In this document: piece by piece, positions 1 through 56,003 of the stretch | Layout of the letters: each line of letters begins with the position of its first letter | Position numbering within the stretch: position 1 is the stretch's first letter | Source: Deltaproteobacteria bacterium | GTDB taxonomy: Bacteria > Desulfobacterota > Desulfobulbia > Desulfobulbales > Desulfobulbaceae | Assembly: GCA_024280455.1 (NCBI GenBank) | Contig: JAJRQC010000105.1 | Coordinates: 1-56,003 of the forward strand | Direction of reading: 5' to 3' | Length of the DNA: 56,003 nucleotides | Made by a program: the position numbers and the translations under genes | Notes under the pieces: generated by a model | What the model saw: the letters and a program-made list of their open reading frames with translations, nothing else | Told to the model about the DNA's origin: nothing | Databases searched by the model: none

Positions 1-820
1 TGGTGAAAATCCGGTCAAAGGTGGCCAGAACGGAGTCCTGGGTAATGATGGTTACATCCCGTTCACCATGGTGACGACGGCTGAGCAGGGTAAGTATTTG
101 TTGTTTAAGCCTGTCGATCTCGGCCCGGCCCCGCCCTTCAACAAGAATACGAAACAACTTTTCCGTGTCAAACAGCTTTTGCGCAAGGGCAACCGGCACC
201 ACCACCAGCTCCTGGGTATCAAGCCCCAGGGAACGGCCCTCCGAGGCCAGTACCCCGATGACCCGGCAACGGTATTCACCGATTCTGACGACCCGACCCA
301 CGGCAGGCTCGGTACCAAAAAGCTCCCGCCGCACCTTTGATCCGAGCACACAGACCGGCCGTGCCAGGTCAGGGTCACCCGGAGGGAGAAAACGACCTGC
401 AGCCAGCTTCAGGTGATGGATAGCCAGCAGAGATGTTGTCGTCCCAAGCACCGGCACCCGCCGCTCCAGCCCTTTACGGGCGATACCGCTTTCACCTATC
501 ACCACCGGAGCCTGAAGTTTGACCGTCGGCAGTCGTTCCAGGGCCTGGGCATCGCCAATGGTCAGGTCACGGGGCGTTTCACCGATAAAGGTTGACGGCA
601 CACCGGAGGCAGTCTCGGATCGGCCGGGCAGAACAATCACCAGATTGGTCCCCAGGGAAGAAAACTGCTCAACCACGTATTGCCGGGCACCTTCGCCGAC
701 ACCGGTGAGCACAATAACTGCGGCCACTCCGATACTCATGGCCAGCAGGGTGAGAACACTGCGCACCCTGCCGGCGGCAAGTGAAATCCAGGCAAAAGAG
801 AGGGTATCGGCTAGGCGCAT
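1..820 (-). CDS. MacB/FtsX-type ABC transporter permease (partial, C-terminus beyond window)
   Basis: The minus-strand frame starts at the ATG at 820 (MRLADTLSFAWISL) and stays open to the window edge, giving about 273 residues. An N-terminal membrane segment (SVLTLLAMSIGVAAVIVL, about residues 20-37) is followed by a large periplasmic domain with the MacB_PCD look, including VLGSKVRRELFG and a GxxxRIGEYRCRVIGVL stretch. The three C-terminal helices expected in FtsX permeases would lie outside the window. The start is 18 bases downstream of the ATPase stop, and the order fusion protein, ATPase, permease is the usual MacAB-type operon. It probably works with both neighbours and an unseen outer-membrane channel to export a peptide, lipid or drug; the substrate cannot be read from the sequence. 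Confidence 0.88.
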   Translation of the reverse strand, partial: MRLADTLSFAWISLAAGRVRSVLTLLAMSIGVAAVIVLTGVGEGARQYVVEQFSSLGTNLVIVLPGRSETASGVPSTFIGETPRDLTIGDAQALERLPTVKLQAPVVIGESGIARKGLERRVPVLGTTTSLLAIHHLKLAAGRFLPPGDPDLARPVCVLGSKVRRELFGTEPAVGRVVRIGEYRCRVIGVLASEGRSLGLDTQELVVVPVALAQKLFDTEKLFRILVEGRGRAEIDRLKQQILTLLSRRHHGERDVTIITQDSVLATFDRIFT

Positions 821-838
821 GTCTTTTATCTGTTCAAA

Positions 839-1507
839 TCAGGAGTCGTCGACAATCCGGCCGTCAAGAAAATGAATCCGTCGCCGGGCCCGGCTGCCGA
901 TTTCCGGATCATGGGTAACCACAATCAGGGTCAGTCCTTTGCGGTTTAACTCTTCCAGCAGGGTGATAATATCCGACCCGGAATTACTGTCCAGATTGCC
1001 GGTAGGTTCATCGGCAAGGAGGACCTCCGGTGTATTGATAACGGCCCGGGCAATGGCCACCCGCTGCCGCTGGCCGCCGGAAAGCTCTTCGGGCCTGTGG
1101 TATCTGCGCTCATACAACCCGAAATCTTCGATGATGGAAGCAGAACGCTGCTGCCGTTCGTGTGGTGGGATACCGGCCAGAAGCAGGGGAAGTTCAATGT
1201 TCTGCCTGGCGGTCAACCGGGGAATCAGGTGAAAAAACTGGAAGACAAAACCTATAGTTTGGCTGCGAAGTCGGGCCAGCTGCGTATCTTTAAGCCCGGT
1301 TACATCACGGCCGGCCAACAGGTAGTGACCGCTGGTTGGCCGGTCAAGCAGGCCGATCAGGTTCAGGAGGGTCGACTTGCCGGATCCGGACGGCCCCATG
1401 ATCGAAATGTATTCCCCGGCCTCTACCTGCAGGCTGATTCTGTCCAGAGCCCGCACCTCCTGACCACCGACGGAAAAAATTCTGCTGACATCCTGAAGGG
1501 TAATCAT
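839..1507 (-). CDS. ABC transporter ATP-binding protein (MacB/LolD type)
   Basis: This 222-residue protein is a single nucleotide-binding domain of normal family length. It has the Walker A motif GPSGSGKST (about residues 38-46), the signature LSGGQRQRVAIARA, Walker B VLLADEPTGNLD and the H-loop VVTHD. The ATGLD-type DEPTGNLDSNSG sequence is typical of the MacB/LolD/FtsE class, which powers FtsX-fold permeases rather than classical transport channels. Its ATG overlaps the stop of the upstream fusion protein (ATGA), so the two are probably translationally coupled. It drives the permease at 1-820 by ATP hydrolysis on the cytoplasmic side of the inner membrane. Confidence 0.95.
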   Translation of the reverse strand: MITLQDVSRIFSVGGQEVRALDRISLQVEAGEYISIMGPSGSGKSTLLNLIGLLDRPTSGHYLLAGRDVTGLKDTQLARLRSQTIGFVFQFFHLIPRLTARQNIELPLLLAGIPPHERQQRSASIIEDFGLYERRYHRPEELSGGQRQRVAIARAVINTPEVLLADEPTGNLDSNSGSDIITLLEELNRKGLTLIVVTHDPEIGSRARRRIHFLDGRIVDDS

Positions 1508-2675
1508 TGAACTGCGGTGTTATCATCGGCTTGTTCAATCCGCACCAGAACACCGTCTGCCACCCCCTGCCGGGCCACCGAGGTGACAATCTGATCCCCT
1601 TCTGAAAGACCGGAAAGAATTTCAACAAACTTCCAGTTGGTAAGCCCGGCCTGAACGTTCTGCCGCCGGATACGGTTCGTTTCCCTGTTCAGCACGTAGA
1701 CCGCTCCGTCCTCGAGAAGCGATTCGGCGGGAATACGGAGTGTTTTCTCTTTCCCGGCTATGATGATCTCCACATCGGCACTGTAACCGGCCAGCAGGTT
1801 TTCCGGCTTGTCAGCCGGAGAAAAACCACACTCCACTTCCACGGTTCGGGCCTGTTTAGCCTGTTCGAGTACATAGGGTGCGATACGAAGCACTGTCCCG
1901 GGAAACTTCTGGTCGGGGAAGGCGTCCAGACTGAGACGGACAGCCATATCCGATTTGATACGGGCAGCATCCATCTCGTCGATGGGTGCCGCCACGTAGA
2001 GATCGTCCAGATTGATGAGGTCAACTGCGGGCAGAGTAGCTACTCCTGTGGGTGAAGGGGTAATGAATTCCCCGATCTCACCGTTGACTTCGGCAATAAT
2101 ACCATCAAAAGGTGCCCGTAGGATTGTTCTATCCAGCCGGGCCTGCACGGTTTCCGCCTTCGCCTGACTGACAGTCACTTGAATCTTTGCCGCCTGACAG
2201 GCTGTTTTTTTGGCTAAAGCGGTGGTCACCGCCTTATCGTACAGCGCTTCGGAGGTACTCCTTTTCTGCTGCAACTCGGTAAGTCTGCGGCTGTCGCGCT
2301 CGGAAAATTCCGCCAGCAGGCAGGCTTCCCGGGCAAGGGCTTCGGCAACCGCTGTCTCTTGCCGGTTCAACTTGAGCTGGGCCTGAATATCATCATTCCA
2401 CAGGGTCAGCAGGACCTGTCCTTGTTTAACCTGATCCCCTTTCTGAACCTCCAGCGAAGCGATCTGGCCGCCGATTGCAGGGGCCAGCCTGGCCCGGTGT
2501 CTGGCCTTGACGGTTCCAGCCCGGGTATTGGCCACGGTCGACTCCACAAGTCCCCTGGCTACAGTGGTCACGGTAACCAAAATCGGCTGTTCCCGGTTCA
2601 GATATCGATAACCGCCATAGGTCGCCGCAACCAGCAGTAAAACAACGATCAGATAACGAATTTTGATAACCTCAT
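1504..2675 (-). CDS. Efflux periplasmic membrane-fusion protein (MacA/HlyD family), N-terminus apparently frameshifted
   Basis: The continuous frame from the TTG at 2580 to 1504 encodes a periplasmic adaptor. It has a lipoyl half-motif near APAIGGQIASLEVQKGDQV, a charged alpha-helical hairpin (about residues 70-150), the returning lipoyl half ILRAPFDGIIAEV and beta-barrel domains. The frame upstream of 2580 encodes an ideal membrane anchor (VVLLLVAATYGGYRYL) but has no ATG, GTG or TTG before a TAG. An ATG at 2675 in the neighbouring frame reads MRLSKF and stops after eight codons. One extra A in the A4 run at 2661-2664 would join the two as MRLSKIRYLIVV. This is either a real frameshift mutation or a sequencing/assembly error. 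The body is otherwise intact and overlaps the ATPase gene by four bases. Confidence 0.85.
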
Positions 2676-2727
2676 AATACGTTAAATGGGTCTATTGCAC
2701 AGTCTGGAAAAACAACACATACAAACG

Positions 2728-2757
2728 GTCGCCGTCGGTGGCGAGACTTTTCGGATC
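2728..2757 (+). repeat. Partial degenerate copy of the ~110 bp intergenic repeat (family 1)
   Basis: The stretch GTCGCCGTCGGTGGCGAGAC followed by TTTTCGGA resembles the centre of the family-1 repeat at 6692-6810 (CTCCGCCGTCGGTTTCGTGG then CTTTTCG). Only this core is recognisable; the ends are absent. It lies in the 160-base gap between the fusion-protein gene and prmA, which holds nothing else that I can identify. Confidence 0.4.
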
Positions 2758-2838
2758 CTCGCCAATCAGCATTGGGCTTTATTGCAAATCAGTCCCTCTA
2801 CAAAATATACCTTTTTCCCCATGAATCCATAACTTTTT

Positions 2839-3747
2839 TCAGTTCATCTCCAACAACAACGCAGCCCATTCCCCGTCATGTTCGCTGGCCTGCAGCTGAA
2901 GGCCGAGCTTGGCATACATTTGGATGATGTTTTCTTCCTGCTCACCGGATAAAATACCGGCCAGGATAACCCTGCCGCCGGGGGAGAGCAGCGCTTTCAA
3001 CTGCGGTGCCATTTCCACCAACACGTCATAAACGATATTGGCGAGAATACATGAAAAAGGCCCCTGGATATCGGCAAGTGCGGTTCCACTGATTGAAACT
3101 TTGTCGGCAAGCCCGTTGGCTGCAACATTTTCTCCCGCCACCCGGACCGCTTCCGGATCATTGTCAATCGCCACCACCGAATCCACGCCAAACAGGGCCG
3201 CCGCCATAGCCAGAATCCCGGTGCCGGTGCCCACATCCAGGACTCTTTCCACCGGTTGCACGGCCAGACAGGTCGTCAGCAGAGACAGGGCCATCCGGGT
3301 CGATTCATGCTGCCCGGTGCCGAATGCCTGGCCGGGATCCATCTCAATGATCTTTTCGTTGCCTGCGGCCTGATATTCTTCCCATGAAGGCTTGATGATG
3401 AGCCCGGGCACAATCTCCACCGGGGTAAAAAACCGTTTCCAACTGGTGGCCCAGTCCTGATCATCGATAATCTCGGTGCGCATTTCCGGGATCGGCTCAG
3501 CATAGAGCTGAAACAACTCCCCTAGAACCTGGCGCACAGAGCCGAGGATCTCCGTTTCATCCGCCCCGTTTTCAACCGGAAAAAAACCACTGATCAGACT
3601 GCCGGATTCCGTTTCCGGGCTGATTTCCACCCCGGATCCACTGAGCACACCCAGCATGTCCGACACCGACTCAACAAGACGCGTGGGTGTCTGCAGGCTG
3701 AGCTTCAACCACTTCCTGCCCGCTGACTTTGTATTCTTTTCAACCAT
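2839..3747 (-). CDS. prmA: Ribosomal protein L11 methyltransferase
   Basis: This 302-residue protein has the normal PrmA length and layout: an N-terminal substrate-recognition domain (WLKLSLQTPTRLVESVSDML) and a class I SAM-dependent methyltransferase domain. The SAM-binding motif I is RVLDVGTGTGILAMAAALFG (about residues 170-189), followed by the acidic motif VVAIDNDPEAV and the catalytic-region motif LANIVYDVL. The family trimethylates lysines and the N-terminus of ribosomal protein L11. The linker sequence EMDPGQAFGTGQHESTRM is highly characteristic of PrmA. It is a single gene, divergent from the RACo-like gene at 3833. Confidence 0.95.
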   Translation of the reverse strand: MVEKNTKSAGRKWLKLSLQTPTRLVESVSDMLGVLSGSGVEISPETESGSLISGFFPVENGADETEILGSVRQVLGELFQLYAEPIPEMRTEIIDDQDWATSWKRFFTPVEIVPGLIIKPSWEEYQAAGNEKIIEMDPGQAFGTGQHESTRMALSLLTTCLAVQPVERVLDVGTGTGILAMAAALFGVDSVVAIDNDPEAVRVAGENVAANGLADKVSISGTALADIQGPFSCILANIVYDVLVEMAPQLKALLSPGGRVILAGILSGEQEENIIQMYAKLGLQLQASEHDGEWAALLLEMN

Positions 3748-3832
3748 CGCCGTTCCCTCGTTGCCTTCTCACCGATTTCATGCTATAAATTCCTATTTCT
3801 AAACAAAATCACTGTATTAATCCCGGAGCATC

Positions 3833-5764
3833 ATGAAGCATACCATCCAATTCCTCCCTGACAATATAACCGTAAGCGTTGACAAGGGCGAGAACTTACT
3901 TTCGGCAGCTGCGGCTGCCGGTGTTTATATCCATGCTTACTGCGGCGGCGACGGTGTCTGCGGAAAATGCAAGGTCAAGGTCGACCAGGGAGAGGTCGGC
4001 TCACACAAGGCCAATCTCAAACAGGACGACTGGGATCAGGGCTTTCGCCTGGCCTGTCTGTCATCGGTTGAGTCCGATCTGGTAGTCTCGATTCCGGAAA
4101 TGACCACCAAGAGCGGCAAGGCCCTCAAGCGAAAACCAAAAACCACCCGCACCATATCCGCCCGTTCACTCGACACCCTGATCGGCCGGTGGAAGACCGA
4201 TCCGCCGGTCAGTAAACTCTACCTTGAGCTGGACCCGCCGACCATGGAAGACAATATCTCCGATATGCAGCGGGTTATGCGGGGTATCAGGAAGGTCATG
4301 CCCGACCCCCGGGAACCATCCTACGACCACCCGGAACTGATCAAAATCCTGCCCCGAGCCCTGCGTGACTCAGAATGGAAGATCACTCTGCTGCTGCTGC
4401 GGGGTAAATACAAAGGAGAAACCTTCCGGATCATTGATGTTGAATCCGGCAATACCACTTCCCGCCTGTACGGGCTGGCCGTCGATATCGGCACCACCAC
4501 CTGTTCCGGTGTTCTGGTCGACCTGAACAGCGGGAAGATCATTGCCGAGGCCTCCGGCTACAACGGCCAGATCAGTTACGGCGAAGATGTTATCTCCCGG
4601 ATCATTTACGCCAACCGGCCCGGCGGCCTCAGGTCCCTGCAGGAAAAAGTGGTCAACACCATAAACACCATTATCGAGGATATATGTCGAGAGGTGATCA
4701 TCAGCCCGGCCGATATCAGCTACATCATGGCTGCCGGCAACACGGTCATGTCGCATCTTTTGCTCGGACTTGATCCAAAATACATTCGCGAGTCCCCCTA
4801 TGTGCCGTCAGTGAGCCAGTTCCCGCTGACCAAGGCGGCGGACCTCGGCATCCATGCCCATCCCAGCGTCCGCCTTTTCCTGTACCCCTGCATCGCCTCC
4901 TATGTCGGCGGCGACATCGTCGCCGGGGTCCATGCCTGCCGGATGGCCAAGTCGGAACAGATCAGCCTGTTTATCGATATCGGAACTAATGGCGAGATTG
5001 TGGTCGGCAACAAGGACTGGATGGTCTGCGCGGCCTGTTCGGCCGGTCCGGCCTTTGAGGGTGGCGGCATTCAGTACGGCATGCGGGCCTCGACCGGGGC
5101 CATTGAAAATTTTCAAATTCATCCAGAAACCTTTGACCCGATGATCGTCACCATCGGCCGGATCAAACCCAGTGGGATCTGCGGCTCCGGCCTGATTTCC
5201 ATTGTCTCCGAGCTCCTGGAGGCCGGAGTTATTGACCAGCAGGGCAAGTTCAGCCGCAACCTTGACACTGCCCGGATCCGGGACGGTCGCGATGGCTGGG
5301 AATATGTACTCGCCTGGGGACAGGACTCTCTCATCGGCGAGGATATTATCATTTCCGAGGTCGATATCGACAACCTGATGCGGGCCAAAGGAGCCATGTA
5401 CGCCGGCTATCAGACCCTGCTCGATTCCGTCGGCCTTACCTTTGATGATCTGGATCGAGTCATCATGGCAGGGAACTTCGGGGCCTATATCGATCTGGAA
5501 AAGGCCATCTGCATAGGCCTGCTGCCCGATGTTGATCGGAATAAATTTTTCTATCTCGGCAATGCCTCCATGCTCGGTTGCCAGATCAGTCTCTCCGATG
5601 TGGACCGTTTCCGCGACCGGGATGAGGTCAGGAAGTTGATTACCAACCTGGAGCTGGCCGAAAATAACGAATTCATGTCCTATTACATGGCCTCACTCTT
5701 TCTGCCCCACACCGACATGGCCCTGTTTCCCAGCGTACAGGATAAGCTGGCCGAATTAACCTGA
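3833..5764 (+). CDS. RACo-like reductive activator of corrinoid proteins (2Fe-2S ferredoxin + ASKHA ATPase)
   Basis: This 643-residue protein starts with a plant-type [2Fe-2S] ferredoxin domain (residues 1-95) whose ligands are Cys37, Cys43, Cys46 and Cys75 (CGGDGVCGKC ... ACLS). A linker leads to an ASKHA-fold ATPase from about residue 213, with phosphate-binding loops AVDIGTTTCSG and FIDIGTNGEIV and an adenosine region MAGNFGAYIDL. This is the layout of RACo proteins, which use ATP to push an electron onto the inactive Co(II) state of corrinoid proteins. No corrinoid protein or methyltransferase gene is nearby, so its partner is encoded elsewhere. It stands alone between a divergent prmA and a DUF3592 gene. 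Confidence 0.9.
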   Translation: MKHTIQFLPDNITVSVDKGENLLSAAAAAGVYIHAYCGGDGVCGKCKVKVDQGEVGSHKANLKQDDWDQGFRLACLSSVESDLVVSIPEMTTKSGKALKRKPKTTRTISARSLDTLIGRWKTDPPVSKLYLELDPPTMEDNISDMQRVMRGIRKVMPDPREPSYDHPELIKILPRALRDSEWKITLLLLRGKYKGETFRIIDVESGNTTSRLYGLAVDIGTTTCSGVLVDLNSGKIIAEASGYNGQISYGEDVISRIIYANRPGGLRSLQEKVVNTINTIIEDICREVIISPADISYIMAAGNTVMSHLLLGLDPKYIRESPYVPSVSQFPLTKAADLGIHAHPSVRLFLYPCIASYVGGDIVAGVHACRMAKSEQISLFIDIGTNGEIVVGNKDWMVCAACSAGPAFEGGGIQYGMRASTGAIENFQIHPETFDPMIVTIGRIKPSGICGSGLISIVSELLEAGVIDQQGKFSRNLDTARIRDGRDGWEYVLAWGQDSLIGEDIIISEVDIDNLMRAKGAMYAGYQTLLDSVGLTFDDLDRVIMAGNFGAYIDLEKAICIGLLPDVDRNKFFYLGNASMLGCQISLSDVDRFRDRDEVRKLITNLELAENNEFMSYYMASLFLPHTDMALFPSVQDKLAELT

Positions 5765-5901
5765 AAGATAACATCGTTCATCGTTGAACAACACATGAAG
5801 TTACCCTCCGACACTTTTTCAATTCCAAGTATACGGGATTCTGGTTACTCTCCAGCAATGGTCTCCCTTATCCCCCAGCTCAGTGTTCAGGGTACCCGGT
5901 C

Positions 5902-6414
5902 ATGAAGAAAGAACCTGTTTCCTGCGGAGTCGGCCAAAAATCAACCATTCTGTTGCTGCTTGTCCTCTTCTGCCTGTTCAACGCAGCCATGCTGTTTCGG
6001 GCGGCGGTGAATACGCTCTATTTTCTGGAAGATGCCGGAAAAGACTACACCGAGATCACGGCTACGGTCACCGAGCTGCAGCCGGAGCAGGACCCCTATA
6101 GGCAGCTGATCACGCCGGTGTTTTCCTTTGACTACAAGGGGGAGATGATGACCCGCAAGGCCCCGGCCCTGCAATATGTACCCCGAGAGTCCGGCACCGC
6201 CCCTTACAGGGTTGGCGATGTAGTTTCCCTCTGGATTCACGATTTCCAAGGGGACATCATCGTGCCGCCAAAGCTCAGTCGAAGGGATATCGGCATATCA
6301 CAGCTTGTGGTCAGTGCCCTTTCACTGGTCCTTGCTCTTGTTTTGTGGAAAATTCGCAATGCACTTGCAGGACGAAAACAAAAATCTTCACCCCAGGATC
6401 AGATCACCTCATAG
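5902..6414 (+). CDS. DUF3592-type membrane protein
   Basis: This 170-residue protein has two membrane segments: one near the N-terminus (STILLLLVLFCLFNAAMLF) and one near the C-terminus (LVVSALSLVLALVLWKI). Between them lies a beta-rich domain with YTEITATVTELQPEQ, FSFDYKGEMMTRKAPALQY and YRVGDVVSLWIHDFQGDII, the pattern of DUF3592 proteins. The family has no established function; the soluble domain should face the periplasm. The gene follows the RACo-like gene by 137 bases and is followed after 54 bases by a small lipoprotein gene. The family assignment is by recognition of the pattern only. Confidence 0.7.
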   Translation: MKKEPVSCGVGQKSTILLLLVLFCLFNAAMLFRAAVNTLYFLEDAGKDYTEITATVTELQPEQDPYRQLITPVFSFDYKGEMMTRKAPALQYVPRESGTAPYRVGDVVSLWIHDFQGDIIVPPKLSRRDIGISQLVVSALSLVLALVLWKIRNALAGRKQKSSPQDQITS

Positions 6415-6468
6415 AGATGAAAGAAAAAATTCTGCAGGGCAGAAACCCACCCATACAGGAGAACCACC

Positions 6469-6687
6469 ATGCGCTATCGACACCTTTTTCTTTTTGCACT
6501 GACAGCCGTTCTACTGGCCGCCTGCTCAGGTGATACCGACAACGACAAAAAAAGTGCTCCGGAAAAAATAACCAGCCAGATTGCGGAAAAAGCCGTGCAA
6601 CAGATCCAGGAGCCCCTGGATAAAGCCCGCCAAGCCGCTGCTGCAACAGAGGAACACAACCAACGGGTTAAGGATTCCTCGAATTAA
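6469..6687 (+). CDS. Small lipoprotein
   Basis: This 72-residue protein begins with a lipoprotein signal peptide ending in LLAAC (Cys19), so it should be lipidated and membrane-anchored in the envelope. The mature part is short, hydrophilic and rich in Lys, Glu, Gln and Ala (KAVQQIQEPLDKARQAAAA), probably a single amphipathic helix. A good ribosome binding site (AGGAGA) lies seven bases before the ATG. No enzymatic function is suggested. A family-1 repeat begins four bases after its stop codon. Confidence 0.75.
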   Translation: MRYRHLFLFALTAVLLAACSGDTDNDKKSAPEKITSQIAEKAVQQIQEPLDKARQAAAATEEHNQRVKDSSN

Positions 6688-6691
6688 TTTT

Positions 6692-6810
6692 GATGGACTC
6701 GTAAAAAGTCAAAACCGCCATTTGCGCAGTACGGAATTACAAGATGACACGACCTCTCCGCCGTCGGTTTCGTGGCTTTTCGAAGTCTACGCTTATCTAC
6801 GACACCGACA
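6692..6810 (+). repeat. Family-1 intergenic repeat, copy A (119 bp)
   Basis: The element runs from GATGGACTCGTAAAAAGTC to ACGACACCGACA. It matches copy B at 7760-7861 (reverse orientation) almost base for base, except for an 18 bp block CGAAGTCTACGCTTATCT at 6781-6798 that copy B lacks. A third, more diverged copy lies at 29733-29847. Copy A begins four bases after the stop codon of the lipoprotein gene. It looks like a dispersed MITE- or REP-like sequence; no coding potential is conserved. Confidence 0.8.
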
Positions 6811-6850
6811 ATTTTTAAAACACCAAAAAAACCACTTCTACTATTCTTCC

Positions 6851-7225
6851 ATGCCGATTTCATTTCACTATGACAGGAAAAAAGAAGCCCTGTACGGAAC
6901 GATGACGGGGCAGGTGACTGAAGAAGAATTTCAGACATCGTTGCAAGAGATTCTGCAATCCGCTCAGTTTCCACCCGATACCAGAACCCTGTGGGATTTG
7001 CGGGAACTGGATTTCAGTACAATTGACAGTCTCATGGAAAAACGTTTCATCACCATCCGAAGAGAATATCCGGAAAGAGGCCGGGCACGACTTGCATTCA
7101 TCGTTGCCGGCGATCTCGCTTTCGGCATGGGCAGGATGTACGAAATGCTCTCAGAGGATTTACCCCAGACAATCAGGACATTCAGGAAATATTCAGAGGG
7201 TGAGAACTGGCTGCTTGGACGATAG
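6851..7225 (+). CDS. SpoIIAA/STAS-like small protein
   Basis: This 124-residue frame begins at the ATG at 6851 (MPISFHYDRKKEALYGTMTG). It continues with EEFQTSLQEIL, TLWDLRELDFSTIDSLMEKRF and RLAFIVAGDLAFGMGRMYEML. The alternating strand-helix pattern, with TLWDLRELDF as a central strand, fits the small SpoIIAA/STAS-like family found alone in many environmental bacteria. The role is unknown. No strong ribosome binding site precedes the ATG. The gene is enclosed by inverted family-1 repeats (6692-6810 and 7760-7861), so it may be carried by, or trapped between, mobile sequences. Confidence 0.6.
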   Translation: MPISFHYDRKKEALYGTMTGQVTEEEFQTSLQEILQSAQFPPDTRTLWDLRELDFSTIDSLMEKRFITIRREYPERGRARLAFIVAGDLAFGMGRMYEMLSEDLPQTIRTFRKYSEGENWLLGR

Positions 7226-7759
7226 GCTGTCTGGAAATATCGTACAGCACCTTCAAGCGCATGGGCGTTTGAGCGTCGCATCACATCACGGCATGAGACG
7301 ATCTATGAAAAGATCGAAAATATTGTTTATTGCAATCTGATTGGGGATCACTCATCTCCGCGGCGGCGATGGCGGCCCATGGCAAGCCCCATGCCTACGG
7401 TTCCGCAGGGAGTTCGGAAGGCTTTACCCCTGCTTTTCATACGGCAGGCACCACCTTTGACGCCTCGCCGCACACGGCTACCAGATGTTCCAAAATTCCG
7501 ACTTTCATCAATACTCCCTCATATCCGTTTCGTGATGAAACCGGACAGTTTTTGGTAAGGAGAAAGTCGATGTGCAGCGGAAACTGTTCTGCATTGTCCA
7601 CAACCTGAAAAAAGTCCATCGATACGGGCCAGGATTTGCATAAAAAGGGAAAATATGAGAGAATCATTCATAACAAGGCAATGCAATATCAAACGACAGG
7701 CCGTAGCCCCTTTTTTCATCGAGGGTTTTAAATGGATAACTTTTTTTAATCTTCATCTT
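7226..7759. other. Non-coding or decayed stretch without a recognisable gene
   Basis: All six frames are interrupted or give only short low-complexity products here. The minus-strand frame 7437-7667 (containing MDFFQVVDNAEQFPLHIDFL) is the longest that looks protein-like, but I recognise no family and see no ribosome binding site. The stretch lies between the SpoIIAA-like gene and the inverted repeat copy B. It may be the remnant of a gene that once sat between the two repeats. Confidence 0.4.
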
Positions 7760-7861
7760 TGTCGGTGTCGTAAAAAGCCACGAAACCGACGGCGGAGAGG
7801 TCATATCGTCTTGTAATTCCGTACTGGGCAAGTGGCTGTTTTGACTTTTTATGAGTCCATC
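7760..7861 (-). repeat. Family-1 intergenic repeat, copy B (102 bp, inverted relative to copy A)
   Basis: Read on the minus strand from 7861, it runs GATGGACTCATAAAAAGTC ... GTACGGAATTACAAGACGAT ... CCTCTCCGCCGTCGGTTTCG ... ACGACACCGACA. It matches copy A at about nine positions in ten but lacks the internal 18 bp block. The two copies face each other across about 950 bases and form a long inverted repeat around the SpoIIAA-like gene. Confidence 0.8.
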
Positions 7862-7974
7862 ATCTTTGCGAGTCTGTTGGGGCTTATTTGCCACGACGCA
7901 TGCAAAATACGTAAATTCCGCGCCAATTTTGCCAGTCCCTGATGCAGGCCTTAGCCGCAAATTCAGGATATTCG

Positions 7975-8385
7975 CATAAACCAGCATGGCTGGACCAGGA
8001 TTTTACAGGTCACAGCCACAACCAGATAAGCGTAGACTTCGACTATGAAAATAGCCCGGAACGACACAACTTCGCTGGTCATTTTCGGATAAACCAGCAT
8101 GGCTGGACCAAGATTTTTAACGTCACAGCCACAACAAAGCATGAAAATAGCCCGGATCGGCATCACTTCGTGGGCGATTTTCGGATAAACCAGCATGGCT
8201 GGACCAGATTTTTAACGTCACAGCCACAACCAAGGATGAAAATAGCCTGATACGACATCACTTCGTGGGTTATTTTCGGATAAACCAGCATGGCTGGACC
8301 AGATTTTACAAGTCTCAGCCACAACAAACTATGAAAATAGCCCGAAAGACTCCATCTTCGCAGGCTATTTTCGGATACATTGAAA
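7975..8385 (+). repeat. Tandem array of a ~95 bp unit (family 2), four units plus a partial fifth
   Basis: Units begin with CCAGCATGGCTGGACCA at 7981, 8094, 8190 and 8285, giving spacings of 113, 96 and 95 bases. Each unit holds an imperfect palindrome (CCAGCATGGCTGG), the block CACAGCCACAAC and a stem-loop with arms like GAAAATAGCCC and GGGCGATTTTC. The first unit is longer because it carries an 18 bp module AGATAAGCGTAGACTTCG at 8024-8041. The last unit ends in the leader of the histidine kinase gene. A single reverse copy lies at 17188-17340. Confidence 0.85.
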
Positions 8386-8402
8386 GTGGAGGGGGGCCCC
8401 CT

Positions 8403-11336
8403 GTGAACAAAATAAAATTTAAAAATGATCCCTGGCATTGGTTTGTTTTTATAGCGGTACTGACAATCGGGTTTGTTGCCGGAGGCTATTGGTATACTCA
8501 GCAACAAGTCCGGATGGTTTGCAATTCGAAATATCAGGAACTAAGAGCAATAGCGCAGCTTAAAGCCAATCAGATTGCGGCCTGGCGCAAGGAGTCCATC
8601 TTTGGCATTCAGGTCTATGTAAAGAATCCTTTATTCAGGGAATCTGCCGTACGGTGGCTGCAAGAAAGTGAAAACACCCACCTGAAAAATCAACTTCTTA
8701 ACGAATGGAAATTAACCCGAAAATATGGCGATTTCGAGAACATCATCCTCGCCGGTTTGGATGGCAGCGTAAAATTATCACTTAACCCCGATGTAATCAA
8801 GTTGAGTTCCTATGCAAAAAATACTGTCAATAAAGCAATAACCGCGGAAGATGTTGTATTCAGCAATTTCTTCCGAAGCCCTGCCGACGGCGCCGTATAT
8901 ATTGACGTGATGGCGCCGGTTCTGGACACGGCCGGCCAGCCGGCAGCAGTGCTTATTCTGCGACTCGATCCGACAAAAAGCCTGTACCCGCTGATCAAGT
9001 TCTGGCCAGGCCCCAGCACAAGTTCGGAGACTATGCTGGTCAGTAAGGATGGAAATCAGGCCCTGTTCCTGAACAAGCTGCGGCACGATCCTCAGAAGGC
9101 TCTGACCAAACGGTTGCCGCTGACCAGATTAACCAGTCCGGCGGTTCAGTCGGTTTTAGGTCATCAAGGAATTTTCGAGGGCGAAGATTATCGTGGTGTA
9201 ACGGTGGTGGCTGATATTTCTCAGATACCGGATACGCACTGGTACATGGTCACCAAAATAGACAAGAGTGAGATCCTGGCTGATGCCAGCTTTCACGCAC
9301 TTTATATCGGGATTATTGTTCTACTTCTTTTATTGTTGACCGGCGCCGGGAGCGGATTCATTTACAGACACCAACGGGCAAAAATCTACCGGGAACTATA
9401 TAATGCTGAAAAAAAGCACAGTAACATTCTGGAGGAATTCCGGATTATTCTTTACAGTATCGCTGACGGCGTTATTTCGATGGATGAATCAGGCAGAATT
9501 CGTCACATGAATCAGGTGGCCGAAAGGCTTACCGGCTGGAGTGAATCCGAGGCGCGGAACAAACCACTGGCCGAGGTGTTCCAGATTATCCATGAAAACA
9601 CCCGCCAGGCATTGATTGATCCGGGCGAGAGTGTGCTCCAGACGGGCGGGATAGTAAAACTTCCCGGCGACGCCCTGTTGATAGCCCGTGACGGCACGGA
9701 ACATCCGATTGCCGACAGCGCCGCACCGATAAATGGAAAGAGGGACCAACTGCTAGGCATTGTCTTGGTTTTCAGTGACGTTACGGAGGAACGGAAGGCC
9801 CGGCGGGCGCTGCTTGAAAGCGAAAAACGCTATCGCAATTTCTTTATGGAAGATATTACCGGTGATTTTATTTCAACTCCAGAGGGAGAGCTGCTGGATT
9901 GCAACCCGGCATTTGCAAGGATTATGGGAATCAACTCCGCTGAGGAAGCCAACACTCTCAATATGTCAACCCTGTTCTCCTCACATCAGGCAAGCGATGA
10001 TCTTTTAAAGCGTCTCCGTAAAGAGAAAAAAGTGATTGATCATGAGCTGGAAATGCGGCGCGTGGATGGAAAGAGCATCCATGTGATTGAAAACGTCATC
10101 GGAAAATTTGATAACAACGGCAATCTTACTGAAATCCAAGGTTACCTGTTTGACATTACAGAACGGAAGAAGCTGGAGCAACAGCTCTTGCAGGCCCAGA
10201 AGATGGAGGCAGTGGGCCGACTGGCCGGCGGGGTGGCCCATGATTTCAACAACAAGCTCAGTGTGATTATGGGATACAGCGAACTGGCGTTGGAGGAAAC
10301 TGCCAAACAGGGCAGCACCGGGCACGATTATCTTCAGGAAATCCTGAAGGCGGCGCAGCACTCCGCCGATCTCACCCGCCAGTTACTGGCCTTTGCCCGA
10401 AAACAGATCATTGCCCCCAGGGTACTTGAGCTGAACGACACTATAACCAACATACTCAAGATGTTACAGCGGCTTATCGGCGAGGATATTGATCTGGTCT
10501 GGAGGCCCGGCACTGATCTTTGTAAAGTCAAGATCGACCCTGCCCAGGTTGACCAGATACTCGCAAATTTTCTGGTCAATGCCCGGGACGCCATCAGCGG
10601 CGTGGGAAGGGTTGTCATCAGGACAGAGAATGTCGTATTCGATGAAGCCTATTGCGCCGATCATGTCGGATTTTCTCCCGGCGAATATGTTCTGCTGGAG
10701 GTGAGCGATAATGGTTCAGGTATGGAGAAGGAGACGCTGGCAAGTATCTTCGAACCGTTCTTCACGACCAAGGAACATGGTAAAGGAACCGGCCTTGGAC
10801 TGGCGACCGTATATGGGATCGTAAAGCAGAATGAAGGCTTTATCAACGTCTACAGCGAGCCGGGGAAAGGGACAATCTTCCGGATTTATCTGCCCCAGTT
10901 TGCCGACGAAGTTTCCCATGCACCTGCGACACCAGCTCCCGAGGCGGTTCAGCACGGCACAGAAACCATTCTATTAGTGGAAGATGAGGAGACGATCCTG
11001 AAAATGGCCAAACGGATGCTAGAGAATCTGGGTTATACGGTACTGGCGGCCGGCACTCCGCTGGAAGCTCTACATCAGGCCGAGACGTATCAAGACGAAA
11101 TTCACCTGCTGATCACAGACATAGTGATGCCGGAAATGAACGGCCGGGATCTGGCTGACAAGCTCCGTTCCAACAAACCTGCGCTGAGAAACTTGTTCAT
11201 GTCGGGATACACGGCCAATGTCATCGCCCACCGCGGCATCCTGGATGAAGGCGTGCACTTTATTCAGAAACCGTTCTCGATCAAAGACCTCGCAGACAAA
11301 GTACGCGTATCGCTGGAATCTGAAGAGTTGCAGTGA
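8403..11336 (+). CDS. Membrane sensor histidine kinase with two PAS domains and a C-terminal receiver (hybrid kinase)
   Basis: The 977-residue protein starts at the GTG at 8403, eight or so bases after a strong GGAGGGGGG site; an in-frame ATG at 8265 lies inside the tandem repeat and is less likely. In order: membrane segment (about 12-30), a periplasmic Cache-like sensor region (about 35-290), a second membrane segment ([18 protein letters not shown]), PAS domains at about 345-460 and 465-590, and HisKA with phospho-acceptor His613 (GGVAHDFNN). HATPase follows with N-box [15 protein letters not shown] and [13 protein letters not shown], then a receiver domain with phospho-acceptor Asp906 ([12 protein letters not shown]) and the lysine in QKPFS. 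The ligand and the output regulator are unknown. It is convergent with the fdh operon. Confidence 0.92.
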
Positions 11337-11451
11337 AAACGGCTGTATTTCGGTTAACAGAATGTTTGAGCAGAGGTCTGCAATGTCGGCAATAACAAGC
11401 AGCAACAAGTTGTATATGCTGGAGTTAAGTGCCTGGCCAAGAAAAAAAATA

Positions 11452-14280
11452 TTATAACGGTGCTTCTTTTGAACTCTCACGGGGAGCTGCGTTTTTCTTG
11501 CCGACACCGACACCTTCATCATAGCCGTCCTCATCCGCCTTTTCAACACTGACCGCGCAGACCTTGACCTCGGCAATCTTACAGGTCGGATCCAGGGCAT
11601 CATTGGTCAGTATGTTGGCAGCGGCCTCCCGGTAATGAAAAGGTATGAATACAACTTTTTCCGGCACCCGATCCGTTATCCTGACCTTCAGACAAATGGA
11701 GCCGCGGCGTGAGCTCACCCGGGCCATCTCCTCATGGATCAGGCCTATTTTCCTAGCGTCGGCGGGGTTAAGTTCAATAAAGGGTTCCGGGGCCGCCGCT
11801 TCCAGACCTTTGGATCTCCTGGTCATGGTGCCGGTATGATACTGAAAGAGCAACCGACCGGTGGTGAGGACAAACGGATACGCCTTATCCGGTAACTCAT
11901 CCGACTCCACATGGGGAACCTGGGTAAAAAGGGCTTTGCCTTCACTGCCCCGCGGGAATCCATCCTTGAACAGGTACGGTGTTCCGGGATGACTGCGGGA
12001 TGGACAGGGCCATTGCAGTCCCCCCTTTTTCAACCGTTGATAGGTCATGCCCCGCATGGCGTCCCAGAGCAGGAGTGCTTCAAGAAAGGCCTCTTCAGGG
12101 GCGAGATGCGTCCGGTCAATATCCCGGGTATTCTTGCGCTTAAAGCCCAGGTTGGTGACAACCTCGGCAATATGATGGGTCTTGCCGCCCATCCGGGAGG
12201 CGATTTCATTGAGAATAGTCAGGTCGTCTTTTGCCTGACCTGGAGGTGGAACCGCCTTTCTGACCAGCTGCACTCTGCGCTCGGTGTTGGTAAAGGTCCC
12301 GTCTTTTTCGGCAAATGAAGCCGCAGGCAGCACCACATCGGCCAGTTCTGCTGTTTCCGACATGAAAATATCCTGGACAATGAGAAGATCCAGCTTCTTG
12401 AAGGCCGCAGTCGAATGTCGTATATTCGGATCGGACAGGGCAGGGTTCTCACCCATGATATAGAGCGCTTTCAAGGTGCCCTCATGCATGGCCAAGGTCA
12501 TTTCAGTGGCGGTCAGGCCGACTTTTTCCGGCACCGGTACGCCCCACATCTCTTCAAACTTCTGCCGGACCCCAAGGTCAGTCACACTCTGATAACCGGT
12601 CAGGACATTGGGAGAACAGCCCATATCACAGGCGCCCTGGACGTTATTTTGTCCCCGAAGCGGATTTATGCCGCAGGACTCCCGGCCGATATTACCGGTG
12701 AGCATGGCGAGGTTGGCAAGGGCGTGGACATTATGGGTGCCCATGGAATGCTGGGTAATGCCCATGGCATAATAGATCCCGGCCCGATCCGCTTCAGCAT
12801 AGATTCTTGCCGCCTTGACGATATCCGCCGCCGGTACGCCGGTGATCTTTTCGCCGTAAAAAGGGGTGAACTCCTGCAGCGACTTTTTAAATTCCTCAAA
12901 ACCTTCCGTCTTCTCACCAATAAAGGTGTTGTCCTCACGCCCTTCATCAAGAATCACGTGCATGATGGAGTTGACCAGGGCGGTGTCGGTTCCCGGCCGC
13001 TGTCTGAGCCAGAGGGCTGCAAACTTGACCAGTGGTATTTTTCGCGGGTCGGCAACAATCAGCTTTGCGCCGTTGAAAACCGCCTTTTTCATGGCCAGGG
13101 CGACAATGGGATGGTTTTCGGTGGTGTTGGAGCCGATGACAAAAAGGGCATCATTCTTTTCTATTTCCGCAATCGAGTTGGTCATTGCGCCGGAACCGAA
13201 TTTAGCAGCCAGACCGGCTACCGTGGCGGAGTGTCAGTAGCGGGCACAGTGGTCAATATTATTGGTCCCGATCAGGGTACGGAAAAACTTCTGGAAGATA
13301 TAATTTTCCTCATTTGTGCACCGGGCTGAAGACAGGCCGCCGATGGCATCCGGCCCATGCTCCTCTTTAATCCTCTTCAAGCCGGAAACGACAAAATCCA
13401 GGGCCTCATCCCAGGAAACCGGTTCCAGATCTCCATCTTTCCGTTTGCGGACATAGGGCGTTTTGAGACGATCGGAGCGGTTGATAAATTCATAGCCAAA
13501 GCGTCCTTTAACACAGAGCCAGCCATGGTTATGGCTGTCTTTCTTGGAAGAAACCCTGATCACCTGGTCACCGATGGTATGCAGGGTCAGTGAACAGCCG
13601 CAACCGCAGTAGGGGCAGGTTGTGTCCGTATACTTGACGTTCTTCTGACGGCTCAGGCCCGCCCAGGCCTTACCGGTCAAGGCGCCGGTGGGACAGATGG
13701 CAACACATTGTCCACAGAATTCGCAATCCAGATCCTTTTCAAAGGCCGGGGCTATCTTGGCATCAAAACCCCGGTAGGCGAAATCAATGGCTCCGCCCCC
13801 CTGGATTTCGTCACAGACCCGGACGCAGAGGCCGCAGAGCACACATTTGTTCATCTCCCGCTTGATAAAGGGGTTCTCATCAATCCGGTCATGGTCGCGC
13901 ATCTCACCATGAAAACGATTCTCCCGCAGCTTGTAAAAATAGGCCAGTTCCTGCAGGGTACAGTCGCCGGCCCTGGCACAGACCATGCAATCATTGGGGT
14001 GGTCGGACAGAAGCAGCTCGACGATCGTCCGCCGCAGACGATAGAGATGGTCACTTTCGGTATTGACGACCATACCCTCGGCAGCCGGTGTGGTACAGGC
14101 GGTAACGGGCCGGGGAACGCCCTCAACCTCGACAATACACAACCGGCAGGCCCCAAAGGGCTTGAGACGGTCATCGTGACAAAGGGTAGGAATTTCGATC
14201 TCAAGTTCATGCGCCGCCTCCAGGAGCGTAGTTCCGTCATGAACCTCGGTTTCGATACTGTTTATAGTGAGGCTGATCAT
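11452..14280 (-). CDS. fdhA: Formate dehydrogenase catalytic (alpha) subunit, selenocysteine-containing, NuoG-like N-terminus
   Basis: One 942-residue protein spans an in-frame TGA at 13236-13234, which encodes selenocysteine at residue 349 in the context HCARY-U-HSATVAGL, the active-site motif of Sec formate dehydrogenases. The N-terminus carries a [2Fe-2S] site (Cys34, 45, 48, 62), a His-Cys3 cluster (His94, Cys98, 101, 107) and two ferredoxin clusters (Cys146-156 and Cys186-196). These are followed by the molybdo/tungstopterin domain with its [4Fe-4S] site (CPYCGCGC ... WLCVKG). It oxidises formate to CO2, or reduces CO2, and passes electrons to the NuoF-like subunit encoded upstream (gap five bases). 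Automated callers will split it at the TGA into 13234-14280 and 11452-13185. Confidence 0.96.
13192..13236 (-). other. SECIS-like hairpin for selenocysteine insertion in fdhA
   Basis: Directly after the UGA, the transcript reads UGACACUCCGCCACGGUAGC followed by CGGUCUGGCU. The segment AGCC-GGUCU-GGCU forms a four-pair apical stem closed on a GGUCU loop about 16-20 bases after the UGA. The bacterial SECIS of E. coli fdhF has the same GGUCU loop at the same distance. This is the expected SelB-binding element; selA, selB and selC are not in the window. Confidence 0.8.
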
Positions 14281-14285
14281 TGTTC

Positions 14286-16070
14286 CTACTCCTTTAACAC
14301 TGCACTGAATTTACAGTTATCATAACAGGTTCCGCATTTAATACAGGCTGCGGTCGTGATATGGTGCGCTTCTTTTTTCTCTCCTGTTACCGCTCCGACC
14401 GGACATACCCGTTTGCACATACCACAACCCACACACAGATCATCACGAATAAAAAAGGTGAGCAGCTTTCGGCAGACCTTGGCCGGGCATTTCTTCTGGT
14501 GAATATGGGCCTCATATTCATGACGAAAATATTTTATAGTGCTGAGAATGGGGTTTGGCGCCGATATACCCAGTCCGCAGAGGCTTGAATCCCTGACATC
14601 CCGGCCCAGATCCTGCAAGAGCTCGATGTCACCTTCTTTGCCGTCGCCCTCGGTAATCCTGGTCAGTATTTCCAGGAGCCGCTTGGTCCCCAGACGGCAG
14701 GGGATGCATTTTCCGCAGGATTCGGCCTGGGTGAACTCCAGGAAAAACTTTGAGATATTGACCATGCAGTCGGTTTCATCAAGGACGACCATGCCGCCGG
14801 AACCCATCATCGAGCCGACACTTCTCAGGCTTTCGTAATCAACCTTGATGTCGATATGCTGTTGAGGAATACAGCCCCCGGACGGCCCACCGGTCTGGAC
14901 GGCCTTAAACAACCTGCCCCCTTCAATGCCGCCACCGATCCCGAAGATGATATCTTTAAGGGGGATACCCATGGGCACTTCGATCAGACCGGTGTTGCGG
15001 ATCTTTCCGGTCAGAGCGATAACCTTGGTTCCCCTGCTCTTCTCACAGCCGATTGATGCAAACCACTCGGTTCCCTTGGTAAAAATGTGGGGCAGGTTGG
15101 CAAAAGTCTCCACGTTGTTGATAATAGTGGGCTTGCCCCACAGGCCCTTCTGGGCGGGGAATGGCGGTTTTGCCCTCGGCATGCCGCGTTCACCCTCAAT
15201 GGAGGCGATCAGGGCCGTTTCTTCGCCGCAGACAAAGGCCCCGGCCCCGAGCTTCACTTTTATATCAAAATCAAAGTCTGAACCGCAGACGTTTTCACCC
15301 AGATAGCCGGAGTCTCTGGCCTGCTGCAGGGCGATATTCAATCGTTCAACCGCCAGGGGATATTCCGCCCTGATATAGACATAGCCGTAATTCGACCCAA
15401 TGGCATAGGCACCGATTATCATCCCTTCGATGGCGGAGTGTGGGTTGCCTTCAATAACGGATCGATCCATAAAGGCGCCGGGGTCACCTTCATCGGCATT
15501 GCAGATGATATAACGGATGCCCGATCCGTTGCCGGCACAGATTTCCCACTTCAGGCCGGTAGGGAATCCAGCCCCGCCCCTGCCCCTGAGACCGGATTCT
15601 TTCACAAATTCAACAACCTCGGACGGGGTCATTGCGGTCAGGGCTTTTTTTGCGGCCTCGTACCCGCCGATTTCCTCGTAGGAGTGGATATCTTCGGGAT
15701 CAACCCTGCCGTTGTCCGCCAAAACCACCTTGGTCTGATTTTCATGGAAATTATGATATCCTTCATCCACCAGCCAGTCTTCGACCGGCCTTGCCCCGAG
15801 AACATGTTCCCTGACGATTCTGGGAACCATGTGCGGCTGAATATACTGATAGGTCGAGCTTTCACCGTCCAGGGTCACGTCCACCAGGACATCTTTGGCA
15901 CAGAAACCGCGGCAGCCGACCTTATGCAGGGCACAGTGTTTCTCGACCCTGCCGTTGACAAGACCTGCCTCTTCAAAGGCTGCAAGAAAGGCATCCATGA
16001 CCTTTTCACCACCGGCGGCTATGCCTCCGGTTCCCATACACACATTGACCACTATCTCTCTGGTATCCAC
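14286..16070 (-). CDS. NADH-binding (NuoF-like) subunit of NAD-dependent formate dehydrogenase
   Basis: This 594-residue protein has an N-terminal thioredoxin-like [2Fe-2S] domain (CMGTGGIAAGG ... CALHKVGCRGFC), the FMN-binding motif GRGGAGFPTGLKW, the NAD-binding region GAGAFVCGEETALIASIEG and the [4Fe-4S] ligand motif ESCGKCIPCR. A C-terminal tandem ferredoxin domain follows (CVGCGMCKRVCP and CIKCGTCYDNC). The length and layout match HydB/HndC/FdhB-type diaphorase subunits of soluble NAD-linked or electron-bifurcating enzymes. It lies between the NuoE-like gene (gap three bases) and fdhA, so it should carry electrons between formate and NAD(H). Whether ferredoxin is also used cannot be told from the sequence. 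Confidence 0.93.
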   Translation of the reverse strand: MDTREIVVNVCMGTGGIAAGGEKVMDAFLAAFEEAGLVNGRVEKHCALHKVGCRGFCAKDVLVDVTLDGESSTYQYIQPHMVPRIVREHVLGARPVEDWLVDEGYHNFHENQTKVVLADNGRVDPEDIHSYEEIGGYEAAKKALTAMTPSEVVEFVKESGLRGRGGAGFPTGLKWEICAGNGSGIRYIICNADEGDPGAFMDRSVIEGNPHSAIEGMIIGAYAIGSNYGYVYIRAEYPLAVERLNIALQQARDSGYLGENVCGSDFDFDIKVKLGAGAFVCGEETALIASIEGERGMPRAKPPFPAQKGLWGKPTIINNVETFANLPHIFTKGTEWFASIGCEKSRGTKVIALTGKIRNTGLIEVPMGIPLKDIIFGIGGGIEGGRLFKAVQTGGPSGGCIPQQHIDIKVDYESLRSVGSMMGSGGMVVLDETDCMVNISKFFLEFTQAESCGKCIPCRLGTKRLLEILTRITEGDGKEGDIELLQDLGRDVRDSSLCGLGISAPNPILSTIKYFRHEYEAHIHQKKCPAKVCRKLLTFFIRDDLCVGCGMCKRVCPVGAVTGEKKEAHHITTAACIKCGTCYDNCKFSAVLKE

Positions 16071-16073
16071 TGT

Positions 16074-16541
16074 TTATTCCCTGATGCTTTTTATTTTCTT
16101 AACCGCCTGGTCAGGAGTCACGTTGCCATGGACCTTTTCATTGACAATAAGAATAGGAGCGATGCTGCAGGCCCCGACACAGTTGACCGTTTCAAGGGTG
16201 AACATCCCGTCTCTGGTCGTATCCTGGTCGCCCTTTAAGGAAAGCTCGGTCCGGAGTCTGGAAATCATCCGGTCAGCCCCCTTTACATGGCAGACTGTTC
16301 CGCAACAGGCGGTAATGATGTTCTCTCCCCGTGGATGGAGATGGAACTGGGCATAAAACGTTGTGATTCCAAAAAATTTACTGGCCGGGACCGTGGTCTT
16401 TTCTGCAAACCAATGCACGGCCTCTTCCGGAACATAGCCAAAGGTTTCCTGGATATGCTGCAAAACAGAAATAATATTCTCATCGCCGGAGTTAAACCCG
16501 TCGAGGATGGTTTCGAGTTTTTTTTCCTGCTCTTGTTCCAT
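16074..16541 (-). CDS. NuoE-like thioredoxin-fold [2Fe-2S] subunit of formate dehydrogenase
   Basis: Starting at the ATG at 16541 (MEQEQEKKLETILDGF), the protein has 155 residues, the usual NuoE/HydC size. An upstream in-frame start at 16628 would add a tail without family features. The helical N-terminal part (VLQHIQETFGYVPEEAVHW) precedes the thioredoxin-fold ferredoxin. Its [2Fe-2S] ligands sit in TACCGTVCHVKGA and NCVGACSIAP. It is the first gene of the operon with the NuoF-like gene and fdhA, and completes the three-subunit soluble enzyme. Confidence 0.92.
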   Translation of the reverse strand: MEQEQEKKLETILDGFNSGDENIISVLQHIQETFGYVPEEAVHWFAEKTTVPASKFFGITTFYAQFHLHPRGENIITACCGTVCHVKGADRMISRLRTELSLKGDQDTTRDGMFTLETVNCVGACSIAPILIVNEKVHGNVTPDQAVKKIKSIRE

Positions 16542-16730
16542 TGCTCTTGATCTCTTGAGGTTAACTGTCAAAAAAAGATGAGGGGCGGGAAGACAAAAAG
16601 ATACAAGCAGTTGCGTTTTTAAGCCCAAAAGAAAAAGACAGGGCCGGGAGGGTCTTTGTATTTATGCACTGTATATGAGGAATCATCTACTAAGGCTGCA
16701 TAAGAGTATGGATGTGTACTATTTTTATAT

Positions 16731-16920
16731 TTTCACTCCAGTGTCACGTCAACGATGAAATGGCGTAATATTGCGTAGTAATTTTTTATACCATGCTGTT
16801 CCCGACTCAGAGCGCATAGTTGAACTATGTAACCTGAGTCGGGAACAGCATGGTGCGGAAAAGAACAAGCAGGATACGTCAGAGCATCGTTGACGTGACA
16901 CAAGACATTATAACGTGAAA
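16731..16920. repeat. Large nested inverted repeat (~190 bp hairpin element)
   Basis: Three sets of perfect arms are nested: GTGTCACGTCAACGATG (16741-16757) with its complement at 16885-16901; a 21 bp arm at 16790-16810 with its complement at 16834-16854; and CATAGTT/AACTATG at 16815-16829. Short TTTCAC/GTGAAA ends lie at 16731 and 16915. The whole could fold into one long cruciform or RNA hairpin. It lies upstream of the formate dehydrogenase operon and has no open frame. It resembles a MITE; a second copy is not present in this window. Confidence 0.8.
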
Positions 16921-17187
16921 AATTTACAAAATACAAGGAACTACAATAGTTCATGGAAAAAATCGTGAGAGTTCACCGGGGGAGCCCAACTTGTCGAATC
17001 GATTGGCCTGCAGGGGTTTCAGCCTTCTGCAGGATTGTCCGGCACACGATACCCGACAAAAAAGAAGAGAGACGGAACCCGGGACTGTTCATGTCAGCCC
17101 CGGGATTCTGTTTGTTTTATCCGAAAATCGAATTGCGCAGTATTTTTAACGTAAGTCGTTGATCTTCATTGTTTGTTGTGCCGAAAA

Positions 17188-17340
17188 GCATGGCGGTTTA
17201 TCCGAAAATCGCCCCCGAAGTGATGTCGATCCGGGCTATTTTCATCGTTCGAAGTCTACGCTATCTGTTGTGGCTGAGACCTGTAAAACCCGGAGTCTGC
17301 GCTTCGCACCGCTTACCTGGTCCAGCCATGCTGGTTACTC
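17188..17340 (-). repeat. Single reverse copy of the family-2 unit, abutting the TPR gene stop codon
   Basis: Read on the minus strand it gives TAACCAGCATGGCTGGACCAG, then TTTTACAGGTCTCAGCCACA, the 17 bp module at 17250-17266, GAAAATAGCCCGG, CATCACTTCG and GGGCGATTTTCGGATAAACC. These are the same blocks in the same order as the array at 7975-8385, with about 25 extra bases inside. It begins at the TAA of the TPR gene (17337-17335). A further fragment (TTATCCGAAAATCG) lies at about 17119. The rest of the 16.6-17.3 kb gap holds no recognisable gene. Confidence 0.8.
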
Positions 17341-17925
17341 TTTATGTTCTTTTCGTATCTCCGCAATTAAATCCTTAAGAGATTGCCCGTTGGGTGCCGC
17401 GGCCATCGGGTTGATGGTCAGCAGCTCCTCCCAGATCTTCAATGCCCCGGCCTCATCTTTTTTATCAAACATCAGCACCACCCCCTTGTTGAACCTGGCC
17501 TGTTCATGATTGGGAGCCGCAGCAATAGCCTTATCAAAAGAGGCAAGGGCCCGGTCAGGTTGCCCGTTTCGACGGTACATGACCCCGAGATCAGTCAACA
17601 CGTCCGGATCTCCCGGGGCAAGCTCGAGAGATTTTGTATAAGCCCTGATGGCATCGGCGTACTGATCGGCATCAAAATAGGCATGGCCGAGATGGGTCCA
17701 GATCTCGGGATCGTTTGGCGATTCCTGCGCCTGTTTTTCTATTTCCGCCAGATCATGGCCTTCATTTTGCCCCTGAGCAGCCTGTTGCACCTGGCCGCTG
17801 CTGGATCCGGGTGATTTATAGATCGTAAATACGACTCCACTGAGAAAACCGACTAACAGAGAAACCGCTATGACCACGTACATGGTCTCTTTTTTTATAT
17901 ATCCTTCGTGTTTTTCCGGCTGCAT
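17335..17925 (-). CDS. Membrane-anchored TPR protein
   Basis: The ATG at 17925 (MQPEKHEGYIKKETMY) is preceded by AAGG at a suitable distance and gives 196 residues; an upstream in-frame start at 17973 is less likely. One N-terminal membrane segment (VVIAVSLLVGFLSGVVFTIY) is followed by a Ser/Gln linker and about three tetratricopeptide repeats (PEIWTHLGHAYFDADQYADA, PDVLTDLGVMYRRNGQPDRA, EQARFNKGVVLMFDKKDEAG). The repeats should face the periplasm and mediate protein contacts, as in CcmH/NrfG-like proteins, but no assembly partner is adjacent. The stop codon lies at the edge of a family-2 repeat. Confidence 0.85.
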   Translation of the reverse strand: MQPEKHEGYIKKETMYVVIAVSLLVGFLSGVVFTIYKSPGSSSGQVQQAAQGQNEGHDLAEIEKQAQESPNDPEIWTHLGHAYFDADQYADAIRAYTKSLELAPGDPDVLTDLGVMYRRNGQPDRALASFDKAIAAAPNHEQARFNKGVVLMFDKKDEAGALKIWEELLTINPMAAAPNGQSLKDLIAEIRKEHKE

Positions 17926-18032
17926 ATCATTTTGCCTTTTTTTAATTTTCTTTAAAATACAGGTGCATTGCACCTGGGATTAATTTCATCAACGTTCGAG
18001 TTCCTGGTATTTGCTCCACAGAAAAACTATGG

Positions 18033-21000
18033 CTATCTGGCCATGGTCATCGGGAAAACAGCACCATCGGCTTTCCGGATTCTATTCTCCCATAGCGGGC
18101 ACTGTTTACGGATACATTCCCGGTTGGCAGCATACTGGCTGCAATGGAGCGCCGTTTCAGCCTGCAGGGTGAGGCCGAAGTATGCCTGCGACAGAGCGGC
18201 CGTGCGGGTCAAAACCAGCCAGGCTTCCCGCTGGCAGCACCGACCGCCGATAATTTCGGCAACAGCAGCCAGAATATCGGCAGAAAAGGCCTGGGCCTTC
18301 TGCCGTGGGTACGGGGTCAAAGGCGTTGCATTCAGAATTAGAGCTGCGGCAATACCAGATCCGATGACAGCTCCGCAGCTGCCCCAGAAACCACAGGCGC
18401 CCCCGGGAACCTTGCTGCCTCGCTCTATTCCGGCCAGGATATCGTCATCGCTCACCTGACCGCCGCTGTTGCGGCAGGCGGCCAGGATCACTCCGGGCAT
18501 CATGGCATGATGTTCAGGGCCGTGTATGGGGACGGTTGGGTGACTTCTGATGGTGGTGAGCAAGGCCAGCATATCCCGCTCACTGCTCTGCAGACAGATA
18601 TGGCGGATAACCTCTATAGCCTCCTGCTGATGGCAGCCGTCACAGATAAAATGACCCGTTGTACAGACACTGTTGCTCTTATCCACCGTGCCGCAGAAAT
18701 GACAGGACCGATCCTTTGCTTCATTGCTGTAGACCAGTTCCTCGCCACAGACCATACAGCCGCTGCTGTGTCTGCGTATGGGCACCGCCCGTTTCCGTTC
18801 TTTTTGGGTGGCGGTCTCAGGGGTCGTGGAACAGCAGCACGATTCCTGCTCAATATTAGTGATGGCACCCGCATCATCAAGGACAAAGACCGAATCATCA
18901 CAGCATGCGAGCTCCTGTACAGGGAGCAGGGAAATACAACCACGCCTGAGCAAGGTTCCATGTTCCGTCTGTAGAGCGCGATACGGCCCCCTGTACACCA
19001 CACGCACCGTAGCTTCTTCCTCGAGCTGTTCAGGTTTTCTTGCCTCATAGGTCAACGAAAAAAACCGATTACCCTGGACTTCACGATATGGATAACGTTT
19101 ATGCAGGCGCAGGCCGACAAACCCGCAGTCTTCAAGCATCCGGGCCAGATCATCCTGCTGCATGGCACCACCAAGGCATTCTCCCCGCCAGCGCGCGGAG
19201 TGACCAATAGCAGCAGTTACAGGCACATCGGTAACAATATCGGCAACAATCATCCGACCACCGGGTTTAAGCACCCGCATGATCTCCAGATAGGTCTTGC
19301 GTTTATCCGGACTGAGGTTAATGACACAGTTGGAGATCACCACATCGGCACAGCCGTCCTCAACCGGAAGATCCTCAAGAAATCCCTTGCGGAACTCAAC
19401 CGTATCAAAACCAAGCTCACCGACAACTTCCTTTTTAGAAGACTCCGCCAGGGCCAGCATGTCATCGGTCATATCGACCCCGATCACCCGACCGGTGGGC
19501 CCCACCTCTCTGGCGGCAAGAAAACACTCAACCCCGCTGCCGGAGCCCAGATCAATCAGCGTCTCGCCGACTGCAGGTGCGGCATCTTTGACCGGACTGC
19601 CGCAGCCGTAGGAGCGTTCTTTGGCCACCAGCGGGATGAATCCGTCCTGCTCACCGGCCGGGGCCATGGGATTGACAATATCCGTCTTGGCCACCCGGGC
19701 CGCAGAGGCATAAAATTCACGCACCGAACTATGGCCGTCGGTCCCCGAGAGTGAAACAACACAGTTGCAATGAGTGAGAACAACCTCACTCCCCTCTTCC
19801 TGCGGGCAGTCGTAACGGACATCGCCCATCCGCAATCGAAACATTCCCTGATCAGGATATTTTTTTGCCTGTTCAACGATCAGGGCCAGCATCAAATGTT
19901 CATACAGGGGCAGGTACGGATCATGGCCGACAAAGCCTTCGCCGGTTACCCAGGAATGATCCGGATCACCGCCGCCGGTCAGAAGGCCGAAGGAGCTTTC
20001 CTGCCAGTTGGAGGCATCGACCAGAGAACTGTTTCTGATTTTCTCCAGGATGAGACTCTCCGTAAAGACCCGTTGCAAACCGTTTTCAACATTTCCGCAG
20101 GCAAGTTCATCAATCCGCACCAGGGCCGGTGAAGGGTATATTTTTCCGTCCGCCCCCACAGCCATCGACTCCCAGCCCATATTGCTCAGATCATGCCGGG
20201 TGCCGGGCAGGGTAAAAACCTGGGATTTCAAGCCCTCCAGATTATCTATCTGCAGATCCAGTTCCCGACAGACGGCGGCGGTCTCAAGGATTGGAGACAG
20301 CAACTGTTCCGGATCAACGAATTGAGTCTCTTCACCCTTGCCGCGGATGAAATGAAACATGAAATGAATGCCGCTTGCCCCCATCTTCTTTGCCTGCCGG
20401 GCTATCTCGGGCAGCTGGTCCGCATTGACCTGATTGACGGCCACGGAAATGGTCAGGCTTAATCCCTGATTCCGGACGGCAGTGAGGTTTTCTTTAAGTA
20501 CGGCAAAGGTGCCGGGTCCCCGCAAACCGTCATGGGCCTCTTCCAGCCCGTCCAGGCTGACCTGAAGGTGCAGACGATCACAATCAAGCGATTTCAGCTG
20601 GGTAAGATGTTCCTTCAATAACAACCCATTGGTTAACACCACCGCATGGGCGTCGGAAGCCTGGGCCTGAACATGGGCCAGTACTTTAGTAAACTCAGGA
20701 TAAACAAAGGGTTCGCCACCGGTAAAATAAAAGAGACGACAACCAAGGGCAGCACCTTCTTCAATGGCGGCAAACAAAACATCCCGGTCAAGGGTTGTCT
20801 GCTTTGCCGGGGAGGCTGCAAACAGACAGTGACGACAGGACAGGTTGCAGGTATCGGTTACATGAAACCACAACTCCTTTGGTGAACCAAGCTGCAAACT
20901 GTGACTGCGACCCCGGTAGGGCTGTATTTCCTGATGATTGAGTAACCGGACAAGCTGCTGGTAATCAGCCCCGGCCTCATGATGACCAACGCCCTGCTCC

Positions 21001-21164
21001 TGACATAAACGATCAAGCCCCAACTCAATGGTCGTCTCTTTCTGCAGGCAGGTGAGCAATCCATCAATCCGGCTTGACGGCACAAACCAGTCTGGAAGCA
21101 GGGGGTCGATATAAACGGCCACACCACCGAATTCATGACGGTGGAGCCGGGAAAAACAGTCCAT
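18033..21164 (-). CDS. Fusion of radical SAM, ArsM-like methyltransferase and DUF5714 modules
   Basis: This 1043-residue protein has three modules. Residues 95-370 form a radical SAM domain with the cluster motif CNLSCRHC (Cys106, 110, 113) and GGEP at 149-152; a short SPASM-like segment (GADGKIYPSPAL) lacks the usual cysteines. Residues about 480-710 are a class I methyltransferase of the arsenite methyltransferase family, with YGCGSP (Cys521), DLGSGSGVECFLAARE, SNCVINLSPDK (Cys613) and GECLGGA (Cys663); these are the three cysteines expected in ArsM. Residues about 795-1043 are a cysteine-rich DUF5714-like domain (CMVCGEELVY, CHFCG, CDGCH, HGPEHHAMMP). The overall reaction is unknown to me; a thiophilic element or a peptide could be the substrate. 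A small membrane-protein gene precedes it by 30 bases. Confidence 0.85.
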   Translation of the reverse strand: MDCFSRLHRHEFGGVAVYIDPLLPDWFVPSSRIDGLLTCLQKETTIELGLDRLCQEQGVGHHEAGADYQQLVRLLNHQEIQPYRGRSHSLQLGSPKELWFHVTDTCNLSCRHCLFAASPAKQTTLDRDVLFAAIEEGAALGCRLFYFTGGEPFVYPEFTKVLAHVQAQASDAHAVVLTNGLLLKEHLTQLKSLDCDRLHLQVSLDGLEEAHDGLRGPGTFAVLKENLTAVRNQGLSLTISVAVNQVNADQLPEIARQAKKMGASGIHFMFHFIRGKGEETQFVDPEQLLSPILETAAVCRELDLQIDNLEGLKSQVFTLPGTRHDLSNMGWESMAVGADGKIYPSPALVRIDELACGNVENGLQRVFTESLILEKIRNSSLVDASNWQESSFGLLTGGGDPDHSWVTGEGFVGHDPYLPLYEHLMLALIVEQAKKYPDQGMFRLRMGDVRYDCPQEEGSEVVLTHCNCVVSLSGTDGHSSVREFYASAARVAKTDIVNPMAPAGEQDGFIPLVAKERSYGCGSPVKDAAPAVGETLIDLGSGSGVECFLAAREVGPTGRVIGVDMTDDMLALAESSKKEVVGELGFDTVEFRKGFLEDLPVEDGCADVVISNCVINLSPDKRKTYLEIMRVLKPGGRMIVADIVTDVPVTAAIGHSARWRGECLGGAMQQDDLARMLEDCGFVGLRLHKRYPYREVQGNRFFSLTYEARKPEQLEEEATVRVVYRGPYRALQTEHGTLLRRGCISLLPVQELACCDDSVFVLDDAGAITNIEQESCCCSTTPETATQKERKRAVPIRRHSSGCMVCGEELVYSNEAKDRSCHFCGTVDKSNSVCTTGHFICDGCHQQEAIEVIRHICLQSSERDMLALLTTIRSHPTVPIHGPEHHAMMPGVILAACRNSGGQVSDDDILAGIERGSKVPGGACGFWGSCGAVIGSGIAAALILNATPLTPYPRQKAQAFSADILAAVAEIIGGRCCQREAWLVLTRTAALSQAYFGLTLQAETALHCSQYAANRECIRKQCPLWENRIRKADGAVFPMTMAR

Positions 21165-21194
21165 GGCAATATTCTTTATAGGGTCGGAGCGTAC

Positions 21195-21803
21195 TTACAC
21201 ACCCGGGGGTGGTGGTGGAGTGGCTTCATTTTTCGGCGGCGGAGGTAACATACGCCGTCGTTTGACTTCATATACAGACAGCACAAAAAGGGTGGCAAAG
21301 GGCTGGGTAAACAATACCCCGATACCGGTTGAGTTACCGATGGAATTCAGGACCAGGAAAACGGCGATTACGGCAATATGTTCACTGACAGGAGGCTGCA
21401 GGGCCATGCGGCCACTCTCCTTAACAGCCTCGACCAGGCCCAGTTCCTGATCGGTCATAAGCGGCATCATGTACATGCAGAAAAAGCTTACGGCGAGGAT
21501 AACCGCGATACCCGGAAGGACCAGCATGGAAAACCCGATTCCAAAGATCAGGACGACAAGAATCGTGAAGGCCAGTAGCGGGAAAAAAAGCCGCATGTAG
21601 CCAAAAAGATCACCAACCTCGGGTTTTCGATTCTCCCGAACCAGAAGCAGCAGGGACTGCATGTACCCCGCCATCAACACCGGGGACATAATACCCAGGG
21701 TAATTGCGGAGCAGGCCAACAGCACCAGGGTGGAGATCAACAGGGCGGCCAGATTGGCGACAAACAGGCTCCAGGTCTGTTCAAGATGGGCTTTAAAATC
21801 CAT
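21195..21803 (-). CDS. Polytopic membrane protein with a proline-rich tail
   Basis: The ATG at 21803 follows a good GGAAGGA site, giving 202 residues. The protein has about five hydrophobic segments (for example ALLISTLVLLACSAITLGIM, LLAFTILVVLIFGIGFSML and AVIAVFLVLNSIGNSTGI). It ends in a cytoplasmic-looking tail RRRMLPPPPKNEATPPPPPG. The helix pattern resembles small DUF4013-like integral membrane proteins, but I do not assign a function. It lies 30 bases upstream of the radical SAM/ArsM/DUF5714 gene in the same direction, so the two are probably co-transcribed and may act together, for instance in anchoring or transport of the product. Confidence 0.7.
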   Translation of the reverse strand: MDFKAHLEQTWSLFVANLAALLISTLVLLACSAITLGIMSPVLMAGYMQSLLLLVRENRKPEVGDLFGYMRLFFPLLAFTILVVLIFGIGFSMLVLPGIAVILAVSFFCMYMMPLMTDQELGLVEAVKESGRMALQPPVSEHIAVIAVFLVLNSIGNSTGIGVLFTQPFATLFVLSVYEVKRRRMLPPPPKNEATPPPPPGV

Positions 21804-21959
21804 ACAAATCCTTCCGTAGAAAAAAGAGTACGCTACTGCTGAATTTCCCGGCACACACAGAGAATCACAAGCAACGTATAACGAGAAAAAATATTGAAAT
21901 TGATATCATAAACAGAGCCGACGGTTCCGACAAGGATGATTTTTTTTTGCGGACATCGG

Positions 21960-23327
21960 TTATCCCTGGAATAACTGCTCCACCAGGGCCCCAACCGTGC
22001 GGATCGGAATAACCTTCATGGCAGCGGACGCCGCACCGTCAAGCTGGCGCAGACTGGACTCGGGCATAAGAAACGTCTTGAAACCGAGCCGGTCAGCCTC
22101 GCGCAGGCGCATCTCCATCTGGCCCACAGCCCGGACCTCACCGGCCAGACCAACCTCTCCGCAGACCACGGTTGTCGGATCCACCACCTTTTCAAACAGG
22201 CTGGAGAGCAGGGCCACCACCACCCCGAGATCCAGAGCCGGCTCGTCAATCCGAATGCCGCCGGCAATGTTAAGGAAAATATCATGGTCAAAAAGAGTGA
22301 CCCCGAGCTTTTTCTCCAGCACTGCGGTGAGCAGAGCCAACCGCTGCGGATCGGCGCCAATGGCAGTTCGCCTGGCCGTACCCAGGCTTGAAGGACTGAC
22401 CAGGGCCTGAACCTCGACCAGGATGGGCCGAGTGCCCTCAACACTGGGCATAACCACGGAACCGGGCACATTAACCGGGCGCTCGGCAAGAAACAGGGCT
22501 GAAGGATTCTCAACCTCGGCCAGCCCGGTCTCCTTCATCTCAAAAACACCGATTTCGTTGGTGGAACCGAAACGGTTTTTGACCGTGCGCAGAATACGAA
22601 ACATCTGACCGCGATCGCCCTCAAAATAGAGGACCGCATCCACCATATGCTCCAGAACTCTCGGCCCGGCTATGGCCCCATCCTTGGTGACATGACCGAC
22701 AAGCAGCACCGGCAGGTCACTGGATTTGGCCAGGGCAAGCAGACGGGCGGTGGACTCCCGGACCTGGGTAACGGAGCCGGGGGCGGAGCCGACATCTTCG
22801 GTAAACATGGTCTGGATGGAATCAACGGCCAGAAGAGCCGGGGACATCTCAGAGGCCATGGCGATGATAGATTCCACACAGTTTTCCGTGGCCACAAAAA
22901 TTCCATCATCATTAATCTGCAGTCGATCGGCCCGCATACGGACCTGGCGAATGGATTCCTCCCCGGTGACATAGAGCACCCTGCGCTCGCCGCCGGTCAA
23001 TGCCGCCAGCAACTGGAGAATAAGCGTTGACTTGCCGATTCCCGGGTCACCGCCGATAAGGACCATGGAACCGGGCACAATCCCGCCGCCAAGCACACGA
23101 TCCAGTTCACCGATACCAGTCATCAGCCGATCCTGGTCACTTCCGGCCGGGCCGGAAAGGGGCAGCGGGGTGGAAACATTCTTCCGGGAGGAAACGCTCA
23201 CAACCCGCTGCTGCCTGGCAAGGCTGTCCCACTGGCCGCAGTCCGGACAGCGGCCAAGCCACTTCCGACTCTCGTAACCACACTGGCCGCAGACAAACAG
23301 GTGTTGTTCTTTTTTCTTAGCGGCCAT
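21960..23327 (-). CDS. radA: DNA repair protein RadA (Sms)
   Basis: The protein has 455 residues from the ATG at 23327 (MAAKKKEQHLF); a TTG at 23348 is an alternative start. It has the N-terminal zinc finger CGQCGYESRKWLGRCPDCG, a RecA-like ATPase with Walker A GDPGIGKST, the RadA-specific motif KNRFGSTNEIGVFEM and a C-terminal Lon-like domain (GGIRIDEPALDLGVVVALLS). RadA is a hexameric helicase-like protein that processes branched recombination intermediates. It is a complete copy of normal length and stands alone on its strand. Confidence 0.96.
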   Translation of the reverse strand: MAAKKKEQHLFVCGQCGYESRKWLGRCPDCGQWDSLARQQRVVSVSSRKNVSTPLPLSGPAGSDQDRLMTGIGELDRVLGGGIVPGSMVLIGGDPGIGKSTLILQLLAALTGGERRVLYVTGEESIRQVRMRADRLQINDDGIFVATENCVESIIAMASEMSPALLAVDSIQTMFTEDVGSAPGSVTQVRESTARLLALAKSSDLPVLLVGHVTKDGAIAGPRVLEHMVDAVLYFEGDRGQMFRILRTVKNRFGSTNEIGVFEMKETGLAEVENPSALFLAERPVNVPGSVVMPSVEGTRPILVEVQALVSPSSLGTARRTAIGADPQRLALLTAVLEKKLGVTLFDHDIFLNIAGGIRIDEPALDLGVVVALLSSLFEKVVDPTTVVCGEVGLAGEVRAVGQMEMRLREADRLGFKTFLMPESSLRQLDGAASAAMKVIPIRTVGALVEQLFQG

Positions 23328-23423
23328 AATCAATGAAGGTGCTCCCAAGAGGAAGGCTTTCCCGACAGGGAGCCTGAAACCGAAAATAAAGAAAATTATT
23401 CATAACATGTATTGTATATAACC

Positions 23424-23534
23424 TGAATCCGTGACGCAATATATTATTTACTAAGCGTAATTAGCTGTACTTAAAGTACAATAATCAAACAACAACTTTC
23501 CGGGTACAATTCACCTTGAACGCTCACGGATTCA
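23424..23534. repeat. Inverted repeat in the radA/SBF gap (~110 bp)
   Basis: TGAATCCGTGA at 23424-23434 is repeated as its complement TCACGGATTCA at 23524-23534. A near-perfect palindrome TGTACTTAAAGTACA lies between them at 23466-23480. The surrounding gap from 23328 to 23745 holds the divergent promoters of radA and the SBF-like gene and no other recognisable gene. The structure may be an operator, a terminator-like hairpin or a degenerate hairpin element. Confidence 0.5.
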
Positions 23535-23745
23535 AGTATAAGAACAGTTCGAGAAGTCAAGACCTCCAACAGCCGCCTGCTCCCGGAACCCGTTGACTTC
23601 CATTCTATTGTCTTGTAGGAATTTCTTACCTGAAGGCCGCAGAGCTTGAAATCCCCTGGGAAGTAACCGTATACATTTCATGGGCCACTGAAGACCATCC
23701 TGGTTCAGAACAATGAAAAGCCGACGGAAACAAAAATAAAAAAAC

Positions 23746-24672
23746 ATGCGACAATTTTTCCTGCCGGTCGGCCTGCTGTTTGCAATCTTTTTTGCCGTGC
23801 TCCTGCCCGCCGGCGGCATCTTTATCTCGGAAAACAACGGCTTGAAGATATTGGTCTTCATCATCTTTCTGGTCAGCGGTTTTCAGACCGGCGGCAAAGG
23901 CATTGCTCTGGGTAGACGGCTTGTCCTGGTTTTTCTGACCGCAGCTGCAATCTCCCTCTTCCTCTCGCCGCTGCTTGGGCTTCTCATAACCCGGATTATC
24001 CCCTTCCCCCAGGCCCTGGCAATAGGACTTATCGTCATTGCCGCGGTCCCGCCTACCCTCTCCTCCGGCATCATCATTACCGAGGTCAGCCGGGGCAATG
24101 CTGTGCTGGCCCTGATTTTGACCGTTTCCCTCAACCTGCTGGCCATTTTCACCATGCCCTTTATGCTCGATCTCTGTCTCAAGGCGGCAGGTCCGATTGA
24201 TATCGACCAGAACAGACTGTTCGTCAAAATGCTTTTTTTAGTTCTTCTGCCCTTTGCAATCGGTAAAACTACCAGAACGCTCAGTGGAATAAACCGAATA
24301 TCGCCGAACTGGAGTTACGTTAACTCAAGCTGTGTTATCCTGGTGGTCTACGGTTCTTTTGCTGTTTCAAAAAACGGTTTTTCAGGGCTGGGTGTTGCCG
24401 AATACGCCATGATTCTGGGCTCTGTCGCCCTGCTCCATTTCCTGCTTCTGGCCATCAACGCCCAGGCGGGAAAGATACTTCATCTGCCGGTGGCGGACCG
24501 CAAGGCCCTGGTCTTTGTCGCCTCCCAGAAAACCCTGCCCATCAGTGTGGCCGTGCTGACCAGCATCAGCGTTGATACCGGCAGCGCAGTCATCGTCTGC
24601 CTCATGTTCCATTTTTTCCAGCTCTTTGTGGATTCCTTTCTCGCCGTCTGGCTCATGAAAAGACCTGTATGA
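23746..24672 (+). CDS. SBF-like (bile acid:sodium symporter superfamily) membrane transporter
   Basis: This 308-residue protein has about nine to ten hydrophobic segments. It shows the family pattern of a central motif AVPPTLSSGIIITEVSRGN and a late motif VASQKTLPISVAVLTSI, which resemble the crossover regions of BASS-family carriers. Its length is typical of the SBF-like (YfeH-type) branch rather than Acr3. It probably co-transports an organic anion with sodium or protons; the substrate is unknown. It stands alone and is followed by a REP-like inverted repeat. Confidence 0.8.
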   Translation: MRQFFLPVGLLFAIFFAVLLPAGGIFISENNGLKILVFIIFLVSGFQTGGKGIALGRRLVLVFLTAAAISLFLSPLLGLLITRIIPFPQALAIGLIVIAAVPPTLSSGIIITEVSRGNAVLALILTVSLNLLAIFTMPFMLDLCLKAAGPIDIDQNRLFVKMLFLVLLPFAIGKTTRTLSGINRISPNWSYVNSSCVILVVYGSFAVSKNGFSGLGVAEYAMILGSVALLHFLLLAINAQAGKILHLPVADRKALVFVASQKTLPISVAVLTSISVDTGSAVIVCLMFHFFQLFVDSFLAVWLMKRPV

Positions 24673-24690
24673 AGGCTGGCCGTCAGGGAG

Positions 24691-24778
24691 AAAATCGGGG
24701 ACAGACCACGTTTTTTACTATTGCTCCTGTTTCGGAGGAGACGGTTCACACAAAAAAACGTGGTCTGTCCCCGATTTT
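24691..24778. repeat. REP-like inverted repeat with 26 bp perfect arms
   Basis: A 26 bp arm at 24691-24716 (AAAATCGGGGACAGACCACG followed by T6) is perfectly complementary to 24753-24778. The loop is 36 bases and itself contains CTCC...GGAG. Sequences with GGGGACAGACCACG are common dispersed elements linked to REP-associated (Y1) transposases in proteobacteria. This one lies between the convergent SBF-like and rsmB genes and could act as a bidirectional terminator. Confidence 0.8.
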
Positions 24779-24815
24779 GCCGATTTTGCGCTCCTCGTTA
24801 AAATTCCCTGAAAAT

Positions 24816-26177
24816 TTACGACTGTTTTTCCTGAAGCCGGACGGCAAAAAAACCATCCAGGCCGTCGGCGGGGGTGGGATGAAAATACCCGTTTTTATCC
24901 ACAAGGCAGGCTGCAGGTTGCGGCAGGTAATCAGCGGCATTGTCCACAAAAAATTCAGGGTGATCGGCCAGGAAAGCGGCAACAACCCCTTCATTTTCTT
25001 CCGGCTCCAACGAGCAGGTGGCATAGACAAGAACACCGTTTTTTTTCAACAGACCAGCGGTGGTGCTTAAAAGGTGTACTTGTTGTTGTTGATAGGACTC
25101 CAGATCCTCCTCTCTGCGATTCCACCTGATATCAGGTTGGCGGCGAATGACACCGGTTCCGGAACAGGGAGCATCCAGCAGGATACCGTCAAAGCGTTCT
25201 CCGGTTTCTGCTGCAAACTGTTCCAGAGTGGTGTTGCTGCAGGAGACCCGGTCAATGCCCAGACGATTCAGGTTTTCCCCCAGCAGCCGGTAACGTCGCT
25301 TGTCAGGTTCAACAGCGGTGATCTGTACCGTTTTCCGGGCAAGAGTGGCCAGGTGGCTGGTCTTGCCCCCGAGCCCGGCACATGCATCTAGATATTTTTC
25401 CCCATCACGCATCGGCATCAACAATGAAGCCAGTTGCGCAGCTTCATCCTGGACCTGAAAATACCCTTGGTCATAACCGGGCAATCCGTTAATACTGCCG
25501 CTGGATTCGGGAAAGTACAAGGCCTCACTGGAAAACTTTCCAGGCAGGGCCTGTACACCTGCCTCTGCAAAGAGTAATTGAAGCTCGTTTCTGCTGATGA
25601 GCCGGGTATTTGTCCGCAGGGTCAAAAGCGGCGGCTGATTGTTGCAGCGGCAAATCATGGTGGTTTTTTCCGGGCCGAAACGCTGCCGCCACCTTCTGAG
25701 GAGCCAGTCCGGATGGTTCAGGATCGGCTGACCATTTATAGCAGCTGACTCCGGAGCCGGTTGCTCTGTCTTCTTCCGGGCCACGTTACGGAGGACGCCA
25801 TGAACGAAGCTGACCAGCCACTTGGGTTGACGAACGGCTTTTAGCGCCTTGACGGTTTCGTTGACGGCTGCAGATTCAGGAATACGGTCCATCAGGAGCA
25901 GCTGAAACAGGCCGATCCGCAAGGCAAAAAGAGTGCGCGGTTTCATCTTGCGCAGAGGATGTCTGGCAAACCTGCCCAGGATATAATCCAGATATTGCTG
26001 TTGGCGCAAGACACCAAAAACGAGGGCATTTGCCAGTTTCAGCTCTCTCTGCTCAAGATGGATGCCGTCGACAACCTGATTAAAAATTCCACTGATCGGT
26101 GCATGTACATCATGCCACCGGCAGAGGACATTCAGAGCCAGCAACCGGCTTATGGGTGCAACGGAAGAAGATGTCAT
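24816..26177 (-). CDS. rsmB: 16S rRNA (cytosine-967-C5)-methyltransferase
   Basis: This 453-residue protein has an N-terminal NusB-like RNA-binding domain (RLLALNVLCRWHDVHAP, about residues 1-140) and a C-terminal RsmB/NOP-type methyltransferase domain. The latter has the SAM motif YLDACAGLGGKTSHLATL and the two catalytic-cysteine motifs LDAPCSGTGVIRRQPD and YATCSLEPEENEGVV. It methylates C967 of 16S rRNA. Its length is normal. The next gene upstream on the same strand, the GGDEF regulator, ends two bases before its start. Confidence 0.94.
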   Translation of the reverse strand: MTSSSVAPISRLLALNVLCRWHDVHAPISGIFNQVVDGIHLEQRELKLANALVFGVLRQQQYLDYILGRFARHPLRKMKPRTLFALRIGLFQLLLMDRIPESAAVNETVKALKAVRQPKWLVSFVHGVLRNVARKKTEQPAPESAAINGQPILNHPDWLLRRWRQRFGPEKTTMICRCNNQPPLLTLRTNTRLISRNELQLLFAEAGVQALPGKFSSEALYFPESSGSINGLPGYDQGYFQVQDEAAQLASLLMPMRDGEKYLDACAGLGGKTSHLATLARKTVQITAVEPDKRRYRLLGENLNRLGIDRVSCSNTTLEQFAAETGERFDGILLDAPCSGTGVIRRQPDIRWNRREEDLESYQQQQVHLLSTTAGLLKKNGVLVYATCSLEPEENEGVVAAFLADHPEFFVDNAADYLPQPAACLVDKNGYFHPTPADGLDGFFAVRLQEKQS

Positions 26178-26179
26178 GG

Positions 26180-27109
26180 CTATAAAAAACTGCCGACAGC
26201 GTTTTTGCCCTGTTTTTTTATTTCAAAAAGGGCATGGTCAGCGCTGGCCAGCAATTCAGTCAGGGTCTGGGCATCCTGCGGGAAGGTGGCTACTCCGCAG
26301 CTGACAGTGATATGAATCGCAAAATCCATAAGGGTAAGAAAACTTGTCGACTCTATGGCTTTACGGATCTGTTCCGCCACCTGCATGCCCTGGTCATGAT
26401 CATGACCGGGAAGAACGATAACAAACTCGTCGCCGCCGTAGCTCACTCCGTAACAGCCGTCGGGCAGAACGCAGCGAACCACGTCGGCGAGCTCGGCGAT
26501 AGTACGGGATCCGTTGAGGTGGCCATAGGTATCCACAACCCGTTTAAAGTCATCGATGTCCATGAAAATAACGGACAGGGGCCTGCTTCGATGCATATCC
26601 AGCTGGCCCTGCAGGGTCTGGTACAGATAGCGGGTGTTGTAAAAATCGGTCAGATCATCACGCAGGGAAAGTTCACGATACCTGGCTTCGCTGGCCTTGA
26701 GTTTCTGCTGGGCCCGGCGCAGAGCAAGGTGGGTTTGAACCCTGGCCAGGAGCTCGGCCCTGGTCGAGGGTTTGACCACATAATCCTGTCCGCCGGCCGC
26801 AAAGCCGGCAAGAATATCCTTTTTATCATTTCTGGAGGTCACAAAGAGGACCGGAATATCTGCGGAACGAGGATCCTGTTTCAATTTCCGGCAGACTTCA
26901 AAACCGGACATTTTCGGCATGTCGACATCAAGCAGAATAAGGTCCGGCTGCAGGGAGGGGATTGAACTGAGGACGGCCTTGCCGTCGTGAACCTCGGCGA
27001 CCCGGTATCCCTCTTTACTGAGAACTTCACCAAGCAATTTAATAATGACCCGGTTGTCATCCGCTATCAGAACAACAGGTCTATCGTTGACATTTTCCCG
27101 TTTTTCCAT
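26180..27109 (-). CDS. Response regulator with GGDEF (diguanylate cyclase) output domain
   Basis: Starting at the ATG at 27109 the protein has 309 residues; a GTG three codons earlier is possible. The receiver domain (about 10-130) has the acidic pair ADDN, the phospho-acceptor Asp in LILLDVDMPKMSG and the conserved Lys in VVKPSTRAEL. A short helical linker leads to the GGDEF domain (about 155-305) with the intact active site SYGGDEFVIVLPG and the FMDIDDFK metal-binding region. The RxxD product-inhibition site five residues before GGDEF is absent. It should make cyclic di-GMP when phosphorylated. The cognate kinase is not adjacent. Confidence 0.93.
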   Translation of the reverse strand: MEKRENVNDRPVVLIADDNRVIIKLLGEVLSKEGYRVAEVHDGKAVLSSIPSLQPDLILLDVDMPKMSGFEVCRKLKQDPRSADIPVLFVTSRNDKKDILAGFAAGGQDYVVKPSTRAELLARVQTHLALRRAQQKLKASEARYRELSLRDDLTDFYNTRYLYQTLQGQLDMHRSRPLSVIFMDIDDFKRVVDTYGHLNGSRTIAELADVVRCVLPDGCYGVSYGGDEFVIVLPGHDHDQGMQVAEQIRKAIESTSFLTLMDFAIHITVSCGVATFPQDAQTLTELLASADHALFEIKKQGKNAVGSFL

Positions 27110-27303
27110 CTCTTTCACTTACTCAAGAGGTGATTACTGGTCAAGGACACAGGGCAAAGAAAAGAAAAATAATCAATCCCGTTTCATAAAAAACAGAGTA
27201 GACTTTTTCTCCCTATCTGTTAGTATACCCGGGTCTTGGGAAACTACCATTATTTTTTCATGGTAACCTGTCGAAATAAAATAAATTAGTACAAGGAGAA
27301 CGT

Positions 27304-28317
27304 ATGAAAAAGCTATCCTTTATCGTGGTGGCCGTCTTTTTGATGATTTCCGCCTCACTTGCTGCAGCATCTACCCTGGAAGAGGTTCAGAAACGCGGCG
27401 AACTGCAGTGTGGTGTCTCCACCGGTCTGCCGGGTTTTTCAGCAACTGATGAAAAGGGCAACTGGAAGGGGCTGGATGTTGATGGTTGTAAAGCGATAGC
27501 CGCGGCCGTTCTCGGTGACGCAGGTAAGGTTAAATACATTCCGCTGAACGCCAAAGAGCGCTTTACGGCGCTGCAGTCCGGTGAAATTGACGTACTGGTT
27601 CGCGGAACCACCTGGACCCTGACCCGCGACACATCACTGGGCCTGAACTTTGCCGGCGTGAATTACTATGACGGTCAGGGCTTTATGGTTTCCAAAAAAC
27701 TTGGCGTAAAAAGTGCCAAAGAGCTTGACGGTGCGGCCATCTGTATCCAGGCCGGAACGACATCCGAGCTCAACCTGGCTGATTATTTCACTCAGAACAA
27801 AATGAAGTATGAGCCGGTTGTTTTTGATTCCCATGACCAGACCATTAAAGGCTTTGAAGCCGGCCGCTGTGACGTCTTGACCTCTGATCAGTCTCAGCTC
27901 TACGGTCTGCGCACCCATCTTCCCAATCCAGCTGACGCTGTTCTTCTGCCGGAGATTATCTCCAAAGAACCCCTTGGCCCGGTTGTACGTCAGGGTGATG
28001 ACGGCTGGTTCAATATTGTCCGCTGGTCTTTCTTTGCCATGGTTAATGCAGAAGATCTGGGTGTAACTTCAAAAAATATTGATACGCTGAAAAAGACCGA
28101 TAATCCCAATATCCGCCGTCTCCTCGGCCTGGAAGGGATCAAAGGAAAAAGCCTTGGCCTGGCCGACGACTGGGCATATCAGATCATTAAGCAGGTTGGC
28201 AACTATAGCGAAACCTTTGAGCGCAATGTAGGTATGGATTCGCCCTTGAAAATTAAACGTGGCCTCAACGCCCTCTGGAGTAAAGGCGGCATTCAGTATG
28301 CCCCGCCCATGCGTTAA
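27304..28317 (+). CDS. aapJ: Amino-acid ABC transporter periplasmic binding protein (AapJ-like)
   Basis: This 337-residue protein begins with a cleavable signal peptide (MKKLSFIVVAVFLMISASLA, cleavage near AAAS). The mature protein has the family-3 solute-binding features of general L-amino-acid transporters: VQKRGELQCGVSTGLPGF, NAKERFTALQSGEIDVL and the Tyr-Asp-Gly-Gln-Gly-Phe stretch. A good AAGGAGA site precedes the ATG. It is the first gene of an aapJQMP operon and should bind polar or acidic L-amino acids in the periplasm. A strong hairpin terminator follows it, which would allow more binding protein than permease. Confidence 0.94.
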   Translation: MKKLSFIVVAVFLMISASLAAASTLEEVQKRGELQCGVSTGLPGFSATDEKGNWKGLDVDGCKAIAAAVLGDAGKVKYIPLNAKERFTALQSGEIDVLVRGTTWTLTRDTSLGLNFAGVNYYDGQGFMVSKKLGVKSAKELDGAAICIQAGTTSELNLADYFTQNKMKYEPVVFDSHDQTIKGFEAGRCDVLTSDQSQLYGLRTHLPNPADAVLLPEIISKEPLGPVVRQGDDGWFNIVRWSFFAMVNAEDLGVTSKNIDTLKKTDNPNIRRLLGLEGIKGKSLGLADDWAYQIIKQVGNYSETFERNVGMDSPLKIKRGLNALWSKGGIQYAPPMR

Positions 28318-28340
28318 TCTGCTATCAGTTTATTCCACAG

Positions 28341-28378
28341 ACAAAGAGCGTCCCGCTGGGGGCGCTCTTTGTTTTTTT
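28341..28378 (+). terminator. Rho-independent terminator/attenuator between aapJ and aapQ
   Basis: ACAAAGAGCGTCCC (28341-28354) pairs with GGGGCGCTCTTTGT (28358-28371) with one mismatch, and is followed by seven T residues. It lies 24 bases after the aapJ stop. Partial read-through here would explain the usual excess of binding protein over membrane components. Confidence 0.88.
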
Positions 28379-28544
28379 CACAGATCGGAGCATGTTCCGG
28401 AATGTGAAAAAAACAGGACTCTGATGTATACACAAACCGTTTACACTACCGAGACAAGCCCCCCCTGTCTAGAGCAGGATCCGGACAAGATGGGGTTCAT
28501 GTGCTTGTCCGGCCATACCGGTTTTTGAGACGATGTAAGACTGT

Positions 28545-29726
28545 ATGACCCCAACCAAGCAACCCATTCCGAAAACCGCCTGGTGGAACAATGCCCGTAA
28601 TCGGGCTTTGCTGTTCCAGGCCCTGCTGATCTGTGCCGTTGTCGGCTTTTTTGCCTATATCGCCAATAACACCATGCACAATCTTGAGCAACGCGGTATT
28701 GCCACCGGCTTTTCCTTTCTCAAACAAAAGGCCGGCTTCGGTATTATTCAGACGCTGATTCCCTATACGGAAGCCAATACCTATGGCCGGACCTTTGTCG
28801 TCGGCCTGCTCAATACGATCCTGGTCTCGGTACTCGGTATCATCTGCGCCACGATCCTGGGATTTATTGTCGGCGTGGCCCGGCTGTCTTCCAACTGGCT
28901 CGTTTCAAAGATGGCTGCGGTCTACATTGAGACCTTCAGAAACCTCCCTCTACTCCTGCAGATATTCTTCTGGTACTTTGCCGTCTTGCGGACCTTGCCT
29001 TCTCCTAAGCAAAGTCTACACATCGGAGAACGGTTTTTTTTGAACATCCGGGGTGCGTATCTGCCCCGTCCAATCTTTGAAGATGGTTTCGGCTGGGTGA
29101 CGGCAACCCTGGTTTTTGTGGCCCTGTGTATTCTTTTTCTAAAACTATGGGCAAATAAGCGCCAGGAGGAGACCGGACAGCAGTTTCCGGTGCTGTTGAC
29201 CTCACTGGGTCTGCTTGTTTCCCTCCCCACCATTGCCTATTTTGCCGCCGGCGCCCCGCTGCAGTGGGAGCTGCCGGCATTAAAAGGGTTTAACTTCCAG
29301 GGCGGGATCACGGTGATTCCGGAACTCGCAGCCCTGCTGATCGCCCTGACCGTCTATACGGCAAGCCTGATTGCAGAAATTGTCCGTTCCGGTATACTCT
29401 CGGTCAGTCATGGCCAGACTGAAGCCGCCAGCGCCCTTGGCCTGCGCCCTGGCAAAACCCTGCGCCTGGTCATCATTCCCCAGGCCATGCGGGTCATTAT
29501 TCCCCAGATGACAAGCCAGTACTTAAATCTGGTAAAAAACTCATCCCTTGCCACCGCCATCGGCTATCCGGATCTGGTCTCCGTCTTTGCCGGCACAACC
29601 CTGAATCAGGCAGGTCAGGCCATTGAGATAATTGCCATGACCATGGCCGTATATCTGACCATCAGCCTGACGATCTCTTATTTTATGAACTGGTATAATG
29701 CCCGCAGCATGATGAAGGAACGGTAA
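28545..29726 (+). CDS. aapQ: Amino-acid ABC transporter permease (AapQ-like)
   Basis: This 393-residue inner-membrane protein has the long form typical of AapQ, with about eight membrane segments and an extended loop in the middle. The transmembrane core includes GLLNTILVSVLGIICATILG and the AA-permease EAA loop EAASALGLRPGKTLRLVIIP. The motif ETFRNLPLLLQIFFWYF matches the His/Glu/Gln permease family. It pairs with AapM (29860-30954) to form the channel of the transporter. A family-1 repeat begins six bases after its stop and separates it from aapM. Confidence 0.94.
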   Translation: MTPTKQPIPKTAWWNNARNRALLFQALLICAVVGFFAYIANNTMHNLEQRGIATGFSFLKQKAGFGIIQTLIPYTEANTYGRTFVVGLLNTILVSVLGIICATILGFIVGVARLSSNWLVSKMAAVYIETFRNLPLLLQIFFWYFAVLRTLPSPKQSLHIGERFFLNIRGAYLPRPIFEDGFGWVTATLVFVALCILFLKLWANKRQEETGQQFPVLLTSLGLLVSLPTIAYFAAGAPLQWELPALKGFNFQGGITVIPELAALLIALTVYTASLIAEIVRSGILSVSHGQTEAASALGLRPGKTLRLVIIPQAMRVIIPQMTSQYLNLVKNSSLATAIGYPDLVSVFAGTTLNQAGQAIEIIAMTMAVYLTISLTISYFMNWYNARSMMKER

Positions 29727-29732
29727 GCATGA

Positions 29733-29847
29733 TTGTCGGTGTCGAAGGTAAGCGAACTTGTGAGACTCCGAAAAGCCCCGCCACCGACGGCGGGGAGATT
29801 ATAATCTCTTGTTTTTCCGTCTTGCGCAAAAGGTGTATTTGCCTTTT
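29733..29847 (-). repeat. Family-1 intergenic repeat, copy C (diverged, inside the aap operon)
   Basis: On the plus strand it reads TGTCGGTGTCG, an insert of about 27 bases, AAAAGCC, ACCGACGGCGGGGAG, TCTTGTTTTTCCGTCTTGCG and TTTGCCTTTT. This follows the same block order as copy B (TGTCGGTGTCG, AAAAGCC, ACCGACGGCGGAGAG, TCTTGTAATTCCGTACTGGG). It occupies nearly all of the 133-base gap between aapQ and aapM and ends just before the aapM ribosome binding site. Confidence 0.7.
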
Positions 29848-29859
29848 CCCGAGGTCATC

Positions 29860-30954
29860 ATGATTGTCCACATCCCACATCCGGATTTACCTCCTCCTTC
29901 AACCAGTACCGGCATTATCGGCTGGTTACGGTCAAATCTTTTTTCTTCACCGGCAAACTCGCTGCTGACGCTTTTTGCCCTGTACCTGCTGTATCACTTT
30001 ATTCCACCTATTCTCAACTGGACACTTCTTGATGCCAACTGGGTCGGATCGACCAAGGATGCCTGCACTAATGACGGTGCCTGCTGGGTCTTTATCAAGG
30101 TTCGTTTTCATCAGTTCATGTTTGGCTTTTATCCGAGCAGCGAATACTGGCGTGCTATTCTTGCCTTTATCCTTATCGGGCTTCTTATTCTCTACCTGCT
30201 GATAGATCGGACGCCGAAAAAATCCTGGGTGGCCGCCTTTACTGTCCTGATCTTTCCGATCATCGCCTTTTTTCTTTTTTACGGCGGCTTTGGTCTGCCG
30301 GTAGTTGAAACCTATAAATGGGGCGGCCTGATGCTGACCCTGATTCTTTCCACCATCGGGATGTTTTTTGCGTTGCCCTTCGGCATTATCCTCGCCCTTG
30401 CCCGTCGTTCTTCCATGCCCATACCCCGTGCACTCTCTATTCTCTTTATCGAACTCTGGCGTGGGGTTCCGCTGATTACGGTTTTATTCATGTCTTCGGT
30501 CATGCTGCCCCTGTTTATGCCCGAGGAACTCCGAATTGATAAACTGCTCCGGGCCTTGATCGGTATATCCCTCTTTCAGTCCGCCTATATGGCGGAAGTC
30601 GTTCGAAGCGGCCTGCAGGCGCTTCCGAAAGGGCAATCTGAGGCTGCCGATGCCCTGGGGCTTGGGTACTGGCAGGCCATATTTCTGATTATTCTTCCCC
30701 AGGCTCTGAAAACCGTTATCCCCGGCATTGTCAACACCTTCATCGAACTCTTCAAGGATACGACTCTAGTCCTGATCATCGGTCTTTTTGACCTGCTGGC
30801 AATTATTCAGGCTGCCTTTACCGATCCGAAATGGCTGGGTTTTTCCGTTGAAGGCTATGTGTTTGCCGGACTCCTGTACTGGATATTCTGCTTTTCCATG
30901 TCCCAGTACAGTCAACACCTGGAAAGAAAATTGCACACCGGGCACACCAATTAG
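29860..30954 (+). CDS. aapM: Amino-acid ABC transporter permease (AapM-like)
   Basis: The ATG at 29860 follows GAGG and gives 364 residues; an in-frame ATG at 29809 lies inside the repeat. The protein has about eight membrane segments and the AapM-like N-terminal insert with NWTLLDANWVGSTKDACTND. The C-terminal permease core shows IELWRGVPLITVLFMSSVML, the EAA loop EAADALGLGYWQAIFLIILP and FIELFKDTTLVLIIGLFDLL. It forms the channel with AapQ and is followed after 20 bases by the ATPase gene. Confidence 0.93.
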   Translation: MIVHIPHPDLPPPSTSTGIIGWLRSNLFSSPANSLLTLFALYLLYHFIPPILNWTLLDANWVGSTKDACTNDGACWVFIKVRFHQFMFGFYPSSEYWRAILAFILIGLLILYLLIDRTPKKSWVAAFTVLIFPIIAFFLFYGGFGLPVVETYKWGGLMLTLILSTIGMFFALPFGIILALARRSSMPIPRALSILFIELWRGVPLITVLFMSSVMLPLFMPEELRIDKLLRALIGISLFQSAYMAEVVRSGLQALPKGQSEAADALGLGYWQAIFLIILPQALKTVIPGIVNTFIELFKDTTLVLIIGLFDLLAIIQAAFTDPKWLGFSVEGYVFAGLLYWIFCFSMSQYSQHLERKLHTGHTN

Positions 30955-30974
30955 ATTAAATTTCTGGAAATACC

Positions 30975-31742
30975 ATGACTGAATCAACACCACAACACTC
31001 ACAGGTCAATGAAGACATCGCCATCGAAGTCAAAGGGATGCATAAATGGTACGGTGACTTTCATGTTCTTAAAGATATCAACCTGACGATTAAAAGGGGC
31101 GAGCGTATCATCATCTGCGGGCCCTCAGGATGTGGCAAGTCGACCTTGATCCGCTGCCTGAACCGACTGGAAGTGCACCAGCAAGGAGATATCCGGGTTG
31201 ACGGTATTGAACTCAACGACGACCTCAAACACATTGAGAAAATTCGTCGTGATATCGGAATGGTCTTCCAGCAGTTCAACCTGTTTCCCCATCTGACCGT
31301 GCTGGAAAACTGCTGCCTTGCCCCGATCTGGGTCTTAAAGCAACCACGGAAAGACGCAGAAGCAGCAGCCATGCGCTACCTGGAGCGGGTAAAAATTCCC
31401 GATCAAGCTGAAAAATACCCGGGCCAGCTCTCCGGCGGCCAGCAGCAGCGGGTCGCCATAGCCCGCAGCCTCTGCATGAACCCCAACATCATGCTCTTTG
31501 ATGAACCGACTTCGGCCCTTGATCCCGAGATGATTAAGGAAGTTCTCGATGTTATGGTCGATCTGGCCAATGAGGGCATGACCATGCTCTGCGTCACCCA
31601 TGAAATGGGCTTTGCTAAAACCGTGGCCGACCGGGTAATCTTCATGGATAGTGGAGAAATCATCGAGGAAAATGATCCGGAATCCTTTTTCTCAAATCCG
31701 CAATCCGACCGAACAAAATTGTTCTTAAGCCAGATTCTGTAA
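30975..31742 (+). CDS. aapP: Amino-acid ABC transporter ATP-binding protein (AapP-like)
   Basis: This 255-residue ATPase has Walker [14 protein letters not shown], the Q-loop [17 protein letters not shown], the signature [15 protein letters not shown], Walker [16 protein letters not shown] and the H-loop [10 protein letters not shown]. These are the standard features of polar amino-acid transporter ATPases such as GlnQ, HisP and AapP. It completes the aapJQMP operon and powers uptake from the cytoplasmic face. The oxoprolinase gene follows 71 bases later in the same direction. Confidence 0.95.
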
Positions 31743-31813
31743 CCCCGCGCTCCCTCCCAGGGCCTGGACATTAGGACATTTTTTCATCGGTCTAGACCCA
31801 GCCATGGCCGATC

Positions 31814-34800
31814 ATGAGCAGCTCAAAGAAAAAAAAATTTCGCTTTTCCATTGATCGGGGCGGCACCTTCACCGACGTGTATGCCGAGGTTCCAGAAAAG
31901 CCGGGTTTTGCAATCGTCAAACTGCTCTCCGTCGATCCTGCCAATTATGACGATGCACCCCGTGAAGGAATCCGTAGAATTCTCCAGCAGTACTGTCCAG
32001 AAGCTATTTCCGGTGACCTGATAGACCCCTCATGTATCGAGTGGATCAGAATGGGAACCACGGTTGCCACCAATGCCCTGCTTGAACGAAAGGGCACCCG
32101 CTGTGGGCTCCTGGTCAGCCGGGGATTTGTTGATATTCTCCGAATCGGTGACCAGACCCGGCCCCATCTCTTTGATCTGAAAATCCGCAAACCGGATTTG
32201 CTCTATGAGCAGGTACTCGAAGTAAATGAACGGATCCGCCTGCTCCACAAAGATGAACGGACAGAGGGTGAACTTCTCACCGGGGTCACCGGAGAGCAAT
32301 TCTTAATCCTGGAAAAGCCGGATTATGCTCTGCTTGAACCTCAACTGCAACAGATGCTGGCCGTGGGCATTACCAGCCTGGCCGTTGTCTTCATGCATGC
32401 CTATGCATGCCCGCAACATGAGCAAGAGGTAGGTCGTCTGGCCTCAAATCTCGGTTTTACCCAGGTCTCACTTTCCTCTCAGGTCATGCCTATGATCAAG
32501 CTGGTGCCCAGGGGCGACACGACTCTGGTCGACAGTTATCTCACGCCACAAATTCAAGCCTATATTGAAAGCTTCAGGAAAGGATTTGTTGGAGAATTAC
32601 AGAATACCCGCCTGCAGTTCATGCAATCGGATGGCGGACTGACCCGTGCCGATGATTTCAGCGGCAGCCGGGCAATTCTCTCAGGGCCTGCCGGTGGGGT
32701 GGTGGGCTATGCCATGACCACCTATAATCAATCAACAAAAAAACCGGTGATCGGTTTTGATATGGGCGGAACTTCCACCGATGTCTCGCGTTATGGCGGA
32801 AAATACGACCTCTGCTTTGAAAGTCAAGTTGCCGGGGTTCGAATACAGGCCTCGCAGCTTGACATTCGAACGGTGGCCGCCGGAGGAGGCAGCCGTCTGT
32901 TTTTTGAGCAGGGCATGTTTCAAGTCGGCCCGGAATCCTCCGGTGCCCATCCCGGGCCTGTCTGTTACCGAAAAAAGGGCCACCTGTCCCTGACCGATGC
33001 CAATCTGGTGCTTGGCCGTCTGCAGCCCCGGTATTTCCCGACGATTTTCGGTCCTGATGATGACCAGCCCCTTGACCTGGATGGTGCCCGTGCAGCCATG
33101 CAGGCCCTGACCGATCGGATCAATGCCGCCTATAAGCAAAAAAATCTTCCGCTCTTGAGCATGGAAGAGGTTGCACTTGGATTTATCCAGGTAGCCAACG
33201 AACAAATGGTTCGACCAATTAGAGAAATTTCGGTAATGCGGGGCTTTGACGTCAAAGAGCATGTCCTTGCCACCTTTGGCGGTGCAGGTGGGCAACATGC
33301 CTGTGCCATTGCCCGCAGTCTGGGGATAGAGACGATTTATATTCACCGCTTTGCGGGTATTCTTTCCGCCTATGGCTTAGGCCTCGCTGACACGGTTGCC
33401 CAGCGGCACCAGTCATCCTCTACCCCTTATGGCCGGAACGTGGTACCCGCTCTCTTGAAAAAACTTGATCGCCTGCAAAAAGAAGCTGAGCAGGAGCTTA
33501 CGAATCAGGGGATTTTAAAGAAAGACATCAAAAGTCTGCGCTACTTGAATCTCAGATACCAGGGCACGGATACTGCGCTCATGATAGAGAAACCAGCGCA
33601 TGGAGATTTTGCTGAGGTTTTTCGCACCACATATCAACACGAATTCGGTTTTGACCTTCCTGATCGTGCCATCTTTGTCGATGATCTCAGAGTGGTGTCG
33701 ATGGCCGCTGAATCCAAGCCTGTTGAAAACATCCCTGAACAAAAAAAACAGCGTCTGGAACCTGTTGATCGCATCCCCTGTTATTTTTCCGACGAATGGG
33801 TGGACACCAGCCTCTATCGTGTGGAAAGTATACCTCCTGGTCAGCCCATATCGGGCCCGGCTATTCTTCTGCAGGGTACTTCAACCATTGTAGTGGAGCC
33901 TGACTGCAGTGCGCTGAAAAACAGGGTCGGTGATATTGAAATTTCCGTTGAGCGGTTGCAACAGATTGAGTTGTCCCGTCAGGTCCATCCCGTGCAGCTT
34001 TCCATATTTAACAATCTGTTTATGTCCATTGCCGAACAGATGGGGCGAATGCTGCAGAAAACAGCTATTTCAACAAATATTAAGGAACGGCTCGACTTTT
34101 CCTGCGCCCTCTTTGATGCCCGCGGGAACCTGGTTGCCAATGCGCCCCATGTCCCGGTTCACCTGGGCTCCATGAGTGAAGCGGTCAAGGAGCAGATTCG
34201 ACGAAATCCTGATATACGACAGGGAGAGGTGCTGCTGTCCAATCATCCCCTGGCAGGAGGCAGCCACCTGCCCGATATGACCGTCATTACCCCGGTTTTC
34301 CAGGATCAAAAGGTTATTTTTTATGTGGCCAGCCGGGGACACCATGCCGATATCGGTGGCATGACGCCCGGATCCATGCCGCCGGACTCAAGACAGCTTG
34401 CCGATGAAGGAGCAACGATTCTCAGCTTCAAGCTGGTTACAGGCGGCACATTCCGGGCGGAAGAAATAGCTGAACTCCTGAAGGAGAGCAGATGCCTGAA
34501 CGACACCCTGTCCGACCTCAAGGCCCAGGTTGCAGCCAACCGGAAGGGCATTGAGCTGATTGAGGAAATGGTGCAACGCTACAGCCTGGATGTGATCCAC
34601 GCCTACATGGGCCATGTGCAGCATGCGGCTGAACAGGCCGTTCGGGCAAGCCTTACCCGGATAGCCAGGGAACGTGGTTGTTCCGGCAAACCGATCATCG
34701 CCACTGAATACCTTGATGACTCCAGTCCGATCAATCTCCAACTGACCATTAACGGGGATGACGGCAGCGCAGTCTTTGATTTCGCCGGGACCGGCCTGGA

Positions 34801-35521
34801 ACTTTGGGGTAACCTGAATGCACCGGTGGCAGTGACCAGCTCGGCAGTGCTCTACTGTCTTCGCTGTCTGCTCGACAGCGATATCCCCTTGAACCACGGC
34901 TGTCTGCTGCCGATTGATATCCGGCTGCCGCCGGGCAGCCTGTTGAACCCTTCGGCAGAGGCCGCAGTGGTGGGCGGCAATGTCCTGACCTCACAGCGGC
35001 TGGTTGATGTAATTCTCAAGGCCTTCGGAGTGGCGGCGGCCTCCCAGGGGTGTATGAACAACCTGACCTTCGGCAATGACCGTTTCGGCTATTACGAAAC
35101 CATTGGCGGAGGAGCCGGGGCCGGGCCGGACTGGCATGGCCAATCCGGGGTCCATACTCATATGACGAATACCAGAATTACCGACCCTGAAATTCTCGAA
35201 CGACGCTACCCCGTGCTGCTGCGTGAGTTTTCACTGCGCAAAAATTCCGGAGGCCGGGGCAGGTACCGAGGCGGTGACGGCCTGATCAGGGAAATAGAAT
35301 TCCTGGAACCGATGGAGGTGGCCATTTTATCCGAACGAAGAGTTCTGGCGCCCTATGGTTTGGCAGGAGGTACGTCGGGAAAACGTGGGTTGAACCGATT
35401 TATCCGCAGAGATGAAAAACAAATAAACCTTGGCGGCAAGAATAAGATCAGGGCGGCTGCAGGTGAAAGAATACGGATTGAAACACCCGGCGGCGGCGGA
35501 TATGGCGCCCCCGCCAAATAA
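31814..35521 (+). CDS. 5-oxoprolinase / hydantoinase, fused HyuA-HyuB type
   Basis: This 1235-residue protein contains both subunits of the family in one chain. The N-terminal hydantoinase A half (about 1-700) begins RFSIDRGGTFTDVYAEV and has an actin-like ATP-binding fold, with VIGFDMGGTSTDVSRYGG and ATFGGAGGQHACAIARSLG. The C-terminal hydantoinase B half (about 730-1235) has the motifs GHHADIGGMTPGSMPPDS and ETIGGGAGAGPDWHGQSGVH. The fused form is typical of ATP-dependent 5-oxoprolinases, which open pyroglutamate to glutamate. Its place directly after an amino-acid ABC operon suggests the cell imports and hydrolyses a cyclic amide such as pyroglutamate. The exact substrate is an inference. 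Confidence 0.92.
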   Translation: MSSSKKKKFRFSIDRGGTFTDVYAEVPEKPGFAIVKLLSVDPANYDDAPREGIRRILQQYCPEAISGDLIDPSCIEWIRMGTTVATNALLERKGTRCGLLVSRGFVDILRIGDQTRPHLFDLKIRKPDLLYEQVLEVNERIRLLHKDERTEGELLTGVTGEQFLILEKPDYALLEPQLQQMLAVGITSLAVVFMHAYACPQHEQEVGRLASNLGFTQVSLSSQVMPMIKLVPRGDTTLVDSYLTPQIQAYIESFRKGFVGELQNTRLQFMQSDGGLTRADDFSGSRAILSGPAGGVVGYAMTTYNQSTKKPVIGFDMGGTSTDVSRYGGKYDLCFESQVAGVRIQASQLDIRTVAAGGGSRLFFEQGMFQVGPESSGAHPGPVCYRKKGHLSLTDANLVLGRLQPRYFPTIFGPDDDQPLDLDGARAAMQALTDRINAAYKQKNLPLLSMEEVALGFIQVANEQMVRPIREISVMRGFDVKEHVLATFGGAGGQHACAIARSLGIETIYIHRFAGILSAYGLGLADTVAQRHQSSSTPYGRNVVPALLKKLDRLQKEAEQELTNQGILKKDIKSLRYLNLRYQGTDTALMIEKPAHGDFAEVFRTTYQHEFGFDLPDRAIFVDDLRVVSMAAESKPVENIPEQKKQRLEPVDRIPCYFSDEWVDTSLYRVESIPPGQPISGPAILLQGTSTIVVEPDCSALKNRVGDIEISVERLQQIELSRQVHPVQLSIFNNLFMSIAEQMGRMLQKTAISTNIKERLDFSCALFDARGNLVANAPHVPVHLGSMSEAVKEQIRRNPDIRQGEVLLSNHPLAGGSHLPDMTVITPVFQDQKVIFYVASRGHHADIGGMTPGSMPPDSRQLADEGATILSFKLVTGGTFRAEEIAELLKESRCLNDTLSDLKAQVAANRKGIELIEEMVQRYSLDVIHAYMGHVQHAAEQAVRASLTRIARERGCSGKPIIATEYLDDSSPINLQLTINGDDGSAVFDFAGTGLELWGNLNAPVAVTSSAVLYCLRCLLDSDIPLNHGCLLPIDIRLPPGSLLNPSAEAAVVGGNVLTSQRLVDVILKAFGVAAASQGCMNNLTFGNDRFGYYETIGGGAGAGPDWHGQSGVHTHMTNTRITDPEILERRYPVLLREFSLRKNSGGRGRYRGGDGLIREIEFLEPMEVAILSERRVLAPYGLAGGTSGKRGLNRFIRRDEKQINLGGKNKIRAAAGERIRIETPGGGGYGAPAK

Positions 35522-35527
35522 TTGAAG

Positions 35528-36628
35528 TCAGGATTTCGTCAGCACAAAGTTGAAAATAAGGTTTGCGGCATCATCGTGGGTGCTTTCGGCAAAGGTATTG
35601 AGCACCCAGAGCAGTCCCTCATTCATGGAAGAAAAGCTTTCCTGCCCTGATTCGGGCTGCTCTGCAGTAGATTCCAGGTTTGTATTTATGACTGCGGTGA
35701 TAGTGTCGCCGTCACGTATAACCTCGCCGATAGATTCCTCGGGATTTTCCTTTTCCGCAGCAAAGATTACAAAGTGATGGATGCTGCCGTCAATATGATA
35801 GCTGATCACCACCTGCTGTTTCCGGCCGTCCACACCCGCAAGTTTGCGTTCGAGCAAATCCAGCCGGGCAAGGGCCATGTTTTCAAGCTGAAGGCTTTCA
35901 CTCTCATCATCATTATCCGGCTTTGCGGCCCGGGCAAGGGCCTTCTTATACCACTCTTCAGCCTTTTGATAAGCAATGACCACCCCTTTGCCGTAAAAGA
36001 AATAATCTCCGACCATAAGTGGAGAGAAACCGTCTGCAGGATCTTCAGCCGCCTCGACAAACCACTGCATGGCCGTGGGGTAGTCCCCTCTAGCATTTGC
36101 CAGTTTGCCAAGTGTTCTCATGGCTGGAAAACTGCCGGCGGCGGCCGCTTTTTCGTAGAGTGGAGTGGCTTTACCCACCGGATCATCTGCCGGAACAACA
36201 CCTTTAAGGTAGAGCAGCCCAAGATTGGCCAGCGTTACCGGATCGGCCTCTTTCCCCTGTTCCACTGCACCAAGCACGGATTCAAAATAAGAGACTCCGG
36301 TTGTCTGGTCCGGTTTCACTTCCTGTTGCAGACAGATGATCTGCTCCGAGTTGGAGCGTACAAACTCTTCAGGAAGGTTTTCACTGTAGAGTTCCGCCAG
36401 GGTCAACTCCGCCTTGAGGTGTCCCTGGCCGGCGGCGTTATCAATAAAGCCGAGACCGGTTCGACGATAGCTTTCCCGCTCGTTACAACTGTACTCCATG
36501 CCCCGATTAAAAAATCCATCGGCATCGCAGCGCCAGCAGATCTTATAACTCAACTGGCTGAAAATAAGGCCTCCGACCGCAACAACGGCAACGAAAAACA
36601 ACGTTATAATTGTTCCTGTTTTTTTCAT
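35528..36628 (-). CDS. Membrane-anchored Sel1/TPR-repeat protein
   Basis: This 366-residue protein has an N-terminal membrane segment (TIITLFFVAVVAVGGLIFSQ). Sel1-like repeats follow through about residue 240, including GQGHLKAELTLAELYSE, ADPVTLANLGLLYLKGV, AAAGSFPAMRTLGKLANA and GDYFFYGKGVVIAYQKAEEW. The C-terminal third is beta-rich and unrecognised. Sel1 repeats are protein-interaction scaffolds. It lies four bases downstream of the 8-heme cytochrome gene and is probably the last gene of the cytochrome operon, so it may help to assemble or anchor the cytochromes in the periplasm. Confidence 0.8.
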   Translation of the reverse strand: MKKTGTIITLFFVAVVAVGGLIFSQLSYKICWRCDADGFFNRGMEYSCNERESYRRTGLGFIDNAAGQGHLKAELTLAELYSENLPEEFVRSNSEQIICLQQEVKPDQTTGVSYFESVLGAVEQGKEADPVTLANLGLLYLKGVVPADDPVGKATPLYEKAAAAGSFPAMRTLGKLANARGDYPTAMQWFVEAAEDPADGFSPLMVGDYFFYGKGVVIAYQKAEEWYKKALARAAKPDNDDESESLQLENMALARLDLLERKLAGVDGRKQQVVISYHIDGSIHHFVIFAAEKENPEESIGEVIRDGDTITAVINTNLESTAEQPESGQESFSSMNEGLLWVLNTFAESTHDDAANLIFNFVLTKS

Positions 36629-36632
36629 AAGC

Positions 36633-37289
36633 TTACTCTTTTAACCCTGCGTCCGGGTCATCTGTTGCCAGCGAAAGATCATGCGGATTCCCGTGACAGT
36701 CCAGACAGCCGGTAAAGCCCTCGGTTATCTCCTGCGAATGAGGAGTGCCGTGGCATTCCTGACAACTGGGCACATAGCCGTGCCGGTCTGAGTGACACAG
36801 CACACATTTCAGTTTCCCGTGATCGACCCGGTCGCTTGCAATCCGGGTCCCCGCATCGGCATGACAGCTGGCACAGAGGGGCTCAAGAGTTTTGAGTTCC
36901 AGACTGGCAAGTGGCGCATGGGGAACGGCATGACAGCTCTTGCAGGCCGTCATCTGCTCGCTCTCTCCGTGTGGGGTTTCATGGCATCCGGTGCAGGTGG
37001 GCAGCACATCTTCATAGCGCATCCCTCTTCGAAAACCATGAAAGGTTTCGTGGCACTCCCGGCACTCAATACGGTGCGCGCCCTGACCGTTTTTGATGGA
37101 CATGAATATTTCGTGATGACAGCGGGCACAGTCGATGGTCGTCATCTCGCCCATCTTCTCCACATCCTGACTGTAGGAATCGCTCTCGGCTGCAGGAGAG
37201 ATTGATACACAGACAAGGAGTACGGCCAGAATACCCACCGGCAGAACCGACTTGATCAGAGCGGATAATACAATCCTCTGTGTTTGCAT
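36633..37289 (-). CDS. Periplasmic octaheme c-type cytochrome
   Basis: This 218-residue protein has a signal-anchor region (PVGILAVLLVCVSISPAA) and eight CXXCH heme motifs (CARCH, CRECH, CTGCH, CKSCH, CASCH, CVLCH, CQECH, CLDCH). Several are followed by a PH dipeptide (CHGTPH, CHGNPH), as in doubled-CXXCH cytochromes. A GAGGATAAT site sits directly before the ATG. It is co-directional with the 20-heme gene (gap 19 bases) and the Sel1 gene (gap four bases). It probably relays electrons in the periplasm; no known named cytochrome is matched with confidence. Confidence 0.9.
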   Translation of the reverse strand: MQTQRIVLSALIKSVLPVGILAVLLVCVSISPAAESDSYSQDVEKMGEMTTIDCARCHHEIFMSIKNGQGAHRIECRECHETFHGFRRGMRYEDVLPTCTGCHETPHGESEQMTACKSCHAVPHAPLASLELKTLEPLCASCHADAGTRIASDRVDHGKLKCVLCHSDRHGYVPSCQECHGTPHSQEITEGFTGCLDCHGNPHDLSLATDDPDAGLKE

Positions 37290-37308
37290 ATTATCCTCGT
37301 CTCCGCTC

Positions 37309-38586
37309 TTATTTCTTTTTCAGGTTATGCGGACTACCGTGGCATTTATGACAATCCGGGAAACGTTTATGCATAGGCACATCATGGGGTTCGCCATGAC
37401 AGGTACGGCATTCCTGTATCACCTTATGCCGATTCTTGTGGCAGTACACGCACTGCAGTTGACCATGTTTGCTTGTATCAATCTGCTGACTGCTGTTCTG
37501 ATCTTCATGGCAGCTGCCGCAGAGGTTTGAGGGTATATTCTTTACCAGTTTGGGTGGAAGCGGGGCATGGGGCTGATGACATTTGAGGCAGTCGCCATAC
37601 TGCATGGCATCGGAATGCCCGTCGTGACATTCCAGGCAGCTGAGACGTTCGCCATGGCTGGGATGACACTGGTTACATTCCATCTCTGCATGGGCAGTCG
37701 GAAAACGTTTCATCTGTTGCCCCGGTTTGGGATGACAGCCGAGACAGACCGGACGCAGGTTTTCTATTGAGCCGAAGTCGATTTTTTTCGGGGAATGCGG
37801 GTTATGGCACTGCAGACACTCACCAACGGCAAAATGGGCATTGTCGCCGGGATCATGACAATCGGTGCAGGATGGAATGACCCCTTCTTCACGGGGCGGA
37901 TGCTTTGTATGACATTCCGTGCAGGCAAGATTCTCAAGATGGGTGGCACCATTTTCAGTAAAGTTCTGCACGGTCTCTTCATGACAGGCGGCGCAGAATT
38001 TGGCATCAACCACCGTATTCCAGTTGTATCCGGTGGGCTGATGGGGCTGATGACAGCCCAGACAATCTTTGAGCTCCATTTCAGGGGCGTGCTTTTCATG
38101 ACAGTCAAGGCAGGTCTGGTACTGACCATCTTCCAGACCGTGTGCGTTATGGCATTCGGTACAGTCCTGTTCACCATGGGCGCTGGGCAATGCGGTCAAT
38201 TGATTGTCAATGTCTTCATGGCAGGTGATACAGGCAGGCTTGCCGTTGCCGTCCAAGGTTGAAAAATCAGTAATGATCGGGGCATGGGGAACATGACACC
38301 GTCTGCAGTTTTCCAGTGCAAAATGCGGATTATCACCACTTTCATGACAGGATGAGCACTCCGGGATAACCGCCTCACCCTCCGGCGGATGTGCCTGATG
38401 GCAGTCAAGGCAGCCGACATCATTCTTATGAGCAGACTCCTGGCCGACAATGGCCTTGACCTCTTCAAGATGACACTTGAGGCAGTCCTGATCCGTCAGG
38501 GGCAGTCGCTGAACCTCAGCCAGGGCAACGCCTCCAAAGCCGCTGAATACGACACACAACAGACCCGCAATAATTTTCTGTTTCAT
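37309..38586 (-). CDS. Periplasmic 20-heme c-type cytochrome
   Basis: The 425-residue protein has a signal peptide (IIAGLLCVVFSGFGGVALA) and 20 CXXCH motifs by my count, one for about every 20 residues. The N-terminal half (about 35-195) and the middle (about 210-330) look like duplicated modules: both carry a CxxCHxxHPP element followed by IPxCxxCH and CxxCHxPH segments. The last three motifs (CYCHKNRH, CRTCHGEPHD, CHKCHGSPHN) resemble the C-terminus of the 12-heme protein. It is probably a long conductive heme chain in the periplasm. No close named homologue is recognised. Confidence 0.9.
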   Translation of the reverse strand: MKQKIIAGLLCVVFSGFGGVALAEVQRLPLTDQDCLKCHLEEVKAIVGQESAHKNDVGCLDCHQAHPPEGEAVIPECSSCHESGDNPHFALENCRRCHVPHAPIITDFSTLDGNGKPACITCHEDIDNQLTALPSAHGEQDCTECHNAHGLEDGQYQTCLDCHEKHAPEMELKDCLGCHQPHQPTGYNWNTVVDAKFCAACHEETVQNFTENGATHLENLACTECHTKHPPREEGVIPSCTDCHDPGDNAHFAVGECLQCHNPHSPKKIDFGSIENLRPVCLGCHPKPGQQMKRFPTAHAEMECNQCHPSHGERLSCLECHDGHSDAMQYGDCLKCHQPHAPLPPKLVKNIPSNLCGSCHEDQNSSQQIDTSKHGQLQCVYCHKNRHKVIQECRTCHGEPHDVPMHKRFPDCHKCHGSPHNLKKK

Positions 38587-38733
38587 CCGTTATCCTCTTT
38601 GTCCGTATACTGAACGGAAAAAATCAACCAGAGCTGACTGCTTTTCCGTGTTGCAACAAATCTTAACAGAGTACATCCCATCCATTGCCGGGGCATGGAG
38701 CACGATCTTCTTTTTATCTATTCTTCTTTTTAT

Positions 38734-39687
38734 CTATCTTGCCAGATTGTGCGGGTCTCTGTGACAGGTAATACACTCGGGAAACTTTGTATGCATGTAC
38801 TGGTCATGGGGCTGGTCGTGACAGTCAACACATGCGGTAATATTTTTATGCTCTCCGCTATGACACTCCACACAGGCCATCTCGCTGTGTTTGGTTTGCA
38901 GGGTTGCCAGAGCAGTTGCCTTATCCTGATGGCATCCGGCACAGAGCTCGACCGCAACCGTATCGCCAAAGGTTATGTTAAGCGGACTATGAGGCTTATG
39001 ACATTCCAGACAATTCTCCAGGGTCATTTCCGGAGAATGTCCTTCATGGCAGTCAAGACAGGTCTGATACTGCCCCTGCTCCAGACCGTGTTGAGAATGA
39101 CAGGCGTTACAATCCTGCTCGGAATGGGCACTGGGATTTGCCGCCAGCTCGTCGACCTGTTCCTGATGGCAGCTGGCGCAGGCGGAACGGGCGTCATCGG
39201 AGGCGGTAAAATCGACCAGCAGCGGATGATGGGGATTATGGCAGGCTCCGCATTGCTGAACCGCAAAATGTGAATTGTCATCTGCGGTATGGCAGTTGGA
39301 ACATTCCGGGATTGTATTGGTGCCTGCAGGCGGGTGCTCTTCATGGCACTCCATGCAGGAGAGTTCTTTATGCGCCTCTCCATGCTCGTCAACGTCTACC
39401 GCGATCGTGTAATGACATTTGACGCAGTCTTCGTCGGTGAGTGGGATCGGCTGGAGATCACCGGTCTCAGCGGTTGCCTCAACGGTTTCTGCAACAGCCT
39501 CAACAGCGGCTTCAGGTTCTGCAGCAGGTTCGGCGGCAGGTTCGGCGGCAGGTTCGGCGGCAGGTTCGGCCGGGGCGTCCTCAACGGTTTCAATGACCTC
39601 AACAGCGGCGGAATCAACTGCGTAAACGCTGTTGCCTGCCATAAAGACAAGACCAGCGATACCCAGTGAGCAAAGTATTGTTTTCAC
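38734..39687 (-). CDS. Periplasmic 12-heme c-type cytochrome with a Pro/Ala/Glu-rich linker
   Basis: The protein has 317 residues from the GTG at 39687 (a GGAG-rich site precedes it). It has a signal peptide (ILCSLGIAGLVFMAGNSVYA), then a low-complexity linker of repeated PAAE units (residues about 38-75). The heme region has 12 CXXCH motifs (CVKCH through CITCH). The pattern CMECHEEHPP, IPECSNCH, CGACHNPHHP is the same module as in the 20-heme protein, so the two probably arose by duplication. The linker would hold the heme domain away from the signal end or a partner. It is the first gene of the cytochrome operon. Confidence 0.9.
   Translation of the reverse strand: MKTILCSLGIAGLVFMAGNSVYAVDSAAVEVIETVEDAPAEPAAEPAAEPAAEPAAEPEAAVEAVAETVEATAETGDLQPIPLTDEDCVKCHYTIAVDVDEHGEAHKELSCMECHEEHPPAGTNTIPECSNCHTADDNSHFAVQQCGACHNPHHPLLVDFTASDDARSACASCHQEQVDELAANPSAHSEQDCNACHSQHGLEQGQYQTCLDCHEGHSPEMTLENCLECHKPHSPLNITFGDTVAVELCAGCHQDKATALATLQTKHSEMACVECHSGEHKNITACVDCHDQPHDQYMHTKFPECITCHRDPHNLAR
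39514..39573 (-). repeat. 12 bp tandem repeat encoding the PAAE linker
   Basis: The unit AGGTTCGGCGGC (plus strand) occurs about five times with slight variation at the ends. It encodes the repeated Pro-Ala-Ala-Glu segment of the 12-heme cytochrome. Because 12 is a multiple of three, gain or loss of units would change linker length without breaking the frame. Confidence 0.85.
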
Positions 39688-40048
39688 CCCTCTCCCTCTC
39701 CAATCCAGAAATCTAAAAAGTTGAGCACCTGCCCACGAAACGAACAGGCCGGCATCAACAGATATTCAACCCCAACAAAATGAATGACAACTCATTCAGA
39801 TAGCAGAGTTGCGGCTAAAAAGCAAGATGTTAGAAATGGCCGGTAATTTTTTTACCGGAAAGTTGAAAAAACAGGGTACATATCCATGGGGCGGCAGGGT
39901 ATCTATGGATATTTTTCTGCTTGAGCAGATAGGGTAATGCTCTTCAGGAGATATGTTGAGCTTGTCCTTTTTTTATTCTCGGTGATTTGCGTGACCGTTT
40001 CTCCTCCTCATCGGAAGTAAGCTCATTCAGCACTTGCTCCACCATGCA
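39688..40048. other. Gap upstream of the cytochrome operon, with two small hairpins
   Basis: The gap has no convincing gene. It contains CAACTC/GAGTTG at 39788-39811 and CCGGTAA/TTACCGG at 39840-39858, about 100-170 bases upstream of the first cytochrome gene, which could be operator or leader structures. A 33-codon minus-strand frame at 39944-40045 (MVEQVLNELTSDEEEK) may be the displaced end of the decayed DUF4276-like gene next to it. Confidence 0.35.
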
Positions 40049-40195
40049 TCAGATTCCTGATACCGTCCCGAAAATGCCTTTGTAGGAAATTATCCTGTAG
40101 GTGTGATCTTGCCCGTTTGTGCCAAGAATTTTTTCCAGAATGGATTTCAATGCGATTTTACCTGATGCATCTTCGACAAGTACTTCAAAATGCAT
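40049..40195 (-). pseudogene. Truncated DUF4276-like protein remnant
   Basis: The 48-residue frame starts MHFEVLVEDASGKIALKSIL and continues HTYRIISYKGI, which resembles the N-terminus of DUF4276 proteins (normally about 200 residues). It then runs into a stop. The ATG follows a GAGG site that overlaps the stop of the AAA fragment upstream, the usual coupling of AAA ATPase and DUF4276 partner genes. The pair looks like the eroded end of an accessory ATPase/TOPRIM-like module. Confidence 0.6.
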
Positions 40196-40199
40196 TGGC

Positions 40200-40433
40200 T
40201 CACCTCGCATCCAGATAATCACTGTACCAAAGGCCGCCAAGCGGTAACCCCTCATCGACCATAGCCTTGATGGTTTCATAATCGCTGGCCCTGCGGATAC
40301 TCGAAAAACCATCTGGATCTTTTTCAAGAATCCAGGTTTCGTCTGGTGAGAGTGCATCAACGAAATAGGGTTGATGGGTTGTGATAAATACCATGCCGTC
40401 ATCCGCATCAAAAAGGGTACGTCGCCTTTCAGT
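40200..40433 (-). pseudogene. C-terminal fragment of an AAA_21-type ATPase
   Basis: The open stretch follows an in-frame TGA and reads RRRTLFDADDGMVFITTHQP, then YFVDALSPDETWILEKDPDG, and ends GLPLGGLWYSDYLDAR. The VFITTHQPYF segment with the FVDAL helix is the Walker B/H-loop end of SMC-like AAA_21 ATPases. No Walker A or upstream part is present, so the gene is missing most of its length. It is paired with the DUF4276-like fragment five bases downstream. Confidence 0.65.
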
Positions 40434-40518
40434 TCATACTGCAGGCAGAGATTCTTCGGCGCAAGCCCTCACCCCCTGGTTGATGGGAAGAAAACAGGAC
40501 TGATCATACCGCCTCTTC

Positions 40519-40818
40519 TCAGCATCCACCCAGGAGCGGTTTTTCCGAGATCAGGGTGAAACCGCTCCAGTCTTTTTCTTCCGCCCAGTCAACGGTGATG
40601 GCCCCGCAACGGGTCAGAACCTGCCTGTCCACCAGATAGAGGACCTGTTGTTTATGCAACTCATGGTCTGTTTCTTTTGACTCATCCAGAGTCAATGCCA
40701 GCGAGGGGCCGGTGGCTCAGCCCCCTTTTTGCAGGGCGATCCGGATGGCCTTGCCCTGGCCGTTTTTTTCCATATGGGCGGCGAGTTTCTCGGCCGCGAT
40801 ATTCGTTATTTCAAGCAT
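40519..40818 (-). CDS. HesB/IscA-like selenoprotein (UGA-interrupted)
   Basis: The frame starts at the ATG at 40818 after a GGAGAG site and reads MLEITNIAAEKLAAHMEKNG, then AIRIALQKGG-U-ATGPSLAL. The in-frame TGA at 40719-40717 is codon 34. It falls where A-type iron-sulfur carriers have their first conserved cysteine. The body continues LTLDESKETDHELHKQQVLY and RCGAITVDWAEEKDWSGFTL to KPLLGGC, then a second TGA at 40521-40519. HesB-like selenoproteins with Sec at this place are known in Sec-using anaerobes. The second TGA is either the stop (99 residues) or another Sec, in which case the protein ends four codons later at 40504. The function is probably iron-sulfur or redox related. Confidence 0.85.
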
Positions 40819-40958
40819 TTTTTGCGATTCTCTCCAATCTTTTCGATTCAACTCTCTGGATTGCTTACAACCTTGCAATTATAACAACTCATGCATTCTT
40901 GTTCAGAACAAATTACCAAGGCGGGCACAACTCGGTAACCATAACTCCTTCTTACCTA

Positions 40959-40999
40959 CTGGATTCCTGGTCTCCGCTACGCTGCGCCTGGAATGACGG
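40959..40999. repeat. Short dispersed-type hairpin repeat
   Basis: The stretch CTGGATTCCTGG ... CCTGGAATGACGG has imperfect complementary arms (ATTCCTGG/CCTGGAAT). Sequences of the type TGGATTCC...GGAATGACGG are widespread intergenic repeats in this group of bacteria. It lies between the HesB-like and J-domain genes; only one copy is seen here. Confidence 0.45.
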
Positions 41000-41014
41000 T
41001 TATTTTTTACTGAA

Positions 41015-41332
41015 TCATCTCCGTTTACGGCTCTTTCCCCACAGGGGATCCTGGCCGAATCGATCCATCCACCAGTCCTCGGCATCGTACAGGTTGTTCT
41101 CATCCGGGGCCAGCGGGAAGCGATATTCGTTGCAGTAGCCGATGAGCAGCTCATAGGCGGAAGTAATCTGATACATGTATTCTTCCTTGTCCGTATCACC
41201 GGCAGCAAGATCCGGATGATGTTCCTTGCTTAAGCGGTGAAAGGCCCTTTTGATTTCCCCCAGTGTCGCCCGATCGCCGAGCTTGAGAATATCACGGGCC
41301 TGTTCAACGGCCTGCCACTCCTTACGATTCAC
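41015..41332 (-). CDS. J-domain (DnaJ-like) protein
   Basis: This 105-residue protein is mostly a J domain. The helix II/loop/helix III core is EIKRAFHRLSKEHHPDLAAG, with the HPD tripeptide needed to stimulate Hsp70 ATPase. A short tail (LYDAEDWWMDRFGQDPLWGK) follows. No Gly/Phe or zinc-finger region is present, so it is a stand-alone type III J protein that would direct DnaK to particular substrates. It lies upstream of plsY in the opposite end order but on the same strand, and next to the HesB-like gene, which makes a link to iron-sulfur protein maturation possible but unproven. Confidence 0.85.
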   Translation of the reverse strand: MNRKEWQAVEQARDILKLGDRATLGEIKRAFHRLSKEHHPDLAAGDTDKEEYMYQITSAYELLIGYCNEYRFPLAPDENNLYDAEDWWMDRFGQDPLWGKSRKRR

Positions 41333-41417
41333 AGATTTTTTCCTTTTTTAATACGTATCTCCCGTGGCCAGAATTACTCAGAGGTCGGCAAGTGAAGCGG
41401 TAAGTCATCGCGGGCGG

Positions 41418-42020
41418 TTATTTCTTTTTCCAGCTTTTTTCGGTGCCGGAAAGGAGTCGCTTGATATTGGGTGCATGTTTAAACCAGATCATACAGCTGA
41501 TAAAAGAGGCCACCAGAATTTTCCAGGACGGTTCCGCCAGCAGATACAGCCAGAGGGGAATGGCTGCCGAGGCCACCAGAGAGCCGAGGGAAACAAAACC
41601 GGACAGGCCGACGGCCGCAATAAAAATACCCAGACTGAAAAGGACCGTCAGGGGGGCAAGATAGAGAAAGACGCCAAGACCGGTGGCCACGCCTTTCCCT
41701 CCCTTAAAGCCGAGATACACAGGATACATGTGGCCGATAACCGTGGCCGCCCCGCAGAGGGCGATCACCAGATTCCGCTCCGGCACGTCTCCAATGACAA
41801 AAGCGGCAAGATACATGGGCAGAAAGCCCTTGGTAATATCCAGCAGCAGTGTAAGGATTCCCATCTTCTTGCCGAGCAGTCGGGTCACATTGGTGGCCCC
41901 GATATTACAGCTGCCGCTTTTACGGATATCCACGTTGCTGGAACGGGAAATAACCAGACCAAAGGGGATTGCCCCGACAAGGTACGATGCTGCTATGCAG
42001 AGAAAGGCGATATGGTTCAT
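41418..42020 (-). CDS. plsY: Glycerol-3-phosphate acyltransferase PlsY
   Basis: This 200-residue integral membrane protein has about five membrane segments and the three PlsY active-site motifs: SGSCNIGATNVTRLLGKK, YPVYLGFKGGKGVATGLGVF and a C-terminal conserved region. It transfers the acyl group of acyl-phosphate to glycerol-3-phosphate, the first step of phospholipid synthesis. The length is standard. Its start lies three bases after the stop of the YkgJ-type gene, so the two are probably one transcript. Confidence 0.96.
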   Translation of the reverse strand: MNHIAFLCIAASYLVGAIPFGLVISRSSNVDIRKSGSCNIGATNVTRLLGKKMGILTLLLDITKGFLPMYLAAFVIGDVPERNLVIALCGAATVIGHMYPVYLGFKGGKGVATGLGVFLYLAPLTVLFSLGIFIAAVGLSGFVSLGSLVASAAIPLWLYLLAEPSWKILVASFISCMIWFKHAPNIKRLLSGTEKSWKKK

Positions 42021-42023
42021 GGT

Positions 42024-42908
42024 TCAGGCCTTGTTTTGTTTAAACAGGACTTCAAGCTCACTGGCCGCACCATAGGCCGCTATTTCATCCTGAAGAACGC
42101 CGACATACGGACAGTCAACAATGGCGAGAAGCGATTGGCGCAACCGGTACAGCGGTTTTACTCCCTTGGAATCCAGCTTTTCAATAACGTAGGGAAAGAT
42201 CTGGGGCCTGCGGCAGACTTCAGGCCGGTCGGCATAAACCCGACAGCGTCCCTGTGAGGGCTCCAGATTCGGGCAGGTGGTCGATTTCGGAAGAATCAGG
42301 CTCCAGCCGTTCTGCCAATGGACAAGAGCCGGCTCAATTCTTTTATAAAAAGGGGCGTTGTTCTCCTGCAGGGGTTCTTCATCCATCGAACAATGGGCCC
42401 GGCTTGCGGTTGTATCCAGCCGATCGACAGCGAAGAAGGATGATTCTTCGTCCCCCAGGGGTATTTCAAAAAAATCATGCTGCATGGAAGAATCCGGACC
42501 GATACAGCAGAGTCGGCAGTTGCAGGGCGCGCAGAGCAGGCTGTTGATCTCTTCAAGTTCATCGGTCAGGACCTGCTGCATGATGACGGCAGAGACAGCG
42601 GTCATGGCATCGACCGGTTCACCCTGGGCGGTAACAACCTCAAAATCCGGCTCAGCACCTGACTTCACCCTTTCAAGAAGCTCCAGGGCCTGCTGGTGAC
42701 GCCTGAGCAGTTCCTGCGGCTGGTCATAGGTTGCATACCCGGTTTCTATGGGCGCGGGCATCTCGCCGATCACTTCAGTGACCGTTGTGAACGGGCCGGT
42801 CAGGAACAGAAACTGCACCATGGATACCAGGGGCAGGGCGGGCTGCTGCAGCAGCTTGAGGCCGGAGTTGAGCAGTTTTTTATCAAGAGGAGTTTTTGTA
42901 GAATCCAT
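42024..42908 (-). CDS. YkgJ-type cysteine-cluster protein
   Basis: The 294-residue protein has a cysteine cluster (LLCAPCNCRLCC, about residues 140-151) and a later set (CPNLEPSQGRCRVYADRPEVCR, about residues 215-236). This is the CxxCC...C...C pattern of the YkgJ/UPF0153 zinc- or iron-binding domain. The N-terminal 130 residues are helical and not assigned. The biochemical role of the family is not established. It lies just upstream of plsY on the same strand. Confidence 0.75.
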   Translation of the reverse strand: MDSTKTPLDKKLLNSGLKLLQQPALPLVSMVQFLFLTGPFTTVTEVIGEMPAPIETGYATYDQPQELLRRHQQALELLERVKSGAEPDFEVVTAQGEPVDAMTAVSAVIMQQVLTDELEEINSLLCAPCNCRLCCIGPDSSMQHDFFEIPLGDEESSFFAVDRLDTTASRAHCSMDEEPLQENNAPFYKRIEPALVHWQNGWSLILPKSTTCPNLEPSQGRCRVYADRPEVCRRPQIFPYVIEKLDSKGVKPLYRLRQSLLAIVDCPYVGVLQDEIAAYGAASELEVLFKQNKA

Positions 42909-43055
42909 TTAAATAATCTACACAACTCCGCCGGCAAACACAAGCGATGAGCGGTCATTTTTAGACTGGCATTGAATGGTGCTTTACAGTATGTATCATG
43001 ATGATTATCAACACGTAAATGGGTATCTATTTCAAGATTTAATAAAAAAATCTCA

Positions 43056-43565
43056 ATGGCATTACGAAAAATTTTAACATATCCGGAGCCGGTTCTGCGG
43101 CAAAAGGCAAAAAAGATTACCGTTTTTGATGAAGAGTTAAAGCAGCTGGCCGCAGACTTGGGACAAACGATGTACGATGCTCCCGGCGTGGGACTGGCTG
43201 CCAACCAGATCGGCGTACTTAAACAGATCATTGTGGTTGATGTTTCCAAGAGTGAAGAGGATAAAAAATTCATTACTCTGATCAACCCGGTAATCTCCGA
43301 GGGCGAGGGCAGTGTTACCGGAGAAGAAGGCTGCCTCAGTGTGATTGAATATGAGGCCAAGGTCAAACGATTTCAGAAGATCCATGTCACAGCACAAGAC
43401 TTTGACGGCGAGCCAATCACCTTTGACGCAGAAGATCGTTTTGCCCGGATCATTCAACACGAGGTCGATCATCTGCATGGAAAATTATTTATTGATCACC
43501 TCAGTGCATTGAAAAGAGGGTTGTACAAGAAAAAATTAAAAAAAATTCTCAAGAACAGGTTATGA
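43056..43565 (+). CDS. def: Peptide deformylase
   Basis: This 169-residue protein carries all three deformylase motifs: GVGLAANQIGV, EEGCLSV (metal-ligand Cys) and QHEVDHLHGKLF (HEXXH-type metal ligands and catalytic Glu). It removes the N-formyl group from nascent proteins. Its stop overlaps the fmt start by four bases (ATGA), the common def-fmt coupling that pairs formylation with deformylation. Confidence 0.97.
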   Translation: MALRKILTYPEPVLRQKAKKITVFDEELKQLAADLGQTMYDAPGVGLAANQIGVLKQIIVVDVSKSEEDKKFITLINPVISEGEGSVTGEEGCLSVIEYEAKVKRFQKIHVTAQDFDGEPITFDAEDRFARIIQHEVDHLHGKLFIDHLSALKRGLYKKKLKKILKNRL

Positions 43566-44500
43566 AACCACTTCGCATTCTTTTTATGGGAACCCCGGAT
43601 TTTGCTGTTCCGGTCCTGCAGGCCCTGCTTGATGGTCCGGATACGGTTATCGGCGTGGTCTGCCAGCCGGACAGAAAAAAGGGGCGCGGCAAAAAACTGC
43701 AGGCACCACCGGTTAAGATTCTGGCTGGTGAGGCTGGCCTCCCGGTTCTGCAGCCGACCTCCATTCGGACCGATGCCTTTCTTGATGAGATCAGCCAACT
43801 GCAGCCGGATCTTATTGTTGTTGCCGCCTATGGAAAAATCCTGCCGGGTACCCTGCTCAACTGCCCTCCCATGGGGACCGTGAACGTTCACGGCTCCCTG
43901 CTCCCGAAATATCGCGGTGCGGCTCCCATTCAATGGGCCCTGATCAATGGTGAGGCGGAAACCGGTGTGACCATCATGCAGATGGACGAGGGCATGGATA
44001 CCGGCGATATTCTGCTGCCGGCAAAGCTGCCCATCACGGATGAGGATACTGCAGGCACTCTGTTTGACAAGCTGTCCCGGCTCGGCGGCAGGACCCTGCT
44101 TGAGGCTATTGCCCTGCTCAAAGAAGGCAGGCTGCCGCCCATCAAACAGGATGACACCCTGGCCACCGAGGCTCCCATGCTGACCAAGGAGCAGGGACAT
44201 ATTGACTGGGACCGTCCTGCCCGTGAGTTGCACTGCCTTCTCCGGGGCCTGGACCCCTGGCCGTCTGCTTATGGATTCTTAAACGGAAAACGCTTTCGTT
44301 TCTTCAAACCCGAGGTCATCGCCCGCAACGGCAGCGAGAGTCCAGGCACCATATGCAGAGCCGACAAAGAGGGGCTGCTCGTTGCCTGCGGCCATGATAA
44401 TCTGCTCATCCGCGAGATTCAGCCCGAGGGCAAAAAACGGATGTTGGTGGCGGCCTGCCTCTGCGGTTCTCCTTTTGGCCCCGGGGATCAGTTCACCTGA
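43562..44500 (+). CDS. fmt: Methionyl-tRNA formyltransferase
   Basis: The 312-residue protein has the formyltransferase fold with FMGTPDFAVPVLQALLDG at the N-terminus. The 10-formyl-tetrahydrofolate motif is VHGSLLPKYRGAAPIQWALI, and the C-terminal tRNA-binding domain begins near IRPWDR-like INWDRPARELHCLLRGLDPW. The length is normal. It overlaps def upstream and larC downstream (TGATG), so these genes are translationally coupled. Confidence 0.97.
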   Translation: MKPLRILFMGTPDFAVPVLQALLDGPDTVIGVVCQPDRKKGRGKKLQAPPVKILAGEAGLPVLQPTSIRTDAFLDEISQLQPDLIVVAAYGKILPGTLLNCPPMGTVNVHGSLLPKYRGAAPIQWALINGEAETGVTIMQMDEGMDTGDILLPAKLPITDEDTAGTLFDKLSRLGGRTLLEAIALLKEGRLPPIKQDDTLATEAPMLTKEQGHIDWDRPARELHCLLRGLDPWPSAYGFLNGKRFRFFKPEVIARNGSESPGTICRADKEGLLVACGHDNLLIREIQPEGKKRMLVAACLCGSPFGPGDQFT

Positions 44501-45705
44501 TGAAAACAGCCTATCTCGACTGTTTTTCCGGAGTCAGCGGCAACATGCTGCTCGGTGCTCTGCTCCATGCAGGCCTGAAGGAAGATGATCTTCGCAAGTC
44601 GCTTGCCGCCCTGCCGGTGTCCGGCTTTCAGCTTGAAATTAAAAAAGTATCTGCAGACGGACTTGCCGCGCTCCAGGTCCAGGTGCATGTTGAACAGAAG
44701 CAGCCGCATCGGCACCTGCAGGACATCAACGAACTCCTACAGGCATCAACCCTGGCAGATCCCGTCAAACAACGGTCACTGGCGGTCTTTACCCGTCTGG
44801 CCGAGGCCGAGGCCGTTGTCCACGGCGTAACACTAGGCGAGGTCCACTTTCATGAAGTGGGGGCAGTGGACGCCCTGGTTGACGTGGTGGGTGTTGTTGC
44901 CGGTTTTCATCATCTGCAGGTCGCTGCAATTTTCTGTTCGTCCCTGCCCATGGCAACAGGTTGGGTAACATGCGCTCACGGCGAGATTCCACTGCCCGGG
45001 CCAGCGGTCTGCGGACTGCTGAAAGATGTGCCGGTCTACGGCGTAGAGCTGCAGCAGGAACTGGTCACCCCGACCGGCGCGGCCCTTGTCTGTGAGCTGG
45101 CCGATGATTTCGGCCCCATGCCTGCCATGACCATGGGCGCAACCGGATACGGCGCGGGCACCAGCAAACGGACCGACGGACGGCCCAATCTCCTGCGGCT
45201 TTGCTTAGGCTTACGACACGAAGTTGCCGAAGCCGGTGAGGTGGAAGTTCTTGAAACCCACATCGACGACTGGAACCCTGAAATCTGGCCCCATGTCAGC
45301 GAGCGCCTGATGAACGCCGGTGCCCTGGACGTGAGCCTGACCCCCATCCAGATGAAAAAGGGGCGGCCCGGCTTCCGGCTCAAAGTTCTCTGTGAACCGG
45401 CCCTGTCTCTGGAGCTTAAACATGTTATTTTTTCAGAGACAACCGCCATCGGCCTCCGTTTTCACCGGCAGCAGCGGATGACGCTGCCCCGCAGAAAAAC
45501 CCACATTGAGACCCCCTGGGGTCCGGTGGAAGCCAAGGAGACCCAGACCCCGACCGGACCGGTTATCACCCCGGAATATGAGGCCTGCAGGCAGCTGGCA
45601 AAGCAAAAAAAAATTCCCTTACGAACCGTCTACGCCGCATGTGCCCAAGCTGACGGGACAAAGGGCAGTTCTCGAAAATACAACAAACCCCTAACCAACC
45701 CCTAA
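44500..45705 (+). CDS. larC: Nickel-pincer cofactor insertion protein LarC
   Basis: This 401-residue protein begins MKTAYLDCFSGVSGNMLLGA, the LarC signature. It continues with HFHEVGAVDALVDVVG and LVTPTGAALVCELADDF. LarC is a CTP-dependent cyclometallase that inserts nickel into the pyridinium dithiocarboxylate pincer cofactor used by LarA-type racemases and epimerases. In some lactobacilli the gene is split by a programmed frameshift; here it is one continuous frame. The LarA, LarB and LarE genes are not in the window. It overlaps fmt by one base and is followed by pgpA after 12 bases. Confidence 0.93.
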   Translation: MKTAYLDCFSGVSGNMLLGALLHAGLKEDDLRKSLAALPVSGFQLEIKKVSADGLAALQVQVHVEQKQPHRHLQDINELLQASTLADPVKQRSLAVFTRLAEAEAVVHGVTLGEVHFHEVGAVDALVDVVGVVAGFHHLQVAAIFCSSLPMATGWVTCAHGEIPLPGPAVCGLLKDVPVYGVELQQELVTPTGAALVCELADDFGPMPAMTMGATGYGAGTSKRTDGRPNLLRLCLGLRHEVAEAGEVEVLETHIDDWNPEIWPHVSERLMNAGALDVSLTPIQMKKGRPGFRLKVLCEPALSLELKHVIFSETTAIGLRFHRQQRMTLPRRKTHIETPWGPVEAKETQTPTGPVITPEYEACRQLAKQKKIPLRTVYAACAQADGTKGSSRKYNKPLTNP

Positions 45706-45717
45706 CCCCTTATCAAT

Positions 45718-46173
45718 ATGGACAGGTTGTACATGTTTATCGCCACCGGGGCCTACAGCGGCTACCTGCCCAAGGCGCCCGGCACCTGGGGCTCCATGGT
45801 CGGAGTCGCAATCTGGTTCTGGCTGCGCTCTTTACCTCTTGCTCCGTATTTCGGCGTTATCGCCGGAATTTTTGTCATCGGCACCATTGCGGCCGGTGCT
45901 GCGGAAAAAATTGTCGACCACGGAGATCCCGGCCTGGTGGTTATCGATGAAATCGTCGGCCAGCTCATTGCCCTGGCCGCGGTTCCCGCCGAGCCGCTCT
46001 GGGTTATTCTTGGTTTTGTCTTCTTCAGAATCTTTGATATACTGAAACCATTCCCGGTGGGCTGGCTGGACGGGCATATCCATGGCGGCCTGGGCATCAT
46101 GCTTGACGATGTGGTCGCCGGTCTCTATGCCCTGCTGCTGGTGCAGCTCGGCTTACGGTTTTTCGGCCCTTAG
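45718..46173 (+). CDS. pgpA: Phosphatidylglycerophosphatase A
   Basis: The 151-residue membrane protein has the PgpA motifs ATGAYSGYLPKAPGTWGSM, DPGLVVIDEIVGQLIAL and FRIFDILKPFPVGWLD, with an acidic metal-binding site (IDE). It removes the phosphate from phosphatidylglycerol phosphate to give phosphatidylglycerol. The C-terminal helix DDVVAGLYALLLVQLGL is also typical. It lies between larC and an amidohydrolase gene in a packed operon. Confidence 0.95.
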   Translation: MDRLYMFIATGAYSGYLPKAPGTWGSMVGVAIWFWLRSLPLAPYFGVIAGIFVIGTIAAGAAEKIVDHGDPGLVVIDEIVGQLIALAAVPAEPLWVILGFVFFRIFDILKPFPVGWLDGHIHGGLGIMLDDVVAGLYALLLVQLGLRFFGP

Positions 46174-46181
46174 GAGGAAAA

Positions 46182-46973
46182 GTGTCAGGCTACATAGATT
46201 TTCACACTCATGCCTTTCCCGACCAGGTTGCGCCAACCGCAATCCCGGCTCTGGAGAAAAAAGGGAACGTCAAGGCCTACTTAAACGGTACGATCACGGA
46301 TCTGCTGAAATCCATGGATCAGGCCGGGATTGAGCAGTCGGTTGTCTGTTCCATCGCCACCCGGCCTGAACAGTTTCAACCCATTCTCGACTGGTCCCAG
46401 TCCATCCGCTCACCGCGTATCGTACCACTGCCCTCGGTGCACCCGGCGGATCCCGACCGGCTTGATCATCTGCAGCAGATACAAGAGCAGGGGTTTGTCG
46501 GCCTGAAACTCCATCCCTATTATCAGGACTTTTTTCTGGATGATCCTGAACTGCTGGAGTTTTACGAAAAGATACAAGAGCTGGACCTGATGTTGATGAT
46601 GCACACCGGCTATGATATCGGATATCCACGGATCCGGAGGGCGAATCCGCAACGGATTCTGAATTTGCTGCAGATGGTGCCCGGCCTGCGCCTGATAACC
46701 ACCCATCTTGGTGGCTGGGATGAATGGGCGGATGTGCGTGAACTGCTCACCGGCCTCCCCATCTACATGGAAATTTCCTTTGCCCTTGATTTTCTCGATC
46801 AGATCCGCCTGCGCGACCTGATCGAGAGTCATCCACCGGAGTATATTTTATTCGGCACCGACTCACCCTGGGCCGATCAGGCAACCACCCTGAAGATGCT
46901 TAAAAAACTGGGCCTGCCGGATGATTTGTTTGAACGAATTGTTCGGGAGAATGCAAAAGCCCTGCTGGCATAA
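46182..46973 (+). CDS. Amidohydrolase-family metal-dependent hydrolase
   Basis: The 263-residue protein starts at a GTG after an AGGAGGA site. It has the amidohydrolase/TIM-barrel motifs YIDFHTHAFPD (metal-binding HxH), VGLKLHPYYQDF, MMHTGYD, TTHLGGW and LFGTDSPWAD (catalytic Asp). The layout is that of amidohydrolase 2 (PF04909-type) proteins, which include decarboxylases and lactonases. The substrate cannot be told. It is the last gene of the def-fmt-larC-pgpA run. Confidence 0.88.
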   Translation: MSGYIDFHTHAFPDQVAPTAIPALEKKGNVKAYLNGTITDLLKSMDQAGIEQSVVCSIATRPEQFQPILDWSQSIRSPRIVPLPSVHPADPDRLDHLQQIQEQGFVGLKLHPYYQDFFLDDPELLEFYEKIQELDLMLMMHTGYDIGYPRIRRANPQRILNLLQMVPGLRLITTHLGGWDEWADVRELLTGLPIYMEISFALDFLDQIRLRDLIESHPPEYILFGTDSPWADQATTLKMLKKLGLPDDLFERIVRENAKALLA

Positions 46974-47081
46974 GATGTGCTGCCCGAAAATGACGCAGAG
47001 CGCCAAGGGACACACAGCACCGCAGAGAGCGGATGCTGCGAGAAAAAGTCTGTTGGCATAAAAGACTATATCGAAAACGTA

Positions 47082-47110
47082 TTCGTTCCCACGCAGAGCG
47101 TGGGAACGAA
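47082..47110. repeat. Dispersed-type hairpin (13 bp arms)
   Basis: TTCGTTCCCACGC (47082-47094) and GCGTGGGAACGAA (47098-47110) are perfectly complementary around an AGA loop. The motif CGTTCCCACGC...GCGTGGGAACG is a common intergenic repeat in many bacterial genomes. It lies between the convergent amidohydrolase and dapL genes and may serve as a terminator. Only one copy is in the window. Confidence 0.75.
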
Positions 47111-47145
47111 CTCATCCGTGTAAATCAGTGTCTATCCGTGGTTCA

Positions 47146-48369
47146 TTACTTGAGCGCCTGGCGAATCCGCTCCATGGCTCGGACGACATTCTCATAAGAG
47201 TTGAAAGCGGAGAGCCGGATATAGCCCTGACCGCATTTACCGAATCCCGCTCCCGGCGTGCAGACGACCCCGGCTTCATTTAAGAGCAGATCAAAAAACT
47301 CCCAGGAATCACGATTGCCCTGAATCCAGATATAGGGCGAATTATCTCCGCCCACGTAATCAAAACCCAGCTCACCGATCACCCCGGCAATCAGGTCGGC
47401 GTTCTTAAGATAGGAGCTGACCAATTCCCGGGTCTGAGCCTTGCCCTCTGTCGAGTAGACCGCCTCGGCCGCCCGCTGCACCGGATAGGAAACCCCGTTG
47501 AACTTGGTGCAGTGCCTGCGGTTCCACAGGGGGTGAACAGCCTGTTTGTTGGCTTTAGAATCATAGGCCATACATTCTTTGGGGACAACGGTGTAGGCGC
47601 AACGGGTACCGGTGAATCCGGCGTTTTTGGAAAAGCTGCGGAATTCAATTGCAACTTCGCGCGCCCCTTCAATCTCATAGATGGAATGGGGCAGGGCGTC
47701 ATCGCGGATAAAGGCCTCGTAGGCGGCATCAAAGAGAATCAACGCCTTGTTTTCCTTTGCATAGTCGACCCAGGTTTTCAGCTGCTCTATGGTTGCGGTT
47801 GAGCCGGTGGGGTTGTTGGGAAAGCAGAGGTAAATCAGGTCAACCGGTTCGGTCGGCAGGTCCGGGACATAGTTGTTTTCTTTAGTGGAATCGAGATACA
47901 CCAACCCCTGATAACGATCATCTCTGAGATTCCCGGTCCGCCCGGCCATGACATTGGTGTCGAGATACACCGGATAGACCGGGTCCGGGATCGCCACCCG
48001 CGCATCCAGGGAAAAAAGTTCCTGGATATTGCCGGTATCACATTTGGCCCCGTCGGAGACAAAAACCTCATCGGCGTTTATCTCAGCGCCCCGGGCCTGG
48101 AAGTCGTTTACGGCAATGGCTTCCCGCAAAAAAGCATAACCCTGTTCCGGGCCATAGCCATGAAATCCGCTCTCAACCGCCATCTCATCAATCGCCTTGT
48201 GGAAGGCCTGGATGCAGGCAGCGGGCAGGGGTTTGGTCACATCACCAATCCCGAGTTTTATGACATCCTTATCCGGATGCTCCTCCTGAAAGGCCGCCAC
48301 CCGTTTGGCGATATCGGAAAAGAGGTACGAGGCCTGTAATTTAAGAAAATGTTCGTTTATCTTCAGCAT
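47146..48369 (-). CDS. dapL: LL-diaminopimelate aminotransferase
   Basis: This 407-residue PLP enzyme begins [20 protein letters not shown] and has [33 protein letters not shown] and the PLP-lysine motif [16 protein letters not shown]. The length and N-terminal signature are those of DapL, which makes LL-diaminopimelate directly from tetrahydrodipicolinate for lysine and cell-wall synthesis. DapL is common in Desulfobacterota. It is a single gene on its strand. Confidence 0.95.
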
Positions 48370-48439
48370 TTTTTGTATTCTTTTGTTTGATGTTCAAATT
48401 TTTCTGATGGATACACACAATTCATCATTATCATAAATC

Positions 48440-48539
48440 AGGGATACCATCGCTTATTCAGCCAATTGCAGAGCCCAATAAATTCATGACACATTCGTTG
48501 GGCTCGTAAAACCCCCGAATCTTCAGCGATGGTATCCCT
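48440..48539. repeat. Nested inverted repeat upstream of dapL
   Basis: AGGGATACCATCGCT (48440-48454) is complementary to AGCGATGGTATCCCT (48525-48539). Inside it, GAGCCCAA (48471-48478) is complementary to TTGGGCTC (48498-48505). The structure would form a 100-base two-tier hairpin without a T-run. It lies in the 233-base gap between lptC and dapL and has no coding potential; it could be a small MITE-like element or a leader structure. Confidence 0.7.
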
Positions 48540-48602
48540 TACTCACAGCTGAGGATTGCGGATAATCAAAATCTCGGTAGAGTTACCGGAGAGTCTGGAT
48601 GC

Positions 48603-49163
48603 TCAAAGCTCCACAGTCACCCCTTCACTGAAATCATAGCCATCGGTGGAGAGGTCGTAATCCATCCGTCCGGCCTGCAGAGAAAATCGCGGCCCTTTGA
48701 TATCCACCGGCACCGGGCTGACCACCATTTTACCGGCATCATAATAATGGAGCAGATCGGTGTACAACACTTCGCCGGCCTTTGGTTTACGGACAACGAC
48801 ATTGTCGATCAAAATCAGATGCCGCTGGTCGATATAATAGGTCCCCCGACTGCTGGTTATGGTAATCGGCTCATTTTTCCCCTTGTAGAGGGCATCGACA
48901 CCAATCATACCCAGCTCCCGGTCCGACTTACCGGTAAAGGCCCGCCTGGCCTTGACCACCCACTCTTCAATCCCCTTGCTGGTCAGGGTGATGGTAATGG
49001 AATCCATGACAAAACTCTGCTGCAGGCGACCGGCCCGGGCGGCCAGCCCGGCATCATATCCGCCTCGAGGCTTGAGAAAGGCGGCCACCGATGGTTTCCA
49101 GACCGGGCTGGTGACAAACAATCCCAGCGGGATCATCCAGAGAAAGTTTCGAGTATTTTTCAT
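48603..49163 (-). CDS. lptC: LPS export periplasmic protein LptC
   Basis: The 186-residue protein has one N-terminal membrane anchor (LWMIPLGLFVTSPVW) and a beta-jellyroll periplasmic domain of LptC/YrbK type (ITLTSKGIEEWVVKARRAF, ITSSRGTYYIDQRHLILIDN). It would pass lipopolysaccharide from the LptBFG transporter to LptA. Its position directly after kdsC (start overlaps the stop) fits the usual kdsC-lptC order. Sequence identity in this family is low, so context supports the call. Confidence 0.88.
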   Translation of the reverse strand: MKNTRNFLWMIPLGLFVTSPVWKPSVAAFLKPRGGYDAGLAARAGRLQQSFVMDSITITLTSKGIEEWVVKARRAFTGKSDRELGMIGVDALYKGKNEPITITSSRGTYYIDQRHLILIDNVVVRKPKAGEVLYTDLLHYYDAGKMVVSPVPVDIKGPRFSLQAGRMDYDLSTDGYDFSEGVTVEL

Positions 49164-49687
49164 TATCCCCTGTAGCCGGCCAGCAGGGAAGCGAGTTGTC
49201 CCCTGCCCTCAAGGATGAGTTCACAAAACTCGCGCACGGCACCCTGGCCTCCGCTCTGCTCACAGACATAATGCACCCATCGCTTAACCTCGATCACGCT
49301 GTTGGCCGGGGCTGCCGACAACCCCACCCGGCCGAGCAGGGGCAGATCAAGCCAGTCGTCGCCCATATAGGCGGTCTGCAAGGGCCGGAGACCGGTCTTA
49401 TCCAAAATCTCTTCGTAGACTGCAGTCTTGTCTTTCCGGGCCTGATAGAGATGGGCAAAACCAAGATCAGTTGCCCTTCGCTTGACAGCCTCGGATGTGC
49501 GGGCGGTGATCAGGCCGACATCGACGCCGCTGTCCTGCAGCAACCGGAGCCCAAACCCGTCCTGGGTGTTGAAGCCCTTGGATTCTCCGCCACCTTCGGT
49601 GTAGACAATAGTGCCGTCGGTGAGCACACCATCCACATCCAGCAGGAGGAGTTGTATTTTTTTGCCCTGGGCAGCAATCTGTTCCAC
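49163..49687 (-). CDS. kdsC: 3-deoxy-D-manno-octulosonate 8-phosphate phosphatase KdsC
   Basis: From the GTG at 49687 the protein has 174 residues of HAD superfamily: nucleophile motif LLLLDVDGVLTDG, ITARTSEAVKRRA and YMGDDWLDLPLLG. It removes phosphate from Kdo-8-phosphate. The start region is odd: a neighbouring frame (49806 down to about 49720) reads ELTQALRERAME and would join the kdsC frame as EQARAAQRAVEQIA if one base were added near 49720. The gene may therefore begin upstream at 49806, overlapping the kdsA end, with a frameshift in this sequence. The catalytic domain is intact. Confidence 0.92.
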   Translation of the reverse strand: MEQIAAQGKKIQLLLLDVDGVLTDGTIVYTEGGGESKGFNTQDGFGLRLLQDSGVDVGLITARTSEAVKRRATDLGFAHLYQARKDKTAVYEEILDKTGLRPLQTAYMGDDWLDLPLLGRVGLSAAPANSVIEVKRWVHYVCEQSGGQGAVREFCELILEGRGQLASLLAGYRG

Positions 49688-49798
49688 TGCTCGCTGCGCG
49701 GCACGGGCTTGTTCCGCTCCATGGCACGTTCACGCAGAGCCTGGGTCAACTCACAGTCGGAGGGATACTCACCGGACTTTGAACTCCGGCAACCACCG

Positions 49799-50644
49799 TC
49801 ATCCATTTATTTCCTCTTCGACTGCAGCCCGAATGGCCAGCAACTGCTTGAGCAGCGGCTCGACCTGATCCAGAGGCCAGGAATTGGGGCCGTCACAGAG
49901 CGCCTTGTCCGGCTCCGGATGCACCTCCATGAACAGACCGTCTATCCCGGCCGCCATGGCAGCTCTCGCCAGCGGCGGAATGAACTCCCTCTGACCGCCG
50001 GAGCTGCCGCCTGCCCCGCCGGGGAGCTGGACCGAATGGGTGGCATCAAAAACAACCGGGCAGCCCATCCCCCGCATAACCGGCAGAGAACGCATGGCCA
50101 CTACCAGATTGTTGTAGCCGTAACTTGCCCCCCGTTCGGTCAGGAGCAGCTGGTCACAACCGGCATCGCGTATTTTTTCTACCGCATGTATCATATCCCA
50201 GGGCGAGACAAACTGCCCTTTTTTCAGGTTAATGGCCTTGCCCGATTTTGCCGCCGCAACCAGCAAATCCGTCTGCCGACAGAGAAAGGCCGGGATCTGG
50301 ATAAGGTCGAGAATGTCTGCAGCCATTTCCATCTGGGTGCTCTCGTGGATATCCGAAACCACCGGAACTCCGACCTCGTCACGAATACGGCCCAGCTGAC
50401 GCAGGCCGTTTTCAAGACCGGGCCCGCGAAAGGAATTCAGCGAGGTCCGGTTGGCCTTGTCAAAGGAGGCCTTGAAGACATAGGAAATGCCGAGACGGCT
50501 GCATATTTCCTTCATCTCCCGGGCAATATCCCAGGCCAGTTCACCGGATTCCAGCACGCAGGGACCGGCCAGCAACAGCAGCGGCTGACCAGGACCAATC
50601 TGATACGGACGGTCCGGGGTATTGATCGTTACAGGAGGTATCAT
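49799..50644 (-). CDS. kdsA: 3-deoxy-8-phosphooctulonate synthase
   Basis: The 281-residue protein has the KdsA motifs [66 protein letters not shown] and [13 protein letters not shown]. It condenses arabinose-5-phosphate with phosphoenolpyruvate to Kdo-8-phosphate. It lies between pyrG (gap four bases) and kdsC, in an LPS-core gene set. Confidence 0.97.
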
Positions 50645-50648
50645 ATAT

Positions 50649-52301
50649 TTATTTTCGGCTGTTTTTCAGCGCGGCTTGGATAAAGTCCCTGAACAGTGGA
50701 TGCGGCTTCATGGGTTTCGACTGGAATTCCGGATGGAACTGACAGCCAAGAAACCAGGGATGATCTTTGATCTCGATAATTTCCACCAGGGTTTCATCCG
50801 GGGAGGTTCCACTGACTACCAGGCCTGCCTCTTCCAGCTGCTTGCGAAAAATATTGTTGAATTCATAACGGTGACGATGACGTTCGCTGATCTCTTCCTG
50901 ATCATAAGCAACTGCGGCCAGGGTATCTTTTATTAACCTGCATGGATAGGCGCCAAGGCGCAGGGTTCCGCCCATGTCGGATTCTTCGTCCCGCACTTCG
51001 GTCTTGCCGGTTCGAAAATCAAACCACTCCTTCATCAGGTAAATGACGGGTTCCGGTGTTTCCGGGTCCAGCTCCGTGGAATGGGCCTTGTCCATTCCGG
51101 CAATATTACGTGCAAATTCAACAACGGCCAACTGCATGCCCAGACAGATGCCGAAGAAAGGCACCTTATTTTCCCGGGCATAGGTAATGGCCTTGACCTT
51201 GCCTTCCATACCACGGCTGCCGAAGCCACCCGGAACCAGAATTCCATCACATTCTTTGAGCAAATCGGCCGCTTCACCGGTCTCAAGATCATCAGCGGCG
51301 ATATATTTCAGTTCAACCTTGGCATCATTGGCAATACCGCCATGGACCAGGGATTCATGCAGGCTCTTGTACGCCTCTTTCAACTCCACATACTTGCCGG
51401 TAATGCCGATGGTGACCGTATGTTTGGGATTCTTGATTTTATGGACCAGCTGTTCCCAGGGTTCCATGTTGGGCGCACCGGTCCAGATCCCGAGCTTTTC
51501 AAGAATGCGATCGTCAAGGCCTTCTTCATGCAATTTGAGCGGTACCTCATAGATGGATTCCACATCAATAGCCGTAATAACCGACTGCGCCTCCACATTA
51601 CAAAACAGGGCGATTTTCTTCTTGATCGACTGATCCAGCGGCACCTCGGTGCGGCACATGAGGATATCGGGCTGGATACCGGAAGCGAGCAATTCCTTGA
51701 CCGAATGCTGGGTCGGCTTGGTCTTGATCTCACCGGCGGTCTTGATATACGGAACCAGGGTCAGATGGATAAACAGGGTGTATTCCCGGCCCAGATCACC
51801 GCGCAGCTGTCGGATGGCCTCGATAAAGGGTAAGCCCTCAATATCACCGACCGTGCCGCCGATTTCTATGATCGCCACATCCACAGAACCGTCAAGCTGA
51901 AGGACGGCCTGTTTTATCTCATCGGTAATGTGCGGGATCATCTGCACGGTTCCGCCGAGATACTCGCCCCGCCGCTCCTTGGTGATGACCGAATAGTAAA
52001 TACGGCCGGAGGTGTAGTTGTTTTTCTGGGCCATGACCGCATTGGTGTAGCGTTCATAATGGCCCATATCCAGATCTGTCTCAGCTCCGTCGTCGGTGAC
52101 GTAGACCTCTCCGTGCTGGAAAGGGTTCATGGTTCCCGGATCCACATTGATGTAGGGATCAAGCTTCTGAAACGTAACCGTCATCCCCCGGCATTCGAGC
52201 AGAGAGCCGATAGAGGCAGCGGCAAGGCCTTTGCCGAGAGAGGAAAGAACCCCACCGGTTATAAAGATAAACTTGGTTTTTCTGGTCGGCTCTGTTTTCA
52301 T
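50649..52301 (-). CDS. pyrG: CTP synthase
   Basis: The 550-residue enzyme has the N-terminal synthetase domain ([40 protein letters not shown]) and a C-terminal class I glutamine amidotransferase domain. The latter has the nucleophile motif [18 protein letters not shown] and the partner histidine in [14 protein letters not shown]. It makes CTP from UTP, ATP and glutamine. CTP is needed to activate Kdo (CMP-Kdo), which explains its position before kdsA. An AGGAAGGGG site precedes the ATG, and a hairpin with a T-run lies 22-50 bases upstream. Confidence 0.97.
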
Positions 52302-52322
52302 GCCACCCCTTCCTGTAAAAAT

Positions 52323-52352
52323 GAAAAAAGAAAACGGCAGCCTGACGCTGCC
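52323..52352 (-). terminator. Rho-independent terminator between dctM and pyrG
   Basis: On the minus strand, GGCAGC pairs with GCTGCC around a five-base loop and is followed by GTTTTCTTTTTTC. It lies about 95 bases after the dctM stop and ends 22 bases before the pyrG start. It may end the TRAP operon transcript, or act as an attenuator in the pyrG leader. Confidence 0.75.
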
Positions 52353-52446
52353 CTGATTTGACGCTCCGATGGGAATACATCATACCTTATCAGGTACGGT
52401 TTGACAACTGCCGGGACGGATGATTTTACAGCAATTTCAAGACGAG

Positions 52447-53727
52447 TTATCCAGCCACAAGCCCGGCCATCCACATGGTCAACGGCGGGTAAAAGGTGAT
52501 GATCAACAGGTCAACAAGCAGGATGGCCAGAAAGGGAAGGACCCTTCTGCTGACCGCTCCCAGGCTGTCTCCGGAAATGGAGCAGGAGACAATAAGACAG
52601 ATACCCATGGGCGGGGTGAGCATGCCGATGGCCAGATTGGTGACCACAATAACCCCGAGCTGGATCATATCGATATTCAAGGCCGGGACCATGGCGGTGA
52701 TCATCGGCACCAGCAGAATTAATGAGGCCGTAGTCTCGACAAAGGTTCCGGCGACAAGCAGAACCAGATTAATCAGCAGGAGCAGGAGAACCGGGTTATC
52801 GGTAAGCGTCAGCAGGCCGCCTGCCAGCTGGGCCGGGATATTTTCAATGGCGGCAATCCAGCTGAAGATTGAGGCCATGGCAATGATGAACATGACAATA
52901 GCGGATGTCACGGCCCCGTCCCGATACAGGGGGAAGAGATCCGCTGGTTTTATCTTCCGGTAAACAAACATCCCCACCAGCAGGGCATAGATGACGGCCA
53001 CCGCCGCCGACTCGGTGGCGGTGAAGACTCCGCTCAGGATGCCGCCTAGAATAATAATCGGCGCCCCCATGGCCAAAAGTGCACGTTTAAAGGTTCGCCT
53101 GGTCTCTGCCATGGAAAAGGGCGCGGTGGCGGAATACTTATATTTAAGCGAGATCAGGGTGGAGACCACAATCAGCGACAACCCGATGAGAATCCCCGGA
53201 ATAATCCCGGCGGCAAACAACTGACTGATGGAAGCACCGGTGAGAAAACCAAAAATGATCATGGGAATGGAGGGCGGGATGATCACCCCGATGGAGCCGC
53301 CCGAGGCCTGGACCGCCGCCGCAAAATCCGAGTCATAACCGGATTTTTTCATGGCCGGAATCAGAATGGCCCCTACGGCAGCGGCATCGGCGGCAGCAGA
53401 GCCGGAGATACCGGCAAAAAACATGGCCGAGACAATAGTCACCGCTGCCAGTCCGCCCGGAAGCCAGCCCACCAGGGCATTGGCAAAGTCAATAATCCTG
53501 CGGCTGATTCCGCCCGCCTCCATGAGTACCCCGGCAAACATGAACAGTGGCACCGCCAGCAAATGAAAGGAGTCGGTGCCCGAAAACAGGCGCTGGGCCA
53601 CCATCATCAGCGGAAAATCTCCCTGGAGCAGGATTGCAAGGACCGAGCTTGCGCCGATGGCAATACCAATCGGGGTGTTGATTGCAAAAAAGAACAGCAA
53701 TGCAATGAGCAGGATTTCAGCGGTCAC
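52447..53727 (-). CDS. dctM: TRAP transporter large permease DctM
   Basis: Starting at the GTG at 53727 (a four-base overlap with the dctQ stop) the protein has 426 residues. It has about 12 membrane segments and typical DctM sequence, such as FFAGISGSAAADAAAVGAIL, SGGSIGVIIPPSIPMIIFGF and LVAGTFVETTASLILLVPM. It is the sodium-coupled transport channel of a tripartite ATP-independent periplasmic transporter. Confidence 0.95.
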   Translation of the reverse strand: MTAEILLIALLFFFAINTPIGIAIGASSVLAILLQGDFPLMMVAQRLFSGTDSFHLLAVPLFMFAGVLMEAGGISRRIIDFANALVGWLPGGLAAVTIVSAMFFAGISGSAAADAAAVGAILIPAMKKSGYDSDFAAAVQASGGSIGVIIPPSIPMIIFGFLTGASISQLFAAGIIPGILIGLSLIVVSTLISLKYKYSATAPFSMAETRRTFKRALLAMGAPIIILGGILSGVFTATESAAVAVIYALLVGMFVYRKIKPADLFPLYRDGAVTSAIVMFIIAMASIFSWIAAIENIPAQLAGGLLTLTDNPVLLLLLINLVLLVAGTFVETTASLILLVPMITAMVPALNIDMIQLGVIVVTNLAIGMLTPPMGICLIVSCSISGDSLGAVSRRVLPFLAILLVDLLIITFYPPLTMWMAGLVAG

Positions 53728-54206
53728 CGTCGCACCTGCTGCAGAGTTTTCAGGAAAAAGACCAGCCCGTGGACCAGGAGGACGAGCCCGCTTGCCGGAA
53801 TAACGGCCATGATGATCCATTTGGGAATGGCCAGGGCCGGAGAAATCTGCAGGCGGACAAACCAGGCAAACTGGAGCCCGGAGATAACCATGACCAGGGC
53901 AAGGGCCATGGATGTTATATGGACAAGGAGACGGGCAAGACGTTGCTTGTCGGCCGAGATCCTGGAAGTGAAGACATCAACCCCGGGATGGAGGTTTCGG
54001 TAGTAGGCAACGGTGGCCCCGAAAAAACTGAGCCAGACCAGCATGTAACGGGCCAGCTCTTCGGACCAGAACAGGGAGGAGTTCAGGACATATCTGCAAA
54101 ACACCTGGACGGCCACCAGGATGGCCATGGAGAAACCCAGAGCAGAGATGAAATATTCAATGCTCCTGTTTACAAGCGCACAACCCTTTTCAAGAAGCCT
54201 GAGCAT
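53724..54206 (-). CDS. dctQ: TRAP transporter small permease DctQ
   Basis: The 160-residue protein has four membrane segments and the DctQ core sequence SSLFWSEELARYMLVWLSFF. It forms the complex with DctM in the inner membrane. It lies between dctP (gap 18 bases) and dctM (overlap), the standard order. Confidence 0.93.
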   Translation of the reverse strand: MLRLLEKGCALVNRSIEYFISALGFSMAILVAVQVFCRYVLNSSLFWSEELARYMLVWLSFFGATVAYYRNLHPGVDVFTSRISADKQRLARLLVHITSMALALVMVISGLQFAWFVRLQISPALAIPKWIIMAVIPASGLVLLVHGLVFFLKTLQQVRR

Positions 54207-54224
54207 GTATCATGGATACAGTGA

Positions 54225-55202
54225 TTATTTCGTTGCCGCCATAATTTTCAACAGCAATGCATGGACTTTGGGCTCCTTGAACAGCTCCATGTCTTTGAGT
54301 CCTGCGACTTTGACCCGGAACGAATTCAGATCCGGGTGCTCTTCCACAATCATGCCCTTTTCTTTAAGCAGATCCAGGCGGGCACCGTCCCTGTCCCGGT
54401 TATCCTTACGCTGAAACACGGCCGCATCCTGCATGGCCTTCTGGATCATCGTCTGATCGGCGGGCGTCAGCGTCTTCCACCAGAGCATGGAGGCCACGTC
54501 GATATGGGGCGAGTACACATGCCGGGTCAAGGTCATATATTTCTGGATTTCATAAAATTTGTAGACCTCCATAACCCAGAGCGGGTTTTCCTGACCGTCA
54601 ACGACTCCCTGCTCCAGCTCGGTGTAGATCGGCCAGGGCATGGGGGTCGGGTTGGCACCCAGTGCCTGCCAGATTGCCTTGTGCAGGGGTGAGGCCATGA
54701 CCCGGATTTTAAGACCCTTTATGTCATCAGCCGTCTTGACCGGATGTTTATTGTTGGTCAGGTTACGGAAACCGTTTTCGGAGAAACAAAGTCCCTTGAA
54801 GCCGACCGTTGCCAGATCATCAAGGATCTCCCGACCCAGCGGACCGTCAAGGATCGCATCGGCCTGGACCGCATCCTTGAACAGGAAGGGATAGTTGATC
54901 ACCCGGACAATGGGGTCGAAGGTATCAAACGGACCACCGGTAATCACCCCCATCTGGATGGTGTTCATCTGGATCTGCTGCAGGATCTCAGTCTCGTTGC
55001 CAATGGACCTGGAATGGAAGATATTGACCACCCAGGCCCCGTTTGATCGCTGCTCAAGCAGTTCTTTGAATTTTTCGGCAACGATATTCTGGGCTGAGCC
55101 CGGCTTGGTCACTACTCCGAGTTTGACGGTCTGAGTGGCCGTGACCATGTGGGAGGTGGAAAAGACAAGAAGAGCACAAAGAAGAAAAAAGGCTTTTTTC
55201 AT
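54225..55202 (-). CDS. dctP: TRAP transporter periplasmic binding protein DctP
   Basis: The 325-residue protein has a signal peptide (FFLLCALLVFSTSHMVTA) and the DctP family features LKIRVMASPLHKAIWQALGA and YTELEQGVVDGQENPLWVM. The arginine in KIRVM is the carboxylate-binding residue in this family, so an organic acid (dicarboxylate, keto acid or sugar acid) is the likely substrate. It is the first gene of the dctPQM operon. Confidence 0.95.
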   Translation of the reverse strand: MKKAFFLLCALLVFSTSHMVTATQTVKLGVVTKPGSAQNIVAEKFKELLEQRSNGAWVVNIFHSRSIGNETEILQQIQMNTIQMGVITGGPFDTFDPIVRVINYPFLFKDAVQADAILDGPLGREILDDLATVGFKGLCFSENGFRNLTNNKHPVKTADDIKGLKIRVMASPLHKAIWQALGANPTPMPWPIYTELEQGVVDGQENPLWVMEVYKFYEIQKYMTLTRHVYSPHIDVASMLWWKTLTPADQTMIQKAMQDAAVFQRKDNRDRDGARLDLLKEKGMIVEEHPDLNSFRVKVAGLKDMELFKEPKVHALLLKIMAATK

Positions 55203-55348
55203 TGGATTCCCTCTGATGGCATGAACGGGACGAGCGGACTGGACTTGAAAACATTACTGGTTTGTTGTTCTGTTTTCACGTTATCATGTTATCATGTTCC
55301 CTGCCGGGAAGCATGGTTATTTTAAACGCATACGGCGATAGAATCCGG

Positions 55349-55630
55349 TTAAGACTGCTTTTCAACAAGCCTGCCGGTTACATATTTATGGAGGATACTG
55401 GCCATCATGGTCTGGTAGGGTATGCCTTCTTCCATGGCCTTGACCTGAATTGCGGTTACATCTCTTTTGGGCAGGCGTATGTTTACCCGGCTGTCCTTGC
55501 GAAAGGTTGCCCTGGCAACCTCCCGGTATGATTTTTTCCGGGCCTCCAGGTCTTCCACAGGTTGCCATTCTCCAGCCTCTACAGAGGCAAGCATTGCCTG
55601 TTCTTCCTTATCGAGTCTCACTTTTGCCAT
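55349..55630 (-). CDS. CopG-type antitoxin
   Basis: The ATG at 55630 follows AGGTGA and gives 93 residues (MAKVRLDKEEQAMLASVEAG). The C-terminal half RVNIRLPKRDVTAIQVKAME and GIPYQTMMASILHKYVTGRL is a ribbon-helix-helix DNA-binding region of the CopG antitoxin family. It overlaps the end of a toxin-like frame upstream by 23 bases. It should neutralise the toxin and repress the operon. Confidence 0.85.
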   Translation of the reverse strand: MAKVRLDKEEQAMLASVEAGEWQPVEDLEARKKSYREVARATFRKDSRVNIRLPKRDVTAIQVKAMEEGIPYQTMMASILHKYVTGRLVEKQS

Positions 55631-55898
55631 TTGTATCACCTGTAAGATATATTTTTGTCATTTTTCTACTGGGGATAATGGTTTTCAGGAAAATCATTTC
55701 TTCTGTCTCTATAAACGGGACAATGTAGACGTAATTATCTATTTCCACGATATAGATTTGCTGAGAAGGATATTTTTTCTGATTGGGGTGTTCAAGGACT
55801 GCAAGAAGCCGATTTTTCTCTATTGCCAGAATTACCCCTTCAAGAGAGATGCTCCTCTCTTTGTAACTGTTCAGGTCGTTTTTTTCTAACCTGATTTT
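55608..55898 (-). pseudogene. BrnT/DUF4258-like toxin frame without a normal start codon
   Basis: The frame opens after an in-frame TAA at 55901-55899 and reads KIRLEKNDLNSYKERSISLE, then GVILAIEKNRLLAVLEHPNQ, QQIYIVEIDNYVYIVPFIET and IFLKTIIPSRKMTKIYLTGD. This matches small toxin partners of CopG antitoxins from start to end. However, there is no ATG, GTG or TTG before the internal Met of EEMIFL; only ATC, TTA or CTG codons are available. It is either translated from a non-standard start, or has lost its start (a change where the TAA stands), or the sequence has an error there. Confidence 0.7.
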
Positions 55899-55911
55899 TT
55901 ACGGGACTAAC

Positions 55912-55950
55912 TGCTTCATTCCTGGTAGTATCATTTCCATGAATGAAGCA
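55912..55950. repeat. Inverted repeat spanning the start of the edge gene
   Basis: TGCTTCATTC (55912-55921) and GAATGAAGCA (55941-55950) are perfect complements separated by 19 bases. The second arm covers the start codon region of the frame that begins at 55939. It could be an operator, a translational hairpin or the terminal end of a mobile element. Confidence 0.55.
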
Positions 55951-56003
55951 ATCACATGCCAAGGTCGGCTTCTCCAGCCATCAGATTTTTGCTGGTTACG
56001 CAA
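55939..56003 (+). CDS. Start of a possible DruA/DUF4338-like gene (cut by window edge)
   Basis: Only 21 codons are visible (MNEAITCQGRLLQPSDFCWL). The pattern of a short strand, GR, and a helix beginning with a Trp-Leu-Arg end resembles the N-terminus of DUF4338/DruA-like proteins, which occur in mobile elements and Druantia defence systems. The evidence is weak because of the length. Confidence 0.3.
   Translation, partial: MNEAITCQGRLLQPSDFCWLR

Follow-up and report, generated by a model that had tools for sequence, protein, structure and literature searches.

Known arsenic-methylating systems and the fusion locus

Radical SAM enzymes that form C–As bonds are established in ArsS and ArsL, as described in PMC12159101 and PMC8552651. 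In the ArsM and ArsS pair (NF008823/NF038099 and TIGR04167), a methyltransferase with arsenic-site cysteines and a radical SAM enzyme are encoded by two genes found in the company of TIGR04282 and TIGR04283, which are "arsenosugar-biosynthesis glycosyltransferases" by NCBI's naming, an arsenosugar role being suggested by that name. In arsinothricin synthesis, ArsM and the radical SAM enzyme ArsL jointly build two kinds of C–As bond and are encoded by separate genes in an inducible ars operon that also includes a transporter (PMC8552651). One-chain ArsM fusions also exist. The partner in the bifunctional Brevundimonas ArsR–ArsM protein is a transcriptional repressor rather than a second C–As catalyst (PMC10190100); the selenoproteins NF041537 (ArsM–AhpD) and NF041536 (ArsM–DUF2284) join ArsM to a further module, but have selenocysteines, another partner domain and no radical SAM in their model names. 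PRK11873 ArsM is listed among selenoproteins in PMC9312934 and PMC2398784, as is TIGR04167 in PMC9312934, and the available parts of these papers hold nothing on the fusion considered here. In the open-licence PMC literature we found no paper naming DUF5714 and recognized none as describing this fusion.

The window, that is, the whole stretch of 56,003 nucleotides analyzed here, comes from a sulfur-cycle bacterium and encodes on its minus strand a protein running from a radical SAM module through an ArsM-like methyltransferase to a Cys-rich DUF5714 tail (Table 1). The initial annotation had named no strand; the plus strand read from 18033 contains many stops. Compared with the ArsM and ArsS pair, the fusion is a single chain with the radical SAM module first, adds the DUF5714 tail and a predicted RRE-like N-terminal domain, and shows no TIGR04167 match at E≤1e-45.

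Table 1. Features of the fusion gene and its neighbors in the window
Feature	Position	Strand	Basis or remark
Fusion gene	18033..21164	-	1043 aa, ATG to TAG
Predicted beta3-alpha3 N-terminal domain, residues 1-75	20940..21164	-	Model secondary structure
Radical SAM core, residues 102-257	20394..20861	-	Pfam PF04055 Radical_SAM, E 3e-20
CNLSCRHC [4Fe-4S]/SAM motif, residues 106-113	20826..20849	-	96% of 26 relatives
GGGDPDHS, residues 397-404, conserved	19953..19976	-	Alignment of relatives
ArsM-like methyltransferase module, residues 480-720, with C521, C613, C663	19005..19727	-	Pfam, NCBIfam, solved ArsMs
Cys-rich stretch: C803, C806, C821, C824, C834, H838, C841, C844, H845, C857	18594..18758	-	Between ArsM and DUF5714
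DUF5714, residues 853-1025, with H881, H885, H886, C924, C930, C976, C977, C1008, C1017, C1022	18090..18608	-	Pfam
UPF0259-like membrane protein, upstream neighbor	21195..21854	-	Below cutoff; ≤8 kb of fusion at 8/56 loci
RadA/Sms, housekeeping neighbor	21960..23348	-	≤8 kb of fusion at 7/56 loci
SBF-like transporter	23746-24672	opposite to fusion	PF13593, 151 bits; 2.6 kb from fusion

Conservation and relationships of the modules

The initial annotation had described a single 1043-residue frame with CNLSCRHC, the ArsM cysteines and a DUF5714 tail, and translation, Pfam and alignment to solved ArsMs bore this out. All three modules lay in one frame at 52 of 56 fetched fusion loci, and the fusion occurs across sulfate-reducing and related Desulfobacterota and in some Armatimonadota. 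Because these 52 loci have one frame and the sampled ArsM parts form one clade, the fusion is no assembly accident. C521, C613 and C663 were kept in all 26 non-redundant full-size relatives and C106/C110/C113 in 25 of them, the exception (L117) being a record that starts downstream of these residues; given this conservation, the motif cysteines are not there by chance.

The middle module has a class I SAM-dependent methyltransferase fold nearest to solved ArsMs (phmmer 5evj, E 1e-32; Foldseek 4fr0, E 4e-17), with Pfam Methyltransf_31 at residues 533-679 (E 7e-31). Its three cysteines aligned with those of the YGCG, SNCV and GECL motifs in 5evj and 4kw7, which presumably correspond to positions 72, 174 and 224 in the usual ArsM numbering; PDB titles name the ArsM mutants C72A and C224A. 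The best NCBIfam match was arsenite methyltransferase PRK11873 (NF008823) at 208 bits, and since the cutoff is 263 we call this part ArsM-like rather than filing it under that family; standalone ArsMs of ArsS operons likewise fell under the cutoff (246 and 249 bits). Scores were further from the cutoffs for NF041537 (129 bits, cutoff 510), NF041536 (119 bits, cutoff 575), the TrsM-type methyltransferase NF045667 (73.8 bits, cutoff 155) and NF040538 (184 bits, cutoff 500), the last marking a similarity to the arsinothricin system on the ArsM side only. As for a fourth, N-terminal ArsM cysteine, the LCCP cysteines of the standalone relatives L051-L055 are absent from the matching stretch of the fusion, C453 and C468 are kept, and the region is unaligned to solved ArsMs. 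In a tree of all 64 standalone ArsMs (L047-L110) and 24 representative fusions, a biased sample with a midpoint root, the fusion parts formed one clade (100/93) that grouped (99/92) with nine standalone ArsMs, four of which (L047-L050) lie in ArsM–ArsS–TIGR04282 operons.

The radical SAM part has the CxxxCxxC motif expected of ArsS, but did not reach TIGR04167 (300 bits), which, like TrsS, was absent among the best 25 of 83 NCBIfam families; none of these 25 reached its curated cutoff. Similarity to ArsS proteins was weak and confined to the core (profile 27–63 bits). Judged from its sequence, this part is not ArsS, and 5′-deoxyadenosyl transfer is therefore a guess. Verrucomicrobial relatives in which tblastn hits spanned both modules as split genes were set aside, their second gene being ArsS-like, as judged from the L057 protein (TIGR04167 was confirmed for L047 only), and no close kin of the fusion's radical SAM part. 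The predicted N-terminal domain, which we take to resemble the PqqD/RRE-type domain found in radical SAM enzymes that mature peptides, points toward such relatives and was counted against an arsenosugar reading.

DUF5714 (PF18978) scored 192.9 bits (E 4e-57; gathering score 26.2), and 20 Cys/His residues from C803 to C1022 were each shared by 90% or more of the relatives. A role as metal or substrate holder is plausible on this pattern. Similarity to the redox family C_GCAxxG_C_C was weak (E 0.002–0.05, below cutoffs), and an AlphaFold model of the fold (pLDDT 82) gave no clear match (best Foldseek E 0.6, best VIA Z 3.9). The region shared with MbdU (NF045648) scored 139 bits over positions 4-269 of 468; it is also common to standalone DUF5714 proteins, the frames of which lack a radical SAM or ArsM module. 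At one locus (L212), DUF5714 is encoded on its own next to the gene for TrsS, a radical SAM "(seleno)protein". An MbdU-type selenocysteine extension of the standalone DUF5714 in the window's genome (L131) is not supported, because the frame after the TGA closes within 6 codons.

Genome context and co-occurrence with glycosyltransferases

Of 56 fusion loci, 9 had TIGR04282/TIGR04283-type genes within 8 kb; none of 35 standalone-DUF5714 loci did (p 0.011). The latter are an unmatched control from several phyla with varied flanks, and one of them (L211) begins at the edge of a contig and could be a truncated fusion. These counts rest on custom profiles; with NCBI models, TIGR04283 exceeded its cutoff at 8 of these 9 sites, and the glycosyltransferase pair at L187 was confirmed directly. 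Among the 22 phylum-sample genomes from other orders, 8 had the adjacency against 0.2 expected at a generous 1% per locus, and within the window's order it was seen at 1 of 30 loci (L130). In the window's own genome, TIGR04283 and TIGR04282 stand side by side on another contig (G000:C136:24617-25865), the fusion is the sole NF008823 match at E≤1e-45, with no second strong ArsM, and none of the best 5 of 17 candidates scored gave a TIGR04167 match at that threshold.

Ten window genes were scanned, among them those for RadA, the UPF0259-like protein, a TPR protein, Nuo-like proteins, RsmB, a GGDEF protein and the SBF-like transporter. The recurrent partners in the window's order are RadA, the UPF0259-like protein and, in other members of the order, a gene that we take from its sequence to be MutM/Fpg (near the fusion at 9 of 56 loci); the synteny is therefore of a housekeeping kind, a functional operon was rejected, and the UPF0259-like neighbor is presumably unrelated to the fusion's function. 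The initial annotation's remark that no ars regulator or arsenite pump is adjacent holds for these ten genes, but an arsenic context, which it did not see here, exists elsewhere: arsenosugar-type genes lie near the fusion in some other lineages. Nor did relatives show the single functional module and random context that it had named as refuting: over much of the window's order the synteny is conserved and the neighbors are housekeeping genes, and some of the remaining lineages have arsenosugar-type neighbors.

In a sample of 394 genomes, TIGR04283 was present in 32 of the 35 that carry the fusion, against 164 of the 359 that lack it (p 6e-8). For ArsS the figures were 1 of 35 against 122 of 359 (p 3e-5); these and the following p-values ignore relatedness. 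With the window's order removed, the figures were 19/22 versus 163/353 for TIGR04283 (p 2.5e-4) and 1/22 versus 121/353 for ArsS (p 0.002). TIGR04283 was counted at E≤1e-45, which is looser than its own cutoff (196 versus 179 genomes); by E-value it is probably below cutoff in the fusion genomes G193, G329 and G345 (family f81), and it is below cutoff in G012. The three fusion genomes without it are G246, G376 and G421. In the window's family, TIGR04283 was found in 9/9 genomes with the fusion versus 5/14 without it when at least 90% complete (p 0.003), and in 12/16 versus 9/19 when all were counted (p 0.17); these counts omit G011, G016 and G022, where the DUF5714 piece is partial or lies at the edge of a contig, and take G006 and G019 as fusions despite broken frames. 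The one checked for ArsS (G008) among the nine fusion-free TIGR04283 genomes of the family carries it. Of 19 genomes in which DUF5714 occurs only as a standalone protein, 4 carry ArsS and 4 carry TIGR04283; the share with TIGR04283 is lower than in other genomes (p 0.017).

Among the 196 TIGR04283 genomes, 116 had ArsS only, 31 the fusion only and 1 both, and this near-exclusion suggests that the two lead to an equivalent product. The remaining 48 had neither, an observation counted against an arsenosugar reading.

Possible products and substrates

The reading that we prefer, to which we give an even chance, is a one-chain organoarsenical synthase that takes the place of ArsM and ArsS in starting an arsenosugar-type pathway. 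The ArsM module would use SAM to methylate trivalent arsenic bound by C521/C613/C663, and the radical SAM module would cleave a further SAM at the C106/C110/C113 cluster to form another C–As bond, the second group most likely being 5′-deoxyadenosyl, as with ArsS. The Cys-rich DUF5714 tail may hold, hand over or reduce the arsenical, and the product would pass to the TIGR04283/TIGR04282 glycosyltransferases encoded on the other contig. The arsenic substrate, the step order, the transferred group and the role of DUF5714 are what we infer. The initial annotation had proposed either an organometalloid made in two steps or a modified sulfur compound; the former is favored by the TIGR04282/TIGR04283 genes that lie near the fusion or share its genomes, by its avoidance of genomes with ArsS and by its kinship with ArsM, and the latter gained nothing.

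It is also conceivable, though unlikely, that the fusion makes another organoarsenical, either by transferring a different SAM-derived group, such as 3-amino-3-carboxypropyl as in ArsL (arsinothricin), or by acting at a later sugar or lipid step, with the co-occurring glycosyltransferases using the product. The radical SAM part differs from ArsS, the transferred group is not fixed by the data and ArsL-type chemistry with an ArsM partner exists (PMC8552651), but the equivalent product suggested by near-exclusion with ArsS argues the other way.

Anaerobic arsenic detoxification or resistance, in which ArsM methylates for disposal while the other modules tune redox or handle Fe–S, appears improbable. 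The arsenic-site cysteines are kept and the SBF-like transporter, which we take to belong broadly to the superfamily of the arsenite pump ACR3, lies nearby on the other strand; this transporter, however, has no NCBIfam match and its cluster is not among the recurrent neighbors, no ars regulator was found among the neighbors identified (part of all neighbors having been scanned), the RadA and MutM synteny is housekeeping, and plain methylation needs no conserved radical SAM site.

We consider very unlikely a RiPP-like modifier in which an RRE-like N-terminus and the radical SAM module act on a peptide or protein, the methyltransferase methylates and DUF5714 binds a metal or carrier. Consistent with it are the predicted beta3-alpha3 domain and the best radical SAM fold matches by Foldseek, namely the sactipeptide maturase 5wgg (presumably CteB), anSME, SkfB, ChlB and SuiB; the 5wgg match extends over 469 columns, or about the first 470 residues (E 2e-15, TM 0.73 by target), so that the overall fold of this part is like that of RRE–radical SAM–SPASM maturases. 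The N-terminus, however, is shorter in several relatives (e.g. L116 and L036), and PqqD was absent among the 25 listed Pfam families (13 members), likewise for residues 1-485 alone. SPASM matched in 1 of 13 members (E 0.0046), and the fusion lacks the SPASM auxiliary-cluster cysteines: C356 is the sole conserved cysteine in residues 260-450 (88% of relatives), and GGGD.DHS presumably sits where SPASM enzymes have cluster cysteines. Unlike a generic methyltransferase, moreover, the adjoining module keeps the ArsM arsenic-site cysteines. Selenium, tellurium, antimony or a thiol as the true substrate of the methyl-transfer/radical pair is highly improbable: DUF5714 scores to the selenoprotein family MbdU and adjoins TrsS at L212, and several NCBI-listed ArsM fusions are selenoproteins, but the fusion frame needs no TGA read-through, no selenium genes were recognized beside it among the neighbors identified, and the TIGR04282/TIGR04283 association also speaks against this reading.

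The fusion may, as we tentatively propose at somewhat less than an even chance, represent a previously undescribed organoarsenical route of anaerobes, in which one polypeptide with a non-ArsS radical SAM module would carry out both C–As steps of arsenosugar synthesis and a Cys-rich DUF5714 carrier would channel the toxic trivalent arsenical. It bears on the standing question of which microbes besides cyanobacteria and algae produce arsenosugars and arsenolipids, particularly in anoxic sediment. The fusion gene, carried by 31 of the 79 TIGR04283-positive, ArsS-negative sample genomes, is a marker that ArsS-based genome surveys would overlook. It also provides one protein that can be purified and may couple two C–As bond-forming chemistries, as well as a starting hypothesis for the function of DUF5714.

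Architecture and distribution of the fusion

The initial annotation had read the gene as a single-frame fusion of radical SAM, ArsM-like and DUF5714 modules, and this was borne out by an intact frame running from ATG to TAG, with Pfam and NCBIfam matches to all three modules. The cysteines that it had assigned to the ArsM part (521, 613 and 663) aligned with those in YGCG, SNCV and GECL of ArsMs whose structures are solved. An AlphaFold model (pLDDT 74.6, pTM 0.61) came closest to ArsM structures, and over its first ~470 residues to radical SAM enzymes such as the sactipeptide maturase 5wgg; its small N-terminal domain has a predicted beta3-alpha3 arrangement. The tail includes a CxxC...CxxC stretch, which we take to be zinc-ribbon-like, together with a domain of mostly helical structure that carries eight conserved cysteines (C857 to C1022) and the histidines H881/H885/H886. 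Across 26 non-redundant full-size relatives (34-85% identity; the closest named locus, L032 from a Desulfobulbus MAG, at 85%), the radical SAM cysteines were kept in 96%, and C453, C468, C521, C547, C613, C663, C803, C806, C821 and C824 in 26/26.

Coordinates of the modules and of other genes mentioned in the text
Feature	Location	Remark
Fusion gene	window 18033-21164 (-)	1043 aa
Radical SAM module	residues 102-257	Pfam/NCBIfam
ArsM-type methyltransferase module	residues 518-701	Pfam/NCBIfam
DUF5714 module	residues 853-1025	Pfam/NCBIfam
Large gene beside Nuo-like row	window 11452-13185
Nuo-like row	window 13234-16628 (-)	thioredoxin-like 2Fe-2S (NuoE/HoxE-like), NuoF-like, NuoG-like
SBF-like transporter	window 23746-24672 (+)	PF13593, 151 bits
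Large frame	window 31814-35521 (+)	1235 aa
TIGR04283 and TIGR04282 matches	G000:C136:24617-25865 (window's genome)	partly in L252
Standalone DUF5714	L131:5030-5815 (G000:C59, window's genome)	MbdU N-terminal half, 382 bits
Standalone DUF5714	L212:8311-9117 (-)
TrsS-type radical SAM	L212:9122-10417 (-)	NF045646, 545 bits
Standalone DUF5714	L213:8477-9295 (+)
TIGR04282-/TIGR04283-type gene	L200:10864-12339	491 aa
TIGR04282-/TIGR04283-type gene	L130:2871-4172	433 aa
DUF4127 protein	L044:6173-7687	PF13552 scanned
DUF4127 protein	L045:6188-7639

The three modules shared one frame at 52 of the 56 fetched fusion loci; the radical SAM part was absent from the frame at two (L146, L223), and the DUF5714 part lay in a different frame at two, L124 (741 + 342 aa) and L207 (761 + 334 aa), each a split gene or a frameshift. 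DUF5714 was present in 54 of 394 genomes sampled from the window's phylum. In 32 of these the frame was at least 988 aa, with three modules seen in 32/32, and three further fusion genomes (G052, which holds L124; G187, which holds L207; and G277) carried split or edge-cut copies. In the phylum of L044, presumably Armatimonadota (our phylum and order names rest on record titles and general knowledge), 9/151 genomes had DUF5714, with fusion-size frames and modules seen in G440, G520, G530 and G495. In that of L070, a Litorilinea MAG, it occurred in 2/201, each of standalone size.

The window's genome encodes a second, standalone DUF5714 protein that matches the N-terminal half of MbdU, a double selenoprotein; it ends at TGA, and no longer open frame lies behind this codon. 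Standalone DUF5714 genes also directly adjoin radical SAM genes of one cluster at L212 and L213, a second pairing of the two domains, as separate genes.

Co-occurrence with arsenosugar-type genes

Across the 394 genomes, the glycosyltransferase family TIGR04283, named by NCBI for arsenosugar biosynthesis, was found in 32/35 fusion genomes versus 164/359 others (p = 6e-8), and ArsS in 1/35 versus 122/359 (p = 3e-5). The threshold used to count TIGR04283, E<=1e-45, takes in 17 genomes under the curated cutoff (196 versus 179), probably including fusion genomes G193, G329 and G345. Among the 196, 116 had ArsS only, 31 the fusion only, one (G360) both and 48 neither. With the window's order left out, the counts were 19/22 versus 163/353 for TIGR04283 and 1/22 versus 121/353 for ArsS. 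Within the window's family, TIGR04283 occurred in 9/9 fusion genomes (one of them, G012, below cutoff) versus 5/14 others at >=90% completeness (p = 0.003), and in 12/16 versus 9/19 when less complete genomes were included (p = 0.17). The 19 DUF5714 genomes without the fusion had ArsS in four and TIGR04283 in four, the latter being rarer than in other genomes (p = 0.017).

In the window's genome, TIGR04283 and TIGR04282 matches lie side by side, four bases apart; on L252 the former lies close to MutM, a gene that adjoins the fusion in other members of the order. At E<=1e-45 this genome had neither an ArsS match nor any ArsM match other than the fusion, although the ArsM search misses some ArsMs, since it found one in just 15/35 ArsS genomes. 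The fusion was the sole ArsM match in 27/35 fusion genomes; seven had further matches, and G277, where a contig end cuts the fusion, had none.

Gene neighbourhood

By our own profiles, built from some of the genes counted, TIGR04282- and/or TIGR04283-type genes lay within 8 kb of the fusion at L187, L188, L193, L195, L200, L202, L205 and L207, that is, in 8/22 fusion genomes of the phylum sample outside the window's order, and at 1/30 fusion loci within it (L130, from the window's genus). NCBI's TIGR04283 model was over cutoff at 8/9 of these loci, the ninth, L205, being supported by our TIGR04282 profile alone; at L187 both transferases exceeded NCBI cutoffs (230 versus 182 and 193 versus 134 bits). 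At L200 and L130 the two parts apparently form one gene, adjoining the fusion. A MerA-like FAD oxidoreductase occurred at 12/56 fusion loci, and a membrane protein without NCBIfam match, which we take to be TVP38-like, at 14/56. At 35 standalone-DUF5714 loci, which span several phyla and are unmatched as a control, the numbers were zero for TIGR04282/04283-type, one for MerA-like and one for TVP38-like genes.

Recurrent neighbours in the window's order were RadA, a UPF0259-like protein or MutM. At four loci of L044's phylum (L044, L045, L228, L236) a DUF4127 gene, oriented opposite to the fusion, adjoins it or lies near it. The scan of the window took in ten neighbouring genes, and the only transporter among them was an SBF-like protein encoded 2.6 kb away from the fusion gene, on the opposite strand; it had no match in an NCBIfam scan, and we place it broadly in the same superfamily as ACR3, an arsenite pump. 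Elsewhere in the window, the Nuo-like row, accompanied by a further large gene, looks like a NAD-linked formate dehydrogenase or hydrogenase-type module, and the start of the 1235-aa frame presumably is hydantoinase/oxoprolinase-like.

Origin of the ArsM part and proposed route

Of 88 ArsM domains (24 fusions and 64 standalone ArsMs, L047-L110) placed in a midpoint-rooted tree with several long branches, the fused ones formed one clade (support 100/93) that joined nine standalone ArsMs (99/92). Sampling of the standalone proteins was biased because all 64 were found via peptide patterns of the window protein. Four of the nine (L047-L050) sit in ArsM-ArsS-TIGR04282 operons and one (L051) adjoins a TIGR04283-type gene.

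Radical SAM formation of C-As bonds is established for ArsS adenosylation in arsenosugar synthesis (PMC12159101, which cites Cheng et al. 2021 on ArsS) and for ArsL in arsinothricin synthesis (PMC8552651). The fusion would combine the reactions of ArsM and ArsS in a single polypeptide. By the TIGR04167 model its radical SAM part does not belong to ArsS, so that the bond would then be made by a different radical SAM lineage, possibly with another group transferred. Fusions of ArsM with AhpD or DUF2284 domains are also listed by NCBI; an added module on ArsM is thus a recurring theme. Searches of the open-licence PMC library turned up no paper that names DUF5714 and none recognized as a description of the fusion. 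The initial annotation had proposed an organometalloid or modified sulfur product made in two steps, with DUF5714 as a metal or substrate holder. The role of the tail is still a guess; the two-step proposal is partly supported and can be sharpened toward organoarsenicals, the evidence partly supporting a place for the fusion in the ArsM/ArsS route, as a variant of it.
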